Origin: Anaerolineae bacterium
Lineage (GTDB): Bacteria; Chloroflexota; Anaerolineae; Aggregatilineales; Phototrophicaceae
Length of the DNA: 64,000 nt
Assembly (NCBI GenBank): GCA_022820125.1
Contig: JAJEGA010000011.1
Span: 1-64,000, forward strand
Direction of reading: 5' to 3'
The notes beneath the pieces are model-generated. The model searched no databases, was not told the origin of the DNA, and saw only the letters and a list, made by a program, of their open reading frames with translations. Position 1 is the stretch's first letter. Each line of letters starts with the position of its first letter. Both the position numbers and the translations under genes were made by a program. Shown here piece after piece: positions 1-64,000 of this stretch.

Positions 1-142
1 GAAAATGTAGGGGCGTATCGCCGATACGCCCGTTGAATATGACATAAATTTTGCGGGCGTTTCAGCGAAACGCCCCTACAGATTACGAAATGTGAGGGGA
101 AATTGTTATTTATCAGCGCAATTTAATTTGATGCGATTGCCC
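1..142. repeat. MITE-like element, copy 1 of 2
   Basis: This segment holds two GTAGGGGCG-type hairpins (arms at 11-31 and 54-74) followed by about 65 bases of unique sequence ending in TTGATGCGATTGCCC. The whole stretch reappears inverted at 48347-48488 with only about three mismatches that I could find by eye. It does not look coding. It lies just upstream of the FHA gene and may be cut by the window edge. Confidence 0.8.
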
Positions 143-180
143 CGTCCCAGCCCCTGCCACAGCGCGCCAACGCTAGCCTA

Positions 181-189
181 TGCTACAAT
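181..189 (+). promoter_or_regulatory. extended -10 promoter of FHA gene
   Basis: TGCTACAAT is an extended -10 element (TGn plus TACAAT) about 35 bases before the chosen ATG at 224. No good -35 hexamer is seen, which fits an extended -10 promoter. The same nonamer precedes the genes at 7857 and 26849. Confidence 0.5.
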
Positions 190-223
190 AGTGGCAGAGA
201 TAGAAGTGGTTCAGGCTCGGGCA

Positions 224-949
224 ATGAAAGAGGACAAAGGGGAACCGCTGGCGAAGCTGGTTTGGTTGGATCCCTTCAGCGGCGGCACAAACGAACATCC
301 CTTGCACGAGGGTGACAGCGTCAAGATCGGGCGATCGGCGGGCAACGACATTCAAATCGCCGAAGGGCATGTTTCGCGCGAGCACGCGATTGTGGCTTGC
401 AAAGACGGCGCCTTCACGGTTGATGACATCGGCAGCGCCAATGGCACCTTCGTCAATGGCGCGCAGATATACGGCATGAACCCGATCGCAATCGGCGATG
501 AGCTGCACCTCTTTGTCTCCGTGCTCAAGCTGCGCCCAGCCAATGACGAGGCGCCGCAGGATGTTGCCGAGCGCGTGTCCGCCGTCAGTGGCGACCGCGC
601 CAGCCTGCGCATCACGCGGGGTCCACAACGCGGGCAGATCTTCGCTTTGCTAAAAGAAGAGCTTTATATCGGCCGCTCGACGCCGAGCTCAAATTGGGAG
701 ATTGCCTTGCAGGACCCAACCGTTTCGCGGCCGCACGCGTTTCTGGCGAAAGACGATAACCAGTGGAAGCTCTTTGATTTAGGCAGCATCAACGGCACAG
801 CGGTCAATAGCCAGCCGATCACCGGCGGCAAGGCGCATCTGCTGCGCGATGGAGACCGTATTATGTTTGGCGGCACCTTGACAGTCTTCCACACCGGCTT
901 CCCCATATCGCCCGCCCAAAACCAACGGGACAAGAACGGAAACACATGA
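224..949 (+). CDS. double FHA-domain protein
   Basis: Cytoplasmic protein of about 241 residues made of two forkhead-associated domains, which bind phosphothreonine peptides. Domain 1 shows the GRSAGNDI, SREHA and GSANGTFVNG motifs. Domain 2 shows IGRSTPSS, VSRPHAF and LGSINGTAVNS. I start at ATG 224 (MKEDKGEP) rather than the longer frame at 92, because 224 follows a promoter-like TGCTACAAT and the upstream codons lie in a repeat. The TGA stop overlaps the next ATG (ATGA at 946-949), so it is translationally coupled to a sulfatase, an unusual partner. It may read Ser/Thr kinase signals; no kinase lies in the window. Confidence 0.85.
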   Translation: MKEDKGEPLAKLVWLDPFSGGTNEHPLHEGDSVKIGRSAGNDIQIAEGHVSREHAIVACKDGAFTVDDIGSANGTFVNGAQIYGMNPIAIGDELHLFVSVLKLRPANDEAPQDVAERVSAVSGDRASLRITRGPQRGQIFALLKEELYIGRSTPSSNWEIALQDPTVSRPHAFLAKDDNQWKLFDLGSINGTAVNSQPITGGKAHLLRDGDRIMFGGTLTVFHTGFPISPAQNQRDKNGNT

Positions 950-2307
950 ACCCACCGAATATCATTCTCATCATCGCCGATGACATGGGTTATGGCGACT
1001 TCGGCATATTCAACAAGCAAATATCCTGTACGCCGGCGCTTGACGCGCTGGTGGATGATGGCATCGTCCTGACGCAGCATTACTCGGCGGCGCCGGTATG
1101 CACGCCTGCGCGAGCGGCGCTGATGACGGGCCGCTACGCCCATCGCACCGGCAGCATCGACACGTTGGAAGCGCGCGGGCTCGACCGATTGCGGCTTGAT
1201 GAAACGACGATGGCTGATGTTTTGGGCGGCGCCGGTTACGTGACCGGCTTGGTCGGCAAATGGCACAATGGCGCGCTGGATCGGCGTTTTCATCCGCGGT
1301 CGCGCGGCTTCCGGGAATTCGTCGGTTTTCAAGGCGGCTGGAACCCCTATTATCGCTATCGGCTGGATCGCAACGGCAGCATTGAATACGGAAGCAGAGA
1401 CCGCTACCTGACCGATGTCTTCAGCGATGCCGCAATCGACTTCATCGAGCGGCACCAGCGCGAGCCCTTTTTCTTGCAGCTGGCTTATAACGCGCCCCAT
1501 TTTCCATTGGAAGCGCCCGATGCGATCGCGCGGAGATATGTCGAAATGGGATTCAGCCTCGGTGTCAGCCTGCTCTACGCCATGATCGAAGTGATGGACG
1601 CCGGCATCGGGCGCATCAGCGAGAAGCTGGACGCGCTTGGCATCGCCGACAATACGATCCTCATATTCACCAGCGACAATGGTCCCGCATTGGGCGATTG
1701 GAACGGCTTCTCGCAGCGGCGCTTCAACTACGAATTAAACGGGGGCAAGGGCAATACCTACGAAGGCGGCATCCGCGTGCCGCTGATTATTCGCTGGCCT
1801 CACGGGCTGGATGGCGGCGCGCGCATCGGCGAGATGGCGCATTTCACCGACTGGTTCCCCACGCTGCTGAGCATGGCAGGCGTTGATATGCCGGCTGACC
1901 TGGCCATTGATGGCGTCGATGTCACGCCGCTATTGCGCGGTGAAGACGGCGGCATTTATCCGCAGCGTTTCTGGCAGTGGAACCGCTATGTGCCGTTCGG
2001 CGCTTGCAACGCCGCCATGCGCGATGGCGACTGGAAGCTGCTGCGCCCCGTCATTAAGGAAGCGATGGAAGTCAGCCCGCAGGATACGGCGCACGACAAC
2101 GCCATCAAGTATGTCCCCGAGCTTTATGGCGATATTGTGCGCGAGCCGGCGCCGGCGCAGACTGTGCCATCGCCCCCGCCATCGCTGCTTTTCAATATCG
2201 CCGACGATCCCTTCGAGCGCAATGACCTGGCGGCGCAATATCCGCAGAAAGTCGCGGCGATGGAAGCCGCGCTCGAGCGCTGGTTCATTGATGTGACCGG
2301 GATATAG
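946..2307 (+). CDS. sulfatase (type I, formylglycine-dependent)
   Basis: Sulfatase-family hydrolase of 453 residues, expected to cleave sulfate esters from sugars or other organics. The N-terminus NIILIIADDMGYGD carries the metal-binding Asp pair. C52-T-P-A-R56 is the CxPxR signature in which Cys is converted to formylglycine, so a formylglycine-generating enzyme is needed elsewhere in the genome. FTSDNGP near residue 245 is the second metal site. No signal peptide is evident, so it may be cytoplasmic. It starts inside the FHA stop codon. The substrate cannot be told from sequence alone. Confidence 0.92.
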   Translation: MNPPNIILIIADDMGYGDFGIFNKQISCTPALDALVDDGIVLTQHYSAAPVCTPARAALMTGRYAHRTGSIDTLEARGLDRLRLDETTMADVLGGAGYVTGLVGKWHNGALDRRFHPRSRGFREFVGFQGGWNPYYRYRLDRNGSIEYGSRDRYLTDVFSDAAIDFIERHQREPFFLQLAYNAPHFPLEAPDAIARRYVEMGFSLGVSLLYAMIEVMDAGIGRISEKLDALGIADNTILIFTSDNGPALGDWNGFSQRRFNYELNGGKGNTYEGGIRVPLIIRWPHGLDGGARIGEMAHFTDWFPTLLSMAGVDMPADLAIDGVDVTPLLRGEDGGIYPQRFWQWNRYVPFGACNAAMRDGDWKLLRPVIKEAMEVSPQDTAHDNAIKYVPELYGDIVREPAPAQTVPSPPPSLLFNIADDPFERNDLAAQYPQKVAAMEAALERWFIDVTGI

Positions 2308-2382
2308 GCATTAAACAAGACGATGCGCAGTCCGTGTTAGGTATTCCAACTTTACAGCACCACAATCAATAGGGAGATAGGC

Positions 2383-4227
2383 GTGATCCAACTTTGCAAA
2401 CGATGCGCGGTCCCGCTTTTGGCACTGCTGTCACTTGCGCCGATGCTGCTTTTCGCCTATCTGGGTCAGTTCAGCCGGATGCTGGCGGACGATTATTTGG
2501 TCATAAAATTGGGGCAGGATATCGGCCCTTGGCAACTGATGTTGCGTTGGCGAGCAATCTGGTCCGGCGAATACAGCAACAATTTTGTGATTGGCCTGCT
2601 GGCGCCTCTGGACACGGCCTTGCCAGCATTGTTCCCGCTCTTCATCATCGTGGCCGCTGGCGCCGGTTTCACTTGGCTGAGCGGCGCGCTTTTGACTCAT
2701 CTGAGAATCTGGGCGCATCGCCGGGCAATTGCCATCGCTCTCGCGTCGCTAATGGTCGCGGCGGCAATCAATGCATTCTACACGGGGCAAGTATTCTACT
2801 GGTTCTCGGCGACGGTGGAATACACCTTTCCCGCTCTGCTGCTGCTGCTCGGCATTGCTTTAGCGGTGGAGACGGTGCGGCGGCTGCGCGGCGGCATTCA
2901 GCATTTGACGGCGGCGATAATCGTCGGCGTTTATGCCTTCATCAACGCCGGCTTTGGCGAGATGTATCTGGTTTCCCAGCTCACATTTGCGACGCTCATC
3001 GCGTTTAGCGTGGCTGTATTCCTTGAGAGCCCGAAGCGCAAGTCTTATCTCATTCTCGCCATTGCAGCAGTATTAGGGACGACAGTTGGTCTCGCAACTC
3101 AATTGAGCGCCCCGGGGCTCGCGTTTCGCGGCTCGCTGCCAGAGACCAACAACTTCATCATACAGCCCCTGCGAGACTTGCCCCTGCTGCTCGCGCGTAC
3201 GCTGGACACGACCACTCAATATCTAGGACATCGAGCAAGTTTCGCCGGGTTCATGCTTATAGCGGCCGCCGGTCTGTTTGTGGCACTGACAGACAGAAGC
3301 GGCGACACAAACGATGCGAGTCTGCGGACATTTCGGGCGAACCGTTCTGTAATTGCTCTCGGACTGCTTATCCAGTTCGTATTCGTACCGCTTCTGTGGT
3401 CGCATCAAAGTGATAACCCGCAAGTATTGGATAGATATAGTTATCCCTTTATGGTGGTTCTATTACTCAATCTGTTGACGATCGTTGTCATGGCAGCACT
3501 GCTCTGGCAGCGGAATTTCCACGACCGCATGCTGAACAGTAGAAAGGGCTTGACGATCTATTGCGGTTGCGGATTGCTGGCGGTCTGCCTGCTGTTCGCG
3601 CTGTCGCAGATTCTCAACCCCAATTACAAGGCTGAGACCTGGCTGTTTGTAACATCTGCGGCCCTGCTCATCATGCTTGCGAGCCAGTTGAAACCGGCCG
3701 CCGAGCCTCGCTTGCACGATCAATTATTGGCTACTGCAGTTGTTTCGTTCAGCACAGTGATTGTCTTGGCCGCGATAATCGGCGCTGCTTTATGGGGAGC
3801 TGGTTTCATTATTGATCGTATACTTGCCGCGGTGACTGTCTTGCAAATGATTTCGGGGCTGATGTGCGGCCTCACGCTTGGCGCATTCATTCAGCGCGCA
3901 AGCCTATTGACCAATTCCAATTCAGCCTGGCTCAATTGGATTCGGACATTCAGCCTTCTCATCGCCATCATTATCACGGTTGGCATAATCATTGGGCAGG
4001 GGCAACGGATTAGCCATTTTCAACGGGACGCGGAAATCTGGTGGTCCACCCATCAGGAGATTATCAGGCTGCGCGATACGGGGGATGCGGCTGTATATGC
4101 CAAAGCCTTTCCTCGCCGCCGGCTTTGGAGGCTTGATGAAACGCCTTCTTCGTACCGAGTTGCCCCCTTAACTAATCAACAATTGATATACTACGAGTTG
4201 GACCAGGAGTCCAATTTCGGGGAATAA
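2383..4227 (+). CDS. polytopic membrane protein, DUF6056-like
   Basis: Integral membrane protein of 614 residues with a dozen or more hydrophobic segments. The GTG start at 2383 follows a good Shine-Dalgarno (AGGGAG). An early ADDY motif after the first helix and a YWFSATVEYTFP motif around residue 135 resemble DUF6056 proteins, which look like lipid-linked glycosyltransferases. That assignment is from memory of the family and is moderate. A soluble C-terminal tail of about 60 residues follows the last helix. There is a 75-base gap after the sulfatase, so co-transcription is possible. Envelope sugar transfer is inferred, not shown. Confidence 0.65.
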   Translation: MIQLCKRCAVPLLALLSLAPMLLFAYLGQFSRMLADDYLVIKLGQDIGPWQLMLRWRAIWSGEYSNNFVIGLLAPLDTALPALFPLFIIVAAGAGFTWLSGALLTHLRIWAHRRAIAIALASLMVAAAINAFYTGQVFYWFSATVEYTFPALLLLLGIALAVETVRRLRGGIQHLTAAIIVGVYAFINAGFGEMYLVSQLTFATLIAFSVAVFLESPKRKSYLILAIAAVLGTTVGLATQLSAPGLAFRGSLPETNNFIIQPLRDLPLLLARTLDTTTQYLGHRASFAGFMLIAAAGLFVALTDRSGDTNDASLRTFRANRSVIALGLLIQFVFVPLLWSHQSDNPQVLDRYSYPFMVVLLLNLLTIVVMAALLWQRNFHDRMLNSRKGLTIYCGCGLLAVCLLFALSQILNPNYKAETWLFVTSAALLIMLASQLKPAAEPRLHDQLLATAVVSFSTVIVLAAIIGAALWGAGFIIDRILAAVTVLQMISGLMCGLTLGAFIQRASLLTNSNSAWLNWIRTFSLLIAIIITVGIIIGQGQRISHFQRDAEIWWSTHQEIIRLRDTGDAAVYAKAFPRRRLWRLDETPSSYRVAPLTNQQLIYYELDQESNFGE

Positions 4228-4368
4228 TCGCTACGCTAAGGCTATGATCCCCGCCAACGGAGGCGATATGACGACGGCGCTTCGCTCCTTTGGCTCAGGC
4301 TCATACGCGTGAGACAAGGGGGATGCCGTTTGCGCGTAAATCGCCCGGACAGTGAGAAAGGAAAACGA

Positions 4369-5403
4369 ATGCCAATCATTCAAGCGGAGCAACTGAGCGA
4401 CTTCATCGCCCGCATCTTGACCGCCGCCGGCGCGCGGACGGATTACGCCGATATCGTCGCGGCGCATCTCGTCGACGCCAACTTGGCCGGGCACGACTCG
4501 CATGGCGTCATCCGCACGCCCTATTACGTCCGCTCGATCGAAAAGGGCGACTTGAAGCCGAGCGCCGAGCCGGATATCGTCGAGGAGACGGCGTCGATGG
4601 CGCAAATCTGCGGCAACTGGACCTTCGGCCAGGTGATCGCCAAAGGGGCGACCGAACTGGCGATAGCCAAGGCGCGCGATCAAGGCGTCGGCTTGGTCTC
4701 GATGTATCACGAGGGGCACACCGGGCGGCTGGGCACTTATGCCGAGATGGGCGCCGAAGCTGGCATGGCTTCGATGATTTGGGATGGCTGCCTCGGCGGA
4801 CCGCGCTCGATCGTTGTGCCGCTGAATGGCACCGGGCGCAAGATCGGCGCCAATCCGATTGCGATGGGCTTCCCGAGTGAGACTTACGGCACGGTCCTGC
4901 TCGATTTCGCCACCTCGATTTCGGCGGCGGGCAAGGTGATGGTGGCGGTGGACAAAGGCGAGCAGCTGCCGGGCGAGTGGATCGTCGACCCCAATTGGCA
5001 GCCGACTTCCGATCCGACGCAGCTGGCGAAGGGGGGCGCGCTGCGGCCGATGGGCTTGCCGGACGTGGGGCACAAGGGCTATGCGCTGGCGATGATGGTC
5101 GGCTTGTTCACGCTGATGGCTTCGCTGCCATCCGACAAGCAGCCGCCGCTGGAAGACCGCTGGGGCACGGTGATTCTGATGATCGATATTTCGCGTTTTG
5201 GCGCGCTGGATGTCTTCCGCAGTCAAGTCGACACGATAATTGACTTTGTGAAGACCGATCCGCTGGATGGCGAAGTGCTCTACCCGGGCGAGGTCGAGGC
5301 GCGCAATCGGCAAGAGCGGCTGGCGAATGGCATCAATCTGCCGGCAGCGACCTGGCGCGAGATCACAACTTGCGCCGAGGGCTTGGGCTTGGATGCGCAG
5401 TAG
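4369..5403 (+). CDS. Ldh_2 family NAD(P)-dependent dehydrogenase
   Basis: Malate/L-lactate/ureidoglycolate dehydrogenase family (Ldh_2) enzyme of 344 residues, close to family length. These non-Rossmann enzymes oxidise 2-hydroxy acids with NAD(P). Family hallmarks seen are the N-terminal VDANLAGHDSHGVIRTPYY segment, GANPIAMGFP, and GHKGYALAMMV near the C-terminus. Start ATG 4369 is preceded by AGAAAGGAAA; the frame continues to 4309 without a ribosome site. It stands alone between intergenic regions, so its substrate is unknown. Confidence 0.9.
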   Translation: MPIIQAEQLSDFIARILTAAGARTDYADIVAAHLVDANLAGHDSHGVIRTPYYVRSIEKGDLKPSAEPDIVEETASMAQICGNWTFGQVIAKGATELAIAKARDQGVGLVSMYHEGHTGRLGTYAEMGAEAGMASMIWDGCLGGPRSIVVPLNGTGRKIGANPIAMGFPSETYGTVLLDFATSISAAGKVMVAVDKGEQLPGEWIVDPNWQPTSDPTQLAKGGALRPMGLPDVGHKGYALAMMVGLFTLMASLPSDKQPPLEDRWGTVILMIDISRFGALDVFRSQVDTIIDFVKTDPLDGEVLYPGEVEARNRQERLANGINLPAATWREITTCAEGLGLDAQ

Positions 5404-5409
5404 ATATCC

Positions 5410-5485
5410 GTAGGGGCGACCAATCTGGCCGCCCGCTGATTATCCGAGCTTCCGCAAGGGGCGTTTCAGCGAATCGCCCCTACAG
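5410..5485. repeat. GTAGGGGCG hairpin-pair element
   Basis: Terminal GTAGGGGCG and CGCCCCTAC bracket two short palindromes separated by about 25 bases. Both palindromes carry one mismatch here. It fills the gap between the Ldh_2 gene and the following helical-repeat gene. Confidence 0.8.
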
Positions 5486-5505
5486 CACTGTATTCAGGTG
5501 GAGGT

Positions 5506-6450
5506 TTGCCAACACAAGCTGAGCTATTTCAAGCGTTAAGGCAAGCAGAGACCGCGGAAGCGCTTCGTGACCAAGCGCTGCAGTTGCTCGCGAAGACGAA
5601 GAGCCGCGAGTACTTGGACGAGTGCCTGCTGACGCTGCGATCTGAGCGCGTCATCGCCACTTTGGACGAAAGCCATCGGCCCGCGCTGCGGGAGAAGTGC
5701 CTGGGCTATTTCGCCGATGGCAAGCGCGATAAAGCCGGCATGCTGCGCGAGGGATTGACGCGGCTGCTGGTCCACATTGATCACCATGACGACGCCGACA
5801 TCTACAAGCTAGGCGTCGAGACCTATTATTTGCAGCCGGTTGATGATGTCGCGCAGAATTTGCGGGCGGTCGCGCTGGCCGGGCTAGCGCCGATTGATGC
5901 GCCGCTGGCATGCCTCTATGCCACGCGCTTTCTGGGCGAGACGCAGACGTCGGTATTCAATTGCGAGCCGGCGATGACCGCGATTGATGTGCTGGTCGCT
6001 TCCGATCAGCGGCTGCCGATTTATCAGTTTTTGCTGCGCGGCGGCGCCCAGATGGCGCAGACGGGGCGCGGCGAGCTAACGGGCAAAGCGTTGGAGTCGC
6101 TGGGTGACGGCTTTCCGCTTGCGCTGTACCAAGACCTGATAGACATATACAAGGCGATTGATCAGCCTACGGCATCCATGGGCATCATCAACTGGATTAT
6201 CGACGGGCGCGTCGACGCGCTTTACGAACGGCTGGAGGAACTGATCCTGGCGACGCAGGACGCCGACCTGCGCCGCTATGGCCTGGTGATGATGGCGGCG
6301 GCGCGCAATGATGACTTGGGCGAGCGGCTGCTGCGCTTGGCGAGGCGCGCGCGGGCTGACGACCTGCCGCTGTTCATCGAGGCGGTGGAGATCTGTCATC
6401 TGCCGGGGCGGGATGCGGCGCTGGAGCTTCTCAAGCGTCGGCTGGGCTAA
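5506..6450 (+). CDS. alpha-helical repeat protein, function unknown
   Basis: Protein of 314 residues, rich in Leu, Ala, Asp and Arg, with repeating helix-turn-helix periodicity like HEAT/ARM solenoids. No signal peptide, membrane segment or catalytic motif is seen. The start is uncertain: TTG at 5506 is only one base after a purine-rich GGTGGAGG, and the N-terminus PTQAELFQALRQAE looks genuine. It converges on the cyclophilin gene and overlaps it tail-to-tail by 4 bases (6447-6450). A scaffold role would be a guess. Confidence 0.6.
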   Translation: MPTQAELFQALRQAETAEALRDQALQLLAKTKSREYLDECLLTLRSERVIATLDESHRPALREKCLGYFADGKRDKAGMLREGLTRLLVHIDHHDDADIYKLGVETYYLQPVDDVAQNLRAVALAGLAPIDAPLACLYATRFLGETQTSVFNCEPAMTAIDVLVASDQRLPIYQFLLRGGAQMAQTGRGELTGKALESLGDGFPLALYQDLIDIYKAIDQPTASMGIINWIIDGRVDALYERLEELILATQDADLRRYGLVMMAAARNDDLGERLLRLARRARADDLPLFIEAVEICHLPGRDAALELLKRRLG

Positions 6451-7673
6451 CGCAGCTCGCGAAAATACAGCGAAGCAAAGGCGCCTTCAATCTGAAAAGA
6501 CAGGTTCTCCAAGAGAGCGGCCGCCGACACTTGCTCCAAAATCGACTCGGCGACCAAGACATCAATAGTCGCCAGGAAGCGCCCCCGCGGGGACAGCGAC
6601 AAAAGGTGGAGGCCCGCCTCGCCGTCGCAAGTTTCAGCGGCGAAACGATAGATGGCGGGTCCCGAAGGGTCGCGCTCATAGCCATAGCTGTCCAGCCACT
6701 GCCGCATGAATTCGGCGCGCATTGCCGCTTCAGCGGATGCGGCATCGGCATAGACATCAACCCAGTAGCCCAATGATGTAAAGAAGACCGACTCGTCGCA
6801 GCCGCCGTTGGTGATTTGCATACGATAGCGATACTGATGACCATGCTCCGCGGCAAAAGTCGCGAAGTCGGCCCGCAACTCGTCGGTCGCCGCTGCCGCC
6901 AGCGCCTCAGTCGAGAAATAACCGGACCGCTCATCGTCCAGCGGCAGCGCGGGCGGCAATCCCCCGGCGAAAGCTTCAAAGGCGGCCGTCACTTGCGCCT
7001 GCGTCGCCGGCTCCAGATCGAGCACATCGCTGTTATCCACTTCGTCCGGGTTAGTGATAATTAGAACGGTATTTAAGCTCTCGCCCGGATCGGAGGCCGC
7101 GCTCGGGTCGCGCTCGCGGATGGAGCGGACGACATCCTGACCGACCAGAACATCGCCGAAGATGGTGTGCTTGTAATTCAGGTGGGGCGTCGGAACGGTG
7201 GTAATGAAAAATTGCCCCCCGTTCGTGCCGGGGCCGGCGTTGGCCATCGCCAGCAAGCCAGGTCGGTCAAAAGTCAGGAAGCCGATGGGCTCGTCGATGA
7301 ACTGATAGCCGGGTCCGCCGCGGCCAGTGCCAGTCGGGTCGCCGCCCTGCGCCATGAAATCGGGAATGACGCGGTGGAAAGTCGTGCTGTCATAATAACC
7401 CTCCCCCGCCAGGAAGACGAAGTTATTCACCGTGATCGGCGTGAAGGCTTCATAAAGATCGACATAGACGGCGCCGGCGCTGGTGCAGAGAATGGCGCGA
7501 TAATCTATATTTGGCTCGAGCACGGTCTCGGCTTCGGCGAATTGCATTTTGGTCAGCTCGCCCGGTTCCGCCGCGTCGCAGCGTTCTTGCGGCGTCGGGG
7601 CATCTTCGGCCGCCACGATCGACGCGAAGGCGGCGAGCATGATGATTAGCATAACGAGGCTTAACTTGCGCAT
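6447..7673 (-). CDS. secreted cyclophilin-type peptidyl-prolyl isomerase
   Basis: Exported prolyl isomerase of 408 residues. A signal peptide (MRKLSLVMLIIMLAAFASIVAA) precedes a cyclophilin domain at roughly residues 50-215. The domain has STFHRVIPDFMAQGGDP (catalytic Arg in FHR, Gln in QGG), GLLAMANAGPGTNGGQFFIT and HTIFGDV. The C-terminal 180 residues match no family I know and contain two Cys (NGGCDES and ETCDGE). Start 7673 has an AGGA site about 8 bases upstream; the longer frame to 7805 runs into the divergent promoter region. Confidence 0.9.
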   Translation of the reverse strand: MRKLSLVMLIIMLAAFASIVAAEDAPTPQERCDAAEPGELTKMQFAEAETVLEPNIDYRAILCTSAGAVYVDLYEAFTPITVNNFVFLAGEGYYDSTTFHRVIPDFMAQGGDPTGTGRGGPGYQFIDEPIGFLTFDRPGLLAMANAGPGTNGGQFFITTVPTPHLNYKHTIFGDVLVGQDVVRSIRERDPSAASDPGESLNTVLIITNPDEVDNSDVLDLEPATQAQVTAAFEAFAGGLPPALPLDDERSGYFSTEALAAAATDELRADFATFAAEHGHQYRYRMQITNGGCDESVFFTSLGYWVDVYADAASAEAAMRAEFMRQWLDSYGYERDPSGPAIYRFAAETCDGEAGLHLLSLSPRGRFLATIDVLVAESILEQVSAAALLENLSFQIEGAFASLYFRELR

Positions 7674-7793
7674 AACTTCATCCTCAATTGTTTGGCTAAC
7701 GATGTCACAGCTTGCGCGCATTGTGCATGATGGTCGCGCGATTGCATAGGCAAGGATCGCGCCCAGCAACCGGGGCGAAGCGGCAGCGTTGAA

Positions 7794-7821
7794 TTGACAG
7801 CGCAAGGGCGGCTGCTACAAT
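7794..7821 (+). promoter_or_regulatory. sigma-70-type promoter of DUF2461 gene
   Basis: A perfect -35 TTGACA (7794-7799), a 16-base spacer and an extended -10 TGC-TACAAT (hexamer 7816-7821) lie about 35 bases before ATG 7857. This is the most complete promoter in the window. Confidence 0.75.
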
Positions 7822-7856
7822 CCAGCGGCGCGGTTGATACCATCAAGGACAGGACG

Positions 7857-8561
7857 ATGAGCGACTTCCCCGGCTTCCCGGCTGAAACGCAACTGTTTCT
7901 GCAAGAATTGCGCGCCAATAACACACGTGAGTTTTTCGCCGCCAACAGGGCGCGCTACGACGAATTTGTCAAGGCGCCGGCGCTGCATTGGGTAGCGGCG
8001 ATGGGCGAGCGGCTGAAGACGATAGACAGCGAAATCGTGGTTGATACGCGCGCGAATGGCAGCGGCGCCTTGATGCGAGCGGCGCGCGACACGCGCTTCA
8101 GCAGAGACAAATCGCCCTACAAGGTCAATGTGGCCATGATGTGGTGGCATGGAAGCGGCAAGAAGATGCAGCATCCGGGCTTCGGCATGCAGATCAGCCC
8201 CGATGACGCCGGCTTGATGACCGGCATGTTCCATTTTGCCAAGCCGATGCTCGACGCTTATCGGCAGGCGGTGCTGGATGATGCGCTGGCGGAGGACCTG
8301 ATCTCTGCCGCAAGCGCGATCGAAGCGGCTGGCTATCAGCTCAGCGGTTCGCATTACAAGACGGCGCCTCGCGGTTACGACAAGAATCACCCGCGGGTCG
8401 AGTGGCTGCGATTTAAGAGCCTGCATGTTGGCGCGCGCGACATTCCGCCGAGCCTTATCACAAGTCCGCGGCTCATTGATGTTTGCTTCGATCATTTTTC
8501 CAAGCTGGCGCCGATCTTCCGTTGGTTGGTACGGGTGCAGGAGCGCTACGGCGGCCTCTAG
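7857..8561 (+). CDS. DUF2461 / TIGR02453 family protein
   Basis: Protein of 234 residues of the widespread DUF2461 (TIGR02453) family, whose biochemical function is not established. Characteristic segments are FPGFPAETQLFLQELRANN and EFFAANRARYDEF at the N-terminus, DTRFSRDKSPYK in the middle, and HPRVEWLRFKSL near the end. ATG 7857 has an AGGACAGGA ribosome site and a strong promoter upstream. It is a single-gene transcript, divergent from the cyclophilin gene. Confidence 0.88.
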   Translation: MSDFPGFPAETQLFLQELRANNTREFFAANRARYDEFVKAPALHWVAAMGERLKTIDSEIVVDTRANGSGALMRAARDTRFSRDKSPYKVNVAMMWWHGSGKKMQHPGFGMQISPDDAGLMTGMFHFAKPMLDAYRQAVLDDALAEDLISAASAIEAAGYQLSGSHYKTAPRGYDKNHPRVEWLRFKSLHVGARDIPPSLITSPRLIDVCFDHFSKLAPIFRWLVRVQERYGGL

Positions 8562-8673
8562 CGCATAGCGCCATTATCGTGCCGCAGCGCCGCGGATCCG
8601 CCACCGCGGTCTATATCTTTCCGCTATAATTTTGCAGTTTCGTTTTCTATAATGGCGGCGTTTCATTCAAACG

Positions 8674-8723
8674 GGTGACAAAGCGATTGGAATGCGTTAA
8701 ATTCAGCGCTTGATTTTGTCACC
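8674..8723. promoter_or_regulatory. inverted repeat in vWA gene leader
   Basis: GGTGACAAA (8674-8682) and TTTGTCACC (8715-8723) are perfect inverted arms around a 32-base loop that itself contains a shorter GCG/CGC pairing. Two TATAAT hexamers lie just upstream (8625-8630, 8648-8653), and the vWA ribosome site follows at 8736. It could be an RNA hairpin in the leader or a protein operator; the sequence does not decide. Confidence 0.45.
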
Positions 8724-8747
8724 GCCATTGCCGTTGGAGAAGCTGAA

Positions 8748-11700
8748 TTGAAGCGACGCGCGCTGCGATTCATCATCGCTTTACTGTTGCTATTGCCATT
8801 CAGCATCGCCGACCTTCAAGATGAAGCCGGCGTCAGCCTCGACATCATCGGCATTGATCCCACAGACCTCAGGGAAATCGCCATTCACGCCAGCATCCTG
8901 GATTCCAGCGAGCAGTTGATCTCGGGCTTGGATGTGGAGAACTTCTCAATTGGCGGGGATTTGGCAGGCTTGGCGAATGTCACGCGGGTTGAGAATATCA
9001 CCGATGACGGCTTGGCTTTCGCCAGCGTCCTGGTGCTAGACACCAGCAGCAGCATGGCGGATCAGCCGCTTTCGGAAGCGCTGGCGGCTGCGCGCGATTA
9101 CCTGAACGCCTTAGGTCCCGATGACCCGGTCGCCCTGGTCGCATTTAATGACCGAGTCCGTTTGCTGGTCAACTATACGACGGACCGCGAGGCGATCTTG
9201 GCTCAATTCGACAACCTGGCTTATGGCGGGCCGACAGCGCTATACGACGCCACCTACCGCGCCATCGAAATTGCGAATGAAGCGCCGCTCGAGCGCAAAG
9301 CTGTGGTTATCCTCAGCGATGGCGGCGAATACGGCGGCTTCAGCGCGCGCAGTCGCGAAGAGAGCATCCGAGCTGCGACCATCCACGGCGTGCCGGTGTA
9401 CTCAATCGGCCTGGGCTGGGACATTGACCAACGCTTCCTCGAAGCGATCGCGGCTGAATCCAACGCCGAGTTTTATAATGCGCCGCTGCCCGAAGAACTG
9501 GGCGATATCTACAGCAACCTGGCTTTTCTCTTCCGCAGCCAGTATATCGTCACCGCGCGCGCCGAGGTGCCGGCTGATGGCGAGCGTTATGATTTCACGC
9601 TTAACGTCATCACAGCCGATGGACATAGCGCATCGGATGACGCGACGCTGCGCGCGCCGATTCCTGTGCCCCTGCTCTTCTTGCCTGATGATCTCTTCAC
9701 CAAGGCGCTGACGGAAGATACGCAAGTCACGGTCGAGATCCTCGCCGATCAAGACATCGAAAGCATCGAAGTCGCGCTTGATGGCGAAGTCGTCTCGACG
9801 GACGAGACCTTCACCATTGAGCCAGTCAAAGAAGAGCCGGGCGAGCATCAGCTTGATATCACCGTTGCCGATGTCGAGGGCGATGTGGGCCGGCTGAGCG
9901 CCGAATTTGAGATCGCCGCCTTGCCCCCGACCGTATCGGATGACTTTCAACCAGCGCCGCAGGCTGACGTTGCCGAAGCCGAGGTGATTTCTGTTGATGC
10001 CGGCGGGCAAACTGAGATCACCCAAGTTGAGTTCGTCGTCGATGGCGAAGTGGTGCATACGGACAGCGAGGCGCCCTACGAATTCGACCTTGATCCTTTC
10101 GAGCTGCTGCCTGAAGAGCACGCGCTCAGCATCCGCGTCACCAACGCCAGCGGGCAGACGACCACGGTTGAGAAGACCTTTGAAGTGGAAACGCTGCCGC
10201 CGCGCCTTGAAATTGAGGGGCTAATGCCAGAGACGGTGGTCAGCGACACAATTAGCGGCGCCGTCACGGTCGAGGGTCAGTCGCCGATTGTCAGCCTGAG
10301 CATTGAGCCCGAGGTGGGTACTCTGGTTGCGAGCGACCGCTTGGAGTTCAGCATTAACGCGGCGGATCTGCCGCCGGGGACAAATGCGTTCAGCGTTCGC
10401 GCGGTCGATGAAGCGGGCGCGGAGACTGTAGAGACCATTGAATTCGAGGTCGCTGCATTGGCGCCGACGGTGTCGCTCGGCGGGGTCGCCGTTGACGCGG
10501 TGCTGCAGGGACCGCAGGACGTAAATGTAAGCGCGGGCGGGCAGACCGAGATCACGCGCATTGAAGTGTCCTACAATGGCGGGCCAGCCGAGGTCGTCGA
10601 GGATGACGTCTTCACCATCCCGGCGGAAGCGCTGGGCGATGGCGCGCATGAGGCGCAGGTGACTGTCAGCAACGAAGGCGGCGAGACAACAACTCTGAGC
10701 TTGCCCTTCACCGTGCAGTTGCCGCCAACGCCAACATTCACGCCACTTCCGACCGATACCTCAACCGCTACGGAGACGCCGACGGCGACCAATACCGCGC
10801 TGCCGACGGCGACCAGTACCGCGCTGCCAACTGCGACCAGCACGGCGCCGCCAACTTTCACTGACACCCCGTCAGCGGAAGAAGCAACCGCGACAAGCGC
10901 GGCAATCGCAACGCTGACAGCGACAGCGCTGCCATCCGCCACGAACACTGATGCGCCGACGAATACAGCCCTGCCGACGGATACCAGTACGCCGCTGCCA
11001 ACGGATACGCCAGTACCGACGGAGACCAATACGCCGCTGCCAACGGATACGCCATTACCGACCGAGACCAATACGCCGCTGCCGACGAATACACCCTTGC
11101 CGACGGATACCAGTACGCCACTGCCAACGGACACGCCAGTACCAACCGAGACCAATACGCCGCTGCCAACGGACACGCCAGTACCAACCGAGACCACTAC
11201 GCCGCTGCCAACGGATACGCCAGTACCGACCGAGACCAATACCCCGCTGCCTACGGATACAGCGCTGCCGACCGAGACCAATACGCCAGTGCCGACTGAC
11301 ACGCCCACCCACACGCCCGTACCGTCTGACACGCCAACCGATACGCCCGTCCCGACTGACACGCCAACCGATACGCCAGTGCCGACTGACACGCCTACCA
11401 ATACGCCAGTGCCAACTGACACGCCTACCAATACGCCAGTGCCAACGGACACGCCAACCGATACGCCCGTTCCAACTGACACGCCAACCGATACGCCCGT
11501 TCCAACTGACACGCCAACCGATACGCCAGTGCCAACTGACACGCCAACCGATACGCCGGTGCCAACTGACACGCCAACCGATACGCCGGTTCCGACGGAC
11601 ATGCCAACCGATACGCCAGTGCCAACGGACACGCCAACCGATACGCCCGTGCCAACTGATACGCCCACCGATACGCCGGTTCCGACTGACACGCCCACCG

Positions 11701-12515
11701 ATACGCCGGCGCCGACTGACACGCCTACCGATACGCCCGTTCCAACTGACACGCCAACCGATACCCCAGTGCCGACTGACACGCCAACCGATACGCCGGC
11801 GCCGACTGACACGCCAACCGATACGCCGACGCCAACTGACACGCCCACCGACACGCCAGTCCCGACTGACACGCCAACCGATACGCCGGCGCCGACTGAC
11901 ACGCCTACCGATACGCCCGTTCCAACTGACACGCCCACCGACACGCCAGTCCCGACTGACACGCCTACCGATACGCCCGTGCCAACTGAGACGCCCGTGC
12001 CAACTGACACGCCCACCGACACGCCCGTGCCGACTGACACGCCCACCGATACGCCGATCCCATCTGAGACGCCAACCAGCACTGCTACACCAACAGCAAC
12101 CGACACTGACATCCCGACGGATACGCCGACCGCCACCCCGACTGATACAGCGACACCCGATTCCACCGAAACGGCAGCGGCCGAATCGAGCCTGACGGCG
12201 GTGGCGCAGATCGCGCTGGATGCGGAAGCCACAACGGAAGCGGAGACGGAAACGGCGACTGCCGAATTGACGGCGACCGACACGCCGACAGAGGCGCCAA
12301 CCGAAATCGCCGCCACGGCAACGGATGCGCCGACCGCGACTTCGGCAGCCGAGCCGACCGCGCAGCCGAGCCTGACGCCGGTGACGATCACCGAGATTGA
12401 CGCGCCGAGCGCCGATGAGCCGCAGACGCGAGACACTGCGATCGCGATCGGGGCGGTGGTCGTCGGCTTGGGCCTGCTGCTCCTCTTGTTCTTGATCTCG
12501 CGCCGCCGCCGCTAA
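8748..12515 (+). CDS. surface-anchored vWA protein with TP-rich stalk
   Basis: Large cell-surface protein of 1255 residues. A signal peptide (about 1-22) is followed by a von Willebrand factor A domain at roughly 95-260 with an intact MIDAS motif DTSSS and GGPTALYDA. Next come several Ig-like modules (about 300-660), each ending in EVETLPP- or EVAALAP-type linkers. A Thr/Pro/Asp stalk follows (about 660-1170), then a Thr/Ala/Glu-rich segment. One transmembrane helix and an RRRR stop-transfer tail end the protein. Start TTG 8748 has GGAGA 7 bases upstream. This resembles adhesin or ligand-binding surface proteins of Anaerolineae. The stalk is probably O-glycosylated, which is an inference. Confidence 0.9.
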   Translation: MKRRALRFIIALLLLLPFSIADLQDEAGVSLDIIGIDPTDLREIAIHASILDSSEQLISGLDVENFSIGGDLAGLANVTRVENITDDGLAFASVLVLDTSSSMADQPLSEALAAARDYLNALGPDDPVALVAFNDRVRLLVNYTTDREAILAQFDNLAYGGPTALYDATYRAIEIANEAPLERKAVVILSDGGEYGGFSARSREESIRAATIHGVPVYSIGLGWDIDQRFLEAIAAESNAEFYNAPLPEELGDIYSNLAFLFRSQYIVTARAEVPADGERYDFTLNVITADGHSASDDATLRAPIPVPLLFLPDDLFTKALTEDTQVTVEILADQDIESIEVALDGEVVSTDETFTIEPVKEEPGEHQLDITVADVEGDVGRLSAEFEIAALPPTVSDDFQPAPQADVAEAEVISVDAGGQTEITQVEFVVDGEVVHTDSEAPYEFDLDPFELLPEEHALSIRVTNASGQTTTVEKTFEVETLPPRLEIEGLMPETVVSDTISGAVTVEGQSPIVSLSIEPEVGTLVASDRLEFSINAADLPPGTNAFSVRAVDEAGAETVETIEFEVAALAPTVSLGGVAVDAVLQGPQDVNVSAGGQTEITRIEVSYNGGPAEVVEDDVFTIPAEALGDGAHEAQVTVSNEGGETTTLSLPFTVQLPPTPTFTPLPTDTSTATETPTATNTALPTATSTALPTATSTAPPTFTDTPSAEEATATSAAIATLTATALPSATNTDAPTNTALPTDTSTPLPTDTPVPTETNTPLPTDTPLPTETNTPLPTNTPLPTDTSTPLPTDTPVPTETNTPLPTDTPVPTETTTPLPTDTPVPTETNTPLPTDTALPTETNTPVPTDTPTHTPVPSDTPTDTPVPTDTPTDTPVPTDTPTNTPVPTDTPTNTPVPTDTPTDTPVPTDTPTDTPVPTDTPTDTPVPTDTPTDTPVPTDTPTDTPVPTDMPTDTPVPTDTPTDTPVPTDTPTDTPVPTDTPTDTPAPTDTPTDTPVPTDTPTDTPVPTDTPTDTPAPTDTPTDTPTPTDTPTDTPVPTDTPTDTPAPTDTPTDTPVPTDTPTDTPVPTDTPTDTPVPTETPVPTDTPTDTPVPTDTPTDTPIPSETPTSTATPTATDTDIPTDTPTATPTDTATPDSTETAAAESSLTAVAQIALDAEATTEAETETATAELTATDTPTEAPTEIAATATDAPTATSAAEPTAQPSLTPVTITEIDAPSADEPQTRDTAIAIGAVVVGLGLLLLLFLISRRRR
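10951..11310 (+). repeat. 42-bp coding tandem repeat (14-residue units)
   Basis: Within the vWA gene, units of about 42 bases encode PVPTETNTPLPTDT with variants. This block differs in period from the 30-base block that follows it, so the stalk grew by at least two separate amplifications. Confidence 0.75.
11311..12060 (+). repeat. 30-bp coding tandem repeat (10-residue units)
   Basis: About 24 near-identical 30-base units encode DTPTDTPVPT. Synonymous differences (CCAACC, CCCACC, CCTACC) recur in patches, which suggests slippage or unequal exchange. Assembly of this block from short reads may be unreliable. Confidence 0.9.
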
Positions 12516-12590
12516 GCCGCTACCGATGACGCCTCGCGCGCGTATACCGGGTATAATGAAGTCGCGAGATTCAGCATTGAGGGCGGGCAA

Positions 12591-13004
12591 ATGAGAGAGT
12601 TTCTGATCCGAGTCTTGATCAATGCGGTGGCCATCGCCGTCACCGCCTTATTGATCCCGAATATCCATATTGCGAACAACGATGTCACTACGCTGCTCAT
12701 CATCGGCTTGATCTTCGGGCTGGTGAATTCGCTGCTGAAACCGCTGCTCATCTTGCTGACTTGCCCGGCGGTGCTATTGTCGCTCGGGCTGTTCATTTTC
12801 GTCATCAACGGCTTCATGCTCATGATCACCGATTCGCTGGCTGGCGACCGGCTGACGATCGACGGCGGCATATTCACGGCGATCCTTGGCGGCATGGTGA
12901 TGGCAGCGGTGACCATTGCCCTGGAATCGGTGCTGAAGCTTGACGACTCGCCCAAGGGCGGGGGCGCGGACGTCATCGTTTACAGCGACAAGCGCAAGGC
13001 ATAA
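12591..13004 (+). CDS. phage holin family 4 / DUF-type small membrane protein
   Basis: Protein of 137 residues with about four transmembrane helices, matching the mycobacterial phage holin superfamily IV (PF04020-like). Chromosomal copies are common and are not evidence for a prophage. Helices are visible at about 7-30, 33-58, 60-85 and 90-115, with PLLILLTCPAVLLSLGLFIFVINGFMLM as the core (cited as PLLILLTCP and FVINGFMLM). ATG 12591 follows GAGGGCGGG and a TATAAT at 12552-12557. The role is unknown. Confidence 0.85.
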   Translation: MREFLIRVLINAVAIAVTALLIPNIHIANNDVTTLLIIGLIFGLVNSLLKPLLILLTCPAVLLSLGLFIFVINGFMLMITDSLAGDRLTIDGGIFTAILGGMVMAAVTIALESVLKLDDSPKGGGADVIVYSDKRKA

Positions 13005-13104
13005 CGCGCGCCTTAGGCTTCCATCAACGAGCCGCGCCCGGCTGGAGCGACGGAAGGCTGGATGATTCATAGCCGCAAGTCGGTGACCAATCCGGGAAAT
13101 CCCT

Positions 13105-14307
13105 GTGCCTGACAGTCAAAAGACTGTATGTTGGATCAGCAGCGCCCGCTACGGCGAGCCGCTGGACGCCGCCGCCGCCCGCAAATGGCAGTTGATGGCG
13201 CGGTTAGTACGCTACGAATTCCGCATTATCGGCTTTTCCACATCGCTGCGCCCGCGAGCCTTTCAGCAGCAGGCCCATTTCTACTTGCTGCCGCAGCCGC
13301 CGACAGCGCCCCTGCGCTACTTGACGATGTTCAGCTTGGCGCCGCTGCTGCTGACCGCGCTTATCCTGCGTCATCGCGGCGCGATCATCGTCGCGCAGAG
13401 CCCCTTTGAAGGCGCAATCGGCGCTGCTGCCAAGTCATTCTTGCGCTTGCTGGGCCGGCGCCCAAAGCTAATCGTTGAGAATCACAACAACTTCGAAGAA
13501 GATTTGTTTTTGCAGCGCTCGATACCGCTGCCGCGGCTGTACCGCGCCTTAATGCTGGGGGCCGCGCGATTCGCCTTTCGCCGCGCCGATGCCCTGCGCG
13601 TGATATCATCATCGACCGCGGAACGCGCCCGCCACTACGCGCCTGCACTGCCGCAAGCGCGCTTCATGACCTTCAGCGATACTGATGTGTTTCGGCAGAT
13701 GGAGCGGCGCATTCCGGTTGAAGCGGCTGAGGACATCGTTTACGCCGGTGTGCTTATCCCGCGCAAGGGTTTGCATCACCTATTGAATGCTTTCGCCGCG
13801 CTGGATCATCCGCGGGCGCGGCTGCATTTGATCGGCGGCGCCGAGAATGCCGCCTACGCCAAATCGCTGCGGCAGCTGGCGGCTGAGCTCGGCATTGAGG
13901 GGCGTGTGCGCTTTGCTGGCGCGGTCTCGCAGCGTGAGTTGGCGCTGCATTTTGCCGCCGCCCGGGTCATGGTCCTGCCATCGCTTTCGGAAGGCTTGGG
14001 GCGCGTTGTGGTGGAGGCGATGCTGCTGGGCACGCCGGTGATCGGCAGCCGCGTTGGCGGCATCCCCGATTTAATCGCAGACGGCGTAAATGGTTACCTG
14101 GTCGAGCCGGGCAACGAAGACGAGCTGACGGCGGCGCTGCGGCGGGTGTATGCGGACGATGTCGCGGCGATGGGCGAAAAGGCGCGCAGCTTCGCCGAAG
14201 GCTATTTCTCGCCGCTTAAGTACGTCGAGGGTTATCGTCAGCTCTTTGCGCTGGCGCTGGGCGAATCGAATGAAGCGGAGACGCGAGAGGCGCCAGAGCG
14301 GCGATGA
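13105..14307 (+). CDS. GT4-family glycosyltransferase
   Basis: GT-B fold glycosyltransferase of 400 residues. The N-terminal half has a membrane-associating stretch (about 72-95). The C-terminal half shows YAGVLIPRKGLHHLLNAF, LHLIGGAE, VRFAGAVSQRELALHF and the family 4 E-x7-E region PSLSEGLGRVVVEAM. These support transfer from a nucleotide sugar to a lipid or glycan acceptor, with retention of anomeric configuration. GTG 13105 is chosen because conserved WISSARYGEPLDAAA follows it; the ribosome site is weak. Its stop overlaps the next ATG (ATGA). Confidence 0.9.
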   Translation: MPDSQKTVCWISSARYGEPLDAAAARKWQLMARLVRYEFRIIGFSTSLRPRAFQQQAHFYLLPQPPTAPLRYLTMFSLAPLLLTALILRHRGAIIVAQSPFEGAIGAAAKSFLRLLGRRPKLIVENHNNFEEDLFLQRSIPLPRLYRALMLGAARFAFRRADALRVISSSTAERARHYAPALPQARFMTFSDTDVFRQMERRIPVEAAEDIVYAGVLIPRKGLHHLLNAFAALDHPRARLHLIGGAENAAYAKSLRQLAAELGIEGRVRFAGAVSQRELALHFAAARVMVLPSLSEGLGRVVVEAMLLGTPVIGSRVGGIPDLIADGVNGYLVEPGNEDELTAALRRVYADDVAAMGEKARSFAEGYFSPLKYVEGYRQLFALALGESNEAETREAPERR

Positions 14308-14621
14308 ACGCGATGGGTCCGCGCATTATCCGCTGCGTTTCTTGTGACGGTTTCGGCTGGTTCGAGGACGACTTCAGCGGCGAGGGTGAAGATTGCGACT
14401 GGTGCGCCGGCGCCGGCTACGTCTACCGCGATGGAAACGAGCGCGATAGGCCTATTCCACAAGCCGATTACGCTTCGGTCGCCGATGAACTGGAACGGCT
14501 GGAACTGGAGCGGCTGCGCGCGCTGGGTTATCAAGGCAGCGCCCGGAAACCCTGGCAGCAAGCCATCCGTAAAGACACGCAACTTGGCCGCGATCCCTAT
14601 CACGATGAGGAAGAATCCTGA
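14304..14621 (+). CDS. CxxC zinc-ribbon small protein
   Basis: Protein of 105 residues starting inside the glycosyltransferase stop codon. Two DnaJ-like CxxCxGxG motifs (CVSCDGFGW and CDWCAGAGY) should bind one zinc. A charged helical tail with ERLELERLRALGYQ follows. No family name can be given safely. Translational coupling suggests it acts with the glycosyltransferase or was captured beside it. Confidence 0.7.
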   Translation: MNAMGPRIIRCVSCDGFGWFEDDFSGEGEDCDWCAGAGYVYRDGNERDRPIPQADYASVADELERLELERLRALGYQGSARKPWQQAIRKDTQLGRDPYHDEEES

Positions 14622-14791
14622 GCCGAAACTGGATCGCGCGCATGGGTTTGTCTCTGAGGGCGAATATGACGGGCGCTCGGTGAGTGAACGCGGCGGTAAC
14701 GGGCGACTCGCAAAGCCGCCCCTCAGTTTTCGCCAATTGACATGCTGGCGCTGCTGCGCCGCCTTGATATTCGCGTCGGTTGGCGGCAACT

Positions 14792-15016
14792 CTAGCCTTC
14801 AGCCTGCTCTTCCTCCGCCGGCGCGCGCAGTTCGTTGAGCAGTCGGGCGACTTCCACCAGCAGATCATCCAGACGGCTTTCGCTACGCTGGCTGACCTCG
14901 CCCAGACGCTGGATGAGCTTGGCCGTTTCTCCGGGCGGAAAGCTGCGATAGGACCACCAGTAAACCAACACGACGACCGACAGCACCAAGACTTGAAATA
15001 CTTGCTCGAAATCCAT
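14792..15016 (-). CDS. small single-span membrane protein
   Basis: Protein of 74 residues with one N-terminal transmembrane helix (VFQVLVLSVVVLVYWWSY) and a C-terminal amphipathic coiled coil (LIQRLGEVSQRSESRLDDLL). ATG 15016 has an excellent AAGGAG site. It is last in a three-gene cluster with phage-structural-like proteins, and its shape recalls small holin-associated proteins, but no motif proves that. Confidence 0.6.
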   Translation of the reverse strand: MDFEQVFQVLVLSVVVLVYWWSYRSFPPGETAKLIQRLGEVSQRSESRLDDLLVEVARLLNELRAPAEEEQAEG

Positions 15017-15056
15017 AGAAACTCCTTCGCCCTTTGATGTTCTGTTGCTTGTTTGA

Positions 15057-15506
15057 TTAGGCTCGCTCGACATTGATCTCCAGGGCGCCACTGGCGTAGT
15101 TGCCGCGATTCCGGTAGAAGAAGACCGTGTACTGGGCGGCGATCGGCTGCGGCAGGGTCAGCGAGCATTTGCCATTGCGTATATCCAGCGATCCCTTCAT
15201 GAGCGCTTCGCCGGCGCGCAAGACCAGAAAACCAAGCCGCTCATCGGCGGCGATCAGCTCATCGCGACAGCGAATAACTGGATCGGCGGCGCCGGCTTTC
15301 AGCCTTTCCGCTGATGCCGTCAAGCGCAGCAGGCCGAAGTGCATCAGCACATCGCTGGCGCGCTGCTGTTCCGGCAAGTTCTTGGCCAGCAAGTGAATCC
15401 GAGAGTCGGATCCAACGGACACGCCGCAGGTCGCCTTGCCCAGCGCCGCCCGCGCCACCTCATCCAGCAGACGCGCGTCCAGAACCTCGGGGCTGATGAT
15501 ATCCAT
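15057..15506 (-). CDS. unknown protein, phage-tail-like cluster
   Basis: Protein of 149 residues, not recognised. The C-terminal part (GKCSLTLPQPIAAQYTVFFY) reads as beta-sandwich strands, and the N-terminal part is helical. ATG 15506 has a strong AGGAGG site that lies inside the upstream gene's last codons. The stop of 15510-16019 ends 4 bases before it, so the two are coupled. A phage tail-tip or receptor-binding accessory role is inferred from context only. Confidence 0.6.
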   Translation of the reverse strand: MDIISPEVLDARLLDEVARAALGKATCGVSVGSDSRIHLLAKNLPEQQRASDVLMHFGLLRLTASAERLKAGAADPVIRCRDELIAADERLGFLVLRAGEALMKGSLDIRNGKCSLTLPQPIAAQYTVFFYRNRGNYASGALEINVERA

Positions 15507-15509
15507 TTG

Positions 15510-16019
15510 TTAAACCTCCTTCGCCCAGAATTGCGGATGCAGGTTGACGACATCCATGCTCGCGGTATTGCGGGCTGAGGCTTTCCAGCGCAGTATGAAG
15601 CTGTGGCTGCCGGCGCTTAGCCCGCTGATAAGCAAGACGAAGGAAATTGGCTTTATCCGGTTGTTGTCTCCGCTGTACGCGCCCTTCAAGCCGATAAAGC
15701 CTTCATCAGCGATATAGTCCGCGCCATCCACCGCCACGTTGAAATAAACCGCGCCGCTGTTCAAGCTGTTCTGCGCCGTTCCCGTGAAACCCAGGAGCAC
15801 ATCGCCGCCATGCGTCGTCAAGGTCAGAGCCAGCTTGGTCGCGTCGACATCGACGAAAGCGTTCGCCGTCGTTAATAGCGCCGCCCCGCTGCTGATGATC
15901 CGATTGGCGCTGGCGTCCAGGCGGTCTTTTAGGTGATTCTGATTGTCCCGCACATAGGTATTCAGGTCGATCGATGTCAGCGGCTCGCTCGACCAGGTCT
16001 TGGGCGTCGTCCATGCCAT
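15510..16019 (-). CDS. phage tail/fibre-like structural protein
   Basis: Protein of 169 residues. The N-terminus MAWTTPKTWSSEPLT followed by LNTYVRDNQNHLKDRL is a pattern I know from prophage structural proteins. The rest is a beta-rich jelly-roll-like domain (VYFNVAVDGADYI, SFILRWKAS). Of two neighbouring ATGs, 16019 gives the AWTTPK start with AGAGGAA upstream. It leads a three-gene cluster with no capsid, terminase or lysis gene nearby, so this is a domesticated or decayed fragment. Confidence 0.65.
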   Translation of the reverse strand: MAWTTPKTWSSEPLTSIDLNTYVRDNQNHLKDRLDASANRIISSGAALLTTANAFVDVDATKLALTLTTHGGDVLLGFTGTAQNSLNSGAVYFNVAVDGADYIADEGFIGLKGAYSGDNNRIKPISFVLLISGLSAGSHSFILRWKASARNTASMDVVNLHPQFWAKEV

Positions 16020-16228
16020 GGCAATTCCTCTCGCTAAGCTGGATATGAGAGGAAGTGTAGAACGCATATTCTATTGGCGGGCGACTATATGGTCGCGCGG
16101 GCGAGGAAATTGATTAAGCTGCGGGAGCGCTTCTGCCGGCAAAGCGCTACATTACCCTATTTTGGCAGGGACGCCAAGTATTCGTCCAGCCGGTCCAGGG
16201 TTTGCCTGCGCCTGAGGCAATCGCGGGA

Positions 16229-17443
16229 TTAGCGCGCGCCTGCTTGAATCTGCCCATTCTTGACCTGGTAAACGCTCGCGCGCTCCAGAAAAGCGGCGTT
16301 GAAGATCTCAAGTTCGGTGGTGGTCACCAGCGTTTGCGCCGCCCCGTTGAGCCGTTCAAGCAGAAAGGCGCGCCGGCTGCTGTCCAGCTCGGCGGCCACT
16401 TCATCAAGCAGAAAGAGCGGATACTCCCCGAGTTGGTCGCGCATCCATTCCAGCTCGGCGAATTTCAAGGCCATGACGGCGGTGCGCGCTTGACCGCGGC
16501 TGCCATACAAGCCGCAGTCGCGCTCGTTGATAAAGAGGCGGAGTTCATCGCGATGCGGTCCGGCGATGGTGGTTCCCCGCCCGATGGACTCGCGCCGCTG
16601 CGAATGAAGGCGTTCAAGGAATTGCGGCTTAATCTCTTCCGCCGTCAACTGCCGGCGCAAGTCCAGCCCGGCGACTTCAAATGAGAGCTGCCGCCCTTCC
16701 CCTTCGGCAGCGGGCAGAATACTGGGCAGATAGTTAAGGCTCAGCGATTCACGTCCGCCGGTCAAGGCGAGATGGGTATCGCGCGCCTTGATCTCCAGCT
16801 CGCGCAAGAAGCGCTGCCGCCCGGCAATGAGGACCGCGCCGCTGGAAGCCAACTGTTCATCCCAAAAATCCAGCTCGACCGCGCCAGCCCGCCTGTCGCC
16901 GATGCGTTTGAGCAGCGCGTTGCGCTGGGGCAGGAGCTTCTCGTATTCGTTGAGCGCCAACAGGTATTCCAGATCCACCTGCCGCAGCGTGCCATCCATG
17001 AAGCGGCGGCGATCGCTGGGCGAGCCTTCCACCAGCGACAGGTCGCGCGGCAAGAAGAGCACGACATTCAGCAAGCCGACGACATCCATGACCCGTTTGT
17101 CGACATTGTTGAGCTTGATCGCCTTCTTAAAGCGCGCCGCGCCCGCCGTCATATCCAGCATGAGGGTGATATCGAGCTTGTGATAGGCGCCATTTGAGCC
17201 GCCGATTTCAGCCGACAGCCGCGCATAGGGAATCGGATCATTCTCGGTGCGCCAGTGGATCAGCTGACGGTCGCTGCTGGTATAAGGCGAGGTTGATGTC
17301 GCCAGGTAGAAGATGGCCTCCAAGGCGCTGGTTTTGCCTTGGGCATTTTCGCCGACCAGCACAACCGGGCGATCGGCCGGCGGGCTGAATTCCAGCCGCG
17401 CGTAGTTGCGAAAGTTCGTCAGCGAGAGGCGCTCGATTTTCAT
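16229..17443 (-). CDS. recF: DNA replication/repair ATPase RecF
   Basis: RecF, 404 residues (family about 360-400), an SMC-like ATPase that loads RecA at gapped DNA with RecO and RecR. The N-terminus MKIERLSLTNFRNY, Walker A GENAQGKTS (31-39), the ABC-type signature YGSRGQARTA and Walker B PLFLLDEVAAELD are all intact. It is not next to dnaA, dnaN or gyrB here. ATG 17443 is the conserved start. It is the last gene of a long minus-strand series. After its TAA the same frame runs on for 23 codons without a stop (see findings). Confidence 0.95.
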   Translation of the reverse strand: MKIERLSLTNFRNYARLEFSPPADRPVVLVGENAQGKTSALEAIFYLATSTSPYTSSDRQLIHWRTENDPIPYARLSAEIGGSNGAYHKLDITLMLDMTAGAARFKKAIKLNNVDKRVMDVVGLLNVVLFLPRDLSLVEGSPSDRRRFMDGTLRQVDLEYLLALNEYEKLLPQRNALLKRIGDRRAGAVELDFWDEQLASSGAVLIAGRQRFLRELEIKARDTHLALTGGRESLSLNYLPSILPAAEGEGRQLSFEVAGLDLRRQLTAEEIKPQFLERLHSQRRESIGRGTTIAGPHRDELRLFINERDCGLYGSRGQARTAVMALKFAELEWMRDQLGEYPLFLLDEVAAELDSSRRAFLLERLNGAAQTLVTTTELEIFNAAFLERASVYQVKNGQIQAGAR

Positions 17444-17535
17444 TAGCGGTCAGGCGCGTATGTGAGTTAGGCCCGCCATTTTAATGCCACAGGCGCAAAG
17501 GCGACAGGGCGCCCGCAGGTGAACACGGCAGCGTG

Positions 17536-18675
17536 CTAAGCGCCGACCCATTGCGGCACGAAGGCATCTTCCGCTAGCTTGCGGCTTGTTCCGCTAGCCA
17601 GATCGTGCACCCAGATTTCCGGCAGCGCTGGTCCGTCGCCGCTTGACGCCCCGCGGGCCAGCGGAAAGCGCTGCGTCACCAACTGGTCGCCTTCCCCGTT
17701 CCAGCGGAAATAAGATGTCGTGAGGCTTGGTTCATAAGCGATCGGCGTCAATTCATCATCGGCGGCGGACAGCTGCTTCAGATACAGTTGATGACCGGGC
17801 GTCCAGCGCTCATCGGTGTAGCGGCGGGCAAAGGCGACTGTATCGCCATCGGGGCTCCACTGCGCGGCGACGTCATCGCCTGGTCCCTGCGGGTCGGTGA
17901 AGGAAGCGAAGGTCTTCGCTCGCAGATCAGCGATGCGCAGGTGGGTGAAAAACTGATCGCCGCGGCGGCTGAGTTCGGGGAAGATCAACTGGGTGCCGTT
18001 GGGCGCGAGCGTGCCCATCGTGCCGTGCGATGAGGGAATGAAGCGCAACTGGATATCGTCCTCGCCCCGCGGGATAAAGTCATAGATCAAGATGCCCGGC
18101 TGCGTCACATCAGCGCTGTAGAAGGCGACCGTGTTGCTGTCGGTCGACCAGACCGGGCTATGCCCAACCACCTGCTTGTCCGCGATCAGCGCAACTGTGT
18201 CATACTCGGCGCTGCGCATATTGACAAGCCAGATGCGCGGCAAGCCATAACGCCCGCCAAGCGATTCAGCGCGCTGGTAGACCAGCCACTTGCCATCGGG
18301 GCTGAAAACCGGCGTGGTGCAATTCGCTTTGAGCGCGACGCAATCCACCAGGTCAGCCAGGCGGCTCTCCGAGAGATCAAGCAGACGCAGGGTGACAGCG
18401 CCGACATCGCTGCGCTCGGCGAACGCCAGCCAGCGGCCATCGGGGCTGAAGTCGAAATCAAAGACGCCATTCTCGCTGAAGGTCAACTGCTGCGGCGTGG
18501 CGGGGTCGTCAATCGCCGCCTGCCAGACGTTTTGCGTTCCGCCGGTGGCGGGATAGAGGAAGGCGACGCGCGTGGGCTGCCGCGCGGGGTCCATCAGCCA
18601 GCCGGCGGCCGCCACGCCCAGCAAACAGGCGCAGACGATGATGACCACGGCGATGTCCAGCTTGTCCCTTTTCAT
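17536..18675 (-). CDS. membrane-anchored TolB-like beta-propeller protein
   Basis: Protein of 379 residues with one N-terminal transmembrane helix (IAVVIIVCACLLGVAAAGWL) and an extracytoplasmic six- or seven-bladed propeller of PD40/TolB type. The repeated FSPDGRWLAF, FSPDGKWLVYQ and WSPDGDTVAFAR strands mark the blades. No enzymatic motif is seen; such proteins bind other proteins or polymers. It begins 15 bases after the stop of the TIGR03943 gene and probably shares its transcript. Confidence 0.8.
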   Translation of the reverse strand: MKRDKLDIAVVIIVCACLLGVAAAGWLMDPARQPTRVAFLYPATGGTQNVWQAAIDDPATPQQLTFSENGVFDFDFSPDGRWLAFAERSDVGAVTLRLLDLSESRLADLVDCVALKANCTTPVFSPDGKWLVYQRAESLGGRYGLPRIWLVNMRSAEYDTVALIADKQVVGHSPVWSTDSNTVAFYSADVTQPGILIYDFIPRGEDDIQLRFIPSSHGTMGTLAPNGTQLIFPELSRRGDQFFTHLRIADLRAKTFASFTDPQGPGDDVAAQWSPDGDTVAFARRYTDERWTPGHQLYLKQLSAADDELTPIAYEPSLTTSYFRWNGEGDQLVTQRFPLARGASSGDGPALPEIWVHDLASGTSRKLAEDAFVPQWVGA

Positions 18676-18690
18676 AGCCTCAACAATCGC

Positions 18691-19452
18691 TCAGGGATAC
18701 AGATAGGGTTGGCGCGGCTCATCAATGCGCTCTATTGAATCGGCAAACACAACGGGCAGGATATCAGCGCCGAAGGTCGACGCTTTCAACTCGCCTCGCA
18801 GGCGCAGCCAGCCGCCGGCGGCGTATTCGCCCGCGTCATCGGCGATAACCGGCATGCCGATGGGGAAGGCATCGGCGACGCAGCAGCTCATGGTGAAGCG
18901 CGCCAGCATGAATCCATTTTCCGGATGAATCGGCTCGCGATAGACAAAGCCGATGACATCCACCGGCGTTCCGTTGAATTGCGCCGGGGTGGAAGCGCGA
19001 TCGAATTCGCGCAGCCAATCGAGGATATTGCGGTCAAGCGGGCTGCGCGTCACGCCGGCGACGCCCACCGGGTTCAAACTGACGCCGCCGTTCACCGCCT
19101 CGATGCCCAGCGATCGCGACGGTATCAAGACGGCAAGCAGCAGCGGAAAAGCGACCACCAGCAGGATATCCCAGGTGATATGGTAGTGATGGTGATGGTC
19201 ATGGTCATGGTGATGATGGTCGTGGTCGCTTCGCTCTGGATTCAAGCTGCGGTTCAGCGCCGTCAGCCCCAAGACGAAGAACAACAGCGCGCCCACGACG
19301 ACCAGCCAGGCGAAGCGCTGATTGATGTAATTATCGAGATTGCCAGTCAGGATGAGCAGCGTCAGGTAAATGCCCATACCGAACAGAATGAGCGACTTCG
19401 CCCAGGCGCTGATGTCCACCGGCTCTTCCCGCTTATGCCGCGCCGCAGTCAT
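18691..19452 (-). CDS. TIGR03943 (DUF1980) permease-partner protein
   Basis: Protein of 253 residues of the TIGR03943 family, homologous to B. subtilis YcgQ. Two N-terminal helices, a His/Asp-rich cytoplasmic loop (HDHHHHDHDHHHHYH) and a third helix lead to a C-terminal domain. That domain contains FTMSCCVADAFPIGMPV with a paired Cys. These proteins are encoded with DUF318 permeases, as here (43 bases after one). A role in metal handling is inferred from the His-rich loop and the CC motif; no transport assay is known to me. Confidence 0.88.
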   Translation of the reverse strand: MTAARHKREEPVDISAWAKSLILFGMGIYLTLLILTGNLDNYINQRFAWLVVVGALLFFVLGLTALNRSLNPERSDHDHHHHDHDHHHHYHITWDILLVVAFPLLLAVLIPSRSLGIEAVNGGVSLNPVGVAGVTRSPLDRNILDWLREFDRASTPAQFNGTPVDVIGFVYREPIHPENGFMLARFTMSCCVADAFPIGMPVIADDAGEYAAGGWLRLRGELKASTFGADILPVVFADSIERIDEPRQPYLYP

Positions 19453-19494
19453 CGTTATAGTTTCGCGCTTCCATTGATAAGGTCGAACCTTCGA

Positions 19495-20529
19495 TTAAAC
19501 ATAACCCAAGATCAAATTGATCACTGTTCCCGCCAGCAGATTCATCACAAATGGCAGCAAGACCAAGTAGAGCACGATGCGGCGGCGGAAAACGCCGGTG
19601 AACATCAGCGTGCTTTTGATATCCACCATCGGTCCAAAGCTGAGGAAACTGACGATAGCGCCCGCCGTGAAGGTGTTGACAAAAGCCAGCGCCAGGAAGC
19701 TGTCAACCGTCGAGCAGACGCTGAGCACATACGCGAGAATCTGCATGAAGACGACCGAGAGGACCGGACCCGTGCCCAGCGCCAGCAAGCTCTCCTGGGG
19801 CACGAGCGTCTGCATCAGCGCCGCCAGAATCGAGCCGAAGATGAGGAAGCGCCCCATTTCGAAGAATTCGTCGCCGGCGATCCCCAGCGCCCCCATCAGC
19901 TTGGCGCGCGTCGATGGCGCTTCGTGATCGTGATGCGCGTGATCATCGTGAGCGCCGCCCAGGGAAATCGGCTTGAGCACGGCGGACCGCTGCGCGAAGC
20001 TCCCAACAACGACGCCGACAGTGACAGCCACCAAGATGGTGACGATGATGCGCCCGATAAAGACGGGACCAAAGCCAAAGGCGATGTAGGTGCTGGCGAA
20101 GACGATGGGATTCATGAATGGCGCCGCTAACAGAAAGGCGATGCCGAGCGAAACTGGCGTACCTTTCTTGAAGAGCCGGCGCGCCACCGGCACAACGCCG
20201 CACTCGCAGACGGGAAATACCAAGCCAAGAAAGGCGCCGCCAATCGCCGCGCCCAGCCGATTCCGCGGCAGATAGCGCATGATGTCGTCCGATTTGATGA
20301 AGGTCTCGATCAAGCCCGAGGTGATGGACCCCAGGAGCAAGAAGGGAACCGCCTCGACGAAGATGCCCAGGAAGCGCGTGGCGAAGACGCTCAAGACCAG
20401 CGCGAAGTCGCGGTTTGCGCTATAAGCCTGATAACCGATGGAAGAAAGCAAAAGCGCCGCCAGCAGCGACAAGCCGATGAGCTTGAGCCGATTCGTTCGG
20501 TCGATGGCGCCTATGCTGCTCAGAATCAT
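19495..20529 (-). CDS. DUF318/ArsP_1-family permease
   Basis: Integral membrane permease of 344 residues (PF03773-like, homologous to B. subtilis YcgR) with about eight helices. Diagnostic segments are [12 protein letters not shown] near the start and [12 protein letters not shown] with [14 protein letters not shown], whose CxC and Pro/Asn lie in the membrane core. A central loop [10 protein letters not shown] can bind metal. It forms a pair with the downstream TIGR03943 protein. The substrate is unsettled: family members include organoarsenical exporters, but the His loop here points to divalent metal. Confidence 0.88.
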
Positions 20530-20565
20530 TGCCCGCTCTGTTTAGTGTCGCGCCGATAATTACAC

Positions 20566-22338
20566 CTAAGAACCGCTCGCCCCATTTTCGGACGCGCCGC
20601 GTGAGAGCACGCGGTAAATCGTGTTGATATGCTCAAAGCCCGCCTTTTGCTTTCGAGGCGGCATTGGCTGGGCGTGGACCTGATCTTTGACCAGTTCGTA
20701 GGTCTCGGCGCTGATGATAATCTCGCCTGGTTCGGCGTTTTCTTGCAAGAATTTGCCGACATCGGGCGCTTCGCCCAGCGCGGCGAACTCAATGCGGTTG
20801 GCGCCGCCCACCATGCCCAGCACCGAATGCCCGCTGTGAATGCCGATGCAGAAGTGCAGCTCATGGTGCTTGTCGACTACTTCATGCAGCGCATCCATCT
20901 CGCCCAGGATCGCCTGCGCCGCCTGCACCGCCCGCAGCGCGTGATCGTCTTGCTGGTTCAATTGCGAATTCCAGAGCGCTTTGATCGCATCGCCGAGGTA
21001 TTGATCAACAATGCCGTCGTGCGCGGTGATGGCATCGCTGGCCGCGCCCAGATAGCGGTTGATGATTCGCATCAAATCTTCCGGCTGCAGGTATTCGCTG
21101 AAGGCGGTGAAGCCATCAACATCGGCGAACATTGCCGAGATCGTGCGTTCCGCCGGGCTGGTGTCCAGCTCGCTGATCGAGCCTATATTCTCCAGCAGCG
21201 CATCCGACACAAAGGTGCCCAGCAGGCGCCGCTGTTCTTCTTGTTCCTTGCGTTCGGTCAGGTCGTCGATGACCAGGGCGACCCCGTGATTGACCTGGTC
21301 GTCGCTGCGCAGCGGGCTGGCGACCACCTGCCAATAACGCTGCCGGCCATGGCGCTCAAAGCGCTCAGCCCAAATATGCTGCGTCTGCTCGCGGCGGACG
21401 CGCTCGATCGATTCGTAGAAGCCCTCGGTGACCTGGGGCAGCAGCTCATTCAAGGGCAGGCCGCAGGCATTCGCGTTGGCGGCGCCGGTGATCGCTTCCG
21501 CCGCTTCGTTGCAGACAAGGACGCAATTCTCGCCGTTGACGGTGATGACGCCGGAGCCGATCGAGGCGAAGATATTGGACAGGCGCCCCTGCATCTCTTC
21601 GATCAATGCCAGCTGCGCGCGTATGTCCTCGAAGAGGCGCGCGTTTTCGATGGCGACGGCCGCCTGCTGCCCAAAGCTCGTCAGCAGGCCCAATTCGTTT
21701 TCTTTGAACAAACCCGCCATTATGCGATTATCGCAATAAGCGACGCCGATCACTTCATCGCGCGCGATCAAGGGCGCCGCCAATATGCTCAAGAGGCTGA
21801 AGCCGGCGATGCTCTCGCTGTGGCTGAATTGCTCATCGGCGCCGGCGTCAACGGTCAGCAAAGGCTCGCCGCTCTCGGCGACCATATTGATGACCGACCA
21901 ACTGACGATGCGTCCGCCGGCTGCCGTTTCTTCGGCGCTCAACCCACGCGCGACAGTGAACTCCAACTCGCCGGTGTCGCGGTTCTTCAGCACGATATAG
22001 CCGCGCTCAGCCTGCGTCAACTGAATGACATTCTCCATCACTTCGTTGAGCACTTCGTCGGTTTCCTGCCCCGAATTGACCAGCGCGGTGGTCTCCGCCA
22101 GGCGGCGCAGCTGCTGCAGCTGCATATGCGTCTCCACCAGGGCGACAGAGAGTTTGTCTATGCTGGAGCGAACGGTCCACAGGCGGTCAATGGCGCTGGC
22201 GGGCAGGCTAATGCCGCGGCGCCGCAGCAAAGCCTGCTGCTGTTCCAGCAAGGTCTTCACTTCATCGGCGCGCGTCTTCAAGCCCTTCAACTGAGTTTGA
22301 ATCGCGCTGAACCCCGTTGCTTTCGCCACTTCGCTCAT
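20566..22338 (-). CDS. GAF-PAS class III cyclase, C1-like half
   Basis: Cytoplasmic signalling protein of 590 residues. It has an N-terminal coiled coil (1-85), a GAF domain (about 88-235), a PAS domain (about 250-365), and a class III nucleotidyl cyclase domain (about 398-578). Both metal aspartates are present: D406 in FADVDGFT and D450 in QYLGD. The purine-binding Lys is replaced by Q446, and the transition-state Asn and Arg are replaced by D526 and F530 (LGEAPDVGKF). It should therefore be inactive as a homodimer. Its ATG lies inside the stop codon of the partner gene upstream (ATGA 22335-22338). It resembles the C1 half of mammalian adenylyl cyclase. Confidence 0.9.
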   Translation of the reverse strand: MSEVAKATGFSAIQTQLKGLKTRADEVKTLLEQQQALLRRRGISLPASAIDRLWTVRSSIDKLSVALVETHMQLQQLRRLAETTALVNSGQETDEVLNEVMENVIQLTQAERGYIVLKNRDTGELEFTVARGLSAEETAAGGRIVSWSVINMVAESGEPLLTVDAGADEQFSHSESIAGFSLLSILAAPLIARDEVIGVAYCDNRIMAGLFKENELGLLTSFGQQAAVAIENARLFEDIRAQLALIEEMQGRLSNIFASIGSGVITVNGENCVLVCNEAAEAITGAANANACGLPLNELLPQVTEGFYESIERVRREQTQHIWAERFERHGRQRYWQVVASPLRSDDQVNHGVALVIDDLTERKEQEEQRRLLGTFVSDALLENIGSISELDTSPAERTISAMFADVDGFTAFSEYLQPEDLMRIINRYLGAASDAITAHDGIVDQYLGDAIKALWNSQLNQQDDHALRAVQAAQAILGEMDALHEVVDKHHELHFCIGIHSGHSVLGMVGGANRIEFAALGEAPDVGKFLQENAEPGEIIISAETYELVKDQVHAQPMPPRKQKAGFEHINTIYRVLSRGASENGASGS

Positions 22339-24101
22339 GCGCTTCGGCTCACCTCATACGCTCGCATGGCGACCGAAAGCCCTTTGCCCGAGATGGGAGC
22401 GCGAGGGCGAAAGTCGTATCTGTGTTCCTCGTCATGATTCCTCAGGATATGATCCAGCGTCTGCTGCGCAATGGTGATGGCGCCGCGCGCGCCATTTTCC
22501 TGGATGCGCTTGGCCGTGTTGATGCTGTTGCCCAACGCGGTGAATTCGCGCCGCTGAAAACTGCCGACATTGCCCAGCGTCGCCACGCCAGTGAACATGC
22601 CGATGATATAGTAATGCGGGTCGGGGTCGATATTCAGTTCACGATAGAGGTCGACGAAGCGATCGCGCATTAGCAGACCGCATTCAAGCGCCGCCTGGGC
22701 ATGATTGTGTTCAGGATTGAGCTGCGTATTAAAGAGCGCCATCACCTCGTTGCCCATGTACTTGTCGATGATTCCGCCGCACTCATTGATGCAAGCGGTG
22801 GCGATCGCCTGATATTGGTTCAGGATGCGCAGCTTCTCGCTGGCGGAGACATCGGGCAGCGTAACCCAGGGGCGCACATCGGCGAAGAGACAGGTGACCT
22901 CGCGCCGCAAACCGCCCATTTCGATGTTGGCGATCTCGTTGATCTGATCGACCATGCCCTCGGGCAAGATCCTTTTCATGGCGTTGATCGTGGTTTCATG
23001 CTCGTGCAAGTGGGTGACGTCATCCATCACCATGGCGACGCCTTGCGTCATGTCGTTGCGGTCCTTGAGCGGCGACAGCGAAAGCGCCAGGGCGACCTGC
23101 CCCCGCCCCGGCAGCTCGGCGCTCAGTTCAAGCGAGTGATCCTGGTCGTTTCGTTTGACATGCGCCAAGTGATCTTCGAGTTCAAGCGCGGCTGTTTTCA
23201 TCAGCTGCGAGACATCGTTGCCGACCGCGGCATCGGGCGGCAGATCCAGGATTTCACCGGCGGCGCGGTTGAAGGTGTGGACGAGGTCATTGGAGTCGAT
23301 GGCGATGATGCCGCTGCCCACCGAGGAAAAGATGTTGTCCATCAACTCCTTGACCTGGGTGATCTCCGCCAGGATTTGCTCAGCGCGCATATACATGCGG
23401 GCATTGGCGATCGCGACCGCGGCCGTATTGGCGAACGCCATCATCAGGTTCAGTTCGCGCTCGGTGAAAAGACCGGCGACCAGGCGATTGTCGACATAAA
23501 CGACGCCGATAATCCGTTCCTTATAGCGCAGCGGCACGCATAAGACCGACCGCAGCGTGAAGTTGATGATGCTCTGATTCTCCGATAGCCGGTCGTCTTG
23601 GTAGGCGTTGTCCGCCAGCAAGGGATTGCCGGTCGACATGACTTCGTTGACGACGGTCATGCTGATCTGCGGTCCGTCGCCAGAAGCCATCGCGCGCCCC
23701 ATTAAGCCGCTCTCGCTGCTGATGCGGAATTCCAACTCGGCAGTCTCGTCGTTTGATAGCACGATATAACCGCGTTCGGCGTTCGTCAGCACGATGACAA
23801 GTTCCATCGTTTCAGCCAGCACGGTATCCACATTCAAGGAATTGGTGATGCGCGTGGACATCTCCGAAAGCGCCCGCAGCTGCCGCAGCTCGGTCTGCTC
23901 TTCAAGCACATTGTGTTCCAAGCGCTTGAAATCTTGTTTGAGCGTCTCGACCTTGTTGACGATGGCGACCGGCATGGCGATCTTCCGGCGGCGCAACAAT
24001 TCCCGCTGCGCTTCCAAGGTCTTGTTGACCTCGTCCAACTGGTCTTCCAGCTGCCTCATTTCGGCGATTAAATTGGTCGCTGCCACTTGCGCTTCTGACA
24101 T
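22335..24101 (-). CDS. GAF-PAS class III cyclase, C2-like half
   Basis: Protein of 588 residues with the same order as its partner: coiled coil (1-85), GAF (about 85-235), PAS (about 250-365), class III cyclase domain (about 398-580). Here Lys447 (DKYMG), Glu519 (RREF), Asn528 and Arg532 (GNSINTAKR) are kept. The second metal Asp is replaced by N451, and the usual GFT after the first Asp (D408) reads RPW. It should bind nucleotide and stabilise the transition state, but not hold both metals. Translational coupling to the next gene favours a 1:1 complex. Adenine or guanine specificity is not certain. Confidence 0.9.
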   Translation of the reverse strand: MSEAQVAATNLIAEMRQLEDQLDEVNKTLEAQRELLRRRKIAMPVAIVNKVETLKQDFKRLEHNVLEEQTELRQLRALSEMSTRITNSLNVDTVLAETMELVIVLTNAERGYIVLSNDETAELEFRISSESGLMGRAMASGDGPQISMTVVNEVMSTGNPLLADNAYQDDRLSENQSIINFTLRSVLCVPLRYKERIIGVVYVDNRLVAGLFTERELNLMMAFANTAAVAIANARMYMRAEQILAEITQVKELMDNIFSSVGSGIIAIDSNDLVHTFNRAAGEILDLPPDAAVGNDVSQLMKTAALELEDHLAHVKRNDQDHSLELSAELPGRGQVALALSLSPLKDRNDMTQGVAMVMDDVTHLHEHETTINAMKRILPEGMVDQINEIANIEMGGLRREVTCLFADVRPWVTLPDVSASEKLRILNQYQAIATACINECGGIIDKYMGNEVMALFNTQLNPEHNHAQAALECGLLMRDRFVDLYRELNIDPDPHYYIIGMFTGVATLGNVGSFQRREFTALGNSINTAKRIQENGARGAITIAQQTLDHILRNHDEEHRYDFRPRAPISGKGLSVAMRAYEVSRSA

Positions 24102-24213
24102 GCGATCAGTTGACCCCGCTTAGCGCCGGCGCTTTGAGTTGCAATCTCGCTGTCCTTCCCTGCGCCATTTCAGCCGACGGAAGGCATCGCCGCCACACTT
24201 TCCCATTACAAAG

Positions 24214-24242
24214 AGTATACAGCAAAACAGCGTTGAAAACAG
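24214..24242 (-). promoter_or_regulatory. candidate promoter of cyclase operon
   Basis: On the minus strand a TATACT hexamer (24214-24219) with a weak -35 (CTGTTT, 24237-24242, spacer 17) sits about 113 bases before the first cyclase ATG. It lies in an AT-rich patch of the 24102-24336 intergenic region, which holds no convincing gene. Confidence 0.3.
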
Positions 24243-24336
24243 GACAGCGATTAGCCCCCAAGTAGAGACGATTTTAGATGCGCCGGCTGCGTCTCGCAGG
24301 AATATAGCGGGCTGATCGCCCGGTCTCGGCGGCAAA

Positions 24337-25674
24337 TCAATCCGCCGCGATTCCCTGGCGCGCAAATTCAGCCATGGCTTGGCGGGCAGCGCGCCGCCCG
24401 ATCTCGACGGCGTAATTTGTCCCGCGATCCCAGGGATATACCTGCGACATGCTCGCCCAATAGAGCCCGGGCAGCGGCGTCTTGATGTCCGGTATATTGC
24501 GGCTGTGGTTGAGCTCCGGCACCGGCTGGGCGTAGGGCGCGCGCCAGACCCAAAACTTGCGAATCCAATCGCGCTGGAAGGCGGGGTTCACTTTGTAGAG
24601 CGCCGGGAGGAAGCGCTCGACCAGCGCCTCCTCGCTCAGCTGAAAGTATTCATGGGCGGGCGAAACGTAATCGCCGCAATAGATGATATGGTCGCCGCCG
24701 TAATGCTCGCTCGGGATGAAGTTGGTATGCTCGACCAGCGCCAGGAAAGGAAAAGCCGACTTCGACTTATCCGCCGTAGTCGCCGGCAGGTTAAGCCAGT
24801 ACGTGTCGTCCGGCATGAGGGGCTGCTTCAAGGCGAATACGACGCAAAGCCCGCCGATGCTTTTCAGCGCCGCGACTTGCCGCCCATAATCGGTTTCAGC
24901 CAAGCCAGCGGTCAAGCGCAAGAGCAGTTGCGGCGATGTCGTGCTAATGACGCTGTCGAAGTTAAATGTTTCGCCATTGACCCGCAGCGCTAGTTCGCCG
25001 TCTTTCTGGCTGATGCGCTCGACGGGCGCGTTCAGATGAATGGCGACGCCTTGCGCCCGCAATTGACGCGCCAGTTCGTCAAGGAAGGCTTGAAAGCCGC
25101 CGGTGTATGTGCCGAGCTTAAGCGAGCGTTTGACGATCCGCGCCCACATGAAGGACATCGGCACCTGATCGTATTCGTCGGCGAATTTGCCGATCAGCAG
25201 CGGCATGAAGAATTTCTCGTAGGCTTCGCGCCCCATCCAGCGGCGCATCCACTGGTCGGCGGTGACCTTTTCGAAGGGCTGCCAGCGCGGCGTCTGCTTG
25301 ACGAACAGGCCGACCAGCGCCATGCGCAATGTGGCTGGGAGCGAGAGCGGCAGCAATAACGCCGAGGGCGACATCTCGCTGCGAACGGGCTTGCCATTGA
25401 GCCAGTAGCTGGTCTTCGGGCGGGGGAAGATAATGCGCTCGCGCACAGCCATTTCGTCAGCAAGCGCCAAGATCTCGTTGTCGCTGGCGAACCAGTGGTG
25501 GTAAAACTTCTCCAGCGTCCAGTCCCAGGCTTCATCTTTGAAACCAGCGGCAAGCCCGCCGACGCGGTCAGAGGCTTCGTAGATCGACGCCTGGTGGCCC
25601 GCTTTGGCGAAGTCCCAGGCGGCTGCCAGACCGGTTGCGCCGGCGCCGATGATGCCTATTGTCCTTCTTTTCAT
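24337..25674 (-). CDS. NAD(P)/FAD-dependent amine-oxidase-fold oxidoreductase
   Basis: Flavoprotein of 445 residues. The N-terminus GIIGAGATGLAAAWDFAKAG and YEASDRVGGL is the dinucleotide-binding and GG motif of the amine oxidase/protoporphyrinogen oxidase/UDP-galactopyranose mutase superfamily. The C-terminal PLPGLYWASMSQVYPWDRGTN is the second FAD-contact region. Related genes often lie in glycan or carotenoid clusters, so the substrate cannot be given. A weak ribosome site (GAGCAGC) precedes ATG 25674, and TACAAT (reverse strand, 25711-25716) may be its -10. Confidence 0.85.
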   Translation of the reverse strand: MKRRTIGIIGAGATGLAAAWDFAKAGHQASIYEASDRVGGLAAGFKDEAWDWTLEKFYHHWFASDNEILALADEMAVRERIIFPRPKTSYWLNGKPVRSEMSPSALLLPLSLPATLRMALVGLFVKQTPRWQPFEKVTADQWMRRWMGREAYEKFFMPLLIGKFADEYDQVPMSFMWARIVKRSLKLGTYTGGFQAFLDELARQLRAQGVAIHLNAPVERISQKDGELALRVNGETFNFDSVISTTSPQLLLRLTAGLAETDYGRQVAALKSIGGLCVVFALKQPLMPDDTYWLNLPATTADKSKSAFPFLALVEHTNFIPSEHYGGDHIIYCGDYVSPAHEYFQLSEEALVERFLPALYKVNPAFQRDWIRKFWVWRAPYAQPVPELNHSRNIPDIKTPLPGLYWASMSQVYPWDRGTNYAVEIGRRAARQAMAEFARQGIAAD

Positions 25675-25781
25675 TCAGCTGCTCGGCTGCATAACCAGGC
25701 GATAGCTGATATTGTACAGTCGTCCGCGTCAGTTTGCGCGGTCGCGTCTACGATGCTGCATCGGGAGCTGCTGACGAGCGG

Positions 25782-26849
25782 TCAATCGCCATAAACATCT
25801 TCACTCAAGCGCCAACTCGCGCGCGCCTCAAAGTCCAGCGGACTGCGATGACCCGCCCGGTAGCGGAAGCAGGCAGCCGCGCCGATCATAGCGGCGTTGT
25901 CGGTGCAGAGGAATAGCGGCGGATAGCGGACCGGCACAGCGAGCGCCGCAGCCAGCTTGCGCCGCAGCAACTGATTGGCGCTGACGCCGCCAGCCAAATA
26001 CACAGCATGCGCGGCGAAGTCGCTCGCCGCCCGACATGCGGTCGCCACAAGCGCGTCGGTCAACGCATCCTGAAAGGCGGCGGCAAGATCGTTGATATTC
26101 GCGTCGGCGCGCAGCTCCGCCCGCTTCTCGGCGCCGCGTTCGCGTCGGCTCTGTCGCCGAGCGCTGGGTTGGACGGTGGCGGCGCGCATCACTGCGGTCT
26201 TCAAGCCGCTGAAGCTGAGGTCGTATCTGCCATCGGTTTTGGCGCGCGGGAAGGCATAGGCGGCAGTTGCGCCGGTTGCGGCCGCGCGTTCAATGGCTGG
26301 TCCGCCCGGAAAGGGCAAGCCGAGCAGGCGTCCGACTTTGTCAAAAGCCTCGCCGGCCGCATCGTCTATCGTGCCGCCGATGCGCTGGTAGACGCCGTGA
26401 GCGCGCATGACCAGCAGCTCGCTGTGCCCGCCGGAGACGATCAGCGCCAGCAGCGGAAACTCGGCTTCGCTGAAATCGGGCGCCAGCCACAGCGAATAGA
26501 TATGCCCTTCCAAATGGTTTATGCCGAGCAAGGGCAAGCCGGTCGCCAGCGCCAGCCCCTTGGCGAAGTTGATGCCCACCAGCAGCGAGCCAACCAGCCC
26601 CGGTCCCTGTGTGACGGCGATGGCGTCCAAGGCGTCATAGGTCAGCTCGGCTTCCGCCATCGCCTGCTCGACGACCGCGCTGATGGATTCGGCGTGGGCG
26701 CGCGAGGCGACCTCGGGGAAGACGCCACCGTATTGGGCGTGCAGGTCAATCTGCGAGGCGACGATGTTTGATTTGATGGTCGTCCCGTCGGTGATGACGG
26801 CGGCGGCGGTCTCATCGCAAGAAGTTTCGATGGCGAGGATCTTGGTCAT
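25782..26849 (-). CDS. tsaD: tRNA threonylcarbamoyltransferase TsaD
   Basis: TsaD/Kae1/Gcp, 355 residues, transfers threonylcarbamoyl from TC-AMP to A37 of ANN-decoding tRNAs together with TsaB and TsaE. The N-terminal ILAIETSCDETAAAVI, the metal-binding HLEGHIYS, SGGHSELL and the FPGGPAIE loop are intact. An unusual basic insert (about 228-245, QSRRERGAEKRAE) interrupts the domain near residue 235. ATG 26849 is the conserved start. The -10 hexamer ends so close to it that the mRNA is probably leaderless. It is divergent from the ATPase gene. Confidence 0.96.
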   Translation of the reverse strand: MTKILAIETSCDETAAAVITDGTTIKSNIVASQIDLHAQYGGVFPEVASRAHAESISAVVEQAMAEAELTYDALDAIAVTQGPGLVGSLLVGINFAKGLALATGLPLLGINHLEGHIYSLWLAPDFSEAEFPLLALIVSGGHSELLVMRAHGVYQRIGGTIDDAAGEAFDKVGRLLGLPFPGGPAIERAAATGATAAYAFPRAKTDGRYDLSFSGLKTAVMRAATVQPSARRQSRRERGAEKRAELRADANINDLAAAFQDALTDALVATACRAASDFAAHAVYLAGGVSANQLLRRKLAAALAVPVRYPPLFLCTDNAAMIGAAACFRYRAGHRSPLDFEARASWRLSEDVYGD

Positions 26850-26855
26850 GCCCGC

Positions 26856-26864
26856 ATTGTAGCA
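26856..26864 (-). promoter_or_regulatory. extended -10 of leaderless tsaD transcript
   Basis: On the minus strand TGCTACAAT ends 6 bases before ATG 26849. Transcription normally begins about 7 bases past the hexamer, which is the A of the ATG. No Shine-Dalgarno is present. Confidence 0.6.
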
Positions 26865-26886
26865 CTGGAATTGCGGGGCGCGGATG

Positions 26887-26892
26887 TATAAT
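26887..26892 (+). promoter_or_regulatory. -10 of ATPase/TOPRIM operon
   Basis: A perfect TATAAT preceded by G lies 40 bases before ATG 26932. The -35 is poor. It is divergent from, and about 25 bases away from, the tsaD -10. Confidence 0.45.
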
Positions 26893-26931
26893 GATGGGCA
26901 GGATAAGCGCTTTTGCGCAAGAAGGTGCGTT

Positions 26932-28038
26932 ATGTACAAGTCGTTTCGGGTGAAGAATTTCCGCTGCTTCAAGGACTTGCAGATCAATGATTTGAGTCGG
27001 GTGAATTTGATTGCGGGGAAGAACAATACCGGGAAGACGGCGTTGATGGAGGCGATGCATGTCTTGGCTGGCACCTACAGCGGCCAGGTCTTGCTTCGCA
27101 ATCCCGGGCTTCGCAGGGCGTTGCTAAATCCTGAAAATGAGAGTGAACCGCGCAATCAGTTAACTTGGTCGACAATTTTCAAAGGTCTACAAACAGGTCT
27201 CTCCATAGAATTAGCAGCAACTGAGAAAATCCCAAATCGGACTGTTGACACATCTCAATCAAGAATTGAGTTGTCGATTCAAAGTGTTTCTGTCTCCGAC
27301 GCTACTGATGATGAGTCGAGATACAAGAGCTTTGGCTATCAGTACGATGCACTGCCGGATGACGTGGACCTGCTCAAGCTCTGTTCCAGCCTTGATGGTC
27401 ACCCTACATATCTTGCGCTAATTCACTCGGGCATTGTATACCCGCGGCTCAAACCCAGCCGTTTCCGCCCCAGCCAACTCCTTCATGCTAGGACGGGCGC
27501 AAGCGCGCGCGACATAGAGCGACGCTTTAACAGAATTCAGAAGACGAAGAAGATTGATATGCTGGTTGGCGCCTTGGAACTTATTGAGCCCCGCATTAAG
27601 GATGTGCGCATCAATCCCGACGGCTGGCGATCGCATCTGATGACGGACATCGGTCTTGAAAACATGATCGCTATGTCAGAATCCGGCGAAGGCATGAATC
27701 GTTTATCAGACATCGTACTTGCCATGCACGAGGCTAAAGGCGGCATCATCTTCATAGACGAAATCGAAAACGGCATCCACCACTCGGTGCAATGCAAGGT
27801 TTGGAAAGCCATCGGTCAAGTCGCGCGCGAGCTGGACATCCAAGTCTTCGCCACCACGCACAGCCTCGAAATGATTCGCGCCGCGTACGAAGCCTTCTCT
27901 GAAGACGACGAACTCGAAGAGTTCCGCTATCATCGGTTGAGCAGGAGTCGCAAAACGGGAGAATTAAGAGCCACCACCTACAACGAACTTGATATGGAAG
28001 CGGTAGCGGCCTTTGATTTTGATCATGAGGTTCGCTAA
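26932..28038 (+). CDS. OLD-like AAA/ABC ATPase (defence-type)
   Basis: ATPase of 368 residues of the AAA_15/AAA_21 (OLD/RecF-like) group. MYKSFRVKNFRCF opens the fold, Walker A is GKNNTGKTA, Walker B is GGIIFIDEIENGIHH, and the H-loop is FATTHSLEM. A long, AT-richer insert (about 60-200) between the motifs is poorly conserved and probably recognises a target. ATG 26932 has AGAAGG upstream. The stop shares a base with the next start (TAATG), so it is coupled to a TOPRIM-fold protein. The pair looks like a split OLD nuclease, comparable in plan to PARIS (AriA/AriB). Defence is inferred. Confidence 0.82.
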   Translation: MYKSFRVKNFRCFKDLQINDLSRVNLIAGKNNTGKTALMEAMHVLAGTYSGQVLLRNPGLRRALLNPENESEPRNQLTWSTIFKGLQTGLSIELAATEKIPNRTVDTSQSRIELSIQSVSVSDATDDESRYKSFGYQYDALPDDVDLLKLCSSLDGHPTYLALIHSGIVYPRLKPSRFRPSQLLHARTGASARDIERRFNRIQKTKKIDMLVGALELIEPRIKDVRINPDGWRSHLMTDIGLENMIAMSESGEGMNRLSDIVLAMHEAKGGIIFIDEIENGIHHSVQCKVWKAIGQVARELDIQVFATTHSLEMIRAAYEAFSEDDELEEFRYHRLSRSRKTGELRATTYNELDMEAVAAFDFDHEVR

Positions 28039-28739
28039 TGGACGAGCTGATCCCAGATGGCATAACCCGGCTGCTGCTAGTAGAAGGAAATGATGATGAA
28101 ATCTTCTTCAGAAACTTTGTAGATCATCTAGTAGCTTCATCGGATACACGACTTCTCGTATCTGAGTTTGCGATCATCCAATACGGAGGCAGAAGTCAAT
28201 TAACACTGCGGCTCCGCGACTTGAAGAAGGCTGATAACTTTGAGCACATAACCCATATAGGAATCGCGCGCGACAGCGACTTCAACACTGATGCGCTTCG
28301 CAGCGTTCAAGACAGAATCAGAACCATCAACAGAGAAGGTCCACCAATTATTGACATTCCGGACCACCCAATTGTGCTAACGATCGGTGATCCCAAAGTG
28401 TCCGTGCTGATCGTTCCCTCAGCAGATCGCGAAGGAATGCTTGAAGATCTTGTCATGGATTCACTACAGGTCGATCCCATTGCGAACTGTGTACATAAAT
28501 TCTTCGACTGTTTAGAAGAGAAGCAGGTAACGATTGTTCCCGAAAAGAGATCCAAGGCACAAATACGGGTATTTCTCATCGGCAAGAATGTGGGCTTGGA
28601 CACCGATGTCAGCGGTATTACCGAAAGATTGTTTTTGTCCAATGCCTACGAAACACAGGTGTGGCAGCAAAGGAATTTGTGGGAAAGTCCTAAATTGGCA
28701 GACGCCAAAGCCTTCCTCACCCAACTGCTCAAACCGTAG
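28038..28739 (+). CDS. DUF3226-type TOPRIM-fold protein
   Basis: Protein of 233 residues with a TOPRIM signature: LLLVEGNDDEIFF near residue 12 supplies the catalytic Glu, and IARDSDFN near residue 77 supplies the DxD pair. It fits DUF3226/OLD-TOPRIM proteins, which act as metal-dependent nucleases or effectors beside an AAA ATPase. It is coupled to the ATPase by a 1-base overlap. It is visibly AT-richer than neighbouring genes, a sign of transfer. The C-terminal LADAKAFLTQLL is typical of the family. Confidence 0.75.
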   Translation: MDELIPDGITRLLLVEGNDDEIFFRNFVDHLVASSDTRLLVSEFAIIQYGGRSQLTLRLRDLKKADNFEHITHIGIARDSDFNTDALRSVQDRIRTINREGPPIIDIPDHPIVLTIGDPKVSVLIVPSADREGMLEDLVMDSLQVDPIANCVHKFFDCLEEKQVTIVPEKRSKAQIRVFLIGKNVGLDTDVSGITERLFLSNAYETQVWQQRNLWESPKLADAKAFLTQLLKP

Positions 28740-28801
28740 ACCCGCCCTCCCCAACTGTGGTAATCTGTTAGAAAATCAAACGTTCCCGACGGAGCGTAAC
28801 C

Positions 28802-30169
28802 ATGACCACACTCAACCACCGCCTCGGCTGGATTCTGACTGCAAGCGCGGGCATCGTCATATTTGTCGCTTTCACCGCTTGGGGCGGCATCCCGGCGGAG
28901 ATGAACGCAAGCCTATTCTGGGCGCAGGCAGGTCTGTTTCTCTTGGCGCTATGCGTCTTTGTCCTCGCTTTCTGGCACTTGCTCTTGCGCCCCTTAGCGC
29001 CGAATTTGCGCCAGGCAACCCGGGACACCCTGACCGTGAAATTACGGCAGCGCCTCGCCTTGATTTTGGCGGCCGGTGGCTTGACCACTTTCGTCGGCGC
29101 ATTTTGGGATGAAATCTGGCACCGCGTTTATGGCATCCCCTTCGGCGAAGACTTATTCTGGCGACCGCATTTGCTGATGTATTTCGGCTTCGCCACAGCG
29201 GCCGCCACTGGCTTCTGGGCACTGCTTTATTTGAATCGACAACTGCGCGGCAATTTTCAGCAGCGCTTCCGCGCCAATCCCATAATCGGCTTGCTCATCT
29301 TGAATGCCGCGTTCTTGTGTTACGCCTTGCCCGCAGACCCAGTCTGGCACTGGATTTTCGGCGAAGACATCACCGCCTGGAGCATACCGCATCTGATCTT
29401 GCTGGCCAGCTTCGTCTTAACGCAGTTGCTCGCTTTGTTCATCTACACGTCTACACTCCCGCTGGCGGCCTGGCGCAGTGCAATCGCGCTACGGACGAGC
29501 GATCTGCTGGCGCTGTTGATTCTCGCTGGCATCTCGCTGCTCTGGCTGCAGATCATGCTCATCGACTGGGACGCGACCCTATTCGGCATCCAGCCGGAAT
29601 CGCTGGGCTTGTATCGGCCCGAATGGCTGCTGGCGGCAAACTTGACCGCGGGTTTGACCTTCTTCGGCGTGGTTAGCACCCGCCTTCTGCGCTACGCCGG
29701 CGCCGCGACCATCGTCGGGCTGCTGGCTCTCGCGATGCGCTATGGCATGATTCAATTATTTCAGACCGATATGCTGCAATTCGTCGCCTGGATTTGCGCG
29801 CTGCTCCCATTGCTCGCCCTTGATCTCTATACATATTACCGCGCCATACTGCGCAACGAAGAACCGGATTGGCGCGGGACTGCGGCCGCCGTCATCGCCG
29901 CCATGACGCTTAATGCGCTCGTTATTCGCAGCCTCTATAACCTGGCGGACGCGGACAATTTGGCTTATGCCGCGGCGATCATCGTTAGCGGAATAGGCAT
30001 GAGTTGGCTCGCCAATCGCGTGACTGACGCCATGCTGCGCCAGCCCGAGGCGATCGTCGCGGCCGCGAGCGAGCGCATAAGCATCAAGCCGGCGGTATCC
30101 TTCGGCATACTGGCCGCCTTTCTCGCCTTCGTCTTTTTCTTCATCACGACCGCGTCGCCACCCGTTTGA
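28802..30169 (+). CDS. polytopic membrane protein, unknown
   Basis: Integral membrane protein of 455 residues with about eleven to twelve helices. Conserved-looking polar motifs at membrane edges are FWDEIWHRVYG, FWRPHLLMYFG and DPVWHWIFGEDITAWSIPH; the His/Trp/Asp clusters could bind metal or haem. I do not recognise the family. ATG 28802 follows GGAGCG. It lies 30 bases before the lipoprotein gene, which has its own promoter-like sequence. Confidence 0.75.
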   Translation: MTTLNHRLGWILTASAGIVIFVAFTAWGGIPAEMNASLFWAQAGLFLLALCVFVLAFWHLLLRPLAPNLRQATRDTLTVKLRQRLALILAAGGLTTFVGAFWDEIWHRVYGIPFGEDLFWRPHLLMYFGFATAAATGFWALLYLNRQLRGNFQQRFRANPIIGLLILNAAFLCYALPADPVWHWIFGEDITAWSIPHLILLASFVLTQLLALFIYTSTLPLAAWRSAIALRTSDLLALLILAGISLLWLQIMLIDWDATLFGIQPESLGLYRPEWLLAANLTAGLTFFGVVSTRLLRYAGAATIVGLLALAMRYGMIQLFQTDMLQFVAWICALLPLLALDLYTYYRAILRNEEPDWRGTAAAVIAAMTLNALVIRSLYNLADADNLAYAAAIIVSGIGMSWLANRVTDAMLRQPEAIVAAASERISIKPAVSFGILAAFLAFVFFFITTASPPV

Positions 30170-30191
30170 TAGTTCGCGGACGCGGTATACT
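30165..30191 (+). promoter_or_regulatory. promoter of leaderless lipoprotein gene
   Basis: TTTGAT (30165-30170) and TATACT (30186-30191, spacer 15) lie immediately before GTG 30199. The expected start site coincides with the GTG or the base before it, and there is no ribosome site. Confidence 0.45.
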
Positions 30192-30198
30192 TTAGCGC

Positions 30199-30951
30199 GT
30201 GAACAAAAACAATAGATCGACGCCAGCTGCGCGTATTGCCGCCGCCGTTCTGGCGCTTGCCATGCTGATCACGACCAGCTGCAGCGCGGTTGAGTTGCAC
30301 CAGCAAATGGGCAGCGCCACTGCGGCCGCCGAGCTAGCTTCGACTGCGGCGACGGAGAATCCGACGGTCGTGGCAATGGGCAGCGCCTTGGCTGATGCCC
30401 AAGCGACCGGGCAGTCGCTCTCATCTGACGCGACCGTGGCAGCCGCCACCAGCGCCGCGCTTTCACCGACGGCGCCGGTCGCTGACGACTTTTTCTCACT
30501 CCCCGCCGCCGCCGAAGCCATCCCTTATGGCAGCGTACCGATCGACAGCGACCGCCTTAATATCATCGCGGCTCTGGCTTTTGACGCCGATGGCAACCTG
30601 CTTGCCGCCACGCGCGCTGGCGAGATTTACGCTCTGCCCGACCGCGATGGCGATGGCAGCGCCGATGAGACACGCCTTATCTACGCCGATGACGAACATG
30701 CGCTGGATCAGGTCGCCGGGCTGATCGCGCGCGGCGAGGCGCTGATTCTGCTCAATGGCGAGCGGCTCAGCCTGCTCCGCGACCAGGACGGCGATGGCTT
30801 TTACGAGAGCCTGACGCATCTCGGCGAAGAGCTGCCGGCTGATCAGAGTCCGCTGCAGGCGAGCAACGGCATCGTCGAAGCGCCGGATGGGCGGCTGTTC
30901 ACAGCGGATATCAACTCGGGCGAGATTTTGCGCATCGTCCTGCGCGAGTAG
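30199..30951 (+). CDS. lipoprotein with short propeller-like domain
   Basis: Lipoprotein of 250 residues: a signal peptide ends in the lipobox LITTSC. A low-complexity Ala/Thr/Ser linker (about 35-100) leads to a domain with IAALAFDADGNLLAATRAGEIY. Two Ca2+-loop-like motifs follow, DRDGDGSADE and DQDGDGFYE. These resemble the first blades of glucose/sorbosone dehydrogenase-like propellers, but the protein is far too short for a full propeller. It may be a truncated or free-standing module. GTG is the start; translation may be leaderless. Confidence 0.65.
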   Translation: MNKNNRSTPAARIAAAVLALAMLITTSCSAVELHQQMGSATAAAELASTAATENPTVVAMGSALADAQATGQSLSSDATVAAATSAALSPTAPVADDFFSLPAAAEAIPYGSVPIDSDRLNIIAALAFDADGNLLAATRAGEIYALPDRDGDGSADETRLIYADDEHALDQVAGLIARGEALILLNGERLSLLRDQDGDGFYESLTHLGEELPADQSPLQASNGIVEAPDGRLFTADINSGEILRIVLRE

Positions 30952-33146
<2,195 letters not shown>

Positions 33147-33149
33147 TTA

Positions 33150-33178
33150 ACCACAGAGGACACAGAGGGCACGGAGAA
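33150..33178. repeat. ACAGAGG tandem motif
   Basis: AACCACAGAGGACACAGAGG is a short repeat scattered in many bacterial genomes. It begins 4 bases after the methyltransferase stop. A related ACCGAGG version occurs at 39551 and, inverted, near 39721. Confidence 0.6.
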
Positions 33179-33323
33179 GGCGCGTCGGACGGCAGTGTAT
33201 TTCAGAGCGAATATACTCCGGATATCCAACAAACGTCTTGTGTCAGCCACGATTTCACGAACCGCCTAAAGGTACGAAAATCGTGCCTGTTGATTAGTTA
33301 TACGCATAAACTACACTCAATAC

Positions 33324-33352
33324 TTGACAATCTTATCGTCCTTCGGTAAGCT
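33324..33352 (+). promoter_or_regulatory. candidate promoter of 33389 gene
   Basis: A perfect TTGACA (33324-33329), 17-base spacer and weak -10 TAAGCT (33347-33352) lie 36 bases before ATG 33389. Confidence 0.4.
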
Positions 33353-33388
33353 AGGTCGCAGACTAATGTATTGTGAAAAGCAAAGCCT

Positions 33389-33973
33389 ATGTGGCCAATT
33401 GAAGCGTACGACCCGTTCCCCTTTCTAACGCCGCCGAGGATCCATGCTATTAAGTACGGGGTGTTGAGCCATATTCAAGATTACCAGGCTATTCTGCGAG
33501 ATCGTGTACATTTGCAGCAGCATATGAACAGCATGCACCAAAGTTGGAATCGGCGTGGCTGGCTAATCGCCCACATCACCGAAGCCTTGACGGATGATGA
33601 ACACTCGGAAAGGGTCTGTTTTGGGATCATGCAAGGACTCTTGTTCGACCGTGCACACTTTTGTCGTTTTTTCAAGATATACGAAGTGATAGACGAATCC
33701 TGCGTCGGGGGTCCGCGCATTGGTTGCGAGCCAGTAACTGTTCGAAGGGCTAGAGAGCTACCTACGCCGCGCCTGCTGTTTCCTCCGGATGCAATTGAAG
33801 GTGGATTCATACCACCGCTATCGCATCTTTGCGTATACGATATAGGTTATTTTGTGCGCCGTGAGGTTGTCGAGCTCTACTTCCTGAACCAGGATGGATT
33901 CACCTTACATGCAATGCGGCAGCTGGGTATACTTGATGATGACTTTCCACATACAGGACAGGAGATCGCGTAA
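33389..33973 (+). CDS. unknown protein upstream of XRE/ImmA-IrrE gene
   Basis: Protein of 194 residues that I do not recognise. It is rich in aromatic and His residues (HLCVYDIGYFVRREVVELYFL), without signal peptide or membrane helix. It is AT-richer than the core genes, as are the two genes around it. It precedes an XRE/ImmA-IrrE gene by 50 bases, an arrangement seen in toxin-antitoxin-like and mobile-element regulatory pairs, so a partner role is possible but unproven. Start ATG 33389 has no strong ribosome site. Confidence 0.55.
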   Translation: MWPIEAYDPFPFLTPPRIHAIKYGVLSHIQDYQAILRDRVHLQQHMNSMHQSWNRRGWLIAHITEALTDDEHSERVCFGIMQGLLFDRAHFCRFFKIYEVIDESCVGGPRIGCEPVTVRRARELPTPRLLFPPDAIEGGFIPPLSHLCVYDIGYFVRREVVELYFLNQDGFTLHAMRQLGILDDDFPHTGQEIA

Positions 33974-34023
33974 TCATCATAAGCACTCATTCGCAAGAAA
34001 TACGCAGATATGAGGGAGGGTGA

Positions 34024-35268
34024 ATGAACGCAACGGTCAATCCCGAGATGCTAACTTTGGCGCGCGAAGTTAGGGGAATGACACAGACGCAGCTCGCGCA
34101 GGAGAGCGGCATCAGACAGACTAAGATTTCACGTTACGAAGGGGATCTCGCAAAGGTTGATGAGGAAGATTTGCGGTACATTGCTGAAGCGTTAGGATTT
34201 CCCGAAGAGTTCTTCTTTCAGAGTGGGCAAAGATTCGGCGCGGAGTCAACTGAGGTTTTTCATCGGCGGCGGCGCTCCGTATCTGCCCGGGATATTAGAC
34301 GTATAGACGGACTGGTGAATCTGTATCGAATCAGTTGTGACCGACTGCTACGGGCGTTTCAACAGGTACGAGCTTTGACTGTTCCTTCATTGTCGGTAGA
34401 TGATTTCGATACCGTTGATGATATTGCGTACGCGGTAAGATCCTTTTGGGGTATTCCTAGCGGACCGATCAAGAATCTCATTGCCCAACTTGAGCAAGCA
34501 TCGTGTCTTGTTTTCAGCGTTGATTTCCAAATCGATAAGATTGATGAGGTAGTTCAGTGGATTCCCCCCTCGCCTCCAATTATTCTTGTGAATAGCAGTG
34601 CGCCAGCAGATCGAACTCGTTTATCATTAGCCCATGCTCTCGGACATTTAGTAATGCATCGAAACGAACTTCCTTACAAAGAAATGGAACACGAGGCCAA
34701 TCGATTTGCTGCAGCCTTCCTTATGCCGGAGCACGACATAATTGATGAGCTTAAGCCGGTGACTATCCAGCATATGCTTGAACTCAAACAATACTGGAAA
34801 GTGTCCATGCAGGCTTTGATATATCGAGCAAAGGAATTGGAAGTGATTTCCGAGAGACGCTTTACGTCGCTATTTCAACAGCTCAGCCGATTCGGTTATA
34901 GGAAAAGCGAACCGTTTCCAATCGATCACGAGAAGCCGCGTCTTGTTAGCGATCTCGTTGACAAACACAGGTTAGAATTAGGATACACGGATGAGGAACT
35001 CGCACAGTTACTTCGAGTAAACATTGTTGACTTCTACAAATGGTATCGTACAGGCCATAAAGTCGTAGATTTCCAGGAGAAGAAGATGGCGAATAGACAG
35101 AAGCCTGGCACTAAACCTAAAAGACCGGGAGAGTATATTGAACGCGGTCCGCGAGGCGGAAAAGTACCGCGTCCACGCATTGTGACTATTGAGCCAGGTG
35201 ATTCGCCTTTGCCACCAACTCAAAAGCCTGGACGAACTTGGGAACGAAAGGGTCCCCCGAAGCCCTGA
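34024..35268 (+). CDS. XRE-ImmA/IrrE protein with YjzC-like tail
   Basis: Protein of 414 residues. An N-terminal Cro/C1 helix-turn-helix (about 8-62, MTQTQLAQESGIRQTKISRYE) is followed by an ImmA/IrrE (DUF955) metallopeptidase-like domain (about 140-260). The zinc motif normally HExxH reads H204-A-L-G-H208, so the catalytic Glu is Ala, while the third-ligand region EHEANRFAAAFLMP is intact. It may therefore bind but not cleave. After residue 354 comes a 60-residue segment like Bacillus YjzC (KPGTKPKRPGEYIERGPRGG). ATG 34024 follows GAGGGAGG. Similar proteins regulate integrative elements or pair with toxins. Confidence 0.8.
   Translation: MNATVNPEMLTLAREVRGMTQTQLAQESGIRQTKISRYEGDLAKVDEEDLRYIAEALGFPEEFFFQSGQRFGAESTEVFHRRRRSVSARDIRRIDGLVNLYRISCDRLLRAFQQVRALTVPSLSVDDFDTVDDIAYAVRSFWGIPSGPIKNLIAQLEQASCLVFSVDFQIDKIDEVVQWIPPSPPIILVNSSAPADRTRLSLAHALGHLVMHRNELPYKEMEHEANRFAAAFLMPEHDIIDELKPVTIQHMLELKQYWKVSMQALIYRAKELEVISERRFTSLFQQLSRFGYRKSEPFPIDHEKPRLVSDLVDKHRLELGYTDEELAQLLRVNIVDFYKWYRTGHKVVDFQEKKMANRQKPGTKPKRPGEYIERGPRGGKVPRPRIVTIEPGDSPLPPTQKPGRTWERKGPPKP
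35086..35268 (+). CDS. nested in-frame YjzC-like small protein
   Basis: An in-frame ATG at 35086 (residue 355 of the larger gene) is preceded by AGGAGA at 35075-35080 with 5-base spacing, a textbook ribosome site inside the coding sequence. It would give a 60-residue basic protein starting MANRQKPGTKPKRPGEY, which is the way stand-alone YjzC-like proteins begin. Either this is a real internal start, or it is the relic of a gene fused by loss of the upstream stop codon. Confidence 0.5.
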   Translation: MANRQKPGTKPKRPGEYIERGPRGGKVPRPRIVTIEPGDSPLPPTQKPGRTWERKGPPKP

Positions 35269-35310
35269 CAACGACAACCTGAGCATCCATGCTAACAAGG
35301 AGCGCCCCGC

Positions 35311-35403
35311 ATGTCCAACCCCAACCCATTACCCAAAGCGCCCGCGCCACAGCAGCGCGACGAAACCGATCTCGATGAACTCACGCTCGACCAAGCGGAA
35401 TAG
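35311..35403 (+). CDS. small acidic ORF, 30 residues
   Basis: ATG 35311 follows AAGGAG by 8 bases and reads MSNPNPLPKAPAPQQRDE to a TAG at 35401. It is proline-rich then acidic. It could be a genuine small gene or a leader, and lies downstream of the XRE gene. No homolog is known to me. Confidence 0.35.
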   Translation: MSNPNPLPKAPAPQQRDETDLDELTLDQAE

Positions 35404-35414
35404 CTCAGTAGAAA

Positions 35415-35443
35415 TTGAATCAAGCCGCCAAAAGCGCTATAAT
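35415..35443 (+). promoter_or_regulatory. sigma-70-type promoter of 35476 gene
   Basis: TTGAAT (35415-35420), exactly 17 bases, then a perfect TATAAT (35438-35443). The predicted start is near 35450, giving a short leader to ATG 35476. Confidence 0.7.
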
Positions 35444-35475
35444 TCTGATACCTTGACATTCAGGAAAACACCACG

Positions 35476-35673
35476 ATGGCATCCGAGATAGCGAATGATA
35501 CGCTCCAGCCCCCAGCAAACTTGAGTGAAAGGGTGGCACGATTGGAAGGCGCATATCCGCACCTGGCGACAAAAGCAGACCTACAAGCCATGCAGGCCAC
35601 GCTCATTAAATGGATTGTGGGCACAGGCATTGCGATGATTGCCGCGCTGGAATTTCTTGACAGAATTCCGTGA
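35476..35673 (+). CDS. small coiled-coil protein with one membrane helix
   Basis: Protein of 65 residues. A short coiled coil (LSERVARLEGAYPHLATKADLQAMQ) is followed by one transmembrane helix (WIVGTGIAMIAALEF). This layout matches the common ATKADL...WIVG small proteins often found in phage lysis regions and mobile DNA. It has its own strong promoter and an AGGAAA site. The gene at 53227 has the same plan. Confidence 0.65.
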   Translation: MASEIANDTLQPPANLSERVARLEGAYPHLATKADLQAMQATLIKWIVGTGIAMIAALEFLDRIP

Positions 35674-35681
35674 AGGCGACG

Positions 35682-35707
35682 GCCGAGCCACCGGCTCGCC
35701 CCTACGG
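35682..35707. repeat. single GTAGGGGCG hemi-element
   Basis: GGCCGAGCCACCGGCTCG followed by CCCCTACGG is one hairpin of the repeat family with arms CGAGCC/GGCTCG. It sits between the small membrane protein and the 3' end of the portal gene. Confidence 0.6.
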
Positions 35708-35712
35708 CGTAC

Positions 35713-37155
35713 TTAGTCCAACCCCGCCCTCACCCCAGCAAACACTCCCTTCACACTCTCCCGATCCCGCGCGAAGAGCAAGCCCGCGCTGACCTCAAAA
35801 GCCAGCTCGTCCGGCAGCGCCGTCACCTCGAAGGGCCTGCCCGGCGCTTCCCGCTCCAGCCGATTCAAGGCGAAGCGCTCCCACTGCGCCAGCTCATTCT
35901 CAACCGCCGACTTGCGGGTTTCTTGAGTGACCGTGGTAAGCAGGCGACCCAATGGCTCGCCCCTACCGGTTTCGTCTTGGAGCGGGAAAGGCGAGTTCCG
36001 GTGGTTGACAGCCACCTCCCCCCAAGCCACCGGCGGCAGCTGAAAATAGCGCTCGCGCATTTCGTTGACGCTCAGCAGCGGGTAAGCCGTGCGGATTTCT
36101 TCTAGGCGCGCTTGGGCGTCGGTCGGGCGGATGTCATCGAATTCGGCGACCAGGTCGGCGCCATAGAAGGGCAGCAGCTCTTGCGTGATTTTCTGGGCGA
36201 TGCGCACCAGCTTGGGATAAAGCGTGCGCTCGATGAACTGGCGCTCGGCGACCCTCGCATTGGCTTCGGTGGCGTTCTCGCTGACCAAGCCGACGGGGAT
36301 GCCGAAGATGTTGAGAATCTCATCGCGCTGGGCTTGCCGCCCTTGCAGGAAATCGAGATCGCTGTGGCTCAAGCCGATGTGCTGCCATTCAATGGCGCCG
36401 CCGCGCAGGAAGGCGGTCCGCCGCTGGGCGCCGCCGTAGTTCCCCCGCCATTCGCGTTTGAGGCGCTCGAAGTCAGTATCGCTGATGAAGTCCTTGATAT
36501 TGACGATGCCGGCGGGCACGCCATTGTCCTGCCCGAAGGTGTTGCGATTCCAGTCGGCCATGTGCCGGTCGCTGAGCACGGCGTTGCGCGCGGCGGCGAT
36601 TGGCGAGAGGCCATAGAAATCGTTATCGGGATGCCAGCGGCGAAAATGCAGGACTTCGATGGCGTCGAGGGGGATGCGCTCGCCGCCGATCTCGTAGAGG
36701 TAGCCGGCGACGATGCGCTGCTCATGCGGCACGATGGCGACGCGGTCGGGGCGCAGCAGCCAGATCTCGCGCGGCAGTCCGCGACTGTCGCCAGAGAGGA
36801 ACCAGTAGGCGTTGCCGTGCAGCTCGAGCGAGCCGATGGTCTGCTCGATTAGCTCGAAGCGGCTGGTCAGCGGATTGGGATTGTTCAGCAGCAGCTCCAG
36901 CGGGTGATTCTCGATGCCGATGCGTTTTTCGCCAGCGAGGCGATACACCTTCAGCGGCACCAACGCGCCCGCTTCGGCGATGCGATTGATGGCGACATAG
37001 ACCCAGGGCGAGCCTTCGTAAACGCGGGCGCTGTGGGCATCCAGCGGCGGATTGAGGAAATGGCTGTTATGCGCCGCCACCCGTTCGATATGGGGCGCGC
37101 GCGGGCGCAGTTGATCGCGGCGGACGCGGAAAAAGTCGCTGAGCCAGTTGAACAT
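35713..37155 (-). CDS. phage portal protein, HK97 family
   Basis: Portal protein of 480 residues, which forms the dodecameric DNA-entry ring at a capsid vertex. HK97-type hallmarks are the N-terminal SPWVYVAINRIAEA, the P-domain HGNAYWFL, IEVLHFRRWHPDNDFYGLSPI, the GVPAGIV segment with ISDTDFERLKREW, and FGIPVGLV (ring-lining helices). The length fits the family and the gene looks intact, with an AAAGGAG site before ATG 37155. No terminase, protease or capsid gene is adjacent, so this is an orphan prophage remnant or part of a gene-transfer-agent-like set. Confidence 0.9.
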   Translation of the reverse strand: MFNWLSDFFRVRRDQLRPRAPHIERVAAHNSHFLNPPLDAHSARVYEGSPWVYVAINRIAEAGALVPLKVYRLAGEKRIGIENHPLELLLNNPNPLTSRFELIEQTIGSLELHGNAYWFLSGDSRGLPREIWLLRPDRVAIVPHEQRIVAGYLYEIGGERIPLDAIEVLHFRRWHPDNDFYGLSPIAAARNAVLSDRHMADWNRNTFGQDNGVPAGIVNIKDFISDTDFERLKREWRGNYGGAQRRTAFLRGGAIEWQHIGLSHSDLDFLQGRQAQRDEILNIFGIPVGLVSENATEANARVAERQFIERTLYPKLVRIAQKITQELLPFYGADLVAEFDDIRPTDAQARLEEIRTAYPLLSVNEMRERYFQLPPVAWGEVAVNHRNSPFPLQDETGRGEPLGRLLTTVTQETRKSAVENELAQWERFALNRLEREAPGRPFEVTALPDELAFEVSAGLLFARDRESVKGVFAGVRAGLD

Positions 37156-37248
37156 TAGTCGCTCCTTTGTTTGGTCTGCGCGCAGGCTAGCATCGGGCGC
37201 GGGAGTTGGGGCGACTATAGGTTTACGTGTTGGCTGAATTGATCATTT

Positions 37249-37323
37249 GTAGGGGCTACCCATCGGGTCGCCCTCAGTCAACTATTCGCGCCAATTTAGG
37301 GCGAGACAAGTCTCGCCCCTACA
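37249..37323. repeat. GTAGGGGCG hairpin-pair element
   Basis: The left hairpin is imperfect (GGGCTACCC against GGGTCGCCC), while the right has perfect AGAC/GTCT arms around AA. It lies between the portal gene start and the 3' end of the FHA gene. Confidence 0.75.
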
Positions 37324-37353
37324 AACCGTATTGGTGGAGAGGGAATCGATTTG

Positions 37354-38208
37354 TCAACAACCAAATCCCAGCGCCAGCACGACATCGCGGACCACCGGCA
37401 GATCGCACCAGAGGTTGAGCACATCAATGAGGGTGAGGGCGATGCCGGCGAAGCAGACGAAGACCAGTATGAAGAAGACGAAGCAGCCGAGGATCAGCCA
37501 GGGCGATGTGCCGCTGCTCTCCTCGCGCGCGGCGTAGGGGTCGTAATCGTAGCCGGGGTAGCCTTGCGGCGGCGCCGGCGGCATCTGCTGGTAGCCGGGC
37601 GCCCCCTGCTGCGGATAGTAGCCGGGCGGAGGCTGGGCTGGGGCGGCGCCGGCTTCGGGATAAGCCGGGTAAGCGGGCGGCTGCTGCGGCATTTGCTCGC
37701 CCGCGTTTGGCATATTGGGCGCGTAGGGATCGGCTGGCGTTGGCGGCGCGCCTTGCAAACCGTAGTCGGCAGGCGGCGTATAAGCGGGTTCAGGCGCTGA
37801 GGGCGTTTGCGGCAAGGGCGTCTCGGGCGGGGACGGTATCGCTGGCGGCAGCATGTCCCCCAGGTTGGAGGGGGGCGGGGCCGGGGCATCCGCGCCAGCG
37901 CTGACGGTTTCCAGCGCCAGGGTGACGGTCTCGCCCAAGCCGATCATGTCGCCGTTTTGCAGTGGCGTCACGCCAGAGACGCGCTTGCCGTTGACGAAGG
38001 TGCCGTTGGTCGAGCCGAGGTCTTCAATGGTCAAGGTGTCGCCCGAGCGCATCAGGCGCAGATGATGACGGCTGGTTTCGCGGTCGTTGAGGACGATGTC
38101 GTTGCTGATATCGCGTCCCAGGGTGGTGACGTCTTTGCTGACTTCAAAGGCTTGATTGGGCTGGGGACCCCGCCGGACAACCAGGCGGAAGTTGTCATTC
38201 TGCTGCAT
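37354..38208 (-). CDS. FHA protein with proline-rich linker and membrane anchor
   Basis: Protein of 284 residues. An N-terminal FHA domain (about 8-95: TLGRDISNDIVL, ETSRHHLRL, GSTNGTFVNGKRV) binds phosphothreonine. A long Pro/Ala/Tyr/Gln-rich disordered linker (about 108-235) follows, then a C-terminal hydrophobic segment (WLILGCFVFFILVFVCFAGIAL) with a short tail. The domain should face the cytoplasm. ATG 38208 has a GAGGAGA site; the longer frame has none. It is the second FHA gene of the window and differs in being membrane-tethered. Confidence 0.85.
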   Translation of the reverse strand: MQQNDNFRLVVRRGPQPNQAFEVSKDVTTLGRDISNDIVLNDRETSRHHLRLMRSGDTLTIEDLGSTNGTFVNGKRVSGVTPLQNGDMIGLGETVTLALETVSAGADAPAPPPSNLGDMLPPAIPSPPETPLPQTPSAPEPAYTPPADYGLQGAPPTPADPYAPNMPNAGEQMPQQPPAYPAYPEAGAAPAQPPPGYYPQQGAPGYQQMPPAPPQGYPGYDYDPYAAREESSGTSPWLILGCFVFFILVFVCFAGIALTLIDVLNLWCDLPVVRDVVLALGFGC

Positions 38209-38301
38209 GATTCTCTCCTCAGTCAGCGAGCCGCGATCGTCGGCATGGGCGCCGCCCTCGCCTCCAACCGCCCGGCGCATGTCTGTGATGATGGAAGCTC
38301 G

Positions 38302-38307
38302 ATTATA
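38302..38307 (-). promoter_or_regulatory. extended -10 of membrane FHA gene
   Basis: On the minus strand TGATATAAT gives an extended -10 about 94 bases before ATG 38208. No clear -35 is visible. Confidence 0.45.
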
Positions 38308-38363
38308 TCAAATGTTAGCGCGATCATTTGTGCATTATACCTTGATTTGACCGGCAATGAGAA

Positions 38364-39332
38364 TTATTGCCGCCGGTTCGCGTCCCCGCTGGCGCCGCCG
38401 GGGGCGGGCAGCCAGAGCTCGAGGAAGGCGCTGCCATCGACCCACTTTCCGCGTATCGCGATTTCCCAATGCAGATGCGGCGCGCTGCTGCGGCCCGTGT
38501 TGCCGCTCAAGCCGATGATCTGCCCGGCTTCCACGCGCTGCCCGGCTTCCACATGCAGCTCGGAGAGATGGGCGTAGCCGGAATAGATGCCGAGGCCGTG
38601 GTCGATCAGCGCATAATTGCCGCGGATATCGAGCATGCCGGCGAAGCGCGCCTCGCCCGAAGCCATAGCGCGGACCGGACTGCCCGTTGGCAGGTTCTGA
38701 TCCCAACCGGTATGGCGTGATTCTCTACCTTCATTGAGGGTGCGGAAGTCGCCGAAGGGGGTGGTCAGCGCGCTGTCGTGGGGCAGCTCAAAACCGCTGG
38801 CATCCCAGAGCGGGGCGGGACTGACCAATGCCGTCAATGCGCTAAGCCGCGCGAGCTCGTCGTATTCGATTGCAGGATCCGTGAGATAAACACGGTTGCC
38901 GGGCAGCACGAGATTCTGCGTGATGAAAGCGCCGGACTCAATGCGCAGTGGGACTTCGAAAACAACATCGCCCGAAGCGCGCTCCGCCGTTACGATCAGC
39001 GGATAGGCGCGCGGATGAGTGTTCATATCGACCGCGATCAGGGCGTAATAGGCGCCGTCATCAGCGGGGAAAAACGAGAAGACAGCGCCATGGAAGTCAG
39101 CGCGCGCCCGCTCAATGCCGCCGCCAGACAATCGCAGAAGCCCGACGCCGCCCGGCGTCAAAGGGGCGAAATGCGTCTCCAGCCGCAGATCGGAGGCAAG
39201 CCGCAGCGACGTTGGCGCGGGGCGCGGCGCTGGCTGAAAGATCGGGGCAATGTCGTATTGGGCTGCGGCGAAGCAGGCGCGCAGACAAATGAGCAGGCTA
39301 ATCAGAACACGCGACGGCGGCATTACTCTCAT
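38364..39332 (-). CDS. secreted M23 peptidase
   Basis: LytM/M23 metallopeptidase-type protein of 322 residues, probably cutting or binding peptidoglycan peptides outside the membrane. A signal peptide (RVLISLLICLRACFAAAQ) is followed by a beta-rich region, then the peptidase domain in the last 140 residues. Zinc ligands are seen in SRHTGWD (H and D) and in the HLHWE box (H-x-H), so the site looks complete. Two starts, 39332 (MRVMPP) and 39323 (MPPSRV), are both possible; neither has a strong ribosome site. Confidence 0.88.
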   Translation of the reverse strand: MRVMPPSRVLISLLICLRACFAAAQYDIAPIFQPAPRPAPTSLRLASDLRLETHFAPLTPGGVGLLRLSGGGIERARADFHGAVFSFFPADDGAYYALIAVDMNTHPRAYPLIVTAERASGDVVFEVPLRIESGAFITQNLVLPGNRVYLTDPAIEYDELARLSALTALVSPAPLWDASGFELPHDSALTTPFGDFRTLNEGRESRHTGWDQNLPTGSPVRAMASGEARFAGMLDIRGNYALIDHGLGIYSGYAHLSELHVEAGQRVEAGQIIGLSGNTGRSSAPHLHWEIAIRGKWVDGSAFLELWLPAPGGASGDANRRQ

Positions 39333-39492
39333 CGCACTCGACCGCAGGACTGGCTGGCGACTATACCTGTATATTACCCGGAGAGCCTGCGTCACGGTAG
39401 ATGACGGCAGCCCGTCAATTTGCTCCTCTTCAGCGGAATTCTTGGGCATTGTCTACTGGGCGCCGGCGGGGTTCTGGCGGTCTTTGCAGTCC

Positions 39493-39769
39493 CAGGGCAA
39501 TCGCATCAAAACTGGCATCCCCTGCGACGAGCGAAACTAAACTGAAATTTAACCACCGAGGACACCGAGAGCACCGAGAAATGCGATTGATCAGAGATTT
39601 CGCGGCATTTTATCGCAATACTTTTGGACGGGATGGAAGCTTATCGACAAGGTAGCGGCATGCCTGCCCAATTCAAGCAGTGGATTTAGGAGAAAAGTCG
39701 TCAAAAGAACCTAATCTCTCTGTCCTCGGTGTACTCGGTGGTAAAGAAAAAATTGATGCGATTGCCCTG
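39493..39769. repeat. nested inverted-repeat element
   Basis: The 17-base CAGGGCAATCGCATCAA (39493-39509) recurs exactly inverted at 39753-39769. Inside lies a second inverted pair, AACCACCGAGGACACCGAG (39551-39569) against a related CCTCGGTGTACTCGGTGGT ending near 39742. The core of about 150 bases is non-coding. The outer 17-mer also ends the element at 1-142 and, with one change, its inverted copy at 48347. Confidence 0.65.
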
Positions 39770-40088
39770 TTCGCAGTCCAAGCACTCAGCTAGCGTCGCG
39801 CGCATCTCCGCCAGATGCTGCCGCTCAAGGGGCGATGTCGCGGCGAATTGCGCGGGATTCAATCACAAGGAGCGGGCGCAAAAGAGAGTCAACTGCGCCT
39901 TTGTTCCGCATGTCGCTTGAACCAGAGATTCTTATGTCTAAATTGCCCGATCGGAAGATCGCAGGCGCGCCCCGCCGGGTCACCGGTGCGCACTTTGAAT
40001 GGCGAGCCAGTCACTGGATGGGCGGAACGCATGCGCGCGCGACTATGGCATAATCGACAATAGCGCGCTCTGCGATTCTCAAGCCAAG

Positions 40089-40097
40089 TGTTATACT
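40089..40097 (+). promoter_or_regulatory. extended -10 of M20 peptidase operon
   Basis: TGTTATACT (TGn plus TATACT) lies 37 bases before ATG 40134. No -35 match is evident. Confidence 0.45.
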
Positions 40098-40133
40098 CTT
40101 GCCACTCGTTCATTGACAGAGGATAAATCGCAA

Positions 40134-41276
40134 ATGACCGCCCACGACAACTGCCGCATCCTGGATTATCTACGCGAGCGCACAAAAGACATGGTAGCTG
40201 ACTTGAAGCGCTTGATCGCGCTGGAATCGCCTACCTCCTGCAAGCCGGCGGTGGATGCGCTGCGCGCGGCGCTGGCGGAAGAATTAAGCGCGTTGGGCGG
40301 CGCGGTCGAAGTCATCCCGAAAGCCGAAGTCGGCGATGTTTTGCGCGCGCGCTGGAACGCGGGCGAAGGCGGCATCGTGATCATGAGCCACATGGACACG
40401 GTCTGGGATGTGGGCACGGTGGCGGGCAGACCGACGCGGATTGAGGGCGACCGGCTTTACGGCGTCGGCGCGATGGATATGAAAGGCGGCATCGTCATCG
40501 CGCTTTGGGCTTTGCGGGCGCTTCGGGCGCTTGAGCTTTTCCCCGAGGGACCAATCACCTACCTGCTTAATTCCGACGAAGAAACGGGCAGCCGTCATTC
40601 GGCCGCGGAAATCAAAGCTGAGGCGCTGGCGCATAATGTCGTCTTTGTGACCGAGCCGCCCCAGGATGGCGCATACAAGACGCAGCGCAAGGGCGTCAGC
40701 CAGTATACGATCACGGCGACGGGACGAGCGGCGCATTCGGGCGCTGATCATGAGCAGGGCGTCAATGCAATTGAGGAGATCGCCCATCAGGTGATCGCCG
40801 TGGAAGCGATGACGGATTACGACATCGGCACGACCGCTAACGTCGGCGTGATCAGCGGCGGCACGCGCCCCAACGTGGTGCCGGCGGAAGCGCGGATCGA
40901 GATCAATGTGCGCGCCTGGACCAAGGTCAATCAGGCGGCGATTCACGAGCAAATGATGAACCTGAAGGCGGCGCATCCGCAGGCGGAAATCGTGGTTGAA
41001 GGGGGCGTTGGCGTGCCGCCAATGGAACGCAGTCCCGAGATTGCGGCGCTGTTTAAGCGGGCGCAGGCGCTGGCGGCTGAGATGGGCATCGCGCTGGAAG
41101 AAGGGAAAACCGGCGGCGGCTCCGATGGCAACAAGACGGCGGCACTTGGCGTGCCAACGCTGGACGGCATGGGCATGGTGGGCGAAGGCGGGCACGCTGT
41201 GAACGAATACGGCGAGATATCGTCGCTGCCGGAGCGGGCGGCGATCATGGCGGCGATGCTGCGCGAGCGGCTGTAA
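40134..41276 (+). CDS. M20 family metallopeptidase (carboxypeptidase G2-like)
   Basis: Zinc-dependent exopeptidase of 380 residues. MSHMDTVW supplies the first ligand His and Asp; GAMDMKGG the bridging Asp; LNSDEETGS the general-base Glu and a ligand; VTEPP another ligand; and EGGHAVNEYGE the last His. The dimerisation domain lies at about 175-290. The best match in plan is glutamate carboxypeptidase/CPG2, which removes C-terminal Glu; the true substrate is unknown. ATG 40134 follows GAGG at an 11-base distance. It leads a plus-strand series to 46579. Confidence 0.9.
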   Translation: MTAHDNCRILDYLRERTKDMVADLKRLIALESPTSCKPAVDALRAALAEELSALGGAVEVIPKAEVGDVLRARWNAGEGGIVIMSHMDTVWDVGTVAGRPTRIEGDRLYGVGAMDMKGGIVIALWALRALRALELFPEGPITYLLNSDEETGSRHSAAEIKAEALAHNVVFVTEPPQDGAYKTQRKGVSQYTITATGRAAHSGADHEQGVNAIEEIAHQVIAVEAMTDYDIGTTANVGVISGGTRPNVVPAEARIEINVRAWTKVNQAAIHEQMMNLKAAHPQAEIVVEGGVGVPPMERSPEIAALFKRAQALAAEMGIALEEGKTGGGSDGNKTAALGVPTLDGMGMVGEGGHAVNEYGEISSLPERAAIMAAMLRERL

Positions 41277-41298
41277 GTTGAATTGAGAGGGTAGGCTG

Positions 41299-41988
41299 AT
41301 GAAGGGGATCGCCCTGGTCACGGGCGCCAATCGCGGCATCGGGCTGGAAGTCTGCCGGCAAATGGCGTGTCTCGATTACCGTGTGCTGCTGACGGCGCGC
41401 GACTTGGAAAAAGCGGAAGCCGCCGCCAAAAATCTGGACCAAAACAATATCGCCTCGCTGCAAATGGACGTCACTGATGAGGCGAGCATCGAACGCGCGG
41501 CCGCCGAAGTCGAAACCCGTTACGGGCATCTCGATGCGCTGGTCAACAATGCGGGCGCCTATTACGACTACTGGCAAAAGGCGCTGGATGCCGACTTAAA
41601 CACGGTACGCGAAGCGGCTGATACAAACTTCTATGGACCCTGGCGCGTGACGCAGGCTTTCGCGCCCTTGCTCAAGCAGAGCGCGCATCCACGCATCGTC
41701 AACGTGAGCAGCGGCGCGGCCGCTCTTAACAGCCTCGGCGCCGGTCCGCCGGCTTATATCGCCAGCAAGGTTGCGCTGAATGCCTTGACGCGGATGCTGG
41801 CGGCGGAGCTGAAAGACGGCGGCGTCCTGGTTAATGCTGTTTGCCCCGGCTGGGTGGCGACCGACCCGAACAACCCCGGCGGGCGGCCCATCCCTGAAGG
41901 CGCGGCCGGCATCGTCTGGGCGGCGACCTTGCCCGATGACGGACCGACGGGCGGCTTCTTCCGCGATGAGCAGCCGCTTGAGTGGTAG
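41299..41988 (+). CDS. short-chain dehydrogenase/reductase
   Basis: Classical SDR of 229 residues. TGANRGIG binds NAD(P), NNAG stabilises the sheet, and the catalytic set is Ser in VNVSSGAA and YIASK. The NADPH-type carbonyl reductase subgroup is suggested by NRGIG and a basic residue after the second strand (TARDLEKA). ATG 41299 has GAGAGGG upstream and follows the M20 stop by 22 bases. Confidence 0.9.
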   Translation: MKGIALVTGANRGIGLEVCRQMACLDYRVLLTARDLEKAEAAAKNLDQNNIASLQMDVTDEASIERAAAEVETRYGHLDALVNNAGAYYDYWQKALDADLNTVREAADTNFYGPWRVTQAFAPLLKQSAHPRIVNVSSGAAALNSLGAGPPAYIASKVALNALTRMLAAELKDGGVLVNAVCPGWVATDPNNPGGRPIPEGAAGIVWAATLPDDGPTGGFFRDEQPLEW

Positions 41989-42017
41989 ATGAAATAAGCG
42001 GATAGAATAGCAAAGCG

Positions 42018-43784
42018 ATGGATGACAATATCATATTCACTTGGCGACAGATCAAAGAACGCGCTTTTGGCAAAAGTTTTAGCCGCGGCAAAGCGCTTTA
42101 TGAGAATGGCGCTATTTCTTCGCCCGTTCGCCGAGGCGATGAAATCAGCGCGCGCTGCCAAGGATCCTATGCGCAACCCTACCGCGTATGGGCAAAATTC
42201 ATAAACGGGGAAATCGCCGCCGCAATTTGCAGTTGTGAATATGATTGGGGCGGGGATTGCAAGCATATCGTCGCCATGTTGCTTGCCTATTTGCGCCAGC
42301 CGGAACAATTTGAGAAGCGCAAGCCATTGCGTGATGAACTCATGTCGCGCGAGAAAACAGATTTGCTCGACATCATTGAAGAGATGATTGTACGTTACCC
42401 TGATCTTGAAGATATTGTTGAACGCGCGACAGTCCACGACTTTCCAAACCAACTCATTGACTTAGAAACCATTCAGCGTGAATTAAAAGGGGCTTTAGAC
42501 TTTGACGGCGAGTGGATGGCTCGCGTCGCCGAAAACAAGGTTTACGAACTCGCCAGCCTGGGCGATCGCTATGCCTGGCGCGGCGATTATGCGCAGGCCA
42601 TTGCCATCTATTGCGCCATTCTCGAAGAGTGTAACGACAATGACTATCCAGCGAATGATGAAGGGCAATATATTGAGGCGATCAACCACAGCGTCGCCCG
42701 CTTGAGAGAAGCCCTTTCTCATCTTGATATGGATCACCATGAAGACTTGCGCCAGCGCCTGGTCGATCTGCTGGTGAGCGCAGTGATATGGGATATCGAC
42801 TTTGGCGGGATTGGCTATGCTGATGAAGCGGACGAGATTATTCTGGAAATCGCGCGGCCGGCCGATACCCCCCGCATCCGTGAACGCATTCGCTGGGCTG
42901 AGGAGAGTAAGAGCGAAAAAGGATATTACAGCAAATGGACTGGCGAAGCCTATGAGTATTTTTTGATGGCATTAGACCAGATTGATTCGACCGATCCTGA
43001 AGAAACACTCAAACGTCTTCAAGCAAAAGAGTTGCATTATCTATACGCCAGTGTATTGCTCACGTTGAAACGTTATGAACAGGCTGCCGGCGTCATAGCG
43101 AAATTGCAGCCAGCGTATGAACTACAGCGCGGGCTTGATTTGCTCGTGGAGCATCAGCAGAACCAAAGGGCGATTCAACTGGCGGAAGCGGCGTTGGAAC
43201 GCGACTATGACGCCCGACTTGCGGACTGGCTTATCACCTTGTATCGGAAACAAGGTGATGGAAAAGCGGAATTTCGCTGGCAGCTCAATCGGATGCGAAA
43301 CGACCCGCAGATCAACAATTATATCGGTTTGCGCGATGCCGCCGAAGCGGTCGGGGATTGGGGGAGCGCCCGCCCAAAGGTTATCAGCGAACTCGAGCGG
43401 AAAGAAGCGCACGCGGTACTCACCCAGGCCTATTTGCATGATGAAGATTGGGATTTGGCTTGGGATGCTTTAGGCAAAGTTGCTCAGCGACAGGATCATC
43501 ATCCTTCGCATGTGAACTACCGCCTCGACTTTACTGTGGCGGAAAACTCAGGCCATGCGCGACCGGCGCGCGCTATTCCAATTTTTATCAACTACGCTCG
43601 CGCCGAGATTGATCTTAGAACCCGGAAACATTATGCAAGCGCGGCCGAATTATTGGCGGAAGTCCGCAAGATGTACCGGCAAATGAACGACAGCGCCAGC
43701 TGGCAAACGCTCATTGCGGATTTGCGGCGGGAGTTCGCGCGCCTGCCCGCCCTGCAGGATGAACTCGACAAAGCGGGCTTGTAG
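42018..43784 (+). CDS. SWIM zinc-finger protein with helical repeats
   Basis: Protein of 588 residues. The SWIM motif CSCEYDWGGDCKHIVAM (CxC...CxH, about residues 74-90) binds zinc and is used for DNA or protein contact. The rest is an alpha-helical, tetratricopeptide-like array. It follows the SDR by 29 bases, with a near-leaderless start after TAGAAT (42003-42008). Such proteins often sit beside SWI/SNF helicases, which are absent here. AT content is somewhat above that of its neighbours. Confidence 0.8.
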   Translation: MDDNIIFTWRQIKERAFGKSFSRGKALYENGAISSPVRRGDEISARCQGSYAQPYRVWAKFINGEIAAAICSCEYDWGGDCKHIVAMLLAYLRQPEQFEKRKPLRDELMSREKTDLLDIIEEMIVRYPDLEDIVERATVHDFPNQLIDLETIQRELKGALDFDGEWMARVAENKVYELASLGDRYAWRGDYAQAIAIYCAILEECNDNDYPANDEGQYIEAINHSVARLREALSHLDMDHHEDLRQRLVDLLVSAVIWDIDFGGIGYADEADEIILEIARPADTPRIRERIRWAEESKSEKGYYSKWTGEAYEYFLMALDQIDSTDPEETLKRLQAKELHYLYASVLLTLKRYEQAAGVIAKLQPAYELQRGLDLLVEHQQNQRAIQLAEAALERDYDARLADWLITLYRKQGDGKAEFRWQLNRMRNDPQINNYIGLRDAAEAVGDWGSARPKVISELERKEAHAVLTQAYLHDEDWDLAWDALGKVAQRQDHHPSHVNYRLDFTVAENSGHARPARAIPIFINYARAEIDLRTRKHYASAAELLAEVRKMYRQMNDSASWQTLIADLRREFARLPALQDELDKAGL

Positions 43785-43785
43785 C

Positions 43786-44547
43786 ATGAGCATAAGAATA
43801 CTGAATTGGAATACGGAATGGCTCGGCCCGGGCAGTCGCAGCGGGCGATTTGCGAAGGCAAAAGCCCTGATTGCGAGTTACGACCCGGATGTCATCTGTC
43901 TGACGGAAGCGCGCCCCGAAACGATGCCTGAGCTTGGTCAAACGATCGCGAGCGAGCTATCAGGCGCGGGCAAAATCGAGAACCGCGGCGGGCGCAAGGT
44001 TGTGCTGTGGAGCCGTTTCGGCTGGTCGAATGTCGATACGCTCGGCTCGTCAGACATGCCGCCTGGACGCTTCATCAAGGCGACTACCTTCGCTGGCGGC
44101 GAGCAATGGACGATTATTGGCATGTGCGTCCCCTACGCGCATTATCGCAATCATGCCAAATGGGGAGACCAGCGAAAGACATTTTGGGGCGGCGCCTGCG
44201 AATATCTCGATGCCCTGAGGGAAGAAGTCCTGCCTCGCTTGAGAGAAGAATTCCTGCCATACAGCAAAGATCCCTTAAACACCATCCTGCTAGGCGATTT
44301 TAATATGCAGATCCCAGCCTTCAACTATCCCTATGAAGGTAGCGAAGTCAACAAAAAGCGGAAAGAGACTTTCGCTGGCTGGTTGATACCCACCGCTGGC
44401 ATCAGCCGCCACTTCATCGATCACATCGCCATGTCCTCAGAATTGCGAGTAAACTCTTTGCAGTACATCAGCCGGTTCGATTCCGACGGATCGCAGCTGA
44501 GCGACCACAACGGCGTCTGCATTGATGTCACGCGTGGACCGAGTTGA
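43786..44547 (+). CDS. endonuclease/exonuclease/phosphatase family hydrolase
   Basis: EEP-fold (DNase I-like) metal-dependent phosphohydrolase of 253 residues. RILNWNTEWL, VICLTEARPET (metal Glu), LLGDFNMQ (Asp/Asn pair) and the C-terminal SDHNGVCIDV (catalytic His) are all present. The substrate could be a nucleic acid or a phosphoester. The start 2 bases after the SWIM stop shows tight linkage, so a joint function in nucleic-acid handling is plausible. Confidence 0.85.
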   Translation: MSIRILNWNTEWLGPGSRSGRFAKAKALIASYDPDVICLTEARPETMPELGQTIASELSGAGKIENRGGRKVVLWSRFGWSNVDTLGSSDMPPGRFIKATTFAGGEQWTIIGMCVPYAHYRNHAKWGDQRKTFWGGACEYLDALREEVLPRLREEFLPYSKDPLNTILLGDFNMQIPAFNYPYEGSEVNKKRKETFAGWLIPTAGISRHFIDHIAMSSELRVNSLQYISRFDSDGSQLSDHNGVCIDVTRGPS

Positions 44548-44562
44548 GGAGTCACAGACCCG

Positions 44563-45705
44563 ATGAAATTCGCTCCCTTCAAGATCGAAAACTTCTTCCG
44601 CCAGCACGAATTCAGCGCGCCTTATGGCATCAGCCAGTCGGATACCGAGCCGCTGACGCTGGACGCGCTGCTGGCTTATGCCAGCCCCAAAAGGCGCGAG
44701 CAATTTGAAAAGCTGTGGCTGGGATACACCGAGACGCAGGGGCATCCCGAACTGCGCGCCGCGATCGCCGACTTGCACACGGGCATTGATGCCGCCGATG
44801 TCATCGAGGCGGTGCCTGAGGAAGGCGTCTTCCTGCCGATGAACAGCCTGCTTGAGGCGGGCGATCATGTTGTGGCGATGCATCCGAGCTTTCAATCGCT
44901 GTGGGAGATCGCGCGCGCGACTGGCTGCGAGCTTTCGTTCTGGCGGCAGCGGCGCAGGGACGATGGCTGGCGCTTTGATGTTGACGAGCTGGAGCGCTTG
45001 ATCCGCCCCGACACCCGCATGCTGATCATAAACTTCCCGCATAATCCCACTGGCTATCTGCCTCCGCGCGTCGATTTCGAGCGCATCGTTGAATTGGCGC
45101 GCGAGCGGAATCTGATTCTCTTTTCGGACGAGATTTATCGCTTCACCGAGCATGATGAGGCATTGCGCTTGCCATCGGCTTGCGAGCTATACGAACGGGC
45201 GATCACGCTCGGCGGCTTGTCGAAATGCTTTGGCTTGCCCGGCTTGCGCGTCGGCTGGCTGATCACGCGGGACGCCGGGCTGAGCCACGAGCTGCAGGAA
45301 ATGAAGAGCTATACGACGATCTGCGGCAGCGCGCCCAGCGAAATCCTGGCATTGATCGCGCTGGAGAATTGGCGGGCGCTGACGGCGCGCAGCATCGACA
45401 TCGTGCGGCGCAATATCGGGCACTGCCGCGAATTCTTTGGGCATTACCGCGACTTGTTCTGGCTGAGCTATCCGCGATGCGGCACGATCACCTTGGTGGA
45501 GCTGCGAGCCGAAATGCCGGTGAGCGAATTCGCCGAGGCGGTCGTGGCTGAGTGTGGCGTCATGGTGTTGCCGGCGGACGTGATGCTGTTCGAAGGCAAT
45601 TACTTCCGGCTGGGCTTGGGGCGGACGAGCCTGCCCCATGCGCTGGAACCATTCGAGCAATTCATCATTGACCGCTTGATGCCCGCCTCGAAAATGCGAT
45701 TGTAG
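44563..45705 (+). CDS. PLP-dependent aminotransferase, class I/II
   Basis: Fold-type I aminotransferase of 380 residues. NFPHNPTGYLP is the classic NPTG region, FSDEIYRF carries the Asp that binds the PLP ring nitrogen, and GGLSKCFGLPGLRVGW contains the Schiff-base Lys. The C-terminal Arg lies in YFRLGLGRTS. The substrate is not clear. Its TAG stop is formed by the first bases of a GTAGGGGCG hairpin (45702-45730). Confidence 0.9.
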   Translation: MKFAPFKIENFFRQHEFSAPYGISQSDTEPLTLDALLAYASPKRREQFEKLWLGYTETQGHPELRAAIADLHTGIDAADVIEAVPEEGVFLPMNSLLEAGDHVVAMHPSFQSLWEIARATGCELSFWRQRRRDDGWRFDVDELERLIRPDTRMLIINFPHNPTGYLPPRVDFERIVELARERNLILFSDEIYRFTEHDEALRLPSACELYERAITLGGLSKCFGLPGLRVGWLITRDAGLSHELQEMKSYTTICGSAPSEILALIALENWRALTARSIDIVRRNIGHCREFFGHYRDLFWLSYPRCGTITLVELRAEMPVSEFAEAVVAECGVMVLPADVMLFEGNYFRLGLGRTSLPHALEPFEQFIIDRLMPASKMRL

Positions 45706-45730
45706 GGGCGAGCCGGCGCCTCGCCCCTAA
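45702..45730. repeat. hairpin hemi-element overlapping a stop codon
   Basis: TGTAGGGGCGAG...CTCGCCCCTA forms one hairpin with 7-base arms. Its TAG is the stop codon of the aminotransferase gene. Confidence 0.75.
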
Positions 45731-45742
45731 AGAGGGAAACTA

Positions 45743-46579
45743 ATGCCCGCTAACTATAGAGACAAACGCGATCAACTGGACCGCGACGGTTTCTGCCTGC
45801 TTGAAGGCATCATCGAAGACGACATGCTGGCGCGGCTGCGCGCGGTCACCGATGGCGTGCTGGCAAGGCAAGAGGCGGCGCACTTCGCGCGACAGCGGGC
45901 GCAAGGCAGCCTGATACGGGTGACGGAAGATCCCTTCATGGCGCGGCTCATCGCTTATCCGCCCATCCTCGAAGCGCTGGCGGCGCTGGGTTTTGCTGAT
46001 CCCAAATGGGGCAGCGGTTTCATCATCAGCAAGCCGCCGAAGAGCCCGCCGCTTTTCTGGCATCAAGACGCGCGCTTCTGGAATGACCCAATCAGTTATA
46101 CGCCGCGGACGATTCAGTGTTTCCTGATGATTTATCTGGTCGATACGACGCGGCATAACGGCTGCCTGCGTCTGATCCCCGGCTCGCATTTGAAACGCCA
46201 CCGGCTGCATGACGCGCTGCCGGACGCGCACGAAGAGGATTTGAGCCGCGCCGATGATTTGGCGAATCTGGCGTTTCAGCGCGCTGAGGGCGAGGTGGAT
46301 GTGCCAGTCAAAGCGGGTGATGTGGTGATGGGCAGCGCGCGGCTGCTGCATGCGGCGCACGGCAACCAGAGCGACAAGCGCCGCACCAATATCACGCTCT
46401 GGTATTATCCCGATTTCGCCAAACTGCCCGAGCCGATTCAAGCGTATCTGGCGGATACGGATTGGCCCGCCGAGTGGCGCAATGAGAATCGCGAATTGCT
46501 AGCGCCTCTGCGTCCGGTTTACGCCGGCGACGCCGCGCCAATCGCGCTCAATCGGACGCCAGGTTCGCAGTTGCGTTAA
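45743..46579 (+). CDS. phytanoyl-CoA dioxygenase family protein
   Basis: Fe(II)/2-oxoglutarate oxygenase of 278 residues (PhyH family). The facial triad is H107-x-D109 (FWHQDARFW) and a distal His in LLHAAHGNQ (about 203-206), with R213 or R214 to bind 2-oxoglutarate. It begins 37 bases after the aminotransferase, suggesting one pathway for a small amino- or hydroxy-compound. The 3' end overlaps the convergent propeller gene by 32 bases. Confidence 0.9.
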   Translation: MPANYRDKRDQLDRDGFCLLEGIIEDDMLARLRAVTDGVLARQEAAHFARQRAQGSLIRVTEDPFMARLIAYPPILEALAALGFADPKWGSGFIISKPPKSPPLFWHQDARFWNDPISYTPRTIQCFLMIYLVDTTRHNGCLRLIPGSHLKRHRLHDALPDAHEEDLSRADDLANLAFQRAEGEVDVPVKAGDVVMGSARLLHAAHGNQSDKRRTNITLWYYPDFAKLPEPIQAYLADTDWPAEWRNENRELLAPLRPVYAGDAAPIALNRTPGSQLR

Positions 46580-47963
46580 GGGCGTATAGCTTCGCCTGCT
46601 GAAACTCGACGACAAGCCGCAGGGTTTGATCCCCAAGCTTGGCAATGTCGCGCGCGCGCCAGCGCAGATGGCAGCTCGCCCCGCCCTGCCTGAGCGGAAG
46701 ACAATCCGCGAAGCCGAAGCCGCCCACTTCAGCCCCGCCCCCATCCAGGAGCATGGCGCGGATTGAACCGCCAGGCTCGATCTCGGCGTTTAACGTCAGG
46801 CGCTCGCCAGTCAGTTTCAGCGGATTCGTCTCCAGGAGCGCCGTGCCACGCGCGCTTGCGGGCGCATAACCGGCGAAGCGGTCGAGCTCCAGCAGCGCCA
46901 GATTAAGCGAGCCCTCGCGCCAGTTGTTGTGGAGACCGTTGCTGCCGCCGTAATAGATGCGAATTGCGCCGTCGTGAATGAAGGGGGCGGCCGCATAAAC
47001 GCAGCCGCAATCGTAGGCGCCATTGGGGTATTGGCCGCCGCCGCGCGGGATCAGCGCATCGCCCGGGCAAAGCCGCTCCCAGTTGACGCTGTCGACGCTG
47101 TATGCCAACTCCGTATCCACCGTATCCCAATCGGCGGCGGCTGCGTCGCCTTTGTGGAAGACGGCGGGCAGACCCAAATACAGGTCGCCGTAGCGGCAGA
47201 TCGGCATGGAATAGATCTGGTCGTGGGCATCGGCGCCGCGCATGATTTCGACCGGCTTCGTCCAGTTGAGGAAGTCGGCGCTTTCGCTGCGCAAGACGGT
47301 GCGGATGCCATCCGACCAACCGCGCGTGATGCAGACGTAGCACTCGAGCTCGGGCGACCAAATGGCGTTATTGTGGCAATCGCCCACCGCGTCATGCTGG
47401 CGCCAGAGCACGGGCGGCGACCAATGCAAGCCATCGGCGGAGAAGCAGGCGGCCATCCGGCGCGCGCTGGCATTGCGGTGGATGAATTTGTAGCGCCGGG
47501 CGGGGTCGGGTTCGCGCGCGTCTTTCAAGACGCCGCCGGCATGGATCCCGTGGGTGGCGCGGCGCATGACGAGGTTGTTGGCGGTCGAGCCTTCAAAGTC
47601 GATGATGTTGAGCGCTGGCTTCCGCCAGTGAATGCCGTCGGTCGAGACGGCGTAGAGCAAGCCCTCTTCGCGCCTGCTTTCGCCATAGGCGCGCAGCGGA
47701 CGCTGATCGAGCGGCGTCTTGTTGGATGCTTCGTCAACGATGAAGGACTTGTACCAGCACTTAAACAGGCTTTCGTCTTCGTCGTAGATGACGCTGGGAT
47801 AGACGTTGTCGAGCCGCGCCTCCCAGGGTTTGGGCGGGTCGGCGAAGTATTCTTCACCGAAGAGGGGATTGGCGGGCTGCTTCTGGACCGTACCAAGCTC
47901 GAGTTTGGCGTTGGCGGTGGAGGCGATGATGCGCGGGTCGAGGAGCAAATGTGAGGATGCCAT
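46548..47963 (-). CDS. five-bladed beta-propeller glycosidase-like protein
   Basis: Protein of 471 residues with the layout of GH32/GH43/GH68-like proteins: an N-terminal propeller (about 45-375) with repeated WSPELECYV, STDGIHWRKP and SADGLHWSPP strands, then a small beta-sandwich. No signal peptide is seen. Candidate acidic residues lie in NVYPSVIYDEDE, but I cannot assign the catalytic pair. It acts probably on plant or algal sugars; this is an inference. Confidence 0.75.
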   Translation of the reverse strand: MASSHLLLDPRIIASTANAKLELGTVQKQPANPLFGEEYFADPPKPWEARLDNVYPSVIYDEDESLFKCWYKSFIVDEASNKTPLDQRPLRAYGESRREEGLLYAVSTDGIHWRKPALNIIDFEGSTANNLVMRRATHGIHAGGVLKDAREPDPARRYKFIHRNASARRMAACFSADGLHWSPPVLWRQHDAVGDCHNNAIWSPELECYVCITRGWSDGIRTVLRSESADFLNWTKPVEIMRGADAHDQIYSMPICRYGDLYLGLPAVFHKGDAAAADWDTVDTELAYSVDSVNWERLCPGDALIPRGGGQYPNGAYDCGCVYAAAPFIHDGAIRIYYGGSNGLHNNWREGSLNLALLELDRFAGYAPASARGTALLETNPLKLTGERLTLNAEIEPGGSIRAMLLDGGGAEVGGFGFADCLPLRQGGASCHLRWRARDIAKLGDQTLRLVVEFQQAKLYALNATANLASD

Positions 47964-47996
47964 CAGTCTCCGGTTTTCAACTACCTAGCGCAAAAT

Positions 47997-48022
47997 GTAG
48001 GGGCGACCCTTGGGTCGCCCAC
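47997..48022. repeat. GTAGGGGCG hemi-element, perfect arms
   Basis: GTAGGGGCGACCC, TT, then GGGTCGCCCAC: 9-base perfect arms with a 2-base loop, 34 bases upstream of the propeller gene start. Confidence 0.8.
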
Positions 48023-48059
48023 AAATATACATACGCTGCTTGAACGGGCGAAGATTACA

Positions 48060-48257
48060 TTAATTTGGCTGTCCGCGCCTCTCGAGCCGACTCTGGATTT
48101 CCTTTGGCGACGCGACTTCCAGGAAGAGCGATACCGCCTCTTTGATGTTGTCTATCGCCTCTTGCTTGGTGCATCCTTGGCTGGCGATGTCATAATCGAG
48201 ACAGTGGGATATGTAAATGTCATCATCTTGCACGATGCTCACCGTGATCGTTTCCAT
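48060..48257 (-). CDS. HicB-family antitoxin-like protein
   Basis: Protein of 65 residues with the partial RNase H-like HicB fold: ITVSIVQDDDIYISHCLDYD followed by QGCTKQEAIDNIKEAVSLFLE. HicB normally inhibits the HicA ribonuclease. No hicA and no C-terminal DNA-binding domain are seen here, so it is an orphan. ATG 48257 fits the family start better than 48290. Confidence 0.75.
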   Translation of the reverse strand: METITVSIVQDDDIYISHCLDYDIASQGCTKQEAIDNIKEAVSLFLEVASPKEIQSRLERRGQPN

Positions 48258-48346
48258 GTCTTTTGGCCCCTGCCCTACGTATGCCCACAATTGTCATTGT
48301 ATCGCAATGGAAACCAGAATTGTACTCTGCTCGTAAAGAAGACAAG

Positions 48347-48488
48347 GCAATCCCATCAAATTAAATTGCGCTGATAAATAACAATTTCCCCTCACATTTC
48401 GTAATCTGTAGGGGCGTTTCGCTGAAACGCCCGCAATATTTTTGTCATATTCAACGGGCGTATCGGCGATACGCCCCTACATTTTCAC
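48347..48488. repeat. MITE-like element, copy 2 (inverted)
   Basis: Reverse complement of 1-142 with about three mismatches. It includes both hairpins and the terminal TTGATG(C/G)GATTGCC. It occupies the 48258-48618 gap, in which I see no gene. A degenerate hemi-element (GCGGGCGACCCAATGG...) follows at about 48577-48602. Confidence 0.85.
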
Positions 48489-48618
48489 AATTTTCGTGGC
48501 AAACGGCGCATTATGATTTTGGTGCAATTGCCTTGGTAAAGAAGACCTTCGCTATCCGTGCATTAGCGAGCCGCGCGGGCGACCCAATGGTTAGCCCCTG
48601 CAATTGCAAATCTAATCC

Positions 48619-49923
48619 CTAATCGGCCGCCAGCGCCTTCCCCGCCAGCGCGGTGAAGCGGTTTACCATGTCATCGATGGCGAATTCCGGCTGGCCGATG
48701 ATGAAGGAATGCGCCATGTTGTTGAAGTTGCGCGTCCATTGCTCGGGGATGGCTTCTAGCCCGTAGGCGGCGCCGAAGATGCTGCCGGCGCTGGCGGCGG
48801 TGCAGTCGTTGTCCAAGCCCATAGCCACCGTCTCGCCGATGACCTTGCTGAAGTCGTCGCCGCCGATACTCAGCCCCCAAATCGTCAGCGCCACATTGTT
48901 GATGGTGTGCACCGGGTGCATGCCGGCGTAGCGCTCGTCGGCGGCGGCGCGCGCGGCGCGATAATCCTTGATGTCGCCGGCGGCGTCCAATGCCCAGCGC
49001 GCTTCCCGCGCCAGGACGCAATCCGCCGGGATTTCGCTCAAGCCGGCCGCGAGCGCTTGCATGGGATCGCCCAGGGCGAAGGCGGCAGCGATGACGGCGG
49101 AGAAGTACATGGCGCCGTAGATGCCGTTGCGGCGGCTGCAGATGGTGGCGCTGCGCCAGGAGAACTCGGCAGCCAGCTCGGGATAACCCGGCGCGGCATA
49201 ACCCCAGGGATCGGCGCAGATGTCGCCAATGATCCAAAACTGGGTGGGATTATCGACTACGGCCGCCTGATCCGCTGGCACGCCCGCTTGCAGATTGCCG
49301 AGCACTGGCGACGCCGGCGAGACAGGCAGGTATTTGACCCAGGCGGCGCCGACATCATCCACCGTGAAATCGATGCCGTAGTCTTCCAGGATCAGCATGC
49401 CGACCTGGGTGTAGATGAGATCGTCATCGGTGGGCACGCCATCCATCTTTGCGGGCGTGAAGGCATCGCGCCGGCTCGTCTCATATTTGTATTCAAAAGG
49501 ACGCTCCGCCTCGCGCCAATAATCGACCGGCGGGAAGGCATCGCCGAGATAGGCGGCCCAAGCCTCCATCTTGTCGGGCGCCCAGAGTTCGACGATTGAG
49601 CCCAGCACATTGCCGGCGCAGCGCCCCAACCAAGCGGCTTCGAGCCGGTCGCGGTAAATCGCCTCAGGCAGTTCGGTCCAGTAGCGGCGAGCGCCTTGGG
49701 GCCGCAGCGCGCGAATGGCGTCCAGGTCGTCCGGCTCGACGGCGCGCAGGTCAGGGTCCTCGGGCAAGGCGCGCAGCTCCGTCAGCTTCTCAGCCAGCAG
49801 CGCTTTGATTTCAGTCATCTTCTCGTCCAAGCCAGCTGCGCCGGTTTCGGCTTTGTGCTGCGCCCAGTGGTTGATGCTGCGTTCGATGTCTTGCAGGGGT
49901 TGAGGGTAGTTATAGGGTTTCAT
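48619..49923 (-). CDS. ADP-ribosylglycohydrolase family, tandem copy 1
   Basis: Protein of 434 residues: an N-terminal helical extension of about 90 residues, then the all-alpha ADP-ribosylglycohydrolase/DraG-like domain. Two metal-binding motifs bracket it: T165-D-D-D168 (GVPTDDDLIYT) and D371-N-D373-CT (LDNDCTAASAGSIFGA). Family members cleave N-glycosidic bonds of ADP-ribose on proteins or related ribosides. The extension is absent from classical DraG. Nearest relative is the next copy. ATG 49923 has GGGAG upstream; the frame to 49989 lacks one. Confidence 0.88.
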   Translation of the reverse strand: MKPYNYPQPLQDIERSINHWAQHKAETGAAGLDEKMTEIKALLAEKLTELRALPEDPDLRAVEPDDLDAIRALRPQGARRYWTELPEAIYRDRLEAAWLGRCAGNVLGSIVELWAPDKMEAWAAYLGDAFPPVDYWREAERPFEYKYETSRRDAFTPAKMDGVPTDDDLIYTQVGMLILEDYGIDFTVDDVGAAWVKYLPVSPASPVLGNLQAGVPADQAAVVDNPTQFWIIGDICADPWGYAAPGYPELAAEFSWRSATICSRRNGIYGAMYFSAVIAAAFALGDPMQALAAGLSEIPADCVLAREARWALDAAGDIKDYRAARAAADERYAGMHPVHTINNVALTIWGLSIGGDDFSKVIGETVAMGLDNDCTAASAGSIFGAAYGLEAIPEQWTRNFNNMAHSFIIGQPEFAIDDMVNRFTALAGKALAAD

Positions 49924-49975
49924 GGGTTGGTCTCCCGCCTTAATGCTGGTCGCGCTTACGCAATATGTACTATTT

Positions 49976-50130
49976 CGTGGGCGACCCAAGGGTCGCCCCT
50001 ACGGGGATTGTACCAGTTCGCGGGCGACCCACAGAGTTGCGCCTACGGGCATTGTACCAGTTCGCGGGCGGCCCAAGGGTCGCCCATACGAGCATTGTAC
50101 CAGTTCGCGGGCGGCTCAATCGCTAAGCCA
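49976..50130. repeat. tandem hairpin block A, ~44-bp units
   Basis: One perfect hairpin (arms GGGCGACCC/GGGTCGCCC) is followed by about three decayed units, with TACCAGTTCGCGGG recurring at 50011, 50055 and 50098. It separates copies 1 and 2 of the ADP-ribosylglycohydrolase genes. Confidence 0.75.
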
Positions 50131-50157
50131 TACAGATCCGCGTAAAATGCAGATCGG

Positions 50158-51468
50158 CTAATCTCCAGCGAGCGCTCGCCGGGCGATTGCGGTGTAGCGG
50201 TCAACCATATCATCGAGGGCGAATTGGGGATGCCCGATGATGTAGGAATAGACCTTGTTGTTGAAGTCCCGCGTCCAGTGCTCGGGGATGGCGTCTTTTC
50301 CGTAGGCGGCGCCGAAGATGCTACCGGCGGTGGCGGCGGTGCAATCGTTGTCCAAGCCCATCGCCACCGTCTCGCTGATGACCTTGCTGAAATCAGCGCC
50401 GCCGATAGTCAAGCCCCAGACGGTCAGCGCGGCGTTGTTGATGGTGTGGATGCGGTGCATGCCGGCGAAGCGTTCATCGACGGCGGCTCGCGCTTGACGA
50501 TAGTCCTTGATGTCAGCGGCGCTATCCAGCGCCCAGCGCAGCTCGCGCGCCAGCAGGCAATCCGCCGGGATTTCCGCCAAGCCCGCTTCCAGCGCTTGCA
50601 GCGGATCGCCGGTGGCGAAAGCGGCCGCAATTACAGCGGAGAAGTACATGGCGCCGTAGATGCCGTTGCGCCGGTGGCTGATTGCCGCATCGCGCCAGGC
50701 GAATTCAGCCGCTTTCTCGGGATAGCCGGGCGCGGCGTAACCCCAAGGGTCGGAGCGGATATCAGCGCCGATCCAGAACATGAAGGGATTGTCGACGACC
50801 GCCGCTTGCATGGGCGGGACGCCGGCATGCAGGTTGCGCAGCGCGACGCCTTCAGCGGTGGCGGCGTGCGGCAGGTATTTCATCCAGGCGGCGCCGACAT
50901 CTTCCACGCTGAAATCGGGTCCGTAATCTTCCAGGATGAGCATGCCCAGCTGCGTGTAGATGATGTCGTCATCGGTGGGCACGCCGTCCATCTTAGAGCG
51001 GGTGAAGGTATCGCGGGGGCTGGTCTGATACTTGAGATCGTTGGGGCGCTCGGCTTCTCTCCAGTAATCAACGGGCGGGAAGGCTTCGCCGTTGTAAGCC
51101 GCCCAGCGCTCCATTTTGTCGATCTCCCAGCATTCGACGATCGAGCCGAGTACGCAGCCAGCGAAACGCCCCAGGATCGCGCCTTCAATGCGGTCGCGAT
51201 AGGTCGCCTCCGGCAGGCTCGTCCATTGGCGGCGGACGCCGGCCGGGCGCAAGGCGCGGATCCTTTCCAGGTCGTCGGGTTCAGTCGATTGCAGCGCGGG
51301 ATCATCGGGCAGGGCGCGCAGCTCAGCCAGCTTCTCGGCGATGAGAGCGCTGATTTCCGCCACTTTATCGGCGACGCCGGGCGCGCCGGTTTCGGTCTTC
51401 AACTGCGCCCAGAGGTTAATTTCGCGGTCGATGTTTTCCAGTTCTTCGGGGTAATTGTAAAAGGACAC
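50158..51468 (-). CDS. ADP-ribosylglycohydrolase family, tandem copy 2
   Basis: Protein of 436 residues, colinear with copy 1 and by eye about two-thirds identical to it (shared VDYWREAERP, DGVPTDDD, TQLGMLILEDYG, LDNDCTAATAGSIFGAAYG). Both metal motifs are intact, so it should be active. It begins with GTG (51468) behind a strong AGGAGA site. The strand order and the repeats on both sides suggest it arose with copy 1 by a recent duplication. Confidence 0.88.
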   Translation of the reverse strand: MSFYNYPEELENIDREINLWAQLKTETGAPGVADKVAEISALIAEKLAELRALPDDPALQSTEPDDLERIRALRPAGVRRQWTSLPEATYRDRIEGAILGRFAGCVLGSIVECWEIDKMERWAAYNGEAFPPVDYWREAERPNDLKYQTSPRDTFTRSKMDGVPTDDDIIYTQLGMLILEDYGPDFSVEDVGAAWMKYLPHAATAEGVALRNLHAGVPPMQAAVVDNPFMFWIGADIRSDPWGYAAPGYPEKAAEFAWRDAAISHRRNGIYGAMYFSAVIAAAFATGDPLQALEAGLAEIPADCLLARELRWALDSAADIKDYRQARAAVDERFAGMHRIHTINNAALTVWGLTIGGADFSKVISETVAMGLDNDCTAATAGSIFGAAYGKDAIPEHWTRDFNNKVYSYIIGHPQFALDDMVDRYTAIARRALAGD

Positions 51469-51498
51469 GGGGCGTCTCCTGTGTATTTGGTCGAATAG

Positions 51499-51735
51499 GC
51501 GGGCGACCTGATAGGTAGCCCCTACGGTTTTCGCGTATTGGCGGGCGACCTGATAGGCAGCCCCTACGGTTTTCGCGTATTTGCGGGCGACCTGATAGGC
51601 AGCCCCTACGGTTTTCGTGTATTAGCGGGCGACCTGATAGGCAGCCCCTGCGGTTTTCGCGTATTAGTGGGCGAGCCAAGGCTCGCCCCTACGGTTTTCG
51701 CGTATTGGCGGGCGACCTGATAGGTAGCCCCTACT
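51499..51735. repeat. tandem hairpin block B, ~42-bp x 6
   Basis: Six head-to-tail units begin with GCGGGCGACC-like bases at 51499, 51541, 51583, 51625, 51667 and 51708, each followed by CCCCTACGGTTTTCGCGTATT. Only the unit at 51667 keeps perfect arms (GAGCC/GGCTC). The final CTA gives the TAG stop of copy 3. Confidence 0.85.
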
Positions 51736-53035
51736 GAGCGTGCGCTTTCTCGGCCAGGGCGACGAAGCGGTCGATGGTGTCGTCGATGGCGAAGGGCGTT
51801 TGGTGATACAAGAAGGTATGCACCCTGTTATTGAAGTTCTTGTACCAATGTTTGGGGATGGCGCTCTTGCCATAGACGGCGCCCCAGATGCTGCCGGCGG
51901 TGGCGGCGGTGCAGTCGTTGTCCTTGCCCATGGCGACTGTCTCGCCGATGACTTTGCTGTAGTCGTCGCCGCCGACGGTCAAGCCCCAGACGGTCAGCAC
52001 GGTGTTGTTGATGGCATGCGCCCCGCCCATGACCGTGTAGCGCTCGGCGATGGCATCGGCGGCATCGCGGTAATCCCCGATCTGCGGCGCCATATCCAGC
52101 GCCCAGCGCGTCTCCCGCGCCAGCGTGCAATCGGCTGGTATCTCTTCCAGCCCGATTTCCAGCGCCTCAACCGTATTATCGACGGCGAAGGCGGCTGATA
52201 TCGCGGCGGAGAAAAACATGGCGGCATAGATGCCGTTGCGCCGGTGGCTGACGTAAGCGTCGCGATAGGCGATTTCAGCGGCTTTTTCGGGATAACCGGG
52301 CGCGGCATAAGCCCAGGGGTCGGAGCGAATATCGGCGCCGATCCAATTCAGGAAGGGATTATCACGCTCGGCCGCTTGCATCGGCGGCACGCCCTTGCGC
52401 AGGTTATCCAGCGCAATGCCCTCCGCGGTGAAGGCGAAGGGCAGGTATTTGATCCAGGCTTCGCCTAGTTGGTCGGTGCTGAAGTCGAGCCCATATTCTT
52501 CCATGATCATCATGCCGAGCAGGGTGTAGTTGAGATCGTCATCGGTGGGGACGCCATCCATTTTGGCTGGGGTGAAATCTTCGCGCAGGCTGGTCTGATA
52601 CTTTTTCATGTGGGGCTGTTCGGCGACGCTCCAATAATCGACCAGCGGGTATTCGTCACCAAGGTATGCCGCCCAATCTTCCATCCGCTCGACCGTCCAG
52701 CCTTCGACGATGGAGCCGAGCGTGCAGCCGGCGCAGCGCCCCAGCCAGGAGCCTTCAAGACGCTCGCGGAAATCGTCCGGCAGCGATGTCCACAGGCGGC
52801 GGCGGCCTTCCGGGCGCAGCGCCAGGATGGACGGCAGGTCGTCGGGCTCGCGCCGCGCCAGCTCGGCATCGTCCGGCAGCGCGTCCAACTCGGCTATCTT
52901 CTCGGCAATCAAGGCTTCGATTTCCGCCACTTTGTCGGCGACGCCCTGAGCGCCAAATTCGACCTTCTGCTGGGCGTAGGCGTTGATCTTGCGCTCCCAC
53001 ATCCCGACCTTTTCTGGGTATTCGTATAGTCGCAT
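51731..53035 (-). CDS. ADP-ribosylglycohydrolase family, tandem copy 3
   Basis: Protein of 434 residues with motifs GVPTDDDLNYT and KDNDCTAATAGSIWGA. It groups with copy 4 (shared SLPDDFRERLEG-like and PFAFTAEGIAL segments, VEFGA near residue 27) rather than with copies 1 and 2. ATG 53035 has AGGAGA upstream. Its TAG stop lies inside repeat block B, so the last codons border the repeat junction. No residue needed for metal binding is missing. Confidence 0.88.
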   Translation of the reverse strand: MRLYEYPEKVGMWERKINAYAQQKVEFGAQGVADKVAEIEALIAEKIAELDALPDDAELARREPDDLPSILALRPEGRRRLWTSLPDDFRERLEGSWLGRCAGCTLGSIVEGWTVERMEDWAAYLGDEYPLVDYWSVAEQPHMKKYQTSLREDFTPAKMDGVPTDDDLNYTLLGMMIMEEYGLDFSTDQLGEAWIKYLPFAFTAEGIALDNLRKGVPPMQAAERDNPFLNWIGADIRSDPWAYAAPGYPEKAAEIAYRDAYVSHRRNGIYAAMFFSAAISAAFAVDNTVEALEIGLEEIPADCTLARETRWALDMAPQIGDYRDAADAIAERYTVMGGAHAINNTVLTVWGLTVGGDDYSKVIGETVAMGKDNDCTAATAGSIWGAVYGKSAIPKHWYKNFNNRVHTFLYHQTPFAIDDTIDRFVALAEKAHAQ

Positions 53036-53151
53036 GATTGTCTCCTGTCCTGTGTCTTGTGTCTGCTTGAAGTAAACGGTCTACTCGGGAATTGCTTTTC
53101 CGTCGATTCTTATTATTACATCACATGCTAACTCCTAGCGCCAATATAGAC

Positions 53152-53181
53152 TTGCCAATGCAATTTGGCTTGCGATAGAAT
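53152..53181 (+). promoter_or_regulatory. sigma-70-type promoter of 53227 gene
   Basis: TTGCCA (53152-53157), an 18-base spacer and TAGAAT (53176-53181) lie 45 bases before ATG 53227, between copies 3 and 4. Confidence 0.55.
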
Positions 53182-53226
53182 ACAGTTGCATTAAAGCGTC
53201 AGAATCATATCGTGAACGGATAATCA

Positions 53227-53439
53227 ATGGAAAACGTTGTGGCTGAATCGTTGTCGCCCGTGGAAAACCCTAGCACGACGCAAGACACTCTCCGTGAGCG
53301 GATGCGAGGTATGGAAAAAGACATCGAGTGGATTAAAAGGCTGCTATTTGTCATGATAGCCGGTGTGCTGGCTTTAGTTGTAATGGTTAACGAAATGCGA
53401 GGGACACTTGAAGCTATTCAAAACAGCTTACTCAAGTGA
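53227..53439 (+). CDS. small coiled-coil protein with one membrane helix
   Basis: Protein of 70 residues: an acidic N-terminus, a coiled coil (LRERMRGMEKDIEWIKRL), a transmembrane helix (LLFVMIAGVLALVVMV) and a short tail. It has the same plan as the protein at 35476. It is on the strand opposite to the ADP-ribosylglycohydrolase genes and has its own promoter, so it is an insertion within that array. Function unknown. Confidence 0.6.
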   Translation: MENVVAESLSPVENPSTTQDTLRERMRGMEKDIEWIKRLLFVMIAGVLALVVMVNEMRGTLEAIQNSLLK

Positions 53440-53581
53440 ACTGTCGCTCACGCAAATGTTAGCGCGCGACTTGAACAATGCGATTCCATTATCTTTCCTA
53501 GACCGGTCAAAGTCCTCTGCACTCCCTGCTTCAAATTAGATTACATACGTAGGTCGCTTGATCTCGGATCACGCTCGAATC

Positions 53582-53745
53582 GTGGGCGAACAACAGTATT
53601 GCCCATACACGCATTCCGCCATTTCGTGGGCGGCTCACAAAGTCGTCCCTACACGCATTCCACTAGGTCGTGGGCGACTCGCGGTATTGCCCATACACAG
53701 ATTCCACCCTTTCGCGGGCGACTCAATGGCTCGCCTCTACAGATA
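53582..53745. repeat. tandem hairpin block C, 44-bp x 4
   Basis: Units start at 53582, 53626, 53670 and 53714, exactly 44 bases apart, each GTGGGCG... then CC(A/T)ACACGCATTCC-like spacer. All arms are decayed. The block ends just before the stop of copy 4; the 53440-53749 gap holds no gene. Confidence 0.8.
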
Positions 53746-53749
53746 CGCA

Positions 53750-55054
53750 TTAGGCTGAGAAGACCCGCGCCGCCTGCGCGGCGAAGCGGTCAACCACATC
53801 ATCGAGGGCGAATGTCGGATGCCCGTTCAGGTAGCAATGAATCTTGTTGTTGAAATTGCGCGTCCAGTGTTCGGGGATGGCGCTTGCCTGGTAGACCGCG
53901 CCGAAGATGCTGCCGGCGGTGGCGGCAGTGCAGTCGTTGTCTTGGCCCATGGAGACGGTTTCGCCGATGACCTTGGTGCAGTCGTCGCCGCCGACTGCCA
54001 AGCCCCAAACAGTCAAGGCGTTGTTCTGGAAGGAATGCGACTTCCACATACCGGGATAGCGCTCTTGGACCAGGGCGTCGGCGTCCTTGTAGCCAGTAAT
54101 AGACGGCGCTTTGTCGAGCGCCCAGCGGATTTCGCGCGCGGTGATGGAATCAGCCGGGATTTCTTCCAGCGCGATTTTCAGCGCGTCCATCGGGTCATCG
54201 ACGGCGAAGGCGGCTGAAATCGCGGCCGACCAATACATGGCGGCATAAACCCCGTTGCGGCGGTGGCTGATCATGGCATCGCGCCAAGCCATCTCTGCCG
54301 CTTTCTCGGGCCAGCCGGGCGCGGCGTAACCCCAGGGGTCGGAGCGGATATCGGCGCCGATCCAATTCTGGCAGGGGTTGTTGAGCGCGCCCGCCTGCAT
54401 CGCCGGCGTCCCATTGCGCAGGTTCTCCAGCGCGATGCCCTCGGCGGTGAAGGCGAAGGGCAGGTATTTGACCCAGGCTTCGCCCATGTCATCGACGGTG
54501 AAATCGGGTCCGTATTCTTCCAGGACCAGCAGGCCAAGCAAGGTGTAATTGAGGTCGTCATCGGAGGGGACGCCGTTCATCTTGGCGGGTGTGTAATCGT
54601 GGCGCACGCTCATCTTCAAGCGCGGCAGATGCGGCTGCTCCGCCTGGCTCCAATAATCGATCAGCGGGAAGGGGTCGCCCAGGTATGCCGCCCATGCCTC
54701 CATGCGGCCGACCTTCCAGCCTTCGACGATCGAGCCCAGGGTGCAGCCGGCGCAGCGCGTCAGCCAGGCGCCCTCAAGCCGCTCGCGGAAGTCCTCCGGA
54801 AGCGATGTGATCAAACGGCGCGCCCCCGGCGGACGCAGCGCTTTGATCGCCGCAAGATCATTGGGCTCCGCTTTTGCCAGCTCGGGGTCGTCCGGCAGCG
54901 CGTCCAACTCGGCGATCTTTTGCTTTAGCAGCGCTTCGATTTCGGCGACCTTTTCCGCCACGCCCGGCGCGCCGAATTCCACCTTCTGCGTGGCGTAGCG
55001 GTTGATCGTCAGGTCCCAGTTTTCCACCGGGTCGGGGTAATCAAAGAGTTTCAT
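53750..55054 (-). CDS. ADP-ribosylglycohydrolase family, tandem copy 4
   Basis: Protein of 434 residues, sister to copy 3. First motif reads GVPSDDDLNYT (Thr to Ser, conservative), second QDNDCTAATAGSIFGA. A local difference is LPRLKMSVRHDYTPAKMNGV where the other copies have KYQTS-type sequence. ATG 55054 has an AAAGGATA site. It is the promoter-proximal copy of the array; 55055-55421 upstream contains one hairpin pair and no gene. Confidence 0.88.
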   Translation of the reverse strand: MKLFDYPDPVENWDLTINRYATQKVEFGAPGVAEKVAEIEALLKQKIAELDALPDDPELAKAEPNDLAAIKALRPPGARRLITSLPEDFRERLEGAWLTRCAGCTLGSIVEGWKVGRMEAWAAYLGDPFPLIDYWSQAEQPHLPRLKMSVRHDYTPAKMNGVPSDDDLNYTLLGLLVLEEYGPDFTVDDMGEAWVKYLPFAFTAEGIALENLRNGTPAMQAGALNNPCQNWIGADIRSDPWGYAAPGWPEKAAEMAWRDAMISHRRNGVYAAMYWSAAISAAFAVDDPMDALKIALEEIPADSITAREIRWALDKAPSITGYKDADALVQERYPGMWKSHSFQNNALTVWGLAVGGDDCTKVIGETVSMGQDNDCTAATAGSIFGAVYQASAIPEHWTRNFNNKIHCYLNGHPTFALDDVVDRFAAQAARVFSA

Positions 55055-55216
55055 GACAATATCCTTTTTCGAAACAAGTCTTGGCCATTCCGCAGAGCAT
55101 AACAATTCAGGCGTGCCCCGTCAAAGCGCTGAGTCTAAGGCAGTGTATCGAAGTCGGTTGGAATTCACGTCAAGCGTAATATTCTTTCAACGTCGACATC
55201 ATCCTTTAGCGAAAAT

Positions 55217-55285
55217 TGTAGGGGCGATTCTGTGAATCGCCCGCCGGAGATTTTCAAGTGGGCGAGCCAAGGCTCGCCCCTACAG
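55217..55285. repeat. GTAGGGGCG hairpin-pair element, perfect arms
   Basis: The left hairpin has arms ATTC/GAAT around TGT, the right AGCC/GGCT around AA, bounded by GTAGGGGCG and CGCCCCTAC. It lies between the divergent copy 4 gene and the sialidase operon. Confidence 0.85.
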
Positions 55286-55421
55286 ATGCTTGAATGATGA
55301 TGTTTTCTATATTCAACCGAAATGGATACACTACCGAGTCTAAGGGATGAACTTGGCGACTGGTCTTCAAGTTGTGCCATAATACGCGCGGCAAAAGAAC
55401 CGCCCACGGCATAAGGACAAA

Positions 55422-56540
55422 ATGACCCAAGATCGATATCCCAGCGCTGCGCATCCAGCCGATGCTGAGCACATCACCGTCTATTACGACAGCGGTTATT
55501 TCGCCGGTTGGCCCTTCAACCACGGCTTCAAAGCCTTCTCCAAAGACGAGTTGCTGGTCAGTTTTTCGCGCGGTCGCTGCGATTATACAGCGCGGCATGA
55601 CCTGGGGCATCATGTGGTGGACGCGCGCGGCGGCGAGTACGTCACGCTGCGCTCATCCGATGGCGGGCGCGCCTGGCCCCTCGAAGGCTTGCAGACCTTG
55701 GGCTCGCGCCAGGATATCGAGCGCCCGCTCCATCAGAAGCCCGCGGAGATCCCATCACAACCTTGCGCTTGGAATGCGCCCGATTTCTTCCTTACAGCCG
55801 GCTTCGGCATTCCACCCGAGCGCGACCAGGACATGGGTTACATCCAGTACAGTCGCGATCGGGGGCGAACATGGGAAGGTCCCTATCGTATGCCCACCTT
55901 TGGCTTCGCCTGGGTGCAGGTCAAGCCGGATTACATCGTGCGGCCCGATGGGGTTGTGCTGCTATTTGTGACGGTGGGGCTGGGAGACGGCGCGGCGAGC
56001 AATCGCATCGTGGCTGTCTATGCTTCGCCCGATGCCGGCTTGAGCTGGCATTATCTGGCGCCGATCATAGCGACATCGCCCGATGCTCGCTTCACCAAAC
56101 GCTATTACGCCAGCCCGGCGCTGCTGGACGATGGCCGGATTTTGGTCGCTCTGCGCTGCCAGATGGACGCGCGCAACGCTTGGCCCGAAATCTTCGAATC
56201 GAGTGACGGCGGCCGGTGTTGGCGCTTCGTTTCACGGCTGAGCGATTGGGGCGGTCCCACGGATTTGACCTTGCTCGAAGACGGTCGTTTGCTGGCGGTA
56301 TACGGCTATCGCGTCCCGCCTTTTGGCATCCGCGCCCGCGTCTCCGAAGACGATGGCGCCACTTGGGGACCGGAGCTCATCCTGCGCGCTGACGGCGGCT
56401 CCTGGGATCTGGGTTATCCGCGAACGGCGCTGCTGGGCGGCGGCAAAGTCATCAGCGTTTATTATTTCAACCGGGCTGATGATAAGATCCAGCTTGATGG
56501 CGGCGTCCGTCATATCGCCGCGACGATATTTAGGCCTTAG
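55422..56540 (+). CDS. sialidase-like BNR/Asp-box protein
   Basis: Six-bladed propeller protein of 372 residues with five Asp boxes: SSDGGRAW, SRDRGRTW, SPDAGLSW, SSDGGRCW and SEDDGATW. It belongs to the exo-sialidase/neuraminidase-like superfamily. An N-terminal FSRGRCDY could supply an active-site Arg, but the full Arg triad is not evident, so sialic acid cleavage is uncertain. No signal peptide. ATG 55422 has AAGGACA upstream. It is first in a four-gene operon. Confidence 0.85.
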   Translation: MTQDRYPSAAHPADAEHITVYYDSGYFAGWPFNHGFKAFSKDELLVSFSRGRCDYTARHDLGHHVVDARGGEYVTLRSSDGGRAWPLEGLQTLGSRQDIERPLHQKPAEIPSQPCAWNAPDFFLTAGFGIPPERDQDMGYIQYSRDRGRTWEGPYRMPTFGFAWVQVKPDYIVRPDGVVLLFVTVGLGDGAASNRIVAVYASPDAGLSWHYLAPIIATSPDARFTKRYYASPALLDDGRILVALRCQMDARNAWPEIFESSDGGRCWRFVSRLSDWGGPTDLTLLEDGRLLAVYGYRVPPFGIRARVSEDDGATWGPELILRADGGSWDLGYPRTALLGGGKVISVYYFNRADDKIQLDGGVRHIAATIFRP

Positions 56541-56552
56541 GAGACTCGTTAA

Positions 56553-57659
56553 GTGAAAATAACTGACGCGCAATTGCGCCAATACCGCTGGGAGCGCGGC
56601 AAGCCTATCCGCAACGGCTTGCACACCTATACCCACAGCGGCTTGAACCTGCTGCGGATCGACACCGATGAGGGCATCAGCGGCATTGGCTGGGCGCATA
56701 AGCCGCAGACGCTCGGCATGGCGAAAGTGGCGGCAGGCTTGCTGGAGCACTTCAAGCCGATGCTGATCGGCGAAGACCCATTCAATTATCGCCGCATCTG
56801 GCAAAGGCTCTGGACGCCGAAGCTGGTCGGGCGGCGCGGCATCACCACGCGTTTCATCAGCGCCATCGATATCGCGCTCTGGGATTTGGTGGGAAAGGCG
56901 ACCGGGCAATCGGTGCATAAGCTGCTGGGCGCGGCGCAAGATCGCGTGCCCGCTTATATCGCCGGCGGCTATTATGGCGAAGGCAAAGGCTTGCCAGAGC
57001 TCGCGGCGGAAATGGAAGCGAACCTGGACCTCGGCGCCAAAGCGGTCAAGATGAAGATCGGCGGCGCGTCAATCGCCGAGGATGTCGAGCGTGTGCGCGT
57101 CGTCCGCGAGACGATCGGCGACGATGTCAAGCTGATGGTGGACGCCAACTGCGCCTACAGCGTTCGCGAGGCGATCCAAATCGCGCGCAAAATGGAACCT
57201 TACGACATCTTTTGGTTCGAGGAGCCGCTGCCGCCGGATGATTATCGCGGACACGCTCGCTTGGCGCAGGCGACCGCCATCCCAATCGCCACCGGCGAAA
57301 ACGAGTATACCCGCTACGGCTTCCGCGATCTCATCGCTCACGACGCCGCCGCCATCTACAACGCCGATGCGCAGGTGCTCGGCGGCATCACCGAGTTCAT
57401 GAATGTGGCTGCCTTGGCCGCCGCCCATGACCTGCACATCGCGCCCCACGGCGATCAGGAGATCCATCTGCACTTGGTCGGGGCGATTCCAAACGGGCTC
57501 ATCGTCGAATTCTATCGCGAGACGGTCGATGTCAATCGCGGGCGCATGTTTGAAGAAAAGCTGGCGCTGGATGATGACGGCTGGCTGACGATTCCCCAGC
57601 GTCCCGGTTTGGGCGTCACGCCGAATTACGAATTTCTGGAGCGATTTCGGCTGAACTGA
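56553..57659 (+). CDS. enolase-superfamily (mandelate racemase-like) enzyme
   Basis: Dehydratase/epimerase of 368 residues. The capping domain includes residues 20-40. Barrel motifs seen are AVKMKIG (acid/base Lys), MVDANCAYS (first metal ligand), WFEEPLPP (second), ATGENEYTR (third) and a catalytic His in IAPHGDQEIHL. This fits sugar-acid dehydratases of the mandelate racemase subgroup. Start GTG 56553 lies 12 bases after the sialidase-like stop, with AGGAGA overlapping that stop, so the two are co-translated. Confidence 0.92.
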   Translation: MKITDAQLRQYRWERGKPIRNGLHTYTHSGLNLLRIDTDEGISGIGWAHKPQTLGMAKVAAGLLEHFKPMLIGEDPFNYRRIWQRLWTPKLVGRRGITTRFISAIDIALWDLVGKATGQSVHKLLGAAQDRVPAYIAGGYYGEGKGLPELAAEMEANLDLGAKAVKMKIGGASIAEDVERVRVVRETIGDDVKLMVDANCAYSVREAIQIARKMEPYDIFWFEEPLPPDDYRGHARLAQATAIPIATGENEYTRYGFRDLIAHDAAAIYNADAQVLGGITEFMNVAALAAAHDLHIAPHGDQEIHLHLVGAIPNGLIVEFYRETVDVNRGRMFEEKLALDDDGWLTIPQRPGLGVTPNYEFLERFRLN

Positions 57660-57687
57660 AATTTTAGGCACACTGCGAATATACCGT

Positions 57688-58509
57688 ATGTCGACTTCCG
57701 AACGCCTTGAAAGCCCGCGCGACAAGGGATCCCCGTTCCTCTACTGTCGAACGTCATTCATCGCCTATGGCGCGGATCCTCGGTTCTCGTATTGCTTGTA
57801 CGTGCCAGATGAGATTCGGCAGATTTGCGTTTACGTGCACGGGACCTACCGCGATGCCGCCATCTATCGCGATCAACTCACGGACTTCGCCGTCCGCAAT
57901 CAAGCTCTGCTGGTCTGCCCGTTATTCCCCGCCGGTCTCATCGACCCGCTAGATGTCGAAAACTACAAGCTCTTGCTCTACCGCGGCATTCGCTTCGATC
58001 GGATTCTGCTGGGCATGATCGATGAGATACGCCAGCGCTACTCGGTCTCTTTCAAGCGATTCATGCTGGGCGGGTTTTCCGGCGGCGCGCAATTCGCCCA
58101 TCGCTTCGCTTATTTTTACGCGGAGCGCTTGACCGCCCTGTCGCTGGCGGCGCCGGGCCGCGTGACCCTGCTCGATGAATCGCTTAACTGGTGGAGCGGC
58201 ATAGGCGACGCCGAGCGACTCTTCGGCCGCGCCATTGATATTCCTGCTCTGCGCGCGCTGCCGATCCAGCTATTGGTCGGCGAGAATGATGATGACGATA
58301 TCACCATTAAGAAGGGCGATCGCTGGTGGGTTCCCGGCGCCAATCGAGCGGGCGTCAACCGCCGCGAACGACTCGATTCGCTCTACCGGCAATATCAGCA
58401 GATCGGCTGTGACGCGCGACTGGAAGCGATCGCGAACTGCGGACATGACTGGCAGCCCCTGCGAGACGCGACAATTCGCTTCTTTGAGGAATCATCTATA
58501 TCGGAATAG
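57688..58509 (+). CDS. alpha/beta hydrolase
   Basis: Hydrolase of 273 residues. The nucleophile elbow is GGFSGGAQF, the acid is in LLVGENDDDDI, and the His is in NCGHDW. The oxyanion region is VYVHGTYRDAA. Substrate unknown, but position after an acid dehydratase suggests ester or lactone cleavage. No Shine-Dalgarno is seen before ATG 57688. Confidence 0.82.
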   Translation: MSTSERLESPRDKGSPFLYCRTSFIAYGADPRFSYCLYVPDEIRQICVYVHGTYRDAAIYRDQLTDFAVRNQALLVCPLFPAGLIDPLDVENYKLLLYRGIRFDRILLGMIDEIRQRYSVSFKRFMLGGFSGGAQFAHRFAYFYAERLTALSLAAPGRVTLLDESLNWWSGIGDAERLFGRAIDIPALRALPIQLLVGENDDDDITIKKGDRWWVPGANRAGVNRRERLDSLYRQYQQIGCDARLEAIANCGHDWQPLRDATIRFFEESSISE

Positions 58510-58531
58510 CATCGGACCGGAGCGAGATATC

Positions 58532-59707
58532 ATGACGCCAAAAAGCGAAGCCAATGGCGATCCAGCGATTGCCGCTGGCAAACAGTCCCCAAGCAGCGAT
58601 GCCTACGAGCCTAAGGCGATCGCGCATGGCGCCGGCATCATGCCGCGCGACTTCTCGATTTCGCTGGCAGCCAAAGGCGCCGATGCCTATCTGCGCGAGC
58701 CGGGGTCCGAACGCGTTCAGCGCATGCGCGGCTTTGAAGACCAATTCAGCGACATCATCGATTACATCGTACGCATCACCCATCGCATCTGGGAAGAAAA
58801 AGACATCGGTTATATCTACGACACCTATCGCCATAATTCGCGCGTTTACGATGACTTCGGGCTGCAATACGGCAACGAGAAAATCGTCGCCGATACCGCC
58901 CACACGATCAACGCCTTCCCCGATATCCGCCTCTACGCCGACGAGATAATCTGGGCGGGGGATGACGAAATCGGCTTCCATACCTCGCACCGCACGGTTA
59001 TCAGCGGACACAACACCGGCTACAGCAAGTTTGGTCCGCCGACGGGCAGAAAGGTAACGCTCTGGTGCATCGCCAATTGCGTCTCGCTGGAGAATGAAAT
59101 CTTCGCCGAATGGGTCAGCTACGACACCGCCGGGCTCGTGCGCCAGCTCGGCTTTGACCTGCGCGAGACGGCGCGCAGCCTGGGCAAGGCAATGGCGGAC
59201 GCGGGCATCGAAGATCGGCCCTTTGGCGAAGCGGAGCGGCTGCCAGGCCAGGGCAAGCCAGCCCGCCTGATGCCGAGCAATGAGAGTGGCTTCGACATTG
59301 AGGAATTCATTCGCCGCTCCTGGCACAATATCTGGAATCGCCGCAGCCTGCAAGAAGTGACCCGCGCCTACGACCGCTCGCTCGTCTTCCGCGGCAGCAG
59401 CGGACGCGTCATCTATGGACGTGGCGACTATCAATCTTTCATCCTGGGGATGCTGGCGATGTTCCCCGACGCCATGCTGCAAATCGATGACATTTACTGG
59501 ATGGGCAATGATGCCGACGGCTATCTGGCTTCGGTGCGCTGGAGCTTGATCGGCACGCATCGTGGCTTTGGCGTCTATGGCGCGCCGACCGGACACCGCG
59601 TCAATATGTGGGGCATCACTCAGCAGGAGATCAAAGCGGGCTTGATACAAAAGGAGTGGATGATGTTCAACGAATTCGCCGTTATGCAGCAGATTTATCG
59701 CGATTGA
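58532..59707 (+). CDS. double NTF2-like (SnoaL/ester cyclase-type) protein
   Basis: Protein of 391 residues with two tandem NTF2-like cone domains (about 70-190 and 260-390). Each shows the helix-then-sheet pattern: ITHRIWEEKDIGYIYDTYRHNSRVYD with FPDIRLYADEIIW, and SWHNIWNRRSLQEVTRAYDRS with FPDAMLQIDDIYW. The domains are clearly duplicated within the gene, including the parallel GPPTGRKV and GAPTGHRV loops. SnoaL-type enzymes act as cyclases, isomerases or dehydratases. ATG 58532 has GGAGCGAG upstream. It is last of the operon. Confidence 0.82.
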   Translation: MTPKSEANGDPAIAAGKQSPSSDAYEPKAIAHGAGIMPRDFSISLAAKGADAYLREPGSERVQRMRGFEDQFSDIIDYIVRITHRIWEEKDIGYIYDTYRHNSRVYDDFGLQYGNEKIVADTAHTINAFPDIRLYADEIIWAGDDEIGFHTSHRTVISGHNTGYSKFGPPTGRKVTLWCIANCVSLENEIFAEWVSYDTAGLVRQLGFDLRETARSLGKAMADAGIEDRPFGEAERLPGQGKPARLMPSNESGFDIEEFIRRSWHNIWNRRSLQEVTRAYDRSLVFRGSSGRVIYGRGDYQSFILGMLAMFPDAMLQIDDIYWMGNDADGYLASVRWSLIGTHRGFGVYGAPTGHRVNMWGITQQEIKAGLIQKEWMMFNEFAVMQQIYRD

Positions 59708-59813
59708 CTTGGATTCAACCCCGCTCCCGTTCGTTTGGGATCAGGACAGGTTTGAAGCGATCGTATATTTAAGCGGCAAGGCAACGATCACAAGCTTCTT
59801 AACTGGCGATATT

Positions 59814-59886
59814 TGTAGGGGCGACCTACCAGGTCGCCCGCAAAAATTGGCATGGCTGTTCGGGCGACTTGATAAGTCGCCCCTAC
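59814..59886. repeat. GTAGGGGCG hairpin-pair element, perfect arms
   Basis: Arms ACCT/AGGT around ACC and ACTT/AAGT around GAT, both perfect and different from each other. It separates the convergent operons at 59707 and 59914 and could fold as a bidirectional terminator. Confidence 0.85.
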
Positions 59887-59913
59887 ATGGTCCTTCCTCT
59901 GCGGGCTTGGGCA

Positions 59914-60858
59914 TCACGCCCCCCGCAGCCGCTCCGCTTCCAACGCGACCAGGCGCTCGCCATCGACGCCGACGCAGACGTTCACCAGAGGGCGGCTTTC
60001 CCATTCCGGCGGGATGCGGCCACCGGTGGCGGGCCAGGTCTTGCCGCGCCCCAACCCCAGCGCGCCGACGCGGATGGGCCAGCGCCGCAGGGTGAAAAGA
60101 TCGGGCTCAATCAAATAAGCGATCGCGCTGGAATCGTGCACATAGATGCCTTCGGCGTCGTAATTCGCTTCAAAATAATTGCGGTAATGCGGCAGGATGC
60201 GCGTGATATGAGCCGACAGGGGATTGCCGTGCGTCGCGTATTCGGCGATATGTTCGGGCTTCATATGCACGCGCAGGGTCACATCAAGCCCGACCATGGT
60301 CACTTGCCAATCAGCGCCGAAGACCAGATCGGCCGCTTCCGGATCGTTGCGGATATTGGCTTCAGCGGCGGGGCTGGCGTTGCCCGGCGCCAGCGCGTTC
60401 CCGCCCATCAGCACCACTTCGTCGACCCAGCCGGCGATGCGCGGTTCCAATCGCAGCGCCAGCGCGATATTGGTCAAGGGACCTATCGGGACCAGCGTGA
60501 TCTCGCCCGGATTGGCGCGCAGCTGTTCAACGATGAATTGAGCGGCGCTGAGGTCGATGGGCGCGCGCGCCGGGTCGGGCAAGAAGATATCGCCTTGTCC
60601 GTCTTCGCCATGCACGAAGGGGACCGGTCCTTCAAAGTCCCCGGTCAGCGCGTCGTCCGCGCCATGCGCCACCGGGATATCTGTACGCCCGGCGATTTCG
60701 AGCAGCCGCAGCGCGTTCTTGGTCGCCAGCTTGGTATGCACGTTGCCGAAGACGGTGGTCAGCCCGAGCAACTCCAGCTCCGGCGAACAGAGGGCGAAGA
60801 AGATCGCCATGGTGTCATCGACGCCGGGGTCGGTATCAATTATGATTTTGCGCGGCAT
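59914..60858 (-). CDS. inosine-uridine nucleoside N-ribohydrolase
   Basis: IUNH-family hydrolase of 314 residues that splits ribonucleosides into base and ribose. The N-terminal KIIIDTDPGVDDTMAI is the Asp cluster that binds Ca2+ and ribose. VPIGPLTNIA, VVLMGGN and NIRNDPEAA complete the family pattern. A catalytic His region in IYVHDSSAIAYL is present. ATG 60858 has AAGGAA upstream. It is the last gene of a five-gene minus-strand operon. Confidence 0.93.
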   Translation of the reverse strand: MPRKIIIDTDPGVDDTMAIFFALCSPELELLGLTTVFGNVHTKLATKNALRLLEIAGRTDIPVAHGADDALTGDFEGPVPFVHGEDGQGDIFLPDPARAPIDLSAAQFIVEQLRANPGEITLVPIGPLTNIALALRLEPRIAGWVDEVVLMGGNALAPGNASPAAEANIRNDPEAADLVFGADWQVTMVGLDVTLRVHMKPEHIAEYATHGNPLSAHITRILPHYRNYFEANYDAEGIYVHDSSAIAYLIEPDLFTLRRWPIRVGALGLGRGKTWPATGGRIPPEWESRPLVNVCVGVDGERLVALEAERLRGA

Positions 60859-60889
60859 AATCGTTCCTTCGTTAAACGAACTAACAATC

Positions 60890-61273
60890 TTATTGGGAAA
60901 CCAGTTCAGTGCGGTTAAGCGCAAAGTGCGCCACGCCAAAGAGATAGCAGAGCCCGGCGAGACCGCCAGTGAGCGCAATCAGAATCATCCACAAGACGGC
61001 ATGTCCAATCTGTTCGCCGAAACCGAAGTTACAACGCAGACTCGCGTTGGCGCCGCCACGCTCATCCACCATGACGATCGATTCCAGGATAAGCTTTGCG
61101 GCGGCATAGGGCCAGAATAAGAGGCCAATACCCAGCGTTAGCGTAGAGATGATCAACCAGATGACCACATGCCCAATAACTTGAAAGATTGACAGTTGCG
61201 TGCGGCAGCGTCCGATGGTCGCAGCCCGAGGCGCGCCCTGGAAGCTCATCTGATCGACCTTTTGCTTTTGCAT
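60890..61273 (-). CDS. small two-helix membrane protein
   Basis: Protein of 127 residues with two hydrophobic segments (VVIWLIISTLTLGIGLLFW and AVLWMILIALTGGLAGLCYLF) and conserved-looking LGIGLLFWPYAAAKL. It resembles DUF6693-type small proteins. An AAGGAG site precedes ATG 61273. It sits inside the nucleoside operon, 31 bases before the hydrolase, perhaps only as a passenger. Confidence 0.7.
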   Translation of the reverse strand: MQKQKVDQMSFQGAPRAATIGRCRTQLSIFQVIGHVVIWLIISTLTLGIGLLFWPYAAAKLILESIVMVDERGGANASLRCNFGFGEQIGHAVLWMILIALTGGLAGLCYLFGVAHFALNRTELVSQ

Positions 61274-61309
61274 CGAGTGCTCCTTCCCGTGTTTAAGGTA
61301 AGCAATTGC

Positions 61310-61717
61310 TCAGCCAGCGATGATCTTGACCTGTATCTCGCGCTTGCGCGGACCATCGAATTCGTAGAACAGGATGCTCTGCGACCAACCGACCAGCAGC
61401 TCGCCCCCGTCAATCGCCAGGGTGATGCTGTTGCCGACCAGGGTGGCTTTGATATGGGCGGCGGCATCGGCGGGCGTGTCGTATTGGTGGATGAAATCGA
61501 CCCGCGTTGGCACCAGGCGCCGGAGATCGGCTACGATATCGGCTGGCGTCGCCGGATCCATGCCCGAGTTGAGGGTGATGGCGGCGGTGGTATGGGGCAC
61601 GATCAGGGCGCAGATGCCGGCATCCACGCCGCTCTGGGCGACCAGCGCCTTGGCTTCCGCCGTAATGTCCACCAGCGCATCGCCCGCCGGCGTCTCGATG
61701 GTGATGGTCTTCAGCAT
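61310..61717 (-). CDS. YjbQ / UPF0047 family protein
   Basis: Protein of 135 residues of the YjbQ family, implicated in thiamine-phosphate synthase side activity but without a settled role. Hallmarks are CALIVPHTTAAITLN and the C-terminal GWSQSILFYEFDGPRKREIQVKI. Its start lies inside the PfkB gene (7-base overlap, 61711-61717), so it is translationally coupled. Confidence 0.9.
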   Translation of the reverse strand: MLKTITIETPAGDALVDITAEAKALVAQSGVDAGICALIVPHTTAAITLNSGMDPATPADIVADLRRLVPTRVDFIHQYDTPADAAAHIKATLVGNSITLAIDGGELLVGWSQSILFYEFDGPRKREIQVKIIAG

Positions 61718-62667
61718 AATAAGTTGATTCCTGTATTCTCTCGTTCGAGCAGAGCCTGCGTTTCGGCGCATGACGGAACCGCGGTACCGGCGCCGGACCT
61801 AGTCACGCTGGCCGCGCCCATCGCATTGGCGATTGTGCCACATTCCAGCGGAGAATACCCGTTCAGATCGGCCCAAATGTAGGCGCCGGCAAAGGCATCA
61901 CCCGCGCCGACCGTATCGACGACATCAACGGCGAAGCCCGGGCAAGTCAGATCGATTGACGGCGACAGGACGCGACAGCCCGCTTCGGCGAGTTTGAGCG
62001 CGATCGTCAGCTGCCGGTAATGCTGGCAAAGGCGGCGGCAAGCATCGGCTCCGCGCTCGCCAGCGGCGACGAACGGGATCTCGCCTTCGGTCAGGAACAG
62101 CACATGGCATTGCGCCAAAACCCGATCCACCTGCGCCGGAGAAAGCTGACGCGAAAAGGGACCAACATCGAAGTAAAGCGGGCGCCCATGCGCCGCGAGC
62201 CAGTTCAATACGCCGTCAACTAATCCCAACAGCCGCGCTTCCGCCAGCGTATAGCCGGGGATGAAGACAGCATCGGCTGCCGAAAGACGCGCTTCCGCCT
62301 CCGCCGTGAATCCGATATGCGCGCCCGCGCCGTAATGACCGAGAAAGACATGACCGCCCCGCTCCGCATCGGCGAGCGCAATGACAGTGGTTGTGGTGCT
62401 GCCGGGCGGGATTACAAGCGCCGAGGTATCGACTGCGGCTTCAACAAGGATATCCAGCAGCATCCGCCCCTGATGGTCGTCGCCGATTGTCCCCAGGGCG
62501 GCGACATCGAGCCCCATATTGCGTGCCGCCAGGATGGTGGTGCAAGCGCCACCCGCTTCATAGCGCAGCGATTTCACTGTTTGATGCTGGTCGGGGAGCA
62601 GCGGCAGTTGGGCGTCGAGCACAATATCGACGACCAGATCGCCGACGGTGACCAAGCATTTAGGCAT
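61711..62667 (-). CDS. PfkB-family carbohydrate/nucleoside kinase
   Basis: Ribokinase-type kinase of 318 residues. VGDLVVDIV opens the fold, GGACTTILAARNMGL is the N-terminal family signature (Gly-Gly), and VDTVGAGDAFAGAYI is the C-terminal signature with the catalytic Asp. It probably phosphorylates ribose or a nucleoside released by its operon partners. ATG 62667 is 2 bases after the stop of the upstream ADP-ribosylglycohydrolase gene, so the two are coupled. Confidence 0.92.
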   Translation of the reverse strand: MPKCLVTVGDLVVDIVLDAQLPLLPDQHQTVKSLRYEAGGACTTILAARNMGLDVAALGTIGDDHQGRMLLDILVEAAVDTSALVIPPGSTTTTVIALADAERGGHVFLGHYGAGAHIGFTAEAEARLSAADAVFIPGYTLAEARLLGLVDGVLNWLAAHGRPLYFDVGPFSRQLSPAQVDRVLAQCHVLFLTEGEIPFVAAGERGADACRRLCQHYRQLTIALKLAEAGCRVLSPSIDLTCPGFAVDVVDTVGAGDAFAGAYIWADLNGYSPLECGTIANAMGAASVTRSGAGTAVPSCAETQALLERENTGINLLC

Positions 62668-62669
62668 GT

Positions 62670-63677
62670 TTAAGCAATGCGCTCCGACTTCTGGATCAGC
62701 GTCAAGAGCCCGGCGGCAATTGCCCGCACACCGTATTCTTGAAAGACGGCGTCGTTCTCCAAAACTGCCACGTCTTCCGCCGGGATCGCGCCGAAGCCGG
62801 CGAAGCCGCCCGCCATGGCGCAAGCGATCGCGCCGATGGTATCAGCATCGCCGGAGAGATTCGCCGCCAGGATCGCCGTCTCCTTGGGATCGCCACCAGC
62901 CAGCGCCAAAATGCCGAATGCCGCGCCGACCGTCTCCGGCACGTTCAGAGTGGCGCCAACTTCATCAAATATCCGCCGCAGTTTCGCGCCCACGTCGTCG
63001 TCGCCGCTCGCTATCGCCAGCGCCTGCTCAATCTTGAAAACCACCGAGCAGCCGAACCAGCGCCGTCCATGCTCCGCGCCGAGTTCAGCGCCGCGCAGCC
63101 CAGCCGCAATGACCGAATCGAGCGAACTGCCTTCCACCATCGCCATCGCTACCGCCGCCGCCACCGCCGCCGCGCCCGAAACCGCCGGCTGGGTGAAATG
63201 AGTCGGCATGCAGACGGTGACGGCAGCGGCGACGGCGCCCTCGATATCGCCCGGATGCAGCAAACCGATTGGGGCGATGCGCATTGGCGCGCCGTTGGTA
63301 TCGCCCCACAAGCCGGTCGCCCGCGGATCTTCGCCCGCCTTCAGCGCATTCATGCCGCGCCGAGTGCTGGGTCCGACGTAGGGCGAATTGTCGCCATCGA
63401 CGCGGTCGTACCAGGCGGTCAGCCCGCTGACGGCCGCCTCCAACGTGACGCCGCCCGCGTCAATCACCCCCTGCGCGATCGAGAAAGCCTGCTCGGAATC
63501 ATCGGTGATGCGCCCGGCGGGCAAACCGGCATGCACAATGTGGTCATCGGGAGCGGAGTGCCAGCTATCGAGCCAGCCGAAACAGCGCTCGGTGTCATCC
63601 GGGTGCACCTGCGCCGGCATGGCGAAGGCGTCGCCGAGGGCTTGGCCATAGAGGCAGCCGAGGATTTTGTTTAGCAT
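62670..63677 (-). CDS. ADP-ribosylglycohydrolase, classical short form
   Basis: Protein of 335 residues without the N-terminal extension of the four tandem copies. ILGCLYGQALGDAFAMP is the usual DraG-like start. GRITDDSEQA and SGDADTIGAIACAMAG hold the binuclear metal ligands. It heads an operon with a PfkB kinase, YjbQ and a nucleoside hydrolase, so cleavage of a riboside or ADP-ribosyl bond followed by phosphorylation is likely. ATG 63677 matches the family start. Confidence 0.92.
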   Translation of the reverse strand: MLNKILGCLYGQALGDAFAMPAQVHPDDTERCFGWLDSWHSAPDDHIVHAGLPAGRITDDSEQAFSIAQGVIDAGGVTLEAAVSGLTAWYDRVDGDNSPYVGPSTRRGMNALKAGEDPRATGLWGDTNGAPMRIAPIGLLHPGDIEGAVAAAVTVCMPTHFTQPAVSGAAAVAAAVAMAMVEGSSLDSVIAAGLRGAELGAEHGRRWFGCSVVFKIEQALAIASGDDDVGAKLRRIFDEVGATLNVPETVGAAFGILALAGGDPKETAILAANLSGDADTIGAIACAMAGGFAGFGAIPAEDVAVLENDAVFQEYGVRAIAAGLLTLIQKSERIA

Positions 63678-63863
63678 ATACAATTGCGACTCCTGTCCGC
63701 GACGTTCAATATGTAGGGGTGACTCAACCGCATTGTCTACGCGCAACAGCGGGCCTCCCATGCTATCTGCGTCTCAGCGGTTAGCACTCCACCTAAATTG
63801 ATATGCGCCCGCTTTCGAGCCAGTCGCCAGCGTAGAATACGATTCGAGATTTCGTAGCTCAAC

Positions 63864-64000
63864 TTAGAGCGGCTGTCTACGTTCTTCAAGCTCTTTGCGG
63901 ATGGCGTCGAGCAACTCAACGCTTCTGGCGTGGTATTGATTGGCGGCGCCTAATTTGTCCTCAAGGCGCTGCATATCCGTCTTAACTTCTTTACGTAGTT
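63864..64000 (-). CDS. C-terminal fragment of coiled-coil protein (runs off window)
   Basis: On the minus strand an open frame enters from beyond the window edge and ends in TAA at 63864-63866. The 44 visible residues (DMQRLEDKLGAANQYHARS then LLDAIRKELEERRQPL) form a charged amphipathic coiled coil. The 186 bases between it and the ADP-ribosylglycohydrolase start contain a degenerate GTAGGGGTG motif near 63713. Confidence 0.6.
   Translation of the reverse strand, partial: LRKEVKTDMQRLEDKLGAANQYHARSVELLDAIRKELEERRQPL

Follow-up and report, generated by a model that had tools for sequence, protein, structure and literature searches.

Two overlapping genes in the 64,000-nucleotide window (the whole stretch of DNA that was analysed), here termed A and B, very probably encode the two subunits of a single soluble class III nucleotide cyclase that would be active only as an A:B heterodimer. 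Each predicted protein lacks catalytic residues that the other retains, and the same division of residues recurs in about 80 related genomes, suggesting that the enzyme works only as a pair. Phylogenetic analyses point to a single tandem duplication followed by reciprocal loss as the origin of the pair.

The gene pair and its divided active site

A and B are located on the minus strand, where B precedes A. B (588 aa; 22335-24101) and A (590 aa; 20566-22338) each consist of N-terminal helices, a GAF domain, a PAS domain and a class III cyclase domain, with A corresponding to a C1-like half and B to a C2-like half. In B, the GAF domain spans residues 91-231 (23409-23831), the PAS domain residues 254-363 (23013-23342) and the catalytic domain (PF00211) positions 22380-22901, which include the codons of Asn451 (22749-22751) and Arg532 (22506-22508). 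In A, the corresponding regions are residues 93-230 for GAF (21649-22062), residues 252-359 for PAS (21262-21585) and positions 20677-21147 for the catalytic domain, which include the codons of Asp406 (21121-21123), Asp450 (20989-20991) and Phe530 (20749-20751). The coordinates of both genes in the initial annotation are correct, and its assignment of GAF and PAS inputs to both proteins is borne out by Pfam: GAF, PAS and Guanylate_cyc each score above the cut-off in A and in B, and the PF00211 scores (55.6 bits for A and 35.7 bits for B) place both proteins in the class III family. A 602-aa open frame runs antisense to A (20629-22437, plus strand); with no sign of a gene, it is probably a by-product of base composition.

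The results of residue numbering and alignment indicate that the catalytic set is distributed between the two chains. A has both metal-binding aspartates (Asp406 and Asp450) but is without the Lys, Asn and Arg, these positions being occupied by Gln446, Asp526 and Phe530, respectively, all as originally read; the column specifying the base is Ala519. B has Lys447, Thr521, Asn528 and Arg532 and keeps the first metal Asp (Asp408), whereas the second is replaced by Asn451, and the motif RPW stands where GFT is usual. For B, the initial annotation was right about Lys447, Asn451, Asn528, Arg532 and RPW, but the Glu519 that it listed is not an active-site position; the base-specifying Asp/Thr column is occupied by Thr521. 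Neither polypeptide by itself contains the complete residue set that a homodimer would need. One A:B interface, in contrast, combines the two Asp residues of A with the Lys, Thr, Asn and Arg of B, and at the other interface both sides are defective. Residue checks and alignment therefore agree with the proposal that neither homodimer is complete and that one A:B interface is. This division, with the metal pair on one chain and the Lys, Asn and Arg on the other, is of the C1/C2 type that had been suggested, as in the mammalian C1/C2 halves and human soluble guanylyl cyclase (sGC).

The B stop codon and the A start codon share the four bases ATGA (22335-22338). As judged by a simple start-codon rule, a 4-base overlap is common among related loci (36 of 80 pairs) but not universal: 55 of 80 pairs overlap, 20 are spaced by 0-30 bp and five by 31-109 bp. 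As the gap exceeds 30 bp in five pairs, the overlap is a weak argument for the 1:1 synthesis that had been deduced from it. The two genes are co-oriented with B first in all 80 pairs, whereas the flanking genes (permease, TIGR03943 and others) are kept almost only inside the window's genus, as judged for loci outside the genus from flanks of just 1.5-2 kb; these results indicate that the pair, rather than its neighbourhood, is the conserved unit. In the window, genes for an ArsP_1 permease and a TIGR03943 subunit are present at 18691-20529 (minus strand), with the permease start 37 bp after A, and in the window's genus they are perhaps on the same transcript as the pair.

The plus strand of the window carries further genes. 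At 26884-28739, a gene for an AAA ATPase overlaps that for a DUF3226 protein; in PADLOC, the two best match the candidate defence pair PDC-M38A/B and are less similar to PARIS AriA/AriB. A 603-aa single frame at 31335-33146 encodes a DNA N6/N4 methylase and, fused to it, an Mrr-like restriction endonuclease domain.

Conservation of the split and origin of the pair

The search for homologues with query P0001 covered 61 relatives, 298 genomes at class level and 154 at order level; query P0002 was run against 301 genomes of the phylum. About 100 loci were extracted and 195 homologues were aligned; the resulting tally covers 85 A, 83 B and 21 single-gene sequences at 88 loci, about 31 of which are from one genus. 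Eight loci have only one scorable catalytic domain, and all of these are cut by contig ends. One further locus, L044 (G047:C23:259000-265500), has both pair genes broken into several frames, by assembly error or decay, and was left out of the tally. Isolate names suggest that sponge samples were the source of the Chloroflexota/Anaerolineae metagenome-assembled genomes of near relatives.

In the 80 loci with both genes, the complementary split is found without exception (80/80), and thus the genome survey proposed in the initial annotation upholds its reading of the residue split; the complementary sets are those of a heterodimer of the C1/C2 or sGC type. Among A sequences, both metal aspartates are invariant (85/85 at each position), whereas the Arg position never has Arg (0/85) and is filled by nine substitutes (F, L, Y, K, I, Q, W, S and T). 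Asn is present in 14 of 85 A sequences, and the Lys position has Lys in 62 and Gln in 23, the Gln being confined to the window's genus. Among B sequences, Lys, Asn and Arg are invariant (83/83 each), the second metal Asp is absent from all (0/83; seven substitutes: N, T, S, G, H, Q and A) and the first has been lost in 30 of 83. The base position of B is Thr, as is characteristic of class IIIb enzymes, in 78 of 83 and Ser in five. The single-gene homologues, in contrast, have all six canonical residues (21/21, with Thr or Ser at the base position). A homologue of A or B occurring alone with these substitutions, which had been set beforehand as evidence against the pairing, was not found in the 154 genomes of the order. 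Chance or sequencing error is excluded by the recurrence of the split in all 80 pair loci, and pseudogenes are excluded by dN/dS of about 0.1 in both genes: values against nine relatives of the genus are 0.089-0.120 for A and 0.092-0.135 for B, indicating that both genes are under purifying selection.

The distribution of copy number is informative regarding the origin of the pair. Outside the order, and in the order's sister family f2, carriers of this cyclase family have one full-length homologue, with extra, more distant matches in a few of these genomes; in the order apart from f2, nearly every genome has two adjoining copies. As the A and B labels were set by the residues themselves, a circularity could be suspected, and this is answered by trees built without the key columns. 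In a FastTree phylogeny of this kind, the A sequences (62) form one clade, the B sequences (59) form another, and A and B together form a clade with f2 outside. An IQ-TREE analysis of 61 rows under a mixture model, likewise with the key columns left out, supports A (98), B (99), f2 (100) and A+B (100). Duplication before the f2 split with subsequent loss in f2 is rejected by AU tests of trees that place f2 with A (p 0.00099) or with B (p 0.0010). Together with the single complete gene in f2 and in the rest of the class, these results indicate that a homodimeric cyclase with all residues underwent a single tandem duplication after the split from f2, followed by reciprocal loss. The trees further indicate that the reciprocal loss preceded diversification of the order's remaining families.

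The predicted heterodimer and alternative explanations

The catalytic domains of A and B would dimerise head to tail, as is usual in class III. One site of the dimer would be complete, built from the Asp pair of A and the Lys, Thr, Asn and Arg of B, and the other would be a degenerate pseudo-site consisting of the broken metal site of B and the broken Arg/Asn positions of A. The Lys and Thr of the purine pocket are class IIIb-like, suggesting ATP as the substrate and cAMP as the product. The GAF and PAS domains of each subunit would act on the shared site via the helical linkers, and so A and B could carry different signals to one output. Either protein alone may still have weak homodimer activity. 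Class IIIb adenylyl cyclases make cAMP and in many cases respond to bicarbonate with increased activity. In human soluble adenylyl cyclase (sAC), bicarbonate is bound at the pseudo-site by a Lys and an Arg of C1; as A is everywhere without that Arg, and in part of the window's genus without the Lys, activation of A:B by bicarbonate through the same route is unlikely.

Structure prediction bears on the fold of the two halves. At four loci (L050, L089, L090 and L117), B and A share a reading frame that is interrupted by a stop codon, and the L090 read-through fusion across TAG, comprising the B catalytic domain and the whole of A, was used as AlphaFold input. When separate B rows were mixed into the alignment, the A catalytic domains were misplaced, and this version was dropped; a second alignment placed them correctly. 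The resulting model has a mean pLDDT of 84.7 with well-folded catalytic domains, and a pTM of 0.43. The A catalytic domain best matches those of CyaB and CyaC (3r5g and 1wc1; Z about 26-27, rmsd 1.6-1.9), and the B catalytic domain matches sGC beta with Z 22.4 and rmsd 2.6. The two catalytic domains are undocked (structural alignments that span both have rmsd near 20 A); the B part of the alignment has only four sequences, and the end of B is joined to the start of A in this construct, which works against docking of a parallel dimer.

Within the heterodimer reading, the inputs might respond to the same ligand or serve dimerisation only, a sub-case that is compatible with the A:B enzyme and has a little less than an even chance. 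A and B share the same domain order and evolve at equal rate, which is consistent with such shared inputs, whereas the divergence of the two proteins to about 34-40% identity over the full length, input domains included, argues against them.

Active non-canonical class III cyclases exist. In addition, the catalytic domains of human sGC in isolation form homodimers (PMC3591389). A and B could on these grounds each be a homodimer with some activity, using altered residues or metals, with operon pairing serving co-regulation only. A specialised non-canonical homodimer would, however, conserve its own substitutions, and at the replaced positions of A and B the residues have drifted (nine at the Arg position of A and seven at the second Asp position of B), as is typical of a site that has fallen out of use, while the complementary positions are invariant and the single-gene relatives keep all residues. 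Independent homodimers are therefore very unlikely.

A sensor complex of pseudo-cyclases that has no catalytic activity and acts by protein contacts is also highly improbable. Although essential residues are missing from each chain alone and a CYTH-domain protein of the genome could be another source of cAMP, one composite site has the full catalytic set in 80/80 pairs over many genera, and precisely this set would not be retained in a dead complex in which the other site decays.

In the window's genome (4.2 Mb in 127 contigs), a PF00211 search found the pair and no further class III cyclase domain; the CYTH-domain protein makes another source of cAMP possible. This genome also encodes three proteins with a cNMP-binding domain, two of which read as SulP-type transporters whose cassette has the form GE...R[ST]A; in the third, the cassette is degenerate. 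As cNMP-binding proteins are also present in genomes without the pair, no effector is tied to the pair. Five members of the family (G034, G236, G269, G407 and G408; all with small genomes of 2.6-3.3 Mb) have no PF00211 domain at all and have kept cNMP-binding proteins; the absence of both genes fits with loss of the pair as a unit.

Relation to known cyclases and significance

In mammalian transmembrane adenylyl cyclase, the metal Asp pair comes from one half and the Lys, Asn and Arg from the other, yielding one active site and one degenerate pseudo-site in C1:C2. The A/B pair resembles C1:C2 (PF00211) in the residue split and in the predicted single active site and pseudo-site, but differs in that A and B are two soluble gene products with GAF-PAS inputs and a base position occupied by Thr rather than Asp, whereas both mammalian halves are in one membrane chain. 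Human sGC alpha/beta is similar to A/B in having two gene products, homologous subunits, PAS and helical inputs and split residues, and its homodimers lack activity, as each subunit holds only part of the residue set (PMC3591389); it differs in being an animal enzyme with a haem-NO sensor, a cGMP product and a separate duplication. A/B most likely works in the manner of C1:C2 and sGC, with an origin and a gene arrangement of its own.

Other class III enzymes provide partial parallels. The Rv1625c mutants D300A and R376A are each inactive, and combining them in one dimer restores activity (Guo et al., 2001, cited in PMC4821796); like A and B, one partner is without the second metal Asp and the other without the Arg, but these are laboratory mutants of a homodimer, whereas the A/B split is natural and fixed. 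The class IIIb enzymes CyaB and CyaC share the catalytic fold of A and the Thr at the base position of B, yet they are homodimers with two complete sites. The chytrid RGC1/2-NeoR rhodopsin guanylyl cyclases are obligate heterodimeric class III enzymes, and are two-gene systems with two sensors as proposed for A/B; unlike A and B, RGC1/2 keep all the catalytic residues, and their dependence on NeoR is attributed to another cause (PMC8815786).

Bacterial class III cyclases are described as homodimerising, a fused dimeric bacterial form was regarded as unknown, and the advantage of a duplicated cyclase has been asked about (2022 review, PMC9552081); homodimerisation has been called a fundamental difference from eukaryotes (PMC4821796). 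Five loci of the same order (L128, L129, L130, L131 and L132, in G389, G353, G406 and G057) encode sAC-like proteins with two cyclase domains per chain, in contrast to the statement in PMC9552081 about fused bacterial forms. In these, the first domain has both metal Asp residues and the second has Asn and Arg, resembling the A/B split, but they are single chains of a different cyclase family with a separate origin; bacteria thus appear to have reached a divided site more than once. No description of a bacterial class III cyclase that is naturally a heterodimer of two gene products was found in the open-licence literature.

A fuller proposal, which can be given an even chance, is that A/B is a natural two-gene obligate heterodimer, fixed across most of the order by its own tandem duplication and reciprocal loss independently of animal C1/C2 and sGC, and that it is a coincidence detector, with two sensors controlling a single active site and the vacated pseudo-site serving in regulation. 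If the A:B reading is true, bacteria would have in this pair a naturally evolved equivalent of the two halves that make up animal adenylyl cyclase. The pair also clearly illustrates how duplicated genes can lose complementary parts of an active site that they share. As close relatives still include both the single-gene form (f2) and the split form (the other families of the order), the step from homodimer to heterodimer can be tested in the laboratory with natural proteins.
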